Assembly (NCBI GenBank): GCA_947631045.1
Contig: CANRJV010000010.1
Location: forward strand, 1 to 36,895
Length of the DNA: 36,895 bases
Reading direction: 5' to 3'
DNA from: an uncultured Bacilli bacterium
GTDB lineage: Bacteria; Bacillota_I; Bacilli_A; RF39; UBA660
In this document: piece by piece, positions 1 to 36,895 of the stretch
How positions within the stretch are numbered: the first letter of the stretch is position 1
Layout: each line of letters opens with the position of its first letter
Notes under the pieces: model-generated
Databases searched by the model: none
What the model was told of the DNA's origin: nothing
What the model saw: the letters and a program-made list of their open reading frames with translations, nothing else
Position numbers and translations under genes: made by a program

Positions 1-127
1 TAAGCACCTTTTTAAGTTCCATAATAAAATGTTCGGGAAGTTCTTTATTTAAAAACTGTCCGAAGGTAAGATATGATAGCTCCGTAATGCCGGACAATTT
101 TAGGATGAGCAAATAAACTAAGATTAT
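1..127. other. Unresolved left-edge segment
   Basis: No gene can be assigned. A plus frame is open from base 3 to a TAA at 114-116 and is followed 11 bases later by a plus-strand terminator, so this could be the tail of an incoming plus-strand gene, but the frame is unusually serine-rich. Two minus frames are also open and protein-like without a start codon. TGTCCG (57-62) and CGGACA (92-97) form an inverted repeat, so the end of a structured RNA or of a mobile element is also possible. Confidence 0.25.
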
Positions 128-152
128 GAAGAGAGAAATCTCTTCTTTTTTT
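128..152 (+). terminator. Rho-independent terminator
   Basis: Perfect 7-bp stem GAAGAGA/TCTCTTC with a GAAA tetraloop followed by seven T. The U-tract lies on the plus side, so it stops transcription entering from the left. It lies beyond the 3' end of the minus-strand yigZ-like gene, where it has no U-tract in the minus direction. Confidence 0.8.
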
Positions 153-180
153 AGTTAATAAATTTTATAAAATATAAAAA

Positions 181-543
181 TTAATTTATTTTCGTAATAA
201 CTTCTTTAGCGCTATTTAAATAAGTTCTGGTAAGAAGGCCCGCTCCTAATTTGGTGCCCCCAAAATATCTAACTACGACAATTAAAACATTATCCAAATT
301 AAGTTGCAGAATTAAATTATAAATAGGCATACCAGCGGTATTACTTGGTTCTTTATCATCGGTTTTCTTAGCTAGAGGGCCAATTTTATAAGCATAAGGC
401 ATGTGTTTCGCTTTTTTATGCTCCCTTTTTAAATTATTAAGAATTTCTTCTACTTCTTCTTTAGAAGTAACTTCAAAGTAATAACTAATAAATTTTGATT
501 TTTTAATTTCTAAAGTATGGGTATTAATTAATTTCATTTTCAT
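181..543 (-). CDS. YigZ/IMPACT family protein, N-terminal domain only
   Basis: Member of the UPF0029/IMPACT family (YigZ in E. coli, YvyE in Bacillus), whose biochemical role is poorly defined. The family signature is clear: DDKEPSNTAG around residues 62-71 and VVRYFGGTKLGAG around 90-102. Full-length bacterial members are about 200 residues with a C-terminal DUF1949 domain. This protein is about 120 residues and stops directly after the IMPACT domain, so the second domain is absent. GTG (546), ATG (543) and ATG (537) are all in frame. No Shine-Dalgarno is visible, and a minus-strand -10 (TATGAT, 559-564) lies so close that the transcript may be almost leaderless. It is divergent from uvrC, and the two promoters overlap. 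Confidence 0.88.
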   Translation of the reverse strand: MKMKLINTHTLEIKKSKFISYYFEVTSKEEVEEILNNLKREHKKAKHMPYAYKIGPLAKKTDDKEPSNTAGMPIYNLILQLNLDNVLIVVVRYFGGTKLGAGLLTRTYLNSAKEVITKIN

Positions 544-578
544 CACTAATTTTATTCTATCATATAAAGGGTTAGATG

Positions 579-587
579 TGTTATACT
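579..587 (+). promoter_or_regulatory. Extended -10 promoter of uvrC
   Basis: TG-T-TATACT forms an extended -10 about 27 bases before the uvrC ATG. The -35 region is poor and overlaps the divergent promoter of the yigZ-like gene. Confidence 0.5.
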
Positions 588-613
588 AAATATGTTAGAA
601 ACAAGGGATTATT

Positions 614-2398
614 ATGTTAGAGGATAAGTTAAAATTAATTCCCCATTTACCGGGTAGTTATCAAATGAAAAATAAAGATGGGGTTATTATTTATGTTGGT
701 AAAGCAAAAGATTTATATAAAAGAGTTAATAGTTACTTTAAGGGAACAGTAACTGGTAAAACAAGGAAAATGGTGAGTGAGATTGCCGATTTTACCTATA
801 TTGTAACCAGTACGGAAACAGAAGCTTTTATTGCTGAAATAAATTTAATTAAAGAATATGATCCAAAATATAATATTTTACTTAAAGATGATAAAAGTTA
901 TCCTTATATTGAATATATTAGTAAGCCTTATCCGAAAGTTAAAGTATCAAGATATTTAAATATTAAAAGAAGAGATAAAAAATTAATTTTTGGCCCTTAT
1001 CCTAATGCTTATGCCGCCCGAAGAATCGTAAGATTAATTAATCGTTTATATCCTTTAAAAAAATGTGAAGGAATGCCGAAACAAGTTTGCTTATATTATC
1101 ATATTGGAGAGTGTCTTGGTTATTGTACCAAGAATATTAATAAAGACGCTTTAGAGGTTATGGAAAATGAAATTTTATCTTTTTTAAGAGGTAATGATAA
1201 AATTTTAAAAGATAGGATAGTTGAGAAGATGGAAAGTTATGCGGCCTCTTTAAATTTTGAAATGGCTCAAGAGTTAAAAGAAGAACTAAATTATATCAAT
1301 ATTATATTAGATAGGCAAAAAGTGGAATTACATGATTTTGTTAATCGGGATGTTATTGGTTATTATTTAGATAAAGGCCATATTGCTATCAATATTTTAT
1401 TTATTAGAAATAATAAATTAATTGGTAGCCATAATGAATTATTAACTATTAAAATTGATCCGGAAGAAGAGTTAAATTACTATATTATGAATTTTTATGA
1501 ACGGCATGAAATTCCGAAAGAGATTATAATAAGTGGGGATATTAATGGAGAATTACTACAAGATTTAATTAATAGTAATTTTGTTATTCCGGAAAAAGGA
1601 ACGAAAAAGAAACTTTTAAATATGGCTTCTACAAATGCGAAGGTGTATTTAGAAAGCGAAATTCAAAGAGCCTTAAGAGAAGAAGAGCGAAGTGAAGGGG
1701 CTAATGAAGATTTAGGACTTTTACTAAATATGCCTAATTTAAGAAGAATTGATACTTTTGATAATTCCAATTTATTTGGATCTTTCTCTGTTAGTGGCAT
1801 GGTAGTTTTTAAAGAGGGGCGTCCTTCTAAGAAAGATTATCGTAAATATAAAGTTAGTGTGGAGAAAAATGATGATTATCACACGATGAAAGAAGTAATT
1901 TATCGAAGATATTTTAGAGCTCTACTTGAAAAAAGTGAGCTTCCTGATTTAATTATTGTCGATGGAGGAATTAATCAAATAAATGCGGCGACGGATACTT
2001 TAAAGGATTTACATTTACCGATTAAGGTGGTAGGACTTAAAAAAAATGATAAACATCGAACTAACGAATTGATTGATGGCGATAATTATGCTACAATTGA
2101 ACTGGACAAAGATAGTAATGTCTTTCATTATTTGACACGAATTCAAGATGAAGTCCATCGTTTTACGATTAATTATCACAAAACATTAAGGAGTAAAGGA
2201 AGTATTAGTAGCGTCCTTGATAATACTCCCGGTATTGGCAATGTCAGGAAGAAAGAACTTATCAAAAAATATGGTAATCTTAATAATATTAAGAATGCCA
2301 GTATTGATGAATTAAGTGAGATTATTCCGGAAAATGTTGCTAAAGAATTAAAGGGTTTTTTGAGGGCTAGAGATGAGGCAAAAGAAAAGGGAGAATAA
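614..2398 (+). CDS. uvrC: UvrABC system protein C (excinuclease subunit)
   Basis: Nucleotide-excision-repair nuclease that is recruited by UvrB to damaged DNA and makes both incisions. All four family domains are present in order. The GIY-YIG nuclease covers residues about 11-95 (PGSY, then IYVGKAKDLYKRV, then NILLKDDKSYPYI). The UVR motif that contacts UvrB lies at about 198-235. The RNase H-like 5' incision domain runs from about 376 (IDTFDNSN, later LIIVDGG near 445). A helix-hairpin-helix tail lies near 537 (TPGIGNVRKKELIKKYG). The length of 594 residues is normal for the family. The ATG follows AAGGGAT and an extended -10 promoter. The next gene begins two bases after the stop, so the two are probably co-transcribed. 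No uvrA or uvrB is in the window. Confidence 0.98.
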   Translation: MLEDKLKLIPHLPGSYQMKNKDGVIIYVGKAKDLYKRVNSYFKGTVTGKTRKMVSEIADFTYIVTSTETEAFIAEINLIKEYDPKYNILLKDDKSYPYIEYISKPYPKVKVSRYLNIKRRDKKLIFGPYPNAYAARRIVRLINRLYPLKKCEGMPKQVCLYYHIGECLGYCTKNINKDALEVMENEILSFLRGNDKILKDRIVEKMESYAASLNFEMAQELKEELNYINIILDRQKVELHDFVNRDVIGYYLDKGHIAINILFIRNNKLIGSHNELLTIKIDPEEELNYYIMNFYERHEIPKEIIISGDINGELLQDLINSNFVIPEKGTKKKLLNMASTNAKVYLESEIQRALREEERSEGANEDLGLLLNMPNLRRIDTFDNSNLFGSFSVSGMVVFKEGRPSKKDYRKYKVSVEKNDDYHTMKEVIYRRYFRALLEKSELPDLIIVDGGINQINAATDTLKDLHLPIKVVGLKKNDKHRTNELIDGDNYATIELDKDSNVFHYLTRIQDEVHRFTINYHKTLRSKGSISSVLDNTPGIGNVRKKELIKKYGNLNNIKNASIDELSEIIPENVAKELKGFLRARDEAKEKGE

Positions 2399-2400
2399 TT

Positions 2401-3561
2401 ATGTCAGAAGAGACCATCAAAAAAATAAAAGAGATTTTAAAAAATTATGATATCCCAGGAGAATGTATTCATATTGAGGAAAATCATACCGGAAATATAA
2501 ATAGTACTTATGTAGTAACCATGCTTAATAATGATGGGGAAGAAAGGCGTTATATTATTCAAAAGATTAATACGAATGTTTTTCCAAGACCAAGTTTGTT
2601 AATGCGCAATATTGAAAATGTTACTAAACATATTGACCGTGAATTAAGATTTTCCGGAGATACGAAACATCAAGTATTACATTTAGTAAGGACTAATGAT
2701 AACCGGGCCTATTGTTATATAATGGATGATGGAGACCGCGATTATTATCGTATTTTTGATTATATTGAAAATTCTAAATCATATAATATGGCCGAGAATT
2801 TAGATATTGCTTTTAAGATTGGTCAAGCTTTTGGTAATTTTCAAAAAATGCTTCGTAATTTTCCGATGGAAGAATTGGAAGAAACGATTCCAGATTTCCA
2901 TGCCACGGATAAACGATATGCGCAATTAGAAAAAGATATTATCATTGATTCTGAAAGAAGAGCGGATGAAGTGGCTCCTGAATTTATGACTATATTTCGC
3001 AATAAAAATAGTTATTCCCATATTACAAGTGCTCTTAGTAATGGTTTAATACCTTTGAGAGTAACTCATAACGATACCAAAGTTAATAATGTTATGGTAG
3101 ACAAAGATACCGATGAATTTTTAGCAGTTATTGACTTAGATACAGTTATGCCTGGAAGTATGCTCTTCGATTATGGCGATGGTATTCGTTCAACTGCGGC
3201 AACAGCTTTTGAAAATGAAACCGATTTAAGCAAAGTTCATCTTGATTTGGATTTGTTTAAAGCCTATACGGATGGATACTTAAGTGAAATAGCCTCTTGT
3301 ATTACACCAGGGGAGGTAGCTTTGATGGGCGAATCTATAAAAATAATTACCCTAGAATTAGCAATTAGATTCTTAGATGATTATGTTTGTGGTGATACTT
3401 ATTTCAAAGTTGATCAAAAAAGACCAAGGCACAATTTAGAAAGAGCCCAAAATCAATTAGCATTGGCTAAAGATATTGAAGATAAGATGCCTCAAATAGA
3501 AGAATACATTCAACAATGCTATGAAAAACATAAAGGTATGTCTTTAAAATTAGATAAATAA
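2401..3561 (+). CDS. Phosphotransferase-family sugar kinase, NahK-like
   Basis: Belongs to the aminoglycoside-phosphotransferase/choline-kinase fold. It most resembles N-acetylhexosamine 1-kinase (NahK), which phosphorylates GlcNAc/GalNAc at C1. The catalytic loop THNDTKVNNV lies near residues 222-231, and the metal-binding segment VIDLDTVMPG is near 243-252, followed by FDYGDGIR. These motifs match the NahK subgroup rather than antibiotic phosphotransferases. The length of 386 residues fits. It starts two bases after uvrC, with an AAGGGAG Shine-Dalgarno inside the end of uvrC, and ends at a hairpin terminator. No lacto-N-biose phosphorylase or sugar transporter is nearby, so the substrate is inferred only from the motifs. 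Confidence 0.85.
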   Translation: MSEETIKKIKEILKNYDIPGECIHIEENHTGNINSTYVVTMLNNDGEERRYIIQKINTNVFPRPSLLMRNIENVTKHIDRELRFSGDTKHQVLHLVRTNDNRAYCYIMDDGDRDYYRIFDYIENSKSYNMAENLDIAFKIGQAFGNFQKMLRNFPMEELEETIPDFHATDKRYAQLEKDIIIDSERRADEVAPEFMTIFRNKNSYSHITSALSNGLIPLRVTHNDTKVNNVMVDKDTDEFLAVIDLDTVMPGSMLFDYGDGIRSTAATAFENETDLSKVHLDLDLFKAYTDGYLSEIASCITPGEVALMGESIKIITLELAIRFLDDYVCGDTYFKVDQKRPRHNLERAQNQLALAKDIEDKMPQIEEYIQQCYEKHKGMSLKLDK

Positions 3562-3581
3562 TTCACTTATAGTGAATTTTT
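3561..3581 (+). terminator. Terminator of the uvrC-kinase unit
   Basis: Seven-base stem ATTCACT/AGTGAAT with a TAT loop and a short T-tract, starting at the stop codon of the kinase and ending just before the tRNA. Confidence 0.65.
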
Positions 3582-3655
3582 GCCAAATTAGTTTAATGGT
3601 AAAACAAGGCACTCGTAATGCTTAGCTGTGAGTTCGATTCTCGCATTTGGCACCA
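3582..3655 (+). tRNA. tRNA-Thr(CGU), CCA encoded
   Basis: Cloverleaf read by eye: acceptor GCCAAAT/ATTTGGC fully paired, D-arm GTTT/AAAC, anticodon stem AGGCA/TGCTT with loop CTCGTAA, anticodon CGT at 3614-3616, T-arm GTGAG-TTCGATT-CTCGC, discriminator A and an encoded CCA. The CGU anticodon reads the Thr codon ACG. Confidence 0.95.
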
Positions 3656-3666
3656 GATAGATAGGA

Positions 3667-3693
3667 AACTCGGACTTTTATAGTTCGAGTTTT
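3667..3693 (+). terminator. Terminator after tRNA-Thr
   Basis: Nine-base stem AACTCGGAC/GTTCGAGTT (one G-U pair) with a 7-base loop and a short T-tract, 11 bases after the tRNA CCA. Confidence 0.65.
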
Positions 3694-3811
3694 AAAATGT
3701 TTAAATTTATGATATAATTTTTATAGGATGAATTGATATATTTGTCAATTTAGAAAACATACTTGTAATTTGACTTTGTCAAATAAAATTAAAGTAAAGG
3801 AGTGACTAGAT

Positions 3812-4630
3812 ATTAAAATATTAATTGTTACTGACATAGATAATCCTGGATTAAAAGAAGATTGCTTCATAGCAAAATCTTTTATTAAAGATGGGCATCA
3901 TGTTACTATTTCAAGACAAGACTATTGTGAAGAATTAGATGATATCTTTGATGTCATTTTATTAAGAAATATATGGCATCTAGATAGCGAAAAATTTTTG
4001 CAAGATAAAAATAATATATTAAATTTAAAAAATAGACTAAAAATTAAAAAAATTCCTACAATTAATTTGAATAGTAAATTTGATGATAATGGAAAAATTT
4101 ACTTGGAAGAGTTATTCAATAAAGGATATCAAGTTATTCCGACATCAAGAAAAATATCAGATTTTAATACATATGCTAGTGATTATGAATTTTTGTTAAA
4201 ACCAATTAAAGGATTTGATGGCTTTGGAATACTTGAGAAAAAGAAAAATGAAATTATAGAAAATGAAAGTTATGTTATACAACCAAAAATAAAATTTGAA
4301 AAAGAAGTTGAATTTTATTTTATAAATAAAGAATTTCAGTATGTTCTAGAATTTGTACCCAGTAAAAAGCCAATTTATCCTATACCAAACTTATATAATT
4401 ACACAAGTGATGAGTTAGAGTTAGCTCAACAATTTGCTAATTTATGTGATGAAAATTTTGTTGGAGTTCAAAGAATAGATTTTCTTAAATTATCTAATGG
4501 AGAATTATTACTTTTGGAAATAGGGGATTCTGCACCATATTTAAATCTAAACTCTTTGGATGAAAAAACTAGAAATAAATTTTTAGAAAATTATAAAAAT
4601 ATGGTTTATAGTTATGCTAATAAACAGTAA
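3812..4630 (+). CDS. ATP-grasp domain protein with apparent ATT start
   Basis: About 272 residues. The first 60 have an ATP-grasp pre-fold look (KILIVTDIDNPG, then DVILLRNIWHLDS). The nucleotide-binding core contains FLLKPIKGFDGFGI, YVIQPKI, EVEFYFINKEFQYVLEF and, near the end, GVQRIDFLKLSNGELLLLEIGD, which is the usual metal-binding strand. Members of this superfamily ligate carboxylates to amines; the substrate is unknown. No ATG, GTG or TTG exists in the N-terminal 62 codons. A strong AAAGGAG at 3796-3802 sits 9 bases before an ATT codon at 3812, just after an in-frame TGA at 3803, so translation most likely starts at ATT. The alternative is a damaged ATG, with only the TTG at 3998 left, which would remove the N-terminal subdomain. 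It is not obviously in an operon. Confidence 0.75.
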   Translation: MKILIVTDIDNPGLKEDCFIAKSFIKDGHHVTISRQDYCEELDDIFDVILLRNIWHLDSEKFLQDKNNILNLKNRLKIKKIPTINLNSKFDDNGKIYLEELFNKGYQVIPTSRKISDFNTYASDYEFLLKPIKGFDGFGILEKKKNEIIENESYVIQPKIKFEKEVEFYFINKEFQYVLEFVPSKKPIYPIPNLYNYTSDELELAQQFANLCDENFVGVQRIDFLKLSNGELLLLEIGDSAPYLNLNSLDEKTRNKFLENYKNMVYSYANKQ

Positions 4631-4853
4631 AAGTTGTTGTATGTCTTCCTTTAGAGTACCAGATATAAAGCAAAGCGACTTGTAAAAAGCCATTTTTATA
4701 TTATCATGTATTTGTCAAGAGAACTTGAATAAACATTTGATTGCAGGAATTAGATGCTTATGCTATTTTAGGAGTAAAATAATTTTATTTAATAAACTAA
4801 TAAAAAATATTACAAAAAAATGCAAATTATGTTATATTTAATAAGTAATACAT
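4631..4853. other. Intergenic region, possible gene remnant
   Basis: Mostly featureless AT-rich DNA. A short open stretch at about 4742-4780 reads LQELDAYAILGVK then stop, which looks like the C-terminus of a lost protein, but no supporting upstream frame survives. It is too short to call a gene. Confidence 0.2.
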
Positions 4854-4882
4854 TTGACACATGTAGTGCTTAGCACATAAAT
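4854..4882 (+). promoter_or_regulatory. Promoter with palindromic operator in the spacer
   Basis: TTGACA (4854-4859), a 17-base spacer, then ATAAAT (4877-4882). The spacer contains the palindrome GTGCT-T-AGCAC (4866-4876), placed where a repressor would block RNA polymerase. No cognate regulator gene lies next to it. Confidence 0.5.
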
Positions 4883-4899
4883 CTGATTACAGAGATGTA

Positions 4900-4950
4900 T
4901 TTGGAAAAGTGCGATAGCTCTAGATGTGTTTTTTGTTTCCAAAAGGAGGT
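4900..4950 (+). promoter_or_regulatory. 5' UTR stem abutting the Shine-Dalgarno
   Basis: TTTGGAAA (4900-4907) pairs with TTTCCAAA (4936-4943). The 3' arm touches the strong AAGGAGGT (4943-4950), so folding could modulate access to the ribosome binding site of the DUF2798 gene. Confidence 0.4.
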
Positions 4951-4957
4951 GAAGTTT

Positions 4958-5497
4958 ATGCCTACAAATAAAAAAGAAAGAGCAATATTTGCTTTAATTA
5001 CTGTTATAATTACTGTTCATGCCTATGTGTTTTATAGTTTGTATGTTGTAAATGGAACAACCCTTATGAATTTAGCTGGGACTAATAGTGTAATAAATGC
5101 TATTAATAAGCTTGGTGGAGTTTATATGTTTGGCCATTATTTACCTATATGGGCAGTTGTTTTAGTAGAATTTTGTTTTGCTTATTTAGCCGAAATGTTA
5201 ATAGGTCAGCCTTTTTCTTTTAAGATGGCTTGTAAAAATTTTGATATTAAAAAAACTGACCCAGTACATTTTGAAACGGCAGTTATATGCGCCACAGTAG
5301 GAATAATGGTTCCAGTGATGAGTTTAATCGCGGCTTTTTTATATTATCCATATTACACGGGATTTAATATATTTACTTTATTAGCCAATTGGTTAAAATT
5401 AATATGTTTTAATTTTCCTTTTGCTTATTTTTCTCAATTATTTTTTATCCAACCTTTTGTTAGACAAACATTTAAAATAATATTTAAAAGAAAGTAA
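4958..5497 (+). CDS. DUF2798-type membrane protein
   Basis: About 179 residues with four hydrophobic helices arranged as two similar halves. Each half has a helix beginning with short polar/Thr-rich residues and a second helix ending in a basic face (for example FIQPFVRQTFKIIFKRK). This is the pattern of duplicated DUF2798 proteins, small inner-membrane proteins of unknown function. An in-frame ATG at 4895 would add a Cys-rich 21-residue leader. The ATG at 4958 is preferred because AAAAGGAGGT precedes it with ideal spacing and because MPTNKKER is the usual family N-terminus. Upstream lie a TTGACA promoter with a palindromic operator and a 5' UTR stem, so it appears singly transcribed and regulated. 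Confidence 0.8.
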   Translation: MPTNKKERAIFALITVIITVHAYVFYSLYVVNGTTLMNLAGTNSVINAINKLGGVYMFGHYLPIWAVVLVEFCFAYLAEMLIGQPFSFKMACKNFDIKKTDPVHFETAVICATVGIMVPVMSLIAAFLYYPYYTGFNIFTLLANWLKLICFNFPFAYFSQLFFIQPFVRQTFKIIFKRK

Positions 5498-5622
5498 AAA
5501 AATATAGAATAAATTTTTTATATATAAATGATAAGTAATAGTAAACTTTCGAGTATCGAAAAAATTATATTTGATTTTTATTATATTTTTGATATTATAA
5601 GTGTAAAGAAGGAAAGTTTAAA

Positions 5623-6289
5623 ATGAAATTAAAAATTATTTTATTTATTACATTATTGTTTTTAAGTGGAATGTAGTAATAGTCAAAAAAATGAATTGAA
5701 GCAAGAAGAAACAAATAAAGTTGTTGAAACTGAGGAAAATGAAACTAACGATGAAATATCTGAAGAAAATCCAACTGTAAATGATAATAGTATCGAAGAA
5801 AATAATAAGACGAATGATAATGAGCAAGGTGATATGATTAAGCCTTCAAAAAGTGAGATAGATGAAGAAAAGAAAACGAATTCTCAAAATAATACTCAAG
5901 TAGATTCAAGTGAAACTCAAAGTAGTCTTAAACAAGAAAAACATATTTGTAATGATAATGATGAAGGATATGTAAATTGGCTTAACAATTTATCTAAAAC
6001 TTATGATATTTTAAGATTTTATAATAGTTATGAAGAAGCCTATAATGACGGTGATCGAATTGCTAGGAAGTATTTATATGGCTTTTTCATTTCACCAGCT
6101 CCTTATGAATACTCTGATGATTCTTGTGAGGCGAAAATTTATTCCATTAGTTTATATGTTCCCAAAAAACTTTGCGAAGATAATGAAGCAATTTATCTTC
6201 CAAATAATATATCTTTTGAAAATGACAATGGCATAAGTGCTATTCAGTATTTAAAAAATCTTGGATATGCTTGTACGGGTAAAAATTAA
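5623..6289 (+). pseudogene. Lipoprotein gene frameshifted at its lipobox
   Basis: The ATG at 5623, with a GAAGGAAAG Shine-Dalgarno, opens a classic lipoprotein signal (MKLKIILFITLLFLSG) that runs into TAG at 5674. One base over, the frame continues as CSNSQKNELK. Removing one A at 5670/5671 restores the lipobox LSGC and a single 221-residue protein. After the lipobox comes an Asn/Glu/Lys-rich linker of about 85 residues, then a folded-looking domain of about 110 residues (GYVNWLNNLSKTYDILRFY, ending YLKNLGYACTGKN) that I do not recognise. Without the signal the downstream frame could start only at GTG 5666 and would stay in the cytoplasm. It is either a genuine +1 frameshift or a sequence error. 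The next gene follows after 11 bases. Confidence 0.8.
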
Positions 6290-6300
6290 TAAGGAAATGA

Positions 6301-6804
6301 ATGAAAATGAATAATAAAAATAATAATATTTTTCATACAGGATTTTATAATGAGTTTATTTGGAATATGCGAAAAAAGATAGAAGAAATTGAAAATCCTG
6401 ATTATACTACAGAATTAAATGATTTAGAATGTCCTTATGAAGATGCCTATATTTTTTTACATGGTATATGTAACATTTTTGCCCTTTGTTTGCATGATAA
6501 ATATGGATATGAAATATGTGAATTGAATAATGGTAAAGGTACATGCCATTATTTTTGCATAGATTATTATAAAGGTGTGAAAAGATATATTGATGTAAGA
6601 GGAATAACTACAAGTTATGAAGAATTTATAAATGAATTTCCTAGTTTAAAAAATATAGATATTAAATATCACAAAAAAATAAATCTATTAGATTTTGAAG
6701 ATGACGAAAAGTGGAAAAATGCGGGATATAAATTTGCTGAATATGTGATTAAAGAAAAAGAAAAATTCTACTGTCCACAAGAAATTATTTGGCCTAACAA
6801 CTAG
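6301..6804 (+). CDS. Predicted papain/transglutaminase-like fold protein
   Basis: 167 residues, not a named family that I can identify with confidence. The arrangement GICNIFALCLHDKYGYEI (Cys57), CHYFCIDYYKGVKRYIDVRG (His83, Asp98) gives the Cys ... His ... Asp order and spacing of small transglutaminase/papain-like proteins: a Cys at the start of a helix, His on a strand, and Asp in the next strand. Whether it is catalytic is unknown. ATG 6301 or ATG 6307 could start it; AAGGAA at 6291-6296 gives spacings of 4 and 10. It follows the broken lipoprotein gene by 11 bases, so the two probably formed one unit, which ends at a strong hairpin overlapping the stop codon. Confidence 0.65.
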   Translation: MKMNNKNNNIFHTGFYNEFIWNMRKKIEEIENPDYTTELNDLECPYEDAYIFLHGICNIFALCLHDKYGYEICELNNGKGTCHYFCIDYYKGVKRYIDVRGITTSYEEFINEFPSLKNIDIKYHKKINLLDFEDDEKWKNAGYKFAEYVIKEKEKFYCPQEIIWPNN

Positions 6805-6823
6805 TATAAATTACTAGTTTTTT
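6799..6823 (+). terminator. Rho-independent terminator
   Basis: Eight-base perfect stem AACTAGTA/TACTAGTT with a 5-base loop followed by TTTT; the upstream stop codon TAG lies inside the stem. Confidence 0.8.
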
Positions 6824-7031
6824 AATGATTAATGAAAGGCTATCTAAATTTAAAAAATATATAGAAAAAGCCGATTAGATGTTAATATCATAAAGTCACT
6901 TGTTTTCCAATTTATTAATAAAAAATTATACTATCTTGTTTTTACCAGTATATTAAAAGTTTTTGGTACAAATGTAGATTTTATATCTGGGTTTTAAAAT
7001 ACTTAAAATTATGTTACAATTTTTATTGTTA

Positions 7032-7060
7032 ATTGCGAAATCAATTTGTTGATATGCAAT
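7032..7060 (+). promoter_or_regulatory. 5' UTR hairpin before the amidotransferase operon
   Basis: Two-step hairpin: ATTGC/GCAAT outer stem, GAA/AT internal loop, ATCAA/TTGAT inner stem, TTTG loop. It lies between an extended -10 (TATGTTACAAT, about 7010-7020) and the first ATG at 7092. It has no U-tract, so it is not a terminator; a leader regulatory or stability element is possible. Confidence 0.4.
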
Positions 7061-7091
7061 AGTTTTAGTAGGGCAAAGATGGTGTAACAAT

Positions 7092-7784
7092 ATGAACAAA
7101 GTTATAATAGGTATAGTTTCCAAACATTATTATAAGGATTCTTTAAGACCTGATGCTTATATAAGAGATGAAGTAAAACAGGCAATATTTGATAATGGGG
7201 CCATAGCCATTGGTATCTTATTACCTAAAGATGAAAAATTAGATGTTGGTGATGATTGGACTAACAATTTATCTAAAGAAGAATATAATTCTTTAATTAC
7301 CCAAATAAGTCTTTGTGATGGAATAGTATTTCAAGGTGGAAAAACATGTGATAACTATGAAATGATCATCGCAAAATATTGTTATGATCATGATATTCCA
7401 ACTTTAGGAATATGCGGTGGTCAAAATGTTATTGTTAGAGCTTTAGGAGGTACAACATACAATATTAAAAATCCTGAAAAACATAATAAACCATTTGATA
7501 AATATGTTCATAATATCGAGATAGATGAAAATTCTAAATTTTATGATATTGTTAAAACAAAGTCGATGATGGTTAATTCTAGGCATAAAAAAACCATAGA
7601 TAAGTGTCCATTATTAGAAAAAGTTGCTTTTTGTGAAGATGGTTACCCTGATGTTGTAGAATCAAAGACAAAACAATTTTATATAGGAGTACGTTTTCAT
7701 CCCGAAAGTTTATATAAGATAGATGAAAATCATAATAGAATTTTTGAGAAATTTATAGATACTTGTCAAAAGAAGGTGAGATAG
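7092..7784 (+). CDS. Class I glutamine amidotransferase (peptidase C26)-like hydrolase
   Basis: 230 residues resembling the gamma-glutamyl-gamma-aminobutyrate hydrolase (PuuD-like) family, which cleave gamma-glutamyl amides. The nucleophile elbow is GICGGQN (Cys108), preceded by GIVFQGG near 77-83. The His-Glu pair sits in RFHPE (His203, Glu205), completing the triad. VNSRHKK near 161-167 corresponds to the family's conserved VNSxHHQ segment. The substrate is unknown. It is the first gene of a tight operon: its TAG stop overlaps the GTG start of the nitroreductase by one base, and the third gene overlaps the second by 8 bases. No standard amidotransferase acceptor domain or glutamate-GABA pathway gene is present. 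Confidence 0.85.
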   Translation: MNKVIIGIVSKHYYKDSLRPDAYIRDEVKQAIFDNGAIAIGILLPKDEKLDVGDDWTNNLSKEEYNSLITQISLCDGIVFQGGKTCDNYEMIIAKYCYDHDIPTLGICGGQNVIVRALGGTTYNIKNPEKHNKPFDKYVHNIEIDENSKFYDIVKTKSMMVNSRHKKTIDKCPLLEKVAFCEDGYPDVVESKTKQFYIGVRFHPESLYKIDENHNRIFEKFIDTCQKKVR

Positions 7785-8353
7785 TGGAATTACAAAATGC
7801 TATAGATGAAAGAAGAAGTATTAGAAGATTCAAAAATAAAGATGTGGAAAATCATTTAATTGAATCTTTAATTGATTGTGCTAGAAAAGCGCCATCAGCG
7901 AAAAATAGACAGCCATGGAAATTTTTAATTGTTAAAGGTAAGATAAAAGATGAAATTGCAAATATTATGATAAATCAGGTGAATGAAAGTAAAATAGATT
8001 TAGAAAAGAAATTATATAATGCTAATAATAGTGTAACAGCGACCGCTAATACTATAAAAGAAGCACCGGTATTAATACTGGTATTTAGGCCTAAAGAAGA
8101 AAATTGGCTTGTTACGGATTTATTATCGCTTGGAGCCTCAATAGAACATATTTGTTTAAAAGCTGTCGATTTAGGATTAGGCTCGTTATGGATAAGAGAT
8201 ATTATATATACAAAAGATTTAATAGAAAAGTTAGTTGGGCAACAACAAATGGAATTAAATTCCGCTATTGCCATTGGCTATCAAGATGAATATCCTAAAC
8301 CTAGGCCAAGAAAAGAATTAGAAGAAGTTTTGGAGTGGCATATAAATGAATAA
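7784..8353 (+). CDS. Nitroreductase family FMN oxidoreductase
   Basis: 189 residues from the GTG at 7784. The start is set by AGAAGGTGAG a few bases upstream and by family homology beginning at LQNAIDERRSIRRF. FMN-contact motifs are present: RRSIRRF (10-16), APSAKNRQPW (36-45) and GLGSLWI (131-137). Nitroreductase-fold enzymes reduce nitro groups, quinones or dehydrogenate bound substrates using NAD(P)H and FMN. The physiological substrate cannot be read from the sequence. The start codon overlaps the stop of the preceding amidotransferase, and its end overlaps the next start, so the three products are translationally coupled and may act in one pathway. Confidence 0.92.
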   Translation: MELQNAIDERRSIRRFKNKDVENHLIESLIDCARKAPSAKNRQPWKFLIVKGKIKDEIANIMINQVNESKIDLEKKLYNANNSVTATANTIKEAPVLILVFRPKEENWLVTDLLSLGASIEHICLKAVDLGLGSLWIRDIIYTKDLIEKLVGQQQMELNSAIAIGYQDEYPKPRPRKELEEVLEWHINE

Positions 8354-9257
8354 AGAAATATTAGGTTTTTATAAACAGACAAGTTTATTTACTGATTTAG
8401 GATTATACAAAAATTTTGCCATAAATTTACCAAACGATATCAAAGAATTATGTTTATTACAAAGAAGTCAAATTATTCATCCTTTTGATTTATGTAATGA
8501 AAAATGGAGAAGTGATACCCATTCATTTTATGGTGATATGACTAAAATTAGCAAAACAAGTTTAAATTATGAGAATGATGTATTACCTACGGCGCAATCA
8601 ATGATTGCTGAACTTTTAAGAAGAGATAAGAATTATTCTAAAGAGAGAAAAATAGAAGATAAAATTCATGTATGTTGTAGAGAACAAGCAATTTTACTGG
8701 CAAGTATTCTAAAAGCTAAGGGATTTTCAGCCCGTGTTCGTAGTGGTTTTGCCGCTTATTGCAATATGTCAAGTAAAGAGGCTGGTGATCATTGGATATG
8801 TGAGTATTATAATGATAAAGAGGAGCGATGGATTTTAGTAGATGCAGATATGTATTTTGATGATTATACATTATTAAAATACAATATTGATTTTAATTTA
8901 TTAGATATTCCAAGAAACAAATTTATCTTTGGAGCGGAAGCTTATTTGGGATTAAGATGCGGAAAATATAGTGATAATGAAATATATTATGCATCTTCTC
9001 CAAAAACTATAGGTATTAAAGCAGCTTTACATGGTTTATTTTATGATTTTCATTCTTTAATGAATGATGAAATAATTTTTTTACATTTGCCTAAGTATAT
9101 TATAGATAAAAATTTTAATTTAACGGAAGAAGAATTAAAAGAACTGGATTATTTAGCCAGTTTAATGTTAGAACCAGATGTTAACTTTTTTAAATTAAGA
9201 GAAATTTGGGATAATAATCTAAAATATAGAATAATGGCTGGCGGACTAAACGATTAA
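8346..9257 (+). CDS. Transglutaminase-like superfamily protein
   Basis: 303 residues with a transglutaminase-like core. Cys111 lies in CREQAILLASILKAKGF, followed by ARVRSGFAAY, His149 in DHWICEYY and Asp166 in WILVDADMYF. The Cys ... His ... Asp order and the 'region-around-Cys' helix are diagnostic of the fold, which includes peptidases and amide-bond-rearranging enzymes. There is no signal peptide, so it acts in the cytoplasm. It starts inside the nitroreductase gene (8-base overlap), using GGAG about 10 bases upstream. The partners (gamma-glutamyl-type hydrolase, FMN enzyme) suggest work on an amide- or peptide-containing small molecule; this is inference. Confidence 0.8.
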   Translation: MNKEILGFYKQTSLFTDLGLYKNFAINLPNDIKELCLLQRSQIIHPFDLCNEKWRSDTHSFYGDMTKISKTSLNYENDVLPTAQSMIAELLRRDKNYSKERKIEDKIHVCCREQAILLASILKAKGFSARVRSGFAAYCNMSSKEAGDHWICEYYNDKEERWILVDADMYFDDYTLLKYNIDFNLLDIPRNKFIFGAEAYLGLRCGKYSDNEIYYASSPKTIGIKAALHGLFYDFHSLMNDEIIFLHLPKYIIDKNFNLTEEELKELDYLASLMLEPDVNFFKLREIWDNNLKYRIMAGGLND

Positions 9258-9310
9258 TAAAGAAAAATACTTTTATATTGATAAATAGCTATGTAAGGAA
9301 GGAATAAAAA

Positions 9311-10105
9311 ATGGCAGTAACCAAACAAGATTTAGATAAAATAAAAAAAGAAGCTTTTTATAAAAAAATAGTTGAAATGAAAGTTTTTGAAAATTTTTTT
9401 GAAATGTTTAGTGAAAGATATCTAAAAGTTGATTATCCTTCTGCAATAACAAATCCTTTAGATATGGCTTTAGAGTTTTACAAATATTATAATTTAGATT
9501 ATTATGTTATAATCGTAAAAGCAATTCAAAATAAACAAATTGTAATTGGTGAAAATTTAGCTAAATCATATGTTGATACTAATGATGGTAAATCTTATAT
9601 ATGTCTATCGGGGGATGACTCAGATTTATTTAATCTTGTTCATGAATTTGCCCATTTTATTGATCGCAATTCTAGTCCTCATCTTATTCCGGATGAATAT
9701 TGGTTTTTGGCGGAAGTGTTTTCATTTTATATGGAGAAAAAATTAGAATTGTGGTTAGGTAATAAATATTCTGAACTTATAGTAGCGCGAAAGAGAAACA
9801 GATTGTATTTTGAATCTAAAATGGTCGAAGCAATAAAATATCAATTAAAATATGAAGAGATGTATTTAGAAAAAGGAAGCATTCGGAGTGAAGATGTAGA
9901 TCCTGAAGAAATGCAACTAATTAATCGGTATAATTATCCTAATCTTGTTAATTATTTGGTTATGTATCCACTGGCTAATGTTTTATCGGAATATCTTATT
10001 AATTTTTATGCTAATCTTTCTGATAAAGATTTATATCAAACATGTCTTTCTTTAGATTTATATGAAGTCATGGAAAATTTTAAAGATATAAAATTAGCAT
10101 TTTAG
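9311..10105 (+). CDS. Predicted zinc metallopeptidase (HEFAH)
   Basis: 264 residues. It carries a gluzincin-type zinc site: HEFAH at residues 111-115, with a likely third ligand Glu135 in WFLAEVFSF. This matches the HExxH plus downstream glutamate layout of M3-like peptidases, although the protein is much shorter than oligopeptidase F (about 600 residues) and holds little beyond the core helices. There is no signal peptide. AAGGAAGGA precedes the ATG by 8 bases. It follows the transglutaminase-like gene after about 53 bases and may be read from the same transcript. Activity and substrate are not known. Confidence 0.75.
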   Translation: MAVTKQDLDKIKKEAFYKKIVEMKVFENFFEMFSERYLKVDYPSAITNPLDMALEFYKYYNLDYYVIIVKAIQNKQIVIGENLAKSYVDTNDGKSYICLSGDDSDLFNLVHEFAHFIDRNSSPHLIPDEYWFLAEVFSFYMEKKLELWLGNKYSELIVARKRNRLYFESKMVEAIKYQLKYEEMYLEKGSIRSEDVDPEEMQLINRYNYPNLVNYLVMYPLANVLSEYLINFYANLSDKDLYQTCLSLDLYEVMENFKDIKLAF

Positions 10106-10175
10106 AAAACAAAGATGGTAGCGGTAAAACTATTATAAAATAATTAAATAAGAATTATATAACGGAGGTGCTTTA

Positions 10176-10808
10176 ATGGCTAAGGTAGTATTAGAAAAAA
10201 TAAAAAGATTATCAAATCAAGAAAAACAAAATCTTTCTTATAAAGATTTAGTTAAAATAATGGGTCAATTAGAAACTAATGAAATTATTGAACTAAGTAA
10301 TATTATTGGCTATCCTGTTTTTACAAGATTGTGTATGGGAGAATTAAAACATAAATTTGTTTTGCTACAAGATGGTGCCGCCGCAATTATTGTAAATAAA
10401 CAAGGGCAAATTTTGCTTCAATCAAGACGTGATAATGGCAAATGGGGTCTTCCTGGTGGATGTCAAGAATTGGGAGAAAGATTTGAGGATACAATAATCC
10501 GAGAAGTTAAAGAAGAAACCAATTTAGATATAAAAGAAGATAATTTAGAGTTAATCGCCGTTGTTTCTGGTAATAGTAGAAAAAATGAATATTCTAATGG
10601 CGATATTGTTTTTAATAATACTATTTTATATTGTATTAAAAAATATTCGGGAACTTTAAAATGGGATGATGAATCAAAAATGATGAGATTTTTTGATTTA
10701 GAAAATTTGCCAATTAATCAAAATGATCCTGATTTAATTGAAATATATAAAAAATCATTAAATAAAAATAGTGATAATGTTGATAATTATAAAATACAGG
10801 ATTTATGA
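10176..10808 (+). CDS. NUDIX hydrolase
   Basis: 210 residues. A NUDIX box lies at residues 95-117: Gly95, Glu101, then REVKEE (109-114) with the catalytic glutamates; the usual final Gly is Asn116. The core is preceded by an N-terminal segment of about 60 residues rich in charged residues that may be a separate small helical domain, an arrangement seen in NUDIX proteins that act on ADP-ribose or nucleotide derivatives. KWGLPGGCQELGE is the classic entry to the box. The start is set by ACGGAGGTG with good spacing. The substrate is undetermined. Confidence 0.92.
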   Translation: MAKVVLEKIKRLSNQEKQNLSYKDLVKIMGQLETNEIIELSNIIGYPVFTRLCMGELKHKFVLLQDGAAAIIVNKQGQILLQSRRDNGKWGLPGGCQELGERFEDTIIREVKEETNLDIKEDNLELIAVVSGNSRKNEYSNGDIVFNNTILYCIKKYSGTLKWDDESKMMRFFDLENLPINQNDPDLIEIYKKSLNKNSDNVDNYKIQDL

Positions 10809-10813
10809 TAATC

Positions 10814-10842
10814 TTTAACTAATCAAAAAAATATGTTATAAT
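10814..10842 (+). promoter_or_regulatory. Sigma-A-like promoter
   Basis: TTTAAC (10814-10819), 17-base spacer, TATAAT (10837-10842) with a TG extension, followed by AGGGAGG and the ATG at 10869. Confidence 0.65.
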
Positions 10843-10868
10843 GGCTAATAACAAGGGAGGTTTTATTC

Positions 10869-11819
10869 ATGAAGAAAGAAGCCGAAATAGTTCAAAAAAT
10901 TGGTAAACAATACGTAAGCGATGATTGTATCCAAGTTATGATTCCCTATCGAGATGCCATGACGTTATTAAATCAAAATGGCATATTGTTTCATAGTAAA
11001 ACCGGTTCAAATTTATATATAAATGAATATTTACATGATCAAAGAAGAAAACGTTTTCCCTATTCTAATATTCCTACTCATTATTCGAGAGTTGGTTTTA
11101 AAAAATATTCTAGTGTTAATCAATTATTGGAGTTTGAAAAACCCTATATTTGTGTAAGAGATGGTTTTATTTCTGAAAGTTTTGCTATAAAGGATAATAA
11201 CCAAGCCTTATTAATTGAAAAAGTTATGCGTGGTAGTAAAACTACAACATATATGACTTATGATGAAATATTAAATTTTCTAAATAAATCTAATGATAAT
11301 GAACAAGTTTATTACGTCTATATAGATGGATCTATGCCTAATCTTGATTATCCAATTTTTCCTAGTAAAGAGAAAATATATACTCATATTCAAATGATCT
11401 TAGCGAAAAATGTTAAAGACTTTAGAGAATATCGACAAAATTTTCCCGAAACTCAAATGGGTGAATATCTAGCAAATAATCCGCTTTTTTTGAATTATAT
11501 GGAAGCCACGATTAAAAATTTAGATCTTTCATTAGTGGATTTTAATATAGGTATAGAAAATAGTTCAAATTTGTTAATTGTAAGAGTAAATAATGGTAAT
11601 ATTACTATACAAGGTGTTATTGTAGTATTTGTTCACGAAGATGATTTTAAAGTTGATATTTATGATATTCCAGTTACGAAATTTACTTTAGAGCAATTAA
11701 AGTATGTAACTAAAATAAATCTTGCACGTGAGCCTAAAATCCCTTTAAGATTAAATCCTAGTGTGACTAGAGATGATATAAAAGAGGCGAAACAAATGGT
11801 AAGAGCTTTAAAAAAATAG
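10869..11819 (+). CDS. Conserved-looking protein of unknown function
   Basis: 316 residues, cytoplasmic, no membrane segment or signal. I do not recognise the family. The composition is that of a globular mixed alpha/beta protein. A region with alternating hydrophobic strands (NLLIVRVNNGNITIQGVIVV, about 236-255) is followed by DDFKVDIYDIPVTKFTLEQL. The C-terminus is helical and basic. It has its own promoter and an AAGGGAGG Shine-Dalgarno, and it ends at a bidirectional terminator shared with the convergent minus-strand gene, so it is a single-gene unit. Confidence 0.7.
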   Translation: MKKEAEIVQKIGKQYVSDDCIQVMIPYRDAMTLLNQNGILFHSKTGSNLYINEYLHDQRRKRFPYSNIPTHYSRVGFKKYSSVNQLLEFEKPYICVRDGFISESFAIKDNNQALLIEKVMRGSKTTTYMTYDEILNFLNKSNDNEQVYYVYIDGSMPNLDYPIFPSKEKIYTHIQMILAKNVKDFREYRQNFPETQMGEYLANNPLFLNYMEATIKNLDLSLVDFNIGIENSSNLLIVRVNNGNITIQGVIVVFVHEDDFKVDIYDIPVTKFTLEQLKYVTKINLAREPKIPLRLNPSVTRDDIKEAKQMVRALKK

Positions 11820-11840
11820 CCTATGGTATTGCTATTTTTT
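11814..11840. terminator. Bidirectional terminator between convergent genes
   Basis: Stem AAATAGC/GCTATTT with a 10-base loop, T-run on the plus side and A-run on the other side, so it can terminate both the plus gene ending at 11819 and the minus gene ending at 11870. Confidence 0.75.
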
Positions 11841-11869
11841 AATTAAAAAGCTTTCGGATAATCTTAGCT

Positions 11870-12385
11870 CTAATTATGTCTTTTTTTAGGGAAAAATTTT
11901 CTGGCCAGTTTTTGAATATCTCCTTGGCACTTTTGAGAATATTCAATTCCTTCTGGTAATTTAAATTTTAAATGGCCCTGCCTAAACAATAAAATGTCTT
12001 TTAATGAATTTAACTTAAAGTCCAAATTTTTAAATTCTGTTAGTATATCTAATTGAGCTTTTCGGTCATCTTTTGGTATTGAATCAATTTTTTGAGCCAA
12101 TGTGGCCATTTTTTTAGTGATATTTTGGCCCATTTTTATAATTTCGCCATCGGTCAAATCCTTTAGGGAATTATAATCTATCATCCAATCAATATTACTA
12201 AAAAATTCAATTGCGCTTGCCTCTTCAAATTTTATAAATTCATACCTATTACTATCATTGATTATGACGATTCCTTTTTCAAATATTTTTCTAAAGATGG
12301 ATTCAGGTATAGCCAAATCTGTATGGGTTAAATAAGCTAAATCATTTTTTTGAATATAAGCAGCATTATCTGTTATTATTTTCAT
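11870..12385 (-). CDS. Protein of unknown function
   Basis: 171 residues on the minus strand. The family is not recognised. It looks like a soluble two-part protein: an N-terminal alpha/beta half (IVIINDSNRYEFIKFEEA, about 39-56) and a helical half with many Lys/Asp residues (about 75-140). It has a good AAAGGAGG Shine-Dalgarno five bases before the ATG and a TATAAT-like -10 (minus strand, near 12402-12412). It is transcribed divergently from the gene starting at 12506/12581 and convergently with 10869-11819, sharing that gene's terminator. Confidence 0.7.
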   Translation of the reverse strand: MKIITDNAAYIQKNDLAYLTHTDLAIPESIFRKIFEKGIVIINDSNRYEFIKFEEASAIEFFSNIDWMIDYNSLKDLTDGEIIKMGQNITKKMATLAQKIDSIPKDDRKAQLDILTEFKNLDFKLNSLKDILLFRQGHLKFKLPEGIEYSQKCQGDIQKLARKFFPKKRHN

Positions 12386-12580
12386 GATAACCTCCTTTAA
12401 TATATTATAGCACGTATAATACTGCTTAGTATAATGATTTGGTTTTAAAATTTTTCATTCTATGTTAAAATAGCGGCTAGATATTAAATTATTAGGGGAG
12501 AGTTTATGAAAGAAGAAAAGACTATCATTACAAGTGAAAGCGAATTATATTTTAACTAGATACTTGTTAAACGTGATCCG

Positions 12581-13498
12581 ATGAGTACTCGTAAGTTGGT
12601 TTGGGAACCTGAAAAATTTAATTTTCGAAACATTAGTATTGGTTCTATAAATCCAGCTTATATATATGTTAATGAGATTCAAGATAAAGACGATGAATAC
12701 AAAAAGATTGCCAAATTTTTAAATATATATTTAGAGAAATATGCCAAAGAAAATAACATTCCCATTACGGATATAGATATTGAATTTATTAATTATGGCC
12801 AAACGGAATTGGTTTTTGTTCTCACAGAAAAAAGTGGCAAAAGATCTACTTTACTTGTGAAGCAACCCGTTGTTCCCTTAGGAAAAGTTAAAGAAGAAGC
12901 CCAAAATTTATTATTTCTAAAAGATAAAGATCAAAATGTTGTAGCACCGATAGATTATTTTCAAATTGGTGATCAAGAATTATTTGTCACTCCCTACATT
13001 TACCAAGCAAGATGTATTGCTAGCTATGGTTCTTGGGGAATGTATGTTCCGGAGCCTTATTATCGATTTGTGGCGTTTACTGAAGAGCAAGAAAAAATTG
13101 TTAACTGTTGTATGATTGCTAAACTTGTTAGTTTATATGATTTTGAACATCAAGAAGGAATAAGTTCTTGCAAATTAGGTGGTGGAGATTTCATGTTACC
13201 CAAAGATTGGGAAAAAGAACCCCCAACTTTACCAAATACGCTTAATAATTTATTTTTAATCGCCGCTCGGAAAAAAATAAAATGTTCTTATGATAAATAT
13301 ATATCTATTATAAGGGATGAATTTTCCCGAGTAACCATATCTGAAGATCAAAAAAATATTTTACTAAATATCCGAGGTAGAGTGCCCATGCAAATTGAAG
13401 ATATTGACTTGGGAATTGAATTAGGTCAGAAACTTATTAATTCTGAGAAATCTGGCCGGCAATTAAATAAAATTTATAAATCCAAAAATGATAAGTAA
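12581..13498 (+). CDS. Unknown protein, possible kinase-like fold, N-terminus interrupted by TAG
   Basis: 305 residues from ATG 12581. That ATG has no Shine-Dalgarno. A better start lies 75 bases upstream in the same frame: GGGGAGAG then ATG 12506, encoding MKEEKTIITSESELYFN followed by TAG (12557-12559), then ILVKRDP and the present Met. The original protein was therefore probably about 330 residues, and a nonsense change at codon 18 (CAG or AAG to TAG) forces internal re-initiation. LLVKQP near 88-93, a following EEAQNL and ELFVTPYIYQAR resemble the beta-3 lysine, helix-C glutamate and hinge of a kinase-like fold. No HxD catalytic loop is evident, so activity is doubtful. Confidence 0.6.
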   Translation: MSTRKLVWEPEKFNFRNISIGSINPAYIYVNEIQDKDDEYKKIAKFLNIYLEKYAKENNIPITDIDIEFINYGQTELVFVLTEKSGKRSTLLVKQPVVPLGKVKEEAQNLLFLKDKDQNVVAPIDYFQIGDQELFVTPYIYQARCIASYGSWGMYVPEPYYRFVAFTEEQEKIVNCCMIAKLVSLYDFEHQEGISSCKLGGGDFMLPKDWEKEPPTLPNTLNNLFLIAARKKIKCSYDKYISIIRDEFSRVTISEDQKNILLNIRGRVPMQIEDIDLGIELGQKLINSEKSGRQLNKIYKSKNDK

Positions 13499-13573
13499 AA
13501 AATATAATGCTTTATAGATAACTGTTTTTAAAGCTAAAATTAATGTAGGCAAAGTTTAGTAATTTTTAGGATT

Positions 13574-13764
13574 ATGTTAAAAAATTTATTTGAATTAATA
13601 TTAGCAATAATAACAGTAAATATGGATAATAGCCGCAGAATTTAAAATATTAGTTAAATAATTGGAAGGGCCGATCCAAGAATTATGATAAAGACTATGC
13701 CCCTTATTATTTTGAGGACCCTAAATTTGGGAAAATATTATTAAAAAATAAAAAATTAAATTAA
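13574..13764 (+). pseudogene. Decayed small gene spread over three frames
   Basis: Three adjoining frames read as parts of one small protein: MLKNLFELILAIITVNM from ATG 13574; then IAAEFKILVK and LEGPIQEL (13629-13685, separated by a TAA); then NYDKDYAPYYFEDPKFGKIL to a TAA at 13762-13764. Each part has natural residue composition and codon use, and they abut in order, so this is a gene of about 65 codons with at least two frameshifts and one stop. It looks like an N-terminal hydrophobic helix followed by a short polar tail. The family is not recognised. The rest of the 13499-13776 gap holds nothing I can identify. Confidence 0.6.
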
Positions 13765-13776
13765 GGAAAACAAAGT

Positions 13777-13829
13777 TTACAATAATCGTTGTAATGTTTC
13801 TTTACTTTTAGCATATGTTACCTTATAAT
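13777..13829 (+). promoter_or_regulatory. Promoter with upstream inverted repeat
   Basis: TTTACT (13801-13806), 17-base spacer, TATAAT (13824-13829). Just upstream lies TTACAA-N6-TTGTAA (13777-13794), an inverted repeat that fits a dimeric regulator site. Confidence 0.6.
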
Positions 13830-13865
13830 AAGGATATAAATAAATTTAGAAAGGGAGTTAATATT

Positions 13866-15299
13866 ATGAAAAAATTATCAGTTAAGACTGCTACGGGGTT
13901 GCTTTTGGTTTCTAGTATAGCTGCTGCTGGAGCTTATGTGGTAGTAGCTAATGCTAATAAAGTAAGTGATGCATATTCTAATGAGGTAAATAATGATGGT
14001 ACTAATTTTGCCGAAAATGCCATTGTAGAAGAAGTTGTCACTCCTGTAGTAGAAGATACAGAGGCAATTGTAACAGCAGAAGCGGAAGTAGAAAAAGCGG
14101 AAGCTAAAGTGGAAAGTGCTAATGAAGAAGTTAAAAAAGCCGAAGCTAAAGTAGAAGAGGCTAGTCAAGATGTTAAAAAGGCTGAGAGTAGCAAAAAAGC
14201 GGCTTTAAAAGAAGTTCAAACGGCTAGCGAAGCTATCAAAAAGGCTAGTGATGCAAAAAAGGCTGCTTTAGCGGAAGTAAAATCAGCTAAAACAACTGAA
14301 GAAAAGAAAGCCGCTGAAGCCAAAGTAAAAGCAGCTGAAAAAGAGGAAAAAGAAGCTGCTGCTGCTAAGAAAGAAGCTGATGCTAAAGCCAAAAAAGCCG
14401 AGGAAGAAGCCAAAAAAGCTCAAGAAGCTAAAAAAGCAGCCGAGGAAGCAGCTAAGAAAGCTGAAGAAGAAAAGAAAGCGGCTGAAGCTCAAAAAAAGGC
14501 TGCTGAAGAAGCGGCTAAAAAAGTAAAAGAAGCCGAAGAAAAAAGAATAGCTGATGAAAAGAAGAAGGCCGAAGAAGCCGCAAAGAAAGCTGAAGAAGAT
14601 GCTAAATTCCAAAGGATGTTAGAACTTGCTAAAAAAGGTGAAGAAAGAGATAAAGCCGAATATGAAGCTGCTGTAAAAGTCAAAGAAGACGAGGCTGCTA
14701 AAAAGAAAGCTGAAAGATTAGCACAAGAACAAGCTGAAAAAGAAGCTGCTGAAAAAGAGGCTCAAGAAAGAGCAGCAAGAGAATCAACGGCAAGTTTAGA
14801 AGCTAAATTAAAAGAAGAAGAAAATAAAGCTGCAAATCAAAAGACGCAAGAATCTACTTCAAAACCAGAAGTATATAAGATATCTGATCAATTAAGAGCC
14901 CAAATTGTTTCAACAAATAGGACAATTACATCAAAACCAGAAGTTACGACTAAAGAATTTAGTGTTGACAATTATTTAGATAAAGAAACTCTTGAAAAAT
15001 GGAGTGGTTCGGCTCTTGGAAGTGGAATTATTTGGTTTGCTCACTTTGAATGTAATACTGCTCATTGTGTCGGATTTAATGGTGGTAAGAATTTTGTTAA
15101 TGAATCTCGTCGTGGTGATGTCGATAAAATTACAGTAACAGCACCAGAGCCTAGAGAAGGTTATAAATTTGTTGGTTGGCGAGAGATTGCACCAACTGTA
15201 TATGAACGGGATTATTTAGATGAAAAAAGTGGTAAAAACATTCACGTAACAATTTCAGTTCCATCATATGAAGCTTTATACGAAACAATCGCCGGATAA
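13866..15299 (+). CDS. Secreted/surface Ala-Lys-Glu coiled-coil protein
   Basis: 477 residues from ATG 13866, chosen because AAAGGGAG precedes it and because the in-frame ATG at 13815 overlaps the promoter -10. The N-terminus is a signal peptide or anchor (MKKLSVKTATGLLLVSSIAA, then VVVANA). Residues about 60-325 are an almost pure Ala/Lys/Glu heptad-like coiled coil with repeated KKAEE and AEAKV units, recalling TolA or pneumococcal surface-protein stalks. The C-terminal 110 residues are globular, with a Cys pair (FECNTAHCVGF) and a segment EGYKFVGW ... YEALYE that resembles one beta-grasp Flg_new/InlB-type repeat. No LPXTG or other wall anchor is visible. It is a single-gene unit ending at a terminator. 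Confidence 0.8.
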   Translation: MKKLSVKTATGLLLVSSIAAAGAYVVVANANKVSDAYSNEVNNDGTNFAENAIVEEVVTPVVEDTEAIVTAEAEVEKAEAKVESANEEVKKAEAKVEEASQDVKKAESSKKAALKEVQTASEAIKKASDAKKAALAEVKSAKTTEEKKAAEAKVKAAEKEEKEAAAAKKEADAKAKKAEEEAKKAQEAKKAAEEAAKKAEEEKKAAEAQKKAAEEAAKKVKEAEEKRIADEKKKAEEAAKKAEEDAKFQRMLELAKKGEERDKAEYEAAVKVKEDEAAKKKAERLAQEQAEKEAAEKEAQERAARESTASLEAKLKEEENKAANQKTQESTSKPEVYKISDQLRAQIVSTNRTITSKPEVTTKEFSVDNYLDKETLEKWSGSALGSGIIWFAHFECNTAHCVGFNGGKNFVNESRRGDVDKITVTAPEPREGYKFVGWREIAPTVYERDYLDEKSGKNIHVTISVPSYEALYETIAG

Positions 15300-15330
15300 T
15301 TATTAAATAAAATTAATCTAATTAGAAAAG

Positions 15331-15357
15331 ACTTCTTAGAAAATAAGGAGTTTTTTT
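15331..15357 (+). terminator. Rho-independent terminator
   Basis: Stem ACTTCTTA/TAAGGAGT (one G-U pair) with a GAAAA loop and seven T. Confidence 0.8.
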
Positions 15358-15482
15358 ATTGTAAATAATTATTTGAATATGGTGTAAAATATATGTAATG
15401 CAAATTGTAAATAATTTAGTAAATATAACTATTTTAATTTATAATAATATTAGATAGATACATTTAAAAGGAGATGAACTTT

Positions 15483-16343
15483 ATGGATATTATTAATAAT
15501 CGGGTTTGGATTGAAAATACGAGTCCTCGAGTTAAAGATATTTCAAAGTTAGATTTAGAAACTTATTATACGATTAGTGTTCTTAAACAAGCCGGTGCCG
15601 AATTTGAATTGGGGCCAGCTAATCCTCCAATATATGGGGTAGGAATTTATTGTACTAATTTTAGTTTAGATGAGATTAGACAAATCTTAATTAAAAATCG
15701 TCATACCATAAGTAGGCCTTTAGAAGAAGAGACAAAAACTTATGAAAAAGAAGAGAGTATTGTTGATAGTCTTAAAGAACATCTAAAAAATTTATCTCTT
15801 CGTTATAATTTAGCTATGCTTAATGGGTCATTTGGCATGAAAGATAATGATATTAAAAGAGAAGTTATAAATACATTTAATAAAGATATAATTCCTTTAA
15901 TTGATAGTTTAACTATTGAGGATCAAGCTCGTCTTTTAAAAGATTTAAAAGATGAAGAGAGAATAGAAGATGGCGAGATAATTAAAGGAGCTATTAAAAG
16001 ACTTAATCATAATTTAGGTTTTAATGATTTAGAAACGAATGAAGATATAACTGAAGAACATGATGTCCCTACTTTAATTGCTAGTAAAATAGTAGGTCTT
16101 TTAAAAAATTATCATTTAGCTAAAAAAGAAGGTATATATGGGGCGAATAATGATATTGTTTTAAACTCTTTAGCAAATGAATTTAACAATGTAATTGTTC
16201 CATCAATTACTTCTTTATCTAGGGAAGAAAAACTTATCTTAGCGGAGAAATTAAATGATCTTTCGGCTTCCCCAGATATTGATCATAATATGGTTAATCG
16301 TTTAGTTGACGAAATAAATTCCTTAATCGGTCGAAGTAAATAA
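15483..16343 (+). CDS. Unknown protein with two internal ~87-residue repeats
   Basis: 286 residues from ATG 15483; the in-frame ATG at 15474 sits on the Shine-Dalgarno AAAAGGAG and cannot be used. The N-terminal 85 residues are a mixed domain (YYTISVLKQAGAEFELGPAN). Two helical repeats follow, about 92-176 and 196-283, aligned by NLSLRYNLAMLNGSFGMKDN with NYHLAKKEGIYGANND, then FNKDIIPLIDSLT with FNNVIVPSITSLS, then RLLKDL with LAEKLNDL. The duplication is diverged, so it is old. Soluble and cytoplasmic; the family is not recognised. It is a single unit between two terminators. Confidence 0.7.
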   Translation: MDIINNRVWIENTSPRVKDISKLDLETYYTISVLKQAGAEFELGPANPPIYGVGIYCTNFSLDEIRQILIKNRHTISRPLEEETKTYEKEESIVDSLKEHLKNLSLRYNLAMLNGSFGMKDNDIKREVINTFNKDIIPLIDSLTIEDQARLLKDLKDEERIEDGEIIKGAIKRLNHNLGFNDLETNEDITEEHDVPTLIASKIVGLLKNYHLAKKEGIYGANNDIVLNSLANEFNNVIVPSITSLSREEKLILAEKLNDLSASPDIDHNMVNRLVDEINSLIGRSK

Positions 16344-16353
16344 AACATACCCA

Positions 16354-16384
16354 AAAAATTAGTCATCATTGATGACTAATTTTT
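16354..16384. terminator. Strong palindromic terminator
   Basis: Near-perfect 14-15 bp stem AAAAATTAGTCATCA/TGATGACTAATTTTT with a very short loop; A- and T-tracts on both sides allow bidirectional use. The following 200 bases (16385-16584) hold only the next promoter. Confidence 0.85.
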
Positions 16385-16531
16385 AGCATTACAATTATAG
16401 ATAATTCCATTATGAAAAAGACAAGTTAAAACCTTTTGGCCATTCAATATTTGAAAATTATCTTTTTAATGCAAATTATTTAAAACTCCAAATAAATAAA
16501 TAAGAACAAATAAGTAAACTTTCTCTCTTAA

Positions 16532-16560
16532 GTGGACAAGCTCATAAAAATATATTAAAA
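16532..16560 (+). promoter_or_regulatory. Promoter of the 16585 gene
   Basis: TGGACA, 17-base spacer, TAAAAT; approximate positions read by eye, about 25 bases before the ATG. Confidence 0.5.
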
Positions 16561-16584
16561 TTTAGTTAGAATGGATGAAGAAAA

Positions 16585-18168
16585 ATGGCTAGTGATAATA
16601 AAATAACTAATACTCCCATAATTTTAGATTCTAAAGAGTTAACTTCTTATTCTTTAGCAGAAAAAATTGATTTAGGTGAAAAAAGGGTAAGTTCTTCTTT
16701 AATTAAAGATTTAATTAGTAAAGATACGTATTATCCAGAAGTTTTAAAATTATTTAATGATGAAATAACAACTTTAAAAATTGGCTATAAAAAAAGAGAA
16801 GAAGAGGTCATTTTATTATCTTTAACTAAAGTTGAAATTGTGAGGGGACTATCCATTTTACAAAATGATTTAACTAGAGAAGAAAAAGAAAGATTAAATT
16901 TTTTAAAAGAAAAAATATCGTATAATACTTTTTTAAATGATTATCAAAAAGAAAACTTTAAAATTCAAATCGAAGGAATAAATTATGTTATTCCCATAAT
17001 TTTATTTATTAAGTTTTTTAATTTATCTGATTCGGAATTTAATAGATTATGCCAATCACCTATTGTTATAAATGGCTTATCTAAAGAATACTTTTTATAT
17101 GCGGCTTATACCTTTTTTAAAATTTATGCTATAGAGGAATATATTCTTCCTCCTTTAGTTTATAAACATTTTGAAACTATTCAAAAACAAGAACTAGTAG
17201 ATACGGAAGCCATTAATGCTATTATGCAAATAAAGGATACTAATATTGCTAAAATAAAAGTAAATGAAGAATTAAGAAAAGAAGTTTATCATAATTTGCC
17301 TAAGGAGCTAGATTCATTAGAAAAAGCTATCTATATTTATTATAAGTTATGTAAAATGCTTTTTTATGATGATGAATTTGCGGCGAACGATAAAGGATCC
17401 TCTTCAATAGAGCACGAAAATTATGAGCATATATCTACCATTACTCCGGAAAATAACCGGGTAGTTTGTTATGAATTTAATGCGATTTATGCTAAATTTT
17501 TAGAAGAGTTAGGCCTTAATTTTGAAACTAGGCAATATAAAGAAGAAGGCTTTGGAGGGCATGCTAGTTTAATTTTTCGCTCTCAAAAATATTTAGTTAA
17601 GGCTGACTCAGTCACTCATATTACCGATGGTGATTTAATAAGAGCCAAAATTGATTTACCTTTAGTCGGTTTAACTATCATTAATAAAAATCCGGAAACT
17701 AGAAAAGAATTTAAATTTAAAATCTTAAAAGTGCGTGATTATATCAATAAAGAATACCAAGATAATAAACTATTATTTAAAAATGTTTTTAAAGAGTTAT
17801 GGGAAAATTATCATAAAAGAGAGATGTCTATCTTAGAAAAATTAACGATGTTAATTAGTAAAGTCAATATGACGAATTTACAAGGAATGGATCCCATTAA
17901 CTTTATTATGGAAATAATTTATTTAATCTTTAAAAAAGAAGTAGATAATCAAGATTTCTATTATGTTATTATTAGAAACAGTGAAAATGTTAGAGAGACA
18001 TCAACTTTAATTTTTACAATTAAAGTTGATGGAGTTTGGGAGTATTATTACTATAATATAAATGGTAATTTAGAACATATCGAAAAAGAAGAAATAGCCT
18101 TAAAATTTCAAAAAGGCATCTGGGGTTATATTAGAGATAAAGGTCCATTTATTCCCGGATTAAAGTAG
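16585..18168 (+). CDS. Large protein with transglutaminase-like core
   Basis: 527 residues, no signal peptide. The first 270 residues are helical and not recognised. A transglutaminase-like core follows: Cys295 in RVVCYEFNAIYAKFLEELGL, His326 in FGGHASLIFRS and Asp341 in KADSV. The last 170 residues are again unassigned, with a strand-rich end (TSTLIFTIKVDGVWEYYYYN). The triad order suggests a thiol hydrolase or transferase in the cytoplasm; no substrate can be proposed. The Shine-Dalgarno is weak (GGATGAAG). The GtrA gene follows after 14 bases, so the two probably share a transcript. Confidence 0.65.
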   Translation: MASDNKITNTPIILDSKELTSYSLAEKIDLGEKRVSSSLIKDLISKDTYYPEVLKLFNDEITTLKIGYKKREEEVILLSLTKVEIVRGLSILQNDLTREEKERLNFLKEKISYNTFLNDYQKENFKIQIEGINYVIPIILFIKFFNLSDSEFNRLCQSPIVINGLSKEYFLYAAYTFFKIYAIEEYILPPLVYKHFETIQKQELVDTEAINAIMQIKDTNIAKIKVNEELRKEVYHNLPKELDSLEKAIYIYYKLCKMLFYDDEFAANDKGSSSIEHENYEHISTITPENNRVVCYEFNAIYAKFLEELGLNFETRQYKEEGFGGHASLIFRSQKYLVKADSVTHITDGDLIRAKIDLPLVGLTIINKNPETRKEFKFKILKVRDYINKEYQDNKLLFKNVFKELWENYHKREMSILEKLTMLISKVNMTNLQGMDPINFIMEIIYLIFKKEVDNQDFYYVIIRNSENVRETSTLIFTIKVDGVWEYYYYNINGNLEHIEKEEIALKFQKGIWGYIRDKGPFIPGLK

Positions 18169-18182
18169 AAAGTGGTAACAAT

Positions 18183-18578
18183 ATGAAGTATCTTAATAAA
18201 TTTATTCAAAAATATAATGTTTTAATCAAATATCTTTTAGTGGCCATTTTAAGTTTTATCTTAGACATTGTCCTTTTTAACATATTTAATCATCTTTGGT
18301 TAAATATTATTTTAGCCACTATTTTAGCGCGAATTATTTCTTCTACATTTAATTTTCTTCTTAACCGGAATAAAGTATTTAAAAGTAGTAGTAAGGCCAG
18401 TATTGCTTTAATTAAATATTTTTCTTTAGTTATAATCCAAATGTTAGTATCGGCTTTTTCAGTAGATATCCTCGCCAAATTTGTTTTAATAAATCCGACT
18501 TTTATTAAGATACCAGTTGAATTTATCTTATTTGTTTGCAATTATTTAATTCAAAAATTTTTAATTTTTGCGAAATAA
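18183..18578 (+). CDS. GtrA-like membrane protein
   Basis: 131 residues, four predicted membrane helices. GtrA-like proteins are thought to flip polyprenyl-phosphate-linked sugars or assist surface-polysaccharide glycosylation. Hallmarks: LIKYLLVAILSFILDIVLF at the start, then LATILARIISSTFNFLLNR, LIKYFSLVIIQM and a final hydrophobic helix ending LIQKFLIFAK. It closely resembles the C-terminal domain of the GT2-GtrA fusion at 30659-31699 (shared LDIVLF, ATILARI, VIIQM). It stands without its own glycosyltransferase next to it, which is the usual partner. Confidence 0.85.
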   Translation: MKYLNKFIQKYNVLIKYLLVAILSFILDIVLFNIFNHLWLNIILATILARIISSTFNFLLNRNKVFKSSSKASIALIKYFSLVIIQMLVSAFSVDILAKFVLINPTFIKIPVEFILFVCNYLIQKFLIFAK

Positions 18579-18600
18579 TAATTATTTCATAAAACTTTCA

Positions 18601-18629
18601 TTGTTAAGAAGGGAATAATATTGTATAAT
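18601..18629 (+). promoter_or_regulatory. Sigma-A-like promoter of the acyl-CoA synthetase
   Basis: TTGTTA (18601-18606), 17-base spacer, TATAAT (18624-18629), followed by AGAGGA and the ATG at 18663. Confidence 0.65.
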
Positions 18630-18662
18630 TTTAATAGGGTTAGATAGAAAGAGGATATTTTT

Positions 18663-20378
18663 ATGCCGAAAAATAAAGAAAGTTTTTTATGGGAAAAATA
18701 TTATACTAAAGAAGAATTAAAAGTAAATATTCCCGATTTATCATTATATGATTATATGCGGGAAGAAACAAAGCATTTTCAAAATGAATATGCCTTTAAT
18801 TATTTTGGAAGAAAAATGACTTATAAAGTTTTTTTTGATTATATTGAATTGTGTGCTAAGAGTTTAAAATATTTAGGAGTTAAAAAGGGTGATGTGGTAA
18901 CTATTTGTATGCCAAATACGCCAGAAGCGGCGATATCATTTTTTGCCATCAATAAAATTGGGGCCATTTCCAATATGGTTCATCCTTTGTCAGCCGAAGA
19001 AGAAATTAAAGAATATCTCATTAAAACTAAAAGCACATTATTAATTGCTTTAAACCAATGTTATAGTAAAATTAAAAATATTATTAAAGAAACAAACATT
19101 AAAAAAGTCATTATTGCTAGTCCTTCCGATTCGATGCCTATTTTACTTAATAAAGTATATAATGCTACGATGGGAAGAAAAGAAGAAAGTCCTGACGAAA
19201 GTAATAATTTGTACATGTTTTGGAAAAAATTTATTAATTTAGGAAAATATTATCAAGATGAAATAAAAGAAAAATTAACTAAAGATGATATCGCTACTTA
19301 TCTTCACAGTGGAGGTACTACAGGTATTCCTAAAACAATTATCTTGTCTAATCGGAGTATTATTGGGGTTAATGAACAAGCCAAAGTCTTTTTCCCTGAG
19401 GCTAAAGTGGGAGATTCCTTACTTTTGATTTTACCGATATTTCATTGCTTAGGTTTAGTGGTGGGGCTTTTTATCCCGATTTGCCGTGGTGCCACTTGTA
19501 TTTTAGTGCCGCAATTTGATGCCAAAAGATTTGATAAATTATTGGTTCGCTATAAGCCAAACTTTTTACTAGGGGTTCCCACTTTATTTGAAGCTATGCT
19601 TAAAAATAAACACATGAAAAATGTTTCTTTAAAAGATGTTAAGGCCCTAATCTCTGGAGGAGATACTTTATCACCCCAAAGAAATGGAGCCGTAAATGAT
19701 TTTTTAGCCGCTCATGGCTCTAAAGCCAAAATTATTCAAGGTTATGGGATGACTGAAACAACGGGACCAGTTTGTTATGGCACTAAAGGCAGTAATAAAC
19801 TCGGAAGTGTCGGAATACCTCTTCCAGGTAATATCATTAAAATATGTGATCCTAAGACTTATAAAGAAATGCCTAATGGGGAAGTTGGCGAAATATGTAT
19901 CAATAGTTTTGTCGTTATGGATGGTTATTTAAATGATAAAAAAGCCACAGATAATGTTTTTAAACTTCATGATGATGGACGAAAATATATTCATACAGGA
20001 GATTTAGGTTATATGGATTCAGATGGCGTAGTTTTCTACGTTCAAAGAATTAAAAGAATTATTGTTTCTTCTGGTTATAATGTTTATCCCGAATATATTG
20101 AAAGAGTTTTAAAAGACCATCCTTATATAAAAGATGCTTGTGTAGTGGGAGTACCTCATTCTTATAAACAAGAAGTAGCCAAAGCATTTATCATTTTACA
20201 AGATGATGTAGAAGAAAGTTATACAGTTAAAAAAGAAATAATGGATTATGCCGAAAAGAATTTAGCCCATTATATGTTACCGAGAGAATATATTTATAAA
20301 AAAGAATTTCCGAAAACTAAGTTGGCTAAAACGGATTATTTAGCCTTAAGGGAAGAATTAGTTAGTAAAAAAGACTAA
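18663..20378 (+). CDS. AMP-dependent acyl-CoA synthetase/ligase
   Basis: 571 residues of the ANL (acyl-adenylate-forming) superfamily, probably a fatty acid-CoA ligase that activates a carboxylate with ATP and passes it to CoA. Motifs in order: the P-loop-like YLHSGGTTGIPKT near 211-223, QGYGMTETTGPV near 359-370, HTGDLGYMD near 444-452, KRIIVSSGYNVYP near 464-476 and the catalytic lysine region PKTKLAKTDY near the C-terminus. No membrane segment is visible. It has its own promoter and a strong terminator, so it is monocistronic. With plsC downstream it fits membrane-lipid supply, but the acyl specificity is not readable. Confidence 0.92.
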   Translation: MPKNKESFLWEKYYTKEELKVNIPDLSLYDYMREETKHFQNEYAFNYFGRKMTYKVFFDYIELCAKSLKYLGVKKGDVVTICMPNTPEAAISFFAINKIGAISNMVHPLSAEEEIKEYLIKTKSTLLIALNQCYSKIKNIIKETNIKKVIIASPSDSMPILLNKVYNATMGRKEESPDESNNLYMFWKKFINLGKYYQDEIKEKLTKDDIATYLHSGGTTGIPKTIILSNRSIIGVNEQAKVFFPEAKVGDSLLLILPIFHCLGLVVGLFIPICRGATCILVPQFDAKRFDKLLVRYKPNFLLGVPTLFEAMLKNKHMKNVSLKDVKALISGGDTLSPQRNGAVNDFLAAHGSKAKIIQGYGMTETTGPVCYGTKGSNKLGSVGIPLPGNIIKICDPKTYKEMPNGEVGEICINSFVVMDGYLNDKKATDNVFKLHDDGRKYIHTGDLGYMDSDGVVFYVQRIKRIIVSSGYNVYPEYIERVLKDHPYIKDACVVGVPHSYKQEVAKAFIILQDDVEESYTVKKEIMDYAEKNLAHYMLPREYIYKKEFPKTKLAKTDYLALREELVSKKD

Positions 20379-20387
20379 TTCTTTTTT
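20353..20387 (+). terminator. Rho-independent terminator
   Basis: Ten-base stem AAGAATTAGT/ACTAATTCTT with an 11-base loop followed by TTTT, overlapping the end of the acyl-CoA synthetase gene. A second, weaker hairpin AAGTGC/GCACTT follows at 20430-20446. Confidence 0.75.
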
Positions 20388-20494
20388 ACTGTAACGATTT
20401 ATAGGTAAATAAAGATTAAATTTGTAAACAAGTGCCATAAGCACTTTATTTGTTTTTGAAACAAAACTATAATTATTATGTACAATAATACGAC

Positions 20495-20526
20495 ATATGG
20501 TATTAAATCTTAATTTAATACCATAT
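20495..20526 (+). promoter_or_regulatory. Long 5' UTR hairpin before surface-protein copy A
   Basis: Perfect 14-bp stem ATATGGTATTAAAT/ATTTAATACCATAT with a CTTA loop, ending a few bases before the AAGGAG of the gene. Paralogue copy B keeps only the ACCATATTA part of the 3' arm and cannot form it. Confidence 0.6.
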
Positions 20527-20545
20527 TAATAATAAGGAGTAACAT

Positions 20546-22200
20546 ATGATAGAAGAAAGTAATAAAGATAAAAGTAAAAAGAAAATAATAATTGGAAGTA
20601 TCATAGCCATAGTATTTTTATTAATTTTAGTTACAGGGGCAACTTATGCTTTCTTTAGTCTAGATGTAATAAATAGTCAAACTGAAACTAATGTAAATGT
20701 AACTACTGGTAAATTAAATAATGTAGCAATAAAAGGAACAGATAATAATACTTTCATATTAAAGTAAGTTCTGAAGATATGAAACAAGAATTAAAAGGAA
20801 CAAGTTATTATGCTACAACAGATGATAATAAAGATTATTTAAAAGAAAACGAAGAACACAATATAAATATTGCCTATTTAGAAGCAGAAGGGGATATGAC
20901 TCCTACTAATATATGTACAGCCAAATTAAAAGTAAATATTAGTGGAGAATTAAAAGATGCTTTACAAGATGGTGATACATTACTCCATATAGAAGGAGGA
21001 AGAAGTAAACATGATATAGATTTAAGTTTATTGTTGGATGAATATCCAATAGAGTTTGTTGTAGATGAAAGTGGTACTCAAGAAATAAAAGCTTATTTAA
21101 AGGTAACAAATAGAGATGCTGATCAAACATACATAGCCGGTAAGACATTGAGTGTAACATTAACAATAGAAGGATTAACATGCAAAGTACAAAATAAAGA
21201 TGATGCAGTCGAAAAGATATTAGCCAATGAAGACCAATTAGAAGCTCCAGAAGATGTATCCTTAAGAGGAGATGTACTTCGTAGGTTTCAAGGGACAGTA
21301 ACAAAAAGAGAAGATGGAACGATAGAAGATGATATAAATAATTATATCTGTTTTGGAGCAGATAATAAGGAAACATGTACAGAAGATACAGACCATTATA
21401 TGTACCGAATAATCGGAGTAGCTCTAAATAATGATGCAACAACCAATACCAAATATGGTCAGCTTAAGTTAATCAAAAAGGAAGCATTAAATGATAGAAT
21501 ACAATGGTATAAAGATTATAATACCGATATAGATTGGTTTCAAAGTGATTTATATAAGGCAATAACAGAAGAAAAATATTTAGAAGATGTTAATTATGTT
21601 CCAACAGAATGGGAAAGTAAAATAGTTGACCATACTTGGTGGACAGGAGATATACTATATACTAATAATTCTGGATGGCAAGATGGTAATGCAGTATATA
21701 AAATAGAAACAGGAAAAATTCCATCAGAATTTAATGTATTGAATATGAATAGTGGCCAGTATTCAACCTATATTGAAAATGGGATAGATGATGACCCATA
21801 TTATCATAAAACCATAAATTATGATGTGGTGCGCCAAAAATGGATAACGCATCAAAGTGCAAAAGTAGGATTAATGAATCTAAGCGATTATTATTTAGCT
21901 TATGGAGGAAAAGGAGAAACATGTGCCGGAAATAAAGATTGTATAAATACATGGATCCATTTAAGCAAAAATGACTTACCAACTTCAGATGCTCATGAAT
22001 GGCTAATGTCTCGTTATGGTTTATTTCTTGAGTGGGGGCGGTATCAAGCCAGCGACATAAGGGAAGATGGTGTACCTTGGTTAGGACAGTTTTCCTACCA
22101 ATTTTTTGCACGTCCTGTAATATATTTGACATCAGGTTTGGAATTATCAGGTTCAGGAGCAGTAGATGACCCATATATAATTCAAGGTGTTGAAGAATAA
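20546..22200 (+). pseudogene. 'GATYAFF' surface protein, copy A, broken by one-base deletion
   Basis: Two pieces (20546-20767 and a second frame to 22200) join into one protein of about 550 residues when aligned with the intact paralogue at 26783. Where copy B has ACTTTGCATATT, copy A has ACTTTCATATT: one G is lost after 20754, turning LHIKVSSEDM into FILK-stop. The N-terminus has a Lys-rich segment, one membrane helix and TGATYAFFS, like SipW-type/camelysin signal regions. A two-part extracellular domain rich in Asp/Lys follows, then NYICFGAD ... DTDHYMYRIIGV and a C-terminus ending YLTSGLELSGSG ... DDPYII, resembling DUF6273-like exported proteins. The function is unknown; surface exposure is inferred. 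Confidence 0.75.
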
Positions 22201-22213
22201 TTAAATTATACTT

Positions 22214-22246
22214 AACAGTGAAATATTTAAATTTTGCTGTTTTTTC
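22214..22246 (+). terminator. Terminator after copy A
   Basis: AACAG/CTGTT outer stem with a GAAAT/ATTTT inner stem, followed by a run of T. Confidence 0.7.
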
Positions 22247-22326
22247 TTTAATTATATAATGCAAATTTTATTATAAATTGTCGAAAAAATAGAAGTTTTG
22301 ACAACGTTTGTCGAAAGTGTTGAAAT

Positions 22327-22372
22327 GGATAAAAATATCCGTAAAATAGAGACCTCGAAAAGAGGTGAAAAT
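22327..22372 (+). promoter_or_regulatory. Tandem leader hairpins, the second occluding the Shine-Dalgarno
   Basis: GGATA/TATCC (22327-22340) and then ACCTC-GAAAA-GAGGT (22352-22366). The 3' arm of the second is the ribosome binding site AGAGGTG (22361-22367), so the start at 22373 is masked when the hairpin forms. Upstream are TTGACA and two TTGTCGAAA copies. Confidence 0.6.
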
Positions 22373-23212
22373 ATGAACACAACGAAAGAAAAGACTAAAT
22401 ATTTTACTTTAAAGTATGATCAAGTATTTAAATCTATAATAGTAGATAATAATGATTATACCGTTATGAATAATATCTTGTCGGATATCTTAGATAGAGA
22501 AGTAAAAGTGAAAAGATATTATAATACGGAATTAAAAACAAAAAATAAAAAAACTAAAGAAAATAGATTAGATGTTGTCTTAGAAACAACCGATGGAACA
22601 TTTATTAATTTAGAACTGAATAGTAATTATGATAAATCAATAAAGATAAGAAATTATATCTATTATTCTGGGATGTGTTCAGAATTATCACCAAAAGGTA
22701 AGAAGAAAAGAATACCCAAAGAAGTAATCCAAATCAATTTAAATTTTAATGAAGGGAATAATAAACCTTTAAAAGAAGAATATTACTTAAGAAATAAAGA
22801 AGGAGAAATATTAATAGAAAACTTTCGAATAATAAATGTAAATATTGAAAGATATAAAGATACGTGGTATGATAAAAATATCGAAGGAGATAAGAGATAT
22901 ATCTACTTAACAATGCTTGGAACAAATGAGAAAGAGCTAAAGAGATTAGCTAAAAGTGAAGAAAAAATAAGAGAGGTGAGTGAAAAGATGATCAGATTTA
23001 ATGAAGACGGAACAATAACTAATGTATTAACACCAGAAGAAGATGAAGAATTTGTAATGGAATTAAGAAGGCAAGAAGCTTATGATAATGGTGCAAAAGA
23101 TACTATGAGAAGTAATGCTATTTCCATGATAAAAGAAAAAATACCATTAAAAATAGTTTCTAAAGTTACAAAAATAAGTATAAAAGAACTAAAGAAATTA
23201 GTAATTAAATAA
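22373..23212 (+). CDS. PD-(D/E)XK nuclease family transposase-like protein (Rpn/TIGR01784-like)
   Basis: 279 residues from ATG 22373, which follows AGAGGTG; the longer open frame from 22298 would start upstream of the leader hairpins. The N-terminus KYDQVFKSII and the core NRLDVVLETTDGTFINLELN (Asp, then Glu-x-Asn in the place of ExK) followed by IRNYIYYSGMCSEL match the Rpn/PDDEXK_2 family of recombination-promoting nucleases. The C-terminus has a helical tail with AYDNGAKDT and IKEKIPLKIVSKVTKIS, the usual small helix-turn-helix-like end of this family. Family members occur in many copies and spread between genomes. It lies between the two surface-protein paralogues. Confidence 0.88.
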   Translation: MNTTKEKTKYFTLKYDQVFKSIIVDNNDYTVMNNILSDILDREVKVKRYYNTELKTKNKKTKENRLDVVLETTDGTFINLELNSNYDKSIKIRNYIYYSGMCSELSPKGKKKRIPKEVIQINLNFNEGNNKPLKEEYYLRNKEGEILIENFRIINVNIERYKDTWYDKNIEGDKRYIYLTMLGTNEKELKRLAKSEEKIREVSEKMIRFNEDGTITNVLTPEEDEEFVMELRRQEAYDNGAKDTMRSNAISMIKEKIPLKIVSKVTKISIKELKKLVIK

Positions 23213-23293
23213 GAAGCTTAAAAGATTAAAATTATTTTAATTAATCATAGTTTAAAAGTTTTATTTATGGTATATTATTACTAGGTGGTAAAA

Positions 23294-23953
23294 GTGGTAG
23301 TAACAATTATTTTAATTCTTCTTTGTTTATTCATTATTTTTCTTATTTTTAAATCATTTAAAAAGAATGAATTTAATATGTTTGGTTATAATTTAGGTAA
23401 ATATATACTTGGGCCTATTTTTAAATTATATTATCCTTATAAAGTAGTAAATAAACCCGTTGTTCCGGAAGAAGGACCTGTTATTTTTTGTTGTAATCAT
23501 ATTCATATTATGGATCAATTTTTAACTGTTTTAGAAGTTAAAAGATCTATTCATTATATGGCAAAAAATGAATATTTTTTAAATAGAAAGGTTAAATGGT
23601 TTTTTGCAGGTACTGGTTGTATTCCGGTAAATAGAGAAATTCATGATGAGTATGCCAAAGAAAAAGCAATGGAAGTTTTAAATAAAGGTTTAGCTTTAGG
23701 AATATTTCCGGAAGGAACTAGAAATAAAACGAAAAAAGTTTTATTACCTTTTAAATATGGAGCAGTATCTTTAGCGAGTAAGAGTAAGGCAACGATTATT
23801 CCTGTGGGTATTTCGGGAACTTATAAATTTCGAACTAAAAATTTAAAGGTTAATTTTGGTACTCCTTATAAAATTGAAAGTTCTGATTTAGCAAAGGAAA
23901 ACCAAAAATTGTATGATACAATTTTAAACCTAATAAAAGAGGCGAAGAAATGA
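23294..23953 (+). CDS. plsC: 1-acyl-sn-glycerol-3-phosphate acyltransferase (PlsC-like)
   Basis: 219 residues from GTG 23294; the in-frame GTG at 23285 overlaps the AGGTGG Shine-Dalgarno. The enzyme adds the second acyl chain to lysophosphatidic acid at the membrane. There is an N-terminal membrane helix (about 1-18). The catalytic HX4D motif is NHIHIMD near residue 68-74. The acceptor-binding block is FPEGTRN near 138-144. IIPVGISGTYKF is the fourth conserved block. Its TGA overlaps the murF ATG by four bases, so lipid and wall synthesis genes are coupled here. Confidence 0.92.
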   Translation: MVVTIILILLCLFIIFLIFKSFKKNEFNMFGYNLGKYILGPIFKLYYPYKVVNKPVVPEEGPVIFCCNHIHIMDQFLTVLEVKRSIHYMAKNEYFLNRKVKWFFAGTGCIPVNREIHDEYAKEKAMEVLNKGLALGIFPEGTRNKTKKVLLPFKYGAVSLASKSKATIIPVGISGTYKFRTKNLKVNFGTPYKIESSDLAKENQKLYDTILNLIKEAKK

Positions 23954-25344
23954 AAAATATTTATGTTAAAGATATTTTAAGGTTAACTAATAGTAAATTA
24001 ATTAAAGGTACGGAAGATACTATTTTAAATAGTTTTTCTACTGATACTAGAACTATCAAAGAAAATGAAATTTATTTAGCCATTAAAGGTCAAAATTTTG
24101 ATGGTAATTTATTCTATGAAGAAGCTTTACAAAAAGGTTGTAGTGGTTGTATTTTAGATAAAAATGCTAAAATAGATATGGAAGCTTTAAATAAATATCA
24201 CCATGCTTTTATTATTTTAGTTAATGATTCTTTAAAATGTTTACAAGAAATAGCTAAATATAAAAGAAGTTTATATAATATTCCGGTCATAGGGATAACT
24301 GGCAGTGTGGGTAAAACTAGTACAAAAGATATAATTGCAAATGTTTTATCACAAAAATATAAAGTTTTAAAAACGGAAGGTAATTTAAATAATCATATCG
24401 GGCTGCCTTTAACTATTTTAAAATTACAAGATCATGAAGCTTTAGTGGTAGAAATGGGGATGAATAATTTAGGAGAAATTAGTCTTCTTTCAAAAATAGC
24501 CAAACCAAATGTTGCTCTTATTACTAATATTGGGACCGCTCATATTGGTATTTTAGGTTCTAGAGAAAATATTTTAAAGGCCAAATTAGAAATATTAGAA
24601 GGAATGGAAGAAGGAACTTTAATTATTAATAATGATAATGATTTATTACATGAAGTAAAGAATAAAATAAATCCCAAAATAAAAGTTCTTACTTATAGCA
24701 TAAAAAATGAAAGTGATTATAAAGCTACTAATATAAGTCTTAATGATAAAGGAAGCACTTTTGAAGTTTTAATAAATAAAGAAGTTCATTCTTTCCAAGT
24801 AAATGTTCCAGGTGAGGCTTTTGTTTTAAATAGTTTAGCAGCTTTAATTGTGGGCCTTCATTTTAATATTTCTCTGGAATGTATTAAAGAAGGAATTTTA
24901 AATTTTACTTTATCAAGTAAGAGAATGGAAATTGAAAAAATAAAAAATATAACTTTAATTAAAGATTTTTATAATGCCAATTTAGATTCGATGAAAAGCG
25001 CCATTAATTATTTAGGAAGTTTAAAAGAGACCAGAAAAATTGCTATTTTAGGAGATATGTTAGAATTAGGTTCATTTAGTAAAGAATTACATAGAGAAGT
25101 TGGTAAATGTGTTTATGATAATAAAATAGATCTTTTAATTACTATTGGGGTAGAAGCCAAAAATATTGCTGATGAGTGTTTAAAACTAGGATTTAATAAA
25201 AATAATATTTTAACATATGATTCTATTAGAGATGCTTATCCCCATATTAAAAATCTTTTTAAAGAAAAAGATACTATTCTTTTTAAAGCATCTAATGGAA
25301 TGAATTTTCAAGAAATTTATTCTCTAGTAAAGGGTGACTTATAA
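23950..25344 (+). CDS. murF: UDP-N-acetylmuramoyl-tripeptide--D-alanyl-D-alanine ligase
   Basis: 464 residues, a Mur ligase that adds the D-Ala-D-Ala dipeptide made by Ddl to the cytoplasmic wall precursor. The N-terminal uridine-binding domain includes FSTDTRTI and YLAIKGQNFDGN. The P-loop is GITGSVGKTSTKD near residues 115-127. The central domain has NNHIGLPLTILKL and VVEMGMNNLGEI. The C-terminal domain carries IKDFYNANLDSMKSAI and ILGDMLELG, both typical of MurF. It overlaps plsC by four bases and is followed by ddl after five bases, a sensible functional pairing. Confidence 0.96.
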   Translation: MKNIYVKDILRLTNSKLIKGTEDTILNSFSTDTRTIKENEIYLAIKGQNFDGNLFYEEALQKGCSGCILDKNAKIDMEALNKYHHAFIILVNDSLKCLQEIAKYKRSLYNIPVIGITGSVGKTSTKDIIANVLSQKYKVLKTEGNLNNHIGLPLTILKLQDHEALVVEMGMNNLGEISLLSKIAKPNVALITNIGTAHIGILGSRENILKAKLEILEGMEEGTLIINNDNDLLHEVKNKINPKIKVLTYSIKNESDYKATNISLNDKGSTFEVLINKEVHSFQVNVPGEAFVLNSLAALIVGLHFNISLECIKEGILNFTLSSKRMEIEKIKNITLIKDFYNANLDSMKSAINYLGSLKETRKIAILGDMLELGSFSKELHREVGKCVYDNKIDLLITIGVEAKNIADECLKLGFNKNNILTYDSIRDAYPHIKNLFKEKDTILFKASNGMNFQEIYSLVKGDL

Positions 25345-25349
25345 AATAA

Positions 25350-26393
25350 ATGAAATTAGCCATTATTTTTGGTGGTAAAAGTACAGAACATGAAGTATCT
25401 GTGGCTTCAGCAACGAGTATAATTTCTGCTCTAGATAAAGAAAAATATGAAATATTTCCTATTTATATAAGTAAAGATGGGAAGGTTTTCGAATATACTA
25501 AAAAGATTAAAGAAATAAAACCTTTAAAGGTAGGAGAAGAAATAACAGAGTTAAAACCTATCTCAAACCTTTTTAATTATTTGGAAAAAATAGATGTGGT
25601 TTTTCCGGTTTTGCATGGGAAAAATGGCGAAGATGGAATAGTTCAAGGGATGCTCACTTTATTAAATAAAAAATATGTAGGATGTCATACTTTAGCATCT
25701 TCTTTATGTATGGATAAAGAAAAAACCAAATTGATTTTAAAAAGTTTAGGAATAAAAGTAGCTAAATGGTTAACTTTAAAAAAAAATTATATCGATTATC
25801 TTTATTATGATCAAGAATATAATTGTTATAATTTAGATGATAAAAATTTAAAAGAATACATCAAAAAAGAGATCGGTTATCCTTTATTTGTTAAACCATC
25901 TAATTCTGGTTCATCTGTTGGTGTAAGTAAAGTTACTAAGGAAGATGAGTTAATAGATAAAATTAAAAAAGCTTTCTTATATGACGATAAAGTATTAATT
26001 GAAGAAGCAATTGTGGGAAGAGAATTAGAGTGTGCCATTTTAGGAAATGAAGAATTAATTGTAAGTCCTATAGGAGAAATTATCACAAATAACTATTATT
26101 CTTATGATGCGAAGTATAAAGATAAAGCTTCTCAAACGATAATCCCTGATGATATTCCGATAAACATTCAAAAAGAAATTAGAGATATAGCCAAAAGAGC
26201 CTACAAAGGGTGTGATTGTAAAGGATTATCTCGAATTGATTTCTTTTTAGAAGATAAAACGGGTAAAATAATTTTAAATGAAATAAATACCATACCTGGT
26301 TTTACTAGTATTAGTATGTATCCTAAACTAATGGAAAGGTATGGCTTTGATTATTCAACATTATTAGATAAATTAATTGAACTTGCTTTATGA
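25350..26393 (+). CDS. ddl: D-alanine--D-alanine ligase
   Basis: 347 residues, an ATP-grasp ligase that makes D-Ala-D-Ala for MurF. The N-terminal substrate motif is EHEVSVASATS near 13-23, with LHGKNGEDG near 89-97 in the centre. The ATP-binding loop is KPSNSGSSVGVSK near 181-193, and the metal-binding strand and C-terminal loop NEINTIPGFTS lie near 310-320. The length is normal. It is the last gene of the plsC-murF-ddl unit, with a weak Shine-Dalgarno and presumably translational coupling to murF. It ends at a hairpin that lies inside the 3' end of the convergent xre gene. Confidence 0.96.
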   Translation: MKLAIIFGGKSTEHEVSVASATSIISALDKEKYEIFPIYISKDGKVFEYTKKIKEIKPLKVGEEITELKPISNLFNYLEKIDVVFPVLHGKNGEDGIVQGMLTLLNKKYVGCHTLASSLCMDKEKTKLILKSLGIKVAKWLTLKKNYIDYLYYDQEYNCYNLDDKNLKEYIKKEIGYPLFVKPSNSGSSVGVSKVTKEDELIDKIKKAFLYDDKVLIEEAIVGRELECAILGNEELIVSPIGEIITNNYYSYDAKYKDKASQTIIPDDIPINIQKEIRDIAKRAYKGCDCKGLSRIDFFLEDKTGKIILNEINTIPGFTSISMYPKLMERYGFDYSTLLDKLIELAL

Positions 26394-26417
26394 GTTTCTA
26401 TTTAAAAGAAACTTTTT
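26393..26417 (+). terminator. Terminator of plsC-murF-ddl
   Basis: Seven-base stem AGTTTCT/AGAAACT with an ATTTAAA loop followed by five T. It overlaps the last codons of the convergent minus-strand xre gene. Confidence 0.75.
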
Positions 26418-26634
26418 CTTTTTCTATTTCTTCTGTTTCTTTAAGGCCAAGAATGTAATCTGCCGAAACTCCTAAATATTTACAAATTTTGGGAAGATAG
26501 GTAACAGGCATAACATTAACCCCTTTTTCGTAGCGGGCATATTGTTGTTGTTTGATACCAAGATAATCAGCAATTTCTTTTTGGGTAATATTTTTGCAAT
26601 CTCTTACCCATTGAATTTTTTCATTAAAATACAT
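26398..26634 (-). CDS. XRE-family helix-turn-helix regulator
   Basis: 78 residues. A Cro/CI-type helix-turn-helix covers about 5-63, with ITQKEIADYLGIKQQQYARYEKGV as the recognition region and LGVSADYILGL closing the domain. The last 15 residues are acidic/basic and short, so there is no separate sensor domain. It starts on the minus strand with an AGGTGG Shine-Dalgarno seven bases before the ATG. It is divergent from surface-protein copy B and may control the shared upstream region; this is inference from position. It is convergent with ddl. Confidence 0.92.
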   Translation of the reverse strand: MYFNEKIQWVRDCKNITQKEIADYLGIKQQQYARYEKGVNVMPVTYLPKICKYLGVSADYILGLKETEEIEKEKVSFK

Positions 26635-26680
26635 TTATACCACCTAGATATCATATACCATTTTTTACAACTGATATGTT

Positions 26681-26715
26681 GACTATTGAACTTATGTGTT
26701 GTAAAATTTAATTGA
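26681..26715 (+). promoter_or_regulatory. Putative promoter of surface-protein copy B
   Basis: TTGACT, 17-base spacer, TAAAAT in the xre-copy B divergent gap (positions approximate), about 75 bases upstream of the ATG at 26783. AAGGAG precedes the start. Confidence 0.45.
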
Positions 26716-26782
26716 TAATAGTAAATTTATAATATGTTTAAACTTTGAAAAATTAGACCATATTAGTAATAAGGAGTAACAT

Positions 26783-28360
26783 ATGTTAGAAGAAAATAAT
26801 AAAGATAAAAGTAAAAAGAAAATAATAATTGGAAGTATAATAGCCATAGTATTTTTATTAGTCTTAATTACAGGAGCAACATATGCCTTCTTTAGTATAA
26901 ATGTAAGTAATGGTAGTACAAGTACAAATATAAATGTCAATATGGGCAAATTAAATAATATTGCTATCAAAGGAACAGAAAATAATACTTTGCATATTAA
27001 AGTAAGTTCTGAAGATATGAAGTTAGCTAGTAAAGGAACAAGTTATTATGCTACAACAGATACAAGCAAAAATTACTTAAAAGAAAGTGAAGACCATGTT
27101 ATAAATATTGCCAACTTACTAGTAGAAGGAGAAATGACTCCCACTAATATATGTACAGCTAAATTAAAAGTCGAAATGAATGGAGAATTAAAAGATTTTT
27201 TACAAGATGGTGATACATTACTCCATATAGAAGGCGGAAGAAGTAAACATGATATAGATTTGAGTTTATTATTGGATGAATATCCCATAGAATTTGTTGT
27301 AGACGAAAGTGGTACACAAGAAATAAATGCCTCTTTAAAACTTATAAATAGAGATGCTGATCAAACATACATCGCCGGAAAGACCTTAAGTGTAACATTA
27401 ACAATAGAAGGATTAGCATGCAAAGTGCAAAATAAAGATGATGCAGTAGAGAAAATATTAGCAACATCAGAGAAATATTTAGAAAAAGCCGAAGATGTAT
27501 CCTTAAGAGGAGATGTACTTCGAAGATTTCAAGGTCAAGTGGAAAAAGATGAACAAGGTAATATAACAAATGATATAAATAATTATATCTGTTTTGGAAC
27601 AGATAATTCTGAAACATGTAAGAATGATACAGACCATTACATGTACAGAATAATCGGAGTAGCCCTAAATAATGATACAACAACTAATACCAAATATGGA
27701 CAATTAAAATTAATTAAAAAGGAAGCTCTAAATACTTCTCAAATATGGGGTATTGAGGATCAAACATGGGAAACAAGTACACTTCAAATTGGATTAAATG
27801 ATAAATTGTTTTTAAAAAACAATTCCGAATATCCATATATGCAAAGTGATGATACAGAAACGGAATGGACAAAAATAATAACATCACATAATTGGAAATA
27901 TGGATATGTATTAGAAGATGAGATAGGATTTGGCATAAGAAATGAAACCAATAAAATAACAGGGATAGAAGCATATAAAAAGGAAAAAAAGCTATTAACG
28001 AATACATTTTTAAATAAAAAAACAGGATTAATATATGCCAGTGATTATTGGTTATCAGGAGGGGCAAATCTTAGATGCAGAGATAGAAGTTATTCTAGTG
28101 AATGTGAAAAAAGTTGGATGTATATAAGTAATAATGATAGTGCCGAATTAAGTACAACAGAAAGTAATCCTACGAACGCGTATGAATGGACAATGTTACA
28201 ATTTGATAGGAGCGAAGCATGGCGGGTTGACTCAGTTGGGATTATGGCTCACAATGAAATTTCTATTGCATCGGCAATTCGTCCCGTAATATATTTAAAT
28301 TCAGGTTTGAAGTTATCAGGTTCAGGAGCAATAGATGACCCATATATTATTAATAATTGA
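26783..28360 (+). CDS. 'GATYAFF' surface protein, copy B (intact)
   Basis: 525 residues and the intact partner of the broken copy A. The layout is a Lys-rich cytoplasmic start (KDKSKKK), one membrane helix, then TGATYAFFS as in SipW-type/camelysin proteins, and a long exported region. Residues about 30-310 are close to copy A. The region about 315-500 differs strongly (copy B has many Thr/Glu/Trp motifs such as WKYGYVLEDE), and the last 30 residues (RPVIYLNSGLKLSGSG, DDPYII) match again. This conserved-variable-conserved plan resembles DUF6273-like exported proteins of gut Bacillota. The function is unknown, probably at the cell surface. It ends at a perfect palindromic terminator. Confidence 0.75.
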   Translation: MLEENNKDKSKKKIIIGSIIAIVFLLVLITGATYAFFSINVSNGSTSTNINVNMGKLNNIAIKGTENNTLHIKVSSEDMKLASKGTSYYATTDTSKNYLKESEDHVINIANLLVEGEMTPTNICTAKLKVEMNGELKDFLQDGDTLLHIEGGRSKHDIDLSLLLDEYPIEFVVDESGTQEINASLKLINRDADQTYIAGKTLSVTLTIEGLACKVQNKDDAVEKILATSEKYLEKAEDVSLRGDVLRRFQGQVEKDEQGNITNDINNYICFGTDNSETCKNDTDHYMYRIIGVALNNDTTTNTKYGQLKLIKKEALNTSQIWGIEDQTWETSTLQIGLNDKLFLKNNSEYPYMQSDDTETEWTKIITSHNWKYGYVLEDEIGFGIRNETNKITGIEAYKKEKKLLTNTFLNKKTGLIYASDYWLSGGANLRCRDRSYSSECEKSWMYISNNDSAELSTTESNPTNAYEWTMLQFDRSEAWRVDSVGIMAHNEISIASAIRPVIYLNSGLKLSGSGAIDDPYIINN

Positions 28361-28375
28361 TTTTAAGAAAATTTT

Positions 28376-28397
28376 AGCGAAATATTTCGCTTTTTTC
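28376..28397 (+). terminator. Terminator after copy B
   Basis: Perfect palindrome AGCGAAAT/ATTTCGCT followed by a run of T. Confidence 0.85.
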
Positions 28398-28462
28398 TTG
28401 CTACTAAAGGAGTAGTTATGGTAATATTTTAATGTGAGATAATAAGATGTTGGAGTTGTAGT

Positions 28463-29503
28463 ATGAAAGTGTTAAAAGGTATAGGTAAATTTTTAAGTTT
28501 TATTGGAATTTTTTTATTAGTTTTAATAATTAGTATCTATTGCATAGGGCTTATATTTTGCTATGGCCCAAGTGTTCATGCTAGAAATTTATTTATCACT
28601 ACTTTGTTAGAAACCGGGCAAATGAAATTTGCCGTTAAACTTTTTATGAGTGATGCTAAAGTAAAAGAAATAGTTGATAGTAATAAAATGGAAGTTTTTG
28701 ATGAAGAAGTCGATAATACTTTAATTAATACCGAAAGTGAAATAGATAAAAATGGGATTGAACTTAAAGAAATAATGGGTTCAACTTATATGGCCAAAAT
28801 GATTATTGTTAATGATCCGGCTAGAGTAAAATTGGCTACTATTTATGATGGTTCTTGGAAAGAATATGGCGTTACTTTAGATAAACTCGTAAATAGTGCT
28901 GATGCTTTTGCAGGAGTTAATGGTGGCCTTTATTATTCTGATAGTAATAAAGGTGGAAGACCTCTTGGTTTAGTAGTTAGAGAAGGAAATATTGAATACA
29001 ATAATCCATCTGGTATAGTAGGGATGCATTTAGTTGGTTTTAATGAGGATAATCTTTTAAAAATAATTGATTTAAGTGGGAAAAATGCTAGTGAAGTAGA
29101 AAATGTCATAAAGGAAGAAAAAATAAGAGATGCTGTTGCCTTTCAAGAGGAAGCCAGTGATGCTAATAACCATTTTGTTAAATTAATTATTAATGGTGAA
29201 GAGCGAAATGTCGTGGGTTCTGGAAGTGGGGCTAACCCAAGGACCGCTATTGGGCAAAGAAGTGATGGAGCTGTCCTAATCTTAGTAACTGATGGAAGAG
29301 GGGCTAATGGTCATTTAGGGGCCACGGCTTCGGATTTAATCGAAATTATGAGTGAATATGGGGCTGTTAATGCCGCTAATATTGATGGGGGATCTTCATC
29401 TAGTATGTATTATGATGGCCATTATGAAATGACTTCAGTTACCCTTTATTATTCTAATTCATCATGGCGACTTCCGACAGGATTTGTGGTAGAAAAGAGG
29501 TAA
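28463..29503 (+). CDS. Phosphodiester glycosidase family protein (NAGPA-like)
   Basis: 346 residues. An N-terminal membrane helix (about 12-35) anchors an extracellular domain. The NAGPA/phosphodiester glycosidase signature is present: FAGVNGGLYYSD near 151-162, NPRTAIGQ near 257-264, TDGRGANGHLGAT near 275-287, then NAANIDGGSSSSMYYDG near 304-320. Relatives remove sugars from phosphodiester linkages, in bacteria often within exopolysaccharide or teichoic-acid loci. GGAG precedes the ATG. It heads a run of five envelope genes, its TAA lying two bases before the next ATG. Confidence 0.88.
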   Translation: MKVLKGIGKFLSFIGIFLLVLIISIYCIGLIFCYGPSVHARNLFITTLLETGQMKFAVKLFMSDAKVKEIVDSNKMEVFDEEVDNTLINTESEIDKNGIELKEIMGSTYMAKMIIVNDPARVKLATIYDGSWKEYGVTLDKLVNSADAFAGVNGGLYYSDSNKGGRPLGLVVREGNIEYNNPSGIVGMHLVGFNEDNLLKIIDLSGKNASEVENVIKEEKIRDAVAFQEEASDANNHFVKLIINGEERNVVGSGSGANPRTAIGQRSDGAVLILVTDGRGANGHLGATASDLIEIMSEYGAVNAANIDGGSSSSMYYDGHYEMTSVTLYYSNSSWRLPTGFVVEKR

Positions 29504-29505
29504 CT

Positions 29506-30645
29506 ATGAAAAGATTAATACGTAAATGGCAAAGAAAAAGTTTATATAAAAAATCTTTAATTTTATTTACAATTCTGCTTTTTATATTATCAGGTATCTT
29601 GCTTACTTATGTTTATAATAGTATGGTTTTATATGAAAGAAATTTAGTCGATAATTATATTAAATATTTAGCTACTAGCGGTAAAATAACGGATAATATT
29701 AGTGATGATTTATTTACGGTAAGTAAATATGAAACTAATAATGCGAAAATAACGGATGGGTTAAAAAAAGTCTTTAAAAACAATGATTTAAAAATCAAGA
29801 AAAATAGTAAATTAAGTAATAGCGATATTTATGCTTATGATCTTTATAATGATGATTTACTTATTAGTACAGTTTCTCTAAAAAGCGTTAATAGTTATAA
29901 AAGGATGGCTATTTTAACTATTGAAGAATGGAATGTTGAAGATATTAAAACTTACTTTGATAAAGGTATTTATAGTTATGAAATAATTGTTCCAAGTAAT
30001 TATAAAGTAATTATTAATAATCAAACTTTAGCAAATGATGCTTTAATTAGTGAAGGGGATGTTTCAGGTTTAGAAAGATTAACCGAATATATCGAAATTG
30101 AAAAAAGTAAAACATATAATGTTAATAATTTAGTTTATAAGCCTGAAATAAAGATATATGATGAAAATAATCAAGAAGTTAAATATGAAGTTAAAAATGG
30201 ACAAATTAAATTAACTAAAGAATTTAAAAAATTTAAAACATTAGAGGAAGCTCAAAGTCTAATTAAAGATAATTTTGATATTATGGCTTTTGCCAAAAAT
30301 TATAGTTTATTTTTAACAGATGATTTAGAGGGGAGTTATCATGGTTTTAGTACATTACTACCTTATTTAATTAAAGACTCTTATATGTATCAAATGGCTT
30401 ATAATTGGTCTCATAATGTTGATATAACTTTTGTTAGTTCCCATCGTTTAAAAAATCCGGTTTTCACTAATGAAAAATTAGAAAACTTTATAATATATAA
30501 TGATAATGCCTTTAGCGTCGAAGTTTATCTCGAAAAGAATATGGTGGTAAGTGGCAAAGATAAACAAGATATTATGCATGATAGATTATATTTTATCTAT
30601 TATGAAGGAGGCTATAAACTAGTTAATATGGAAGCCATAAAATAA
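29506..30645 (+). CDS. Membrane-anchored extracellular protein of unknown function
   Basis: 379 residues from ATG 29506, chosen because AAAGAGGTAACT precedes it; the in-frame ATG at 29464 lies inside the upstream gene. Basic N-terminus (MKRLIRKWQRKSLYKK), one membrane helix about 17-37, then an exported region. The middle has a strand-rich segment like an immunoglobulin-like module (YEIIVPSNYKVIINNQTLAN ... YNVNNLVYKPEIKIYDE). The C-terminal 120 residues look like an NTF2-like or similar alpha/beta domain (FDIMAFAKNYSLFLTDDL ... RLYFIYYEGGYKLVNMEAI). I do not recognise the family. Its neighbours suggest a role in a surface-sugar pathway. Confidence 0.7.
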   Translation: MKRLIRKWQRKSLYKKSLILFTILLFILSGILLTYVYNSMVLYERNLVDNYIKYLATSGKITDNISDDLFTVSKYETNNAKITDGLKKVFKNNDLKIKKNSKLSNSDIYAYDLYNDDLLISTVSLKSVNSYKRMAILTIEEWNVEDIKTYFDKGIYSYEIIVPSNYKVIINNQTLANDALISEGDVSGLERLTEYIEIEKSKTYNVNNLVYKPEIKIYDENNQEVKYEVKNGQIKLTKEFKKFKTLEEAQSLIKDNFDIMAFAKNYSLFLTDDLEGSYHGFSTLLPYLIKDSYMYQMAYNWSHNVDITFVSSHRLKNPVFTNEKLENFIIYNDNAFSVEVYLEKNMVVSGKDKQDIMHDRLYFIYYEGGYKLVNMEAIK

Positions 30646-30658
30646 GGAAGTGATAAAA

Positions 30659-31699
30659 ATGAATAATATATTTGTCGTTATTCCGACATTAGATCCTGAT
30701 GAAGAAATAATGGAGAAATTTATTCAAGAATTAAAGAAAAAATTTAAACATATTTTAGTTATTAATGATGGTAGTAAAGATATTCATGATGCTTTCTTTA
30801 AAAAATTAGAAAAAGAGGGTATTGAAGTATTTTTACATTACAAAAATTTAGGTAAAGGAAGAGCTTTAAAAAATGCTTTTAATTATTTACTTAATAATTA
30901 TAACAATATTGAAGGAGTAGTTACGGCTGATTGTGACGGCCAACATAGTGTTAAAGATATTGAAAAAATTGCTCATGAAGTCATCAAAAATAAAGATAAA
31001 TTAATTTTAGGAGTGCGGAATTTTCATAAAGAAAATGTGCCTCCTAAAAGCAAATTTGGTAATGTTATTACACGGAATATTTTTAAGATTTTTATTGGTT
31101 TAAATATTAGTGATACCCAAACAGGACTTAGAGGTTTAAGTAAAGAATTATTATATAAGTTTATGGATTTACAAGGGGAAAGATATGAATATGAAACTAA
31201 TATGTTAATTGCTACTAAAGATGAAAATATTCCCATTAAAGAAGTAGAAATAGCAACTATTTATTTAAATAGTAATACTAATAGTCATTTTAATCCTTTA
31301 TTAGATTCTATTATGATTTATCGCCTTTTTATGAAATATTTTTTAGCAGCTTTTAGTTCTTTCTTACTAGATATTGTTTTATTTGGTAGTTTTTTAGGAT
31401 TATTAAATATCCATTCCAAAATTTTAGCCGCTACTATTTTAGCAAGAATAGTCTCATCTATATATAATTATATTATTAATGCAAATTTAGTTTTTAAAAA
31501 TATGAATATTTTAACTTTAATTAAATATTATATATTAGTTATTATTCAAATGTTTATAAGCGGTTGCTTTGTCACTTATTTCTTTAATTTATTTCATGTT
31601 AATGTTATTTTAATTAAAGTATTTGTTGATTTTATCTTATGGATTATAAATTTAATTATTTTAAGAGAATTTATATTTAAGGGGAAAAATAATGGATAA
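30659..31699 (+). CDS. Glycosyltransferase 2 fused to GtrA
   Basis: 346 residues from ATG 30659, which suits the AAGGAAG Shine-Dalgarno (30644-30650) better than GTG 30650. The N-terminal GT-A domain (about 1-215) has VVIPTLDPDEE, VINDGSKD, GKGRALKNA and the DXD-like TADCDGQH near 90-97, followed by SDTQTGLRGLSKE; this is the polyprenyl-phosphate sugar transferase type (DPM1-like). The C-terminal 120 residues are a four-helix GtrA domain (LDIVLFGSF, ATILARIVSSIYNY, VIIQM). The fusion joins sugar loading and flipping in one chain. It overlaps the PAP2 gene by 8 bases. Confidence 0.92.
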   Translation: MNNIFVVIPTLDPDEEIMEKFIQELKKKFKHILVINDGSKDIHDAFFKKLEKEGIEVFLHYKNLGKGRALKNAFNYLLNNYNNIEGVVTADCDGQHSVKDIEKIAHEVIKNKDKLILGVRNFHKENVPPKSKFGNVITRNIFKIFIGLNISDTQTGLRGLSKELLYKFMDLQGERYEYETNMLIATKDENIPIKEVEIATIYLNSNTNSHFNPLLDSIMIYRLFMKYFLAAFSSFLLDIVLFGSFLGLLNIHSKILAATILARIVSSIYNYIINANLVFKNMNILTLIKYYILVIIQMFISGCFVTYFFNLFHVNVILIKVFVDFILWIINLIILREFIFKGKNNG

Positions 31700-32303
31700 A
31701 AAAAATATTTTAACTATTATTTTAGGAATTATTTTAATTATCTTAACTATTTTAGTTTGTTTAGGTTACACCGAAAGCTTTGATACTTTTTGTTATAATT
31801 TGGTGACCTTTAAGATGAATGATACTTGGACCAATATATTTAAAGTTATTACCTTTTTGGGAAGCACTTTATTTATTATTTTGGCTTGCCTTTTTTTCTT
31901 TGCTTTCTTTATTTTAAAAGGAGAAAAAAGTAAAAGTTTTATTGTTAGTAGTGTAGTAATTATTTCTACTATTTTAAATAATTTAATTAAAGTAATTATT
32001 AGAAGAAAGCGGCCTTTAGTTTTGGCCTTAGTAACCGAAAAAAGTTTTTCTTATCCTAGTGGGCATATGATGGCTTCCGTTAGTTTATATGGCATTTTAT
32101 TTTATTTAGTTTATAAAAGTAATTTAAATAAAAAGTTAAAAATATTTTTAGAATGTTTTTTAATAATTTTACCGATTTTAATTGGTATTAGTCGGATTTA
32201 TTTGGGAGCTCACTTTGCCAGTGATATCCTTGGGGCGGCTTTAACATCTCTAATTTTACTTTTAATCGCCACGAATCTTATTGCGAAAAAGAACTGGTTA
32301 TAG
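31692..32303 (+). CDS. PAP2-family membrane phosphatase
   Basis: 203 residues with about six membrane helices. The three phosphatase motifs are intact: KVIIRRKRP near 99-107, PSGH near 122-125 and SRIYLGAHFASD near 166-177. Family members dephosphorylate undecaprenyl pyrophosphate or other lipid phosphates at the membrane surface. Sitting directly behind a GT2-GtrA fusion that uses a polyprenyl-phosphate carrier, recycling of that carrier is the natural reading, but this is inference from context. AAGGGGAAA precedes the ATG; the start overlaps the previous gene. Confidence 0.92.
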   Translation: MDKKNILTIILGIILIILTILVCLGYTESFDTFCYNLVTFKMNDTWTNIFKVITFLGSTLFIILACLFFFAFFILKGEKSKSFIVSSVVIISTILNNLIKVIIRRKRPLVLALVTEKSFSYPSGHMMASVSLYGILFYLVYKSNLNKKLKIFLECFLIILPILIGISRIYLGAHFASDILGAALTSLILLLIATNLIAKKNWL

Positions 32304-32330
32304 TAAAATAGAGGAAGAATTGGTGATAGA

Positions 32331-33197
32331 ATGAAGAAAATAAAATTAGGAATAATTTTCCTTTTAACAATTTTTTTAACTTGTAGTTGTAGTTTTAAAA
32401 AAGGTAGTTTAGATAATGCCACGATATATACCACGGTTTATCCTGTTAATTATATAATTAGTTATTTATATGGTGATGGGAGTACCATTCAAAGTATTTA
32501 TCCTAATGGGGTTGATATTGATAATTATAGTTTAACGACTAAACAAATTGAAAACTATGCCAATGGGGATTTATTTGTTTATGTTGGTTTAGGTAATGAA
32601 AAAGAAATTGCTAAAACATTTATAAATGAAAATAGTGATTTACTAATTATTGATGCTACTTATGGTCTTTCTTATAGTGAAGATATTAAAGAATTGTGGC
32701 TTGCTCCGAATAATTTCTTAATGCTTTGTAAAAATATTAAAAATTCTTTAAATGAATATTTAGATAATAGTTTAAAGATTAAAAATGTTAATGATTTATA
32801 TGATGAATTATATGCGCAAGTATCTTGGGTTGATGCCGAGATGCGGAATATCGCGAGAGAAGCTAAAGAAAATAATAATAATACTTTAGTTGTTACTTCT
32901 AAGACATTTAAATTTTTAGAAAATTATGGCTTTGAAGTCGTTATCTTAGAAGAATTAGAAGAAAATGGTACGGAGAATGCAATAAATGATTTAAAAAATA
33001 ATTTTAAAAATGGTAAATATAATTCTATTATTAAACTAAGTAGTGAAGAAGAAAGCGATTTTGTTAAAAATTTAGTAAAGGAATACAATCCACAAGAAAT
33101 TAATTTTAATGATATGATTACTAATGATACTACCCAAGATTATATTGCTATTCAATATGAAAACATTGCGGTTTTAAGAGAATTATTATTAGATTAA
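32331..33197 (+). CDS. ZnuA/TroA-like lipoprotein with degenerate metal site
   Basis: 288 residues. The lipoprotein signal is MKKIKLGIIF... with lipobox TCSCS near 17-21. The fold and segment order follow the metal-binding SBP of zinc/manganese ABC transporters: IYTTVYPVNYIISYLYG, NGVDIDNYSLTTKQIENYANGDLFVYVG, ELWLAPNN and TSKTFKFLENYGFEVV. The usual metal ligands are missing: PHxYEP has become DNYSL, HIWL has become ELWL, and SHxxFxYF has become SKTFKFL, so no His ligand remains at three of four sites. It has no ABC permease or ATPase beside it. It probably does not bind zinc and may have a new surface role. It ends at a terminator. Confidence 0.75.
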   Translation: MKKIKLGIIFLLTIFLTCSCSFKKGSLDNATIYTTVYPVNYIISYLYGDGSTIQSIYPNGVDIDNYSLTTKQIENYANGDLFVYVGLGNEKEIAKTFINENSDLLIIDATYGLSYSEDIKELWLAPNNFLMLCKNIKNSLNEYLDNSLKIKNVNDLYDELYAQVSWVDAEMRNIAREAKENNNNTLVVTSKTFKFLENYGFEVVILEELEENGTENAINDLKNNFKNGKYNSIIKLSSEEESDFVKNLVKEYNPQEINFNDMITNDTTQDYIAIQYENIAVLRELLLD

Positions 33198-33224
33198 TAA
33201 CCAGAAATTGGTTATTAATTTTTT
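33196..33224 (+). terminator. Terminator of the envelope operon
   Basis: Eight-base stem AATAACCA/TGGTTATT with a GAAAT loop and a T-rich tail. Confidence 0.75.
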
Positions 33225-33245
33225 GATTAATTTTTAAACAAATGT

Positions 33246-33274
33246 TTGATTTATTGAAAGAAATGCGTTATAAT
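33246..33274 (+). promoter_or_regulatory. Sigma-A-like promoter of the radical SAM operon
   Basis: TTGATT (33246-33251), 17-base spacer, TATAAT (33269-33274). Its position excludes the in-frame ATG at 33242 as a start and leaves a short leader before ATG 33293. Confidence 0.7.
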
Positions 33275-33292
33275 AATTATGGTGAAAGCAAA

Positions 33293-34501
33293 ATGGAATT
33301 AAGAGAAAAATTAATTATTCTAGCGGATAGTGCCAAATATGATGCTTCTTGTTCTTCAAGTGGTAGTCAAAGGCAAGGTGATTTTGGTAATGCGCACATG
33401 GCGGGAATTTGCCATTCATTTTCCGCTGATGGCAGATGTATTTCTCTTTTAAAAATTCTTTTAACTAATGCTTGCATTTTTGATTGTAAATATTGCTTAA
33501 ATAGAAAGAGTAATAATATTAAAAGAGCGATGTTTACTCCGGAAGAAATTTGTACAATTACCATTAATTTTTATAAAAGAAATTATATTGAGGGTTTATT
33601 TTTAAGTTCAGGAATTATTAAAAGTCCAGATTATACGATGGAACTTTTAATTAAAACAATGGAATTATTACGTTATAAATATCATTTTGGTGGTTATATT
33701 CATGTTAAAGCTATTCCTGGGGCTAGTGAATATAATTTACAAAGGTTGGGTAAACTCGTAGATAGAATGAGCGCGAATATTGAACTTCCTACAGAATCCG
33801 GTTTAAAGTTACTCGCTCCCGATAAAAATAGTGATAAGGTCGAAAAAATTATGAATTATGTTAAGAATAAAAAAAGTCAAAATTTTGTCCCTGCTGGTCA
33901 AAGTACCCAAATGATTATTGGCGCCTCTAAAGAAAGTGATTTAGATATTATGCAAAAATCGGAAAATATGTACCATAATTATAACTTAAAAAGAGTTTTT
34001 TATTCTGCTTATATTCCGGTTAATCAAGATAAGAATCTACCTTCTTTATTAACGCCTCCTTTGAAAAGAGAAAATCGTCTTTATCAAACGGATTGGCTTC
34101 TTCGATATTATGGCTTTAAGGTAAGTGATATCTTAGATGAAAATAATCCTAATTTAAATATTCTAGTTGATCCTAAAGCTTCTTGGGCCTTAAAACATTT
34201 AGAAGAATTTCCTAAAGAAATAAATAAATGCACTTATAAAGAACTATTACAAGTTCCGGGAATTGGCGTCACCAGTGCCAAAAGAATTATGAAATCGCGT
34301 AAATTTTTTAATTTAGATTTTGCCGATTTAAAAAAGATGGGTGTTGTTTTAAAAAGAGCGAAGTATTTTATTACTTGTAATGGCCGTTTTAGTTTAAATA
34401 AAGATTTTTTAAATAGTCATTTTATTGAGACTAACTTAGTTTTAGAAGATAAAAGTTCTATTAAAGAAAAAAATCGGCAACTGGAGTTATTTCATGAATA
34501 A
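33293..34501 (+). CDS. Putative DNA modification/repair radical SAM protein
   Basis: 402 residues from ATG 33293; the family normally begins near here (MELREKLIILADSAKYDASC). The radical SAM cluster motif is CIFDCKYC (Cys61, 65, 68), preceded by a Cys-rich region (DASCSSSGS) and followed by a TIM-barrel-like body. A helix-hairpin-helix lies near 318-335 (LLQVPGIGVTSAKRIMKSRKF), so it contacts nucleic acid. This matches the TIGR03916-type proteins named for linkage with a uracil-DNA-glycosylase-like partner. The partner gene follows with an 8-base overlap. The reaction is unknown. Confidence 0.92.
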   Translation: MELREKLIILADSAKYDASCSSSGSQRQGDFGNAHMAGICHSFSADGRCISLLKILLTNACIFDCKYCLNRKSNNIKRAMFTPEEICTITINFYKRNYIEGLFLSSGIIKSPDYTMELLIKTMELLRYKYHFGGYIHVKAIPGASEYNLQRLGKLVDRMSANIELPTESGLKLLAPDKNSDKVEKIMNYVKNKKSQNFVPAGQSTQMIIGASKESDLDIMQKSENMYHNYNLKRVFYSAYIPVNQDKNLPSLLTPPLKRENRLYQTDWLLRYYGFKVSDILDENNPNLNILVDPKASWALKHLEEFPKEINKCTYKELLQVPGIGVTSAKRIMKSRKFFNLDFADLKKMGVVLKRAKYFITCNGRFSLNKDFLNSHFIETNLVLEDKSSIKEKNRQLELFHE

Positions 34502-35237
34502 AGTCTATGTTTATGATGGTACTTTTTTGGGCCTTTTAACTTTAATTAAATATTTACTTTCAAATAAAATAAAGCCTTATAATATTGTAACGTTTGATTA
34601 TCAAGAAAATTTATTTTTAGAGGTAATTAATCTTCATTTAAAAGTTTCGGATAAAATTAGTGGGTTATTTTATAATACGTTTGATAAAGTAACAATGAAA
34701 AGAATATATTATGTTTTCTTATCTAAAGAAAAAAATAAAGAAATAATTATTTATTATTACCTCTTAAATTATTTAAAATATGGTGATTCTTTATCCGGGA
34801 TGTGTAATTTAAAATGTGTAAGTAAAGTTTTAGAAATAAATAAAAAAGTGGGTAATGAAGCGCATAAATTAAAAGGATTTGTCCGGTTTAAAGAACTAAA
34901 GCAAAATATTTTATATGCGGAGATTAATCCTGATAATGATGTTCTAGAGATTATATCGAAACATTTTAAAAAAAGGCTTAAAAATGAATATTGGGTTATT
35001 AAAGATGTTTCACGAAATATTGTAAGTATTTATGATAAAAAAGATTTTTATCTTGCATTAGGTGAAGATGTTAAAATTATTCAAGATTTAAGTGATAGAG
35101 AAGAAGAATTTAGTAAGATGTGGCAAGATTTTTATAAGATAGTTGCTATTAAAGAGCGAAAAAATGAAAAGTGTCGACGTAATTTTATGCCGAAAAAATA
35201 TTGGCCATATTTATTAGAAGTGAGGGACGAATTATGA
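34494..35237 (+). CDS. DUF4130/TIGR03915 family protein, radical SAM partner
   Basis: 247 residues. The N-terminus is YVYDGTFLGLLTLIKYLL. The conserved block VGNEAHKLKGFVRFKEL lies near 118-134 and YAEINPDNDVLEII follows. The C-terminus holds AIKERKNEKCRRNFMPKKYW near 217-236. These match the TIGR03915/DUF4130 family, which is nearly always encoded beside the preceding radical SAM gene and is predicted to act on DNA, with distant likeness to uracil-DNA glycosylases in some members. It overlaps the radical SAM gene by 8 bases and groEL by 4, so all three are translationally coupled. Confidence 0.9.
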   Translation: MNKVYVYDGTFLGLLTLIKYLLSNKIKPYNIVTFDYQENLFLEVINLHLKVSDKISGLFYNTFDKVTMKRIYYVFLSKEKNKEIIIYYYLLNYLKYGDSLSGMCNLKCVSKVLEINKKVGNEAHKLKGFVRFKELKQNILYAEINPDNDVLEIISKHFKKRLKNEYWVIKDVSRNIVSIYDKKDFYLALGEDVKIIQDLSDREEEFSKMWQDFYKIVAIKERKNEKCRRNFMPKKYWPYLLEVRDEL

Positions 35238-36751
35238 AAAAAATTATTGCAGGTAAAGAACTTCAAGAAAAAATGCAAGAAGCCATTGATCTTCTTTGTA
35301 ATACGGTAAAGGTAACTTTAGGACCTAAAGGAAGTAATATTATTATTGATCATTCTAACTTTAGGCCATTTATTACTAATGATGGTGTAACTATTGCCGA
35401 AAATATTGAAAGCGAAGATGAAGTCCTTAATACCATTTTAGAACTGGCTAAAGAAGCCAGTATTAAGACTAATATAAATGTTGGTGATGGAACGACAACT
35501 ACTTTAGTGTTATTACAAAAGATTTTTAATCTAGGTTTAGATTTAATTTGCCAAGGTCAGAATCCTTTAGTTTTAAAAAGAGAACTAGATCAAGAATTAG
35601 AAAAAATTATCCCTTTAATCAAGAATGAAAGTCGAATTCCTAGCGAAAAAGATTTAAAAAACATTGCCTGTATTTCGAGTAATGATGAGAAAATTGGTAA
35701 AATAATTGCCGATGCTTACATGCAAGTAGGAGAAATCGAAGCCATAAATATTCAAGAAGGTGACGAAGAGACTAAGATTAATTACATTAAAGGATATACT
35801 TTAGATAGCAATATAGCATCCGATTATTTTTTAAGTACTCTTAAAGAAATAAAATATTTAAATCCTTTATATCTTTTAGTTAATTCATCTTTAAATGATT
35901 TAGAAGATATATCCTTAATTTTAAATAACGTGATTAAAGAGCAAAAACCATTAGTAATTATGGCGAATTTTTATAGTGAGGAATTTATTCAAAATATTTT
36001 AACGATGAATAATGACTACCAAACAAAAATTATCCTTTTAAAAACACCTTATTATGGCTTAAATTCTTTAGAAACTCTAGAAGATATTGCGGCTTTAAGT
36101 GGTGCAGTTATTGTTGATGATGCAAAGTTTAGTAAAATAAGTGATTTAGGAAGTAGCGAAAGTATTATTATAAATAGAGAAAAAACCATAATTAATTATA
36201 AGTCTAATCTCCGTTTAACTAAATATTTAGAAAAGCTTGAAAAAAATGATAAGGATAATAAAAAAAGAAGAGTAATGCTTCAAAAGGGAAGTGTAGAAAT
36301 AATGGTGGGAGCTCCCACAACGACAGAAAGACGGGAAAAAAAGATGCGCTTTGACGATGCTCTCTATGCTCTTAATAGTGCTAAAAAAGGTGTTCTTTTA
36401 GGAAGCGGGCTTGTTTTAAGTAAAATAAGTGAGTCTTTAGATTGTCAAAAGATGAGTGAAAACATTTTTAAAGAGACTTTATTAGAGCCTTTAAAACAAA
36501 TTCTATTTAATTCTGGTAATGATTATAATCAAATTTATAATGAATTAAAAAAAGACAAATTTAAAAAGATATATAATGTTAAAACGGGAAAAATGGAGGA
36601 TGAAAATGAAACGGTGGTTTTAGATTCTTTAGAAGTTGTTTTAAATTCTTTAAAAAATGCAACTTCCATTGCGGGAATGCTTCTTACGACTACAAGTTTA
36701 ATTATTAATGAATATCCAAGCAATCCGCATTCTGATTCCGATTATTATTAA
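35234..36751 (+). CDS. groEL: Divergent GroEL (60 kDa chaperonin)
   Basis: 505 residues from ATG 35234, which overlaps the previous stop as ATGA with GAGGGACGA upstream. Core nucleotide motifs are intact: VTLGPKGSN near 26, NDGVTIAE near 49, GDGTTTT near 84 and the hydrolytic Asp region FDDALYA near 372. Elsewhere it is much diverged: the apical domain is shortened (NSSLNDLEDI region), GVVPGGG is GVLLGSG, and the Gly-Gly-Met tail is absent; typical GroEL has about 540 residues. No groES precedes it. Its coupling to two DNA-modification genes is odd, and it could be a specialised paralogue; whether it is the only GroEL of the genome cannot be told from this window. No clear terminator follows. 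Confidence 0.9.
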   Translation: MKKIIAGKELQEKMQEAIDLLCNTVKVTLGPKGSNIIIDHSNFRPFITNDGVTIAENIESEDEVLNTILELAKEASIKTNINVGDGTTTTLVLLQKIFNLGLDLICQGQNPLVLKRELDQELEKIIPLIKNESRIPSEKDLKNIACISSNDEKIGKIIADAYMQVGEIEAINIQEGDEETKINYIKGYTLDSNIASDYFLSTLKEIKYLNPLYLLVNSSLNDLEDISLILNNVIKEQKPLVIMANFYSEEFIQNILTMNNDYQTKIILLKTPYYGLNSLETLEDIAALSGAVIVDDAKFSKISDLGSSESIIINREKTIINYKSNLRLTKYLEKLEKNDKDNKKRRVMLQKGSVEIMVGAPTTTERREKKMRFDDALYALNSAKKGVLLGSGLVLSKISESLDCQKMSENIFKETLLEPLKQILFNSGNDYNQIYNELKKDKFKKIYNVKTGKMEDENETVVLDSLEVVLNSLKNATSIAGMLLTTTSLIINEYPSNPHSDSDYY

Positions 36752-36798
36752 ATAGTATAGAATAGTTAATTTTCCGTATAATAACCAATGAATTACAA

Positions 36799-36827
36799 TT
36801 GACGAAGCTATGATATTGTGTTAAACT
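36799..36827 (+). promoter_or_regulatory. Putative tRNA-Ser promoter
   Basis: TTGACG (36799-36804), 17-base spacer, TAAACT (36822-36827), 20 bases before the tRNA. Confidence 0.5.
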
Positions 36828-36847
36828 ATAGAAGTAATTCTTGGTAT

Positions 36848-36895
36848 GGAGTAGTACTCAAGAGGCTGAAGAGGCGCCCCTGCTAAGGGTGTAGG
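36848..36895 (+). tRNA. tRNA-Ser(GCU), truncated by the window end
   Basis: Acceptor 5' strand GGAGTAG, D-arm CTC/GAG, anticodon stem CGCCC/GGGTG with loop CTGCTAA and anticodon GCT at 36882-36884, then the start of a long variable arm (TAGG). The remaining half lies beyond the window. Confidence 0.9.

Follow-up and report, generated by a model that had tools for sequence, protein, structure and literature searches.

The window, that is, the whole stretch of 36,895 nucleotides that was analysed, contains two related genes, copies A and B, which lie as direct repeats on either side of a PD-(D/E)XK gene, a plsC-type gene (94.2 against NCBIfam TIGR00530, under the cut-off of 102.95), murF, ddl and an XRE-type gene (Table 1). 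The repeat opens at 20520 and 26757 with block D4 (86% identity) and runs through D2 (86%) and D3 (82%), which closes at 21492 and 27733. The head of copy A retrieved copy B at 85% DNA identity over 970 nt (1083 bits), with 801 of 947 aligned head positions identical, and identity in 75-column windows ranged from 73 to 96% up to about these closing positions. From 21493 and 27734 onwards it fell to 35-61%, apart from 73% in the window with the end block, D5, a 72-nt repeat of 89% identity near the gene ends (22111-22182 and 28280-28351). The original prediction of about 950 bases shared at high identity, a sharp divergence in mid-gene and a reconvergence near the gene end was thus borne out. 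It had missed, however, that copy A has no intact start-to-stop frame: its leader frame, which starts with the ATG at 20547, stops after some 74 codons, with the break near 20754, and an open body of 473 aa at 20779-22200 follows in a frame different from that of the leader.

Table 1. Features of copies A and B and of the genes around them.
Feature	Position	Strand	Basis or detail
Possible operator upstream of copy A: perfect 14-nt dyad, 4-nt loop	20495..20526	.	
Copy A segment without counterpart in the syntenic G007 locus	20389..22273	+	Flank alignment, gene order
Copy A, frame-broken family member	20547..22200	+	
Copy A head, copy B-like	20547..21470	+	203/229 informative sites vs C27, from 20779 on
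Middle module of copy A, resembling paralogs C27, C16 and C3	21471..22047	+	
Copy A segment equivalent to DGR variable region, untemplated	22048..22110	+	21/36 non-A mismatches
Copy A conserved end, copy B-like	22111..22200	+	20/21 informative sites vs C27
PD-(D/E)XK (Rpn/PDDEXK_2) gene unit	22266..23216	+	PF12784
plsC-type acyltransferase	23285..23953	+	PF01553, 87.8 bits
murF	23950..25344	+	TIGR01143, 405.6 (cut-off 288.6)
ddl	25350..26393	+	NF002528, 402.5 (cut-off 262)
XRE gene and copy B segment, no G007 counterpart between ddl and NAGPA	26390..28362	+	
XRE/Cro-type regulator of 78 aa, oriented divergently to copy B	26401..26634	-	HTH_3, 47.2 bits (cut-off 23)
Imperfect dyad (83%) over promoter-like site	26663..26707	.	
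Copy B, family member with intact frame, 525 aa	26783..28360	+	
Copy B tracts shared identically with paralogs (two tracts)	26868..27159	+	
Copy B segment equivalent to DGR variable region, untemplated	28217..28279	+	18/43 non-A mismatches
Copy B conserved end block	28280..28351	+	

Both copies encode a hydrophobic N-terminal segment, which suggests that the family consists of surface proteins, and their lectin-like domain may adopt a C-type lectin fold and bind a ligand. A profile search against the PDB found no relative (the one match, E 0.62, was irrelevant), and the lectin-like domain of copy B was left uncovered by Pfam, NCBIfam and PHROGs at the thresholds used, which gave weak N-terminal matches only. 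As sole query against the genome contig collection, copy B found no relative. A search of the genome for further copies, set beforehand as a test, showed that there are not just two: copy B matched 44 places, and at least 24 paralogs were collected, copies A and B among them. Most of the 24 contain a long open frame, and several family members lie at contig ends. Family matches were present in all 37 searched genomes of the genus (the source genome included) and in none of 23 others of the class.

In the relative G007 the plsC-murF-ddl block is present in the same gene order with an empty site in place of each copy, so that both copies are best read as insertions. At copy A the left flank match stops at 20388 and the right one begins at 22274; each species was represented in this comparison by one genome.

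The XRE gene lies directly beside copy B, which it probably represses. Divergent HTH genes of the XRE type were found at 12 of the 20 family loci tested; no HTH gene lies upstream of copy A. Divergent HTH genes were not enriched at the few family loci of the relative G009 (0/3 versus 1/6 in controls) and were weakly enriched at other loci of the genus (3/11 versus 0/15). Promoter-like sites as such occur in the region at chance level (60 found versus 57.2 expected).

Comparison with the paralogs showed that copy A is a mosaic, with a head and end of the copy B type and a middle from another subfamily: the middle is nearer to C27 and C16 than to copy B, whereas the head and end are nearer to copy B. 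The head of copy A has a dN/dS of 0.24. In copy B, positions 26904-27159 are identical to the paralog C1:64340 over 256 nt and positions 26868-27081 to C12:4964 over 214 nt; the identical tracts common to these three genes span 178-256 nt. Forcing the four window-type tails into one group cost 97.7 log-likelihood units; the head tree had little resolution (1/18 branches starred, bootstrap not settled). These findings support segment exchange within the family, for which homologous recombination would be the mechanism. The original proposal of a variable family that exchanges cassettes therefore stands as regards the multi-copy family (24 genes), the mosaic and the identical tracts; it did not foresee that a diversity-generating retroelement (DGR) apparently diversifies part of the family or that copy A is frame-broken.

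This DGR lies on a separate contig, C21, with four template repeats (TRs), a reverse transcriptase, and Avd-like and MutS-I proteins. The reverse transcriptase has one RVT_1 match above the cut-off (66.6 bits) and the motifs PIGNMTSQ and YMDD, and the GN..SQ motif is a mark of DGR reverse transcriptases. The Avd-like protein matched the PHROG 'Avd protein of DGR' at 60.2 bits and was below the Pfam and NCBIfam cut-offs. The genome thus carries the DGR parts looked for: a reverse transcriptase with the DGR-type motif, an Avd-like protein and non-coding TRs. A recent phage origin is unsupported, since the best 80 IMG/VR relatives of the reverse transcriptase reach no more than 35% identity.

The sister genes behave as DGR variable proteins, with a 3'-terminal variable region (VR) and mismatches mainly at TR adenines. 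Among 25 lectin-like domains (a count that omits the TRs as well as an 'RP' match in L037 due to chance), 11 fit a TR, 2 are intermediate and 12, including those of copies A and B, do not fit. The templated 11 have at most 5 non-A mismatches and 5-15 A mismatches to their TR, an A share of 62-100%. In the VR-equivalents of copies A and B the mismatches are not focused on adenine, either against the genome's own TRs (Table 1) or against those of G009 (24/41 non-A in A, 17/41 in B). The last 21 nt of the VR differ from the consensus at 0-2 positions in 13 domains and at 4-9 in 12; against the consensus of the templated sisters copy A has 9 mismatches and copy B 6, so that neither keeps a conserved IMH-like end. 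DGR action on copies A and B was rejected on these grounds. Copy B nevertheless lies closer to the TRs, at 0.419, than random segments do at their 5% point (0.463), which leaves room for a remote TR link. In G009, 13 of 22 domains are templated, including that of a full-length window-type protein, L111.

We consider it most likely, at roughly 75%, that copies A and B belong, as retired members, to a variable-protein family diversified elsewhere in the genome by the DGR. Each gene would begin with a hydrophobic N-terminal anchor and the head, continue with the lectin-like domain and the VR-equivalent, and close with a conserved end. The DGR would use its four TRs to rewrite the 11 sister domains, and could no longer reach copies A and B, since the match to a TR is gone from their VR-equivalents and from their VR 3' ends alike. 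Each copy would have been inserted singly among housekeeping genes in this lineage, copy B adjoining its own probable repressor gene; the heads would trade short tracts through recombination between copies, and the middle module of copy A would have been acquired as by double crossover or gene conversion. Copies A and B may descend from templated ancestors, although L110, the best full-length match to copy B in G009, is itself untemplated (19/44 in one domain and 22/41 in the other).

A more elaborate scheme, which we regard as rather unlikely, would combine two engines in one repertoire: the DGR would edit the binding tips of family members scattered over the genome, homologous recombination would shuffle heads and modules, and a private divergent XRE switch at every locus would pick the variant. 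Several self-contained TR units would then serve one DGR, and dispersal or retrohoming would start from a DNA break made by the Rpn-like PD-(D/E)XK nuclease.

Cassette antigenic variation, as in vlsE, pilE/pilS and mycoplasma vlhA, is known for a conserved-variable-conserved plan, a multi-copy family and mosaics, all of which are found here. Copy A would act as a silent donor, while expression would come from copy B or some other intact gene, which would take up donor segments within a population. The mosaic and identical tracts agree with this, as does the head dN/dS of copy A, which indicates that it was constrained until recently in spite of its broken frame. However, most collected genes have long open frames and a private divergent HTH gene is present at 12 of the 20 loci, a pattern that hardly resembles a single expression site with an archive; no silent-cassette archive feeding one expression site was found, and a reverse transcriptase apparently diversifies part of the family. 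We judge this explanation improbable.

It is more doubtful still that the DGR goes on targeting copies A and B from a TR that the assembly lacks. The genome is 93% complete in this short-read draft, from which a fifth TR may be absent, and both the weak TR resemblance of copy B and the templated window-type proteins of G009 are compatible with this. The targets of one TR share their non-adenine letters, however, whereas the VR-equivalents of A, B, C1:64340 and C12:4964 have no common scaffold (31-50% pairwise identity in most windows), and both A and B have a degraded VR 3' end.

An assembly artefact, with chimeric or homogenised repeats, seems very improbable. Several family members lie at contig ends, the identical tracts could be partly homogenised and the frame break of copy A could be an error, but copy A differs by 15% from B in the head and by about 15-40% from C27, C16 and C3 in most middle windows, and so could not have been stitched from them. 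That the copies are plain duplicates with a fast-evolving ligand domain and no segment exchange would give a similar two-copy picture of conserved head and diverged domain, but is scarcely credible given the mosaic affinities of copy A and the cost of grouping the tails.

As in the systems described in PMC7517822 (cyanobacteria) and PMC4891356 (Treponema denticola), DGR variable proteins with remote paralogs occur here with a reverse transcriptase, Avd, a TR and 3'-terminal VRs, and targets are dispersed over the genome, one with an IS200-type transposase close by; targets that carry excessive mutations or lack a TR are a further shared trait. Unlike those systems, this genome gathers four TRs in a single locus, has at least 11 templated domains within 1.3 Mb and divergent XRE genes beside many loci, and leaves copies A and B untemplated. 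In PMC3521204, undiversified family members beside diversified ones in multi-VR DGRs are termed conserved 'ancestor' genes; the two kinds coexist here as well, but those without a template are mosaics that were inserted recently. Multiple VRs were reported in 271 of 948 DGRs, 216 of these with one TR (PMC6642488); like the multi-TR/VR DGRs there, this one has more than one TR and several targets, and unlike them it has the same conserved stretch after each TR, with PD-(D/E)XK genes between the TRs. Among the literature matches listed, DGRs in gut Tenericutes yielded nothing but a liver disease review, and DGR together with XRE nothing relevant. PMC12875486, PMC10907252 and PMC4159848 contributed no decisive information.

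DGR mutagenesis and segment exchange thus meet in a single family of proteins within an uncultured genus of gut Bacilli, and the family's templated and untemplated sisters in one genome offer a view of how targets may leave DGR control. The divergent XRE genes would make locus-by-locus expression control a testable idea.

A general accessory role of PD-(D/E)XK genes in DGRs is unsupported, because they were found in 14 of 81 DGR loci, mainly those of the nearest relatives. In this genome, Rpn-like genes of this type occur both between TRs and directly 3' of copy A, where the unit is 96% identical to one between two TRs.

The repeats predicted around plsC, murF and ddl were borne out: copies A and B, two members of a family of probable surface proteins, are 85% identical in DNA across 970 nt (about 950 bases had been expected), lose this identity from about A 21493 / B 27734, the sharp divergence foreseen, and rejoin near the gene end in a 72-nt block of 89% identity. 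Genes for a PD-(D/E)XK protein and a plsC-type acyltransferase, murF and ddl indeed lie between them, with ddl having one match in the whole genome, a 1.31-Mb draft that is 93% complete and consists of 81 contigs, the window being contig C10. Copy B encodes 525 aa. In copy A, the leader frame stops about 74 codons in and the body is open in a different frame; since the heads of A and B show a dN/dS of 0.24, this frame break is recent or an error. The proposed genome search for more copies matched the copy B query at 44 places. Collection by motif gave 24 family genes with 25 lectin-like domains, a set in which some members are truncated at contig ends or at the limits of the fetched stretch, and which leaves out head-only relatives lacking the RPV-type end. 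Family matches were found in 37/37 searched genomes of the genus (this one included) versus 0/23 others of the class. On contig C30, an IS200-type transposase gene (Y1_Tnp, 144.4 bits) stands immediately 5' of a family gene, and the window also encodes a 494-aa protein with a long repetitive stretch rich in Ala, Lys and Glu and only weak family hits, the gene for which contains the starts of 14 of the 16 repeats in family D1.

Coordinates of the features (L-numbers, fetched loci; C-numbers, contigs of this genome)
Location	Feature
window 13815-15299	494-aa repetitive protein
window ~20389-22273	extra segment relative to G007 (flank alignment)
window ~20547-22200 (+)	copy A
window 22266-23216	PD-(D/E)XK unit 3' of copy A
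window ~26390-28362	extra segment relative to G007 (flank alignment)
window 26783-28360 (+)	copy B
L069:910-1617, 1633-2862 (C21)	two-gene family member
L069:2955-6974 (C21)	four TRs of a single DGR locus, two PD-(D/E)XK genes among them
L069:5257-6195 (C21)	PD-(D/E)XK unit between TRs
C2:1994-2548	full MutS
C2:11122 onward (L070)	792-aa family member
L028:159-578 (C30)	IS200-type transposase
L161:11221-13038 (CATBQD010000004.1)	eight TR-like segments

The only RVT_1 match of the genome, on contig C21, belongs to a diversity-generating retroelement (DGR) locus. Here the two-gene family member is followed by template repeat (TR) T1, PD-(D/E)XK, T2, PD-(D/E)XK, T3 and T4, and then by a 129-aa MutS domain I protein (26.4 bits against a cut-off of 20.6), an Avd-like protein and, last, the reverse transcriptase (RT). 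The PD-(D/E)XK unit between these TRs is 96% identical to that 3' of copy A, and there are six PDDEXK_2 matches in the genome. For the Avd-like protein, scores stay short of the cut-offs in Pfam (28.7 of 40) and NCBIfam (38.7 of 80), but the PHROG 'Avd protein of DGR' is hit with 60.2 bits. The known accessory proteins of DGRs include MSL, which is of the MutS-I kind (excerpt of PMC10053308); across 81 DGR loci (80 loci of RT relatives plus this genome's own), a relative was present in 79, and a relative of Avd in all 81. A full MutS (MutS_V domain 286.9 bits, 858-aa open frame) is encoded on contig C2 besides the MutS-I protein of the DGR. The same conserved stretch follows each of the four TRs, and the 3' end of three variable regions (VRs) reads CGTCCAGTC where the TRs have CGTCCAGCC, which recalls the mismatch-bearing part of the phage BPP-1 IMH (excerpt of PMC3240598).

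Templated VRs, which differ from their TR mainly at TR adenines, were sought with alignment scores that are blind to which base changes. Against the best TR, 11 of the 25 domains had at most 5 non-adenine mismatches, three of them zero, with 5-15 adenine mismatches; two were intermediate (8/40 and 11/40 non-adenine mismatches), and 12 had at least 15, including A (21/36) and B (18/43). For 400 random in-frame segments drawn from these genes, the minimum was 0.371, the 5% point 0.463 and the median 0.583; A lies at the median and B between the minimum and the 5% point. The 21-nt VR 3' end splits the same sets, with 0-2 mismatches in 13 domains and 4-9 in 12, although only the latter figure counts as a test because the consensus was drawn from the templated set. 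In genome G009, 13/22 such domains had at most 6 non-adenine mismatches to its two TRs; a full-length member 44% identical to copy B (L111) is among those templated, but L110, which of the G009 proteins matches copy B best, is not. Eight family genes beside other DGRs, our choice from 30 listed, gave 0-3 non-adenine mismatches in five cases and 6-8 in three. The adenine test, the VR 3' ends, G009 and the other DGR loci thus indicate that this is a DGR target family, to which copies A and B belong without being DGR targets, or without being so any longer. Stable paralogs are known to coexist with diversified DGR targets (excerpt of PMC3521204). The 792-aa family member on contig C2 has two tandem lectin-like domains, the first templated and the second intermediate.

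Copy A is a mosaic, which supports segment exchange within the family. Its informative sites are B-like rather than like the family gene on contig C27 in the head (203 versus 26) and end (20 versus 1), and C27-like in the middle (142 versus 41), with the same pattern when C16 or C3 replaces C27; since linked sites are not independent, the claim rests on this pattern and not on Fisher values. The tail tree places A beside C27 and C16 (98/96), and puts B beside C12:4964 (93/86) and C40 (85/83); forcing the four window-type genes together cost 97.7 log-likelihood units, on a tree with long branches. Because copy A is near-identical to no other copy in head or middle, simple chimeric assembly does not account for its mosaic. 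Copy B, C1:64340 and C12:4964 have identical tracts of 178-256 nt within heads that are 88-93% identical overall, and none of 5000 shuffles in which the polymorphic sites were reordered gave runs of agreement as long; these tracts might in part be chimeric assembly.

The relative G007, whose ddl is 81% identical, keeps the order 571-aa ligase, PD-(D/E)XK, plsC, murF, ddl, NAGPA, 393, GT without A or B. Both ddl and NAGPA were found together in 5/10 relatives (G007, G029, G032, G026 and G019), in every case with a spacing of about 110-130 nt and no copy; NAGPA was not found near ddl in the other five. At the other site, the ligase directly adjoins plsC in G021, G010 and G015, and is separated from it by 1.8 kb in G022 and 0.7 kb in G025; in G019, a weak match to the family (22% identity) lies 5' of plsC. 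At the site of C1:64340, the genes gap and pgk stand together without a copy in all three relatives showing both (six have gap). The simplest reading is that the copies were gained in this lineage, and neither terminal repeats nor a target duplication was established for the inserted segments.

Upstream of copy B lies a divergent XRE-type gene, whose HTH_3 match scores 47.2 bits (cut-off 23). Such a match occurs within 800 nt at 12/20 family loci of this genome (one slightly under the Pfam cut-off; four of the 24 genes, C36, C59, C38 and C1b, omitted), where about 1.5% each would be expected. The other eight loci include a divergent HTH_26 protein (C67), an Arc-type one (C2), a sub-threshold HTH_3 (C27) and a same-strand regulator (C19). 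Copy A has no divergent regulator gene upstream; a perfect dyad is found there. Ten regulator sequences were 23-61% identical (median 33%). Divergent HTH genes accompany 7/15 family genes versus 7/483 other ORFs at DGR loci of other genomes, 3/11 family genes versus 0/15 controls at other loci of the genus, and 0/3 versus 1/6 at G009 loci. From its position, the regulator probably represses the neighbouring family gene.

Remote DGR targets (excerpt of PMC7517822) and several TRs per DGR (excerpt of PMC6642488) are already in print. No paper was found on DGRs of this bacterial group, on XRE genes lying divergent to DGR targets or on a DGR combined with module exchange, a weak absence since the literature covered was open-licence and consisted of parts of papers. 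The closest RTs are those of uncultured Bacilli MAGs; among the best 12 RT loci, one is from goat rectum and the other 11 are from isolates with the name Lapin, which suggests rabbit, and this genome is probably such a MAG. Of 38 genomes of the genus, 15 have RT relatives, some containing stops, that are at least 55% identical over most of their length, and 23 have any RT match. In a more distant relative (RT identity 55%), an Asn-rich motif revealed eight TR-like segments behind the RT, and a neighbouring gene, for 1085 aa with Ig-like domains, agrees with one segment with mismatches at 9/20 adenine and 1/43 non-adenine positions.
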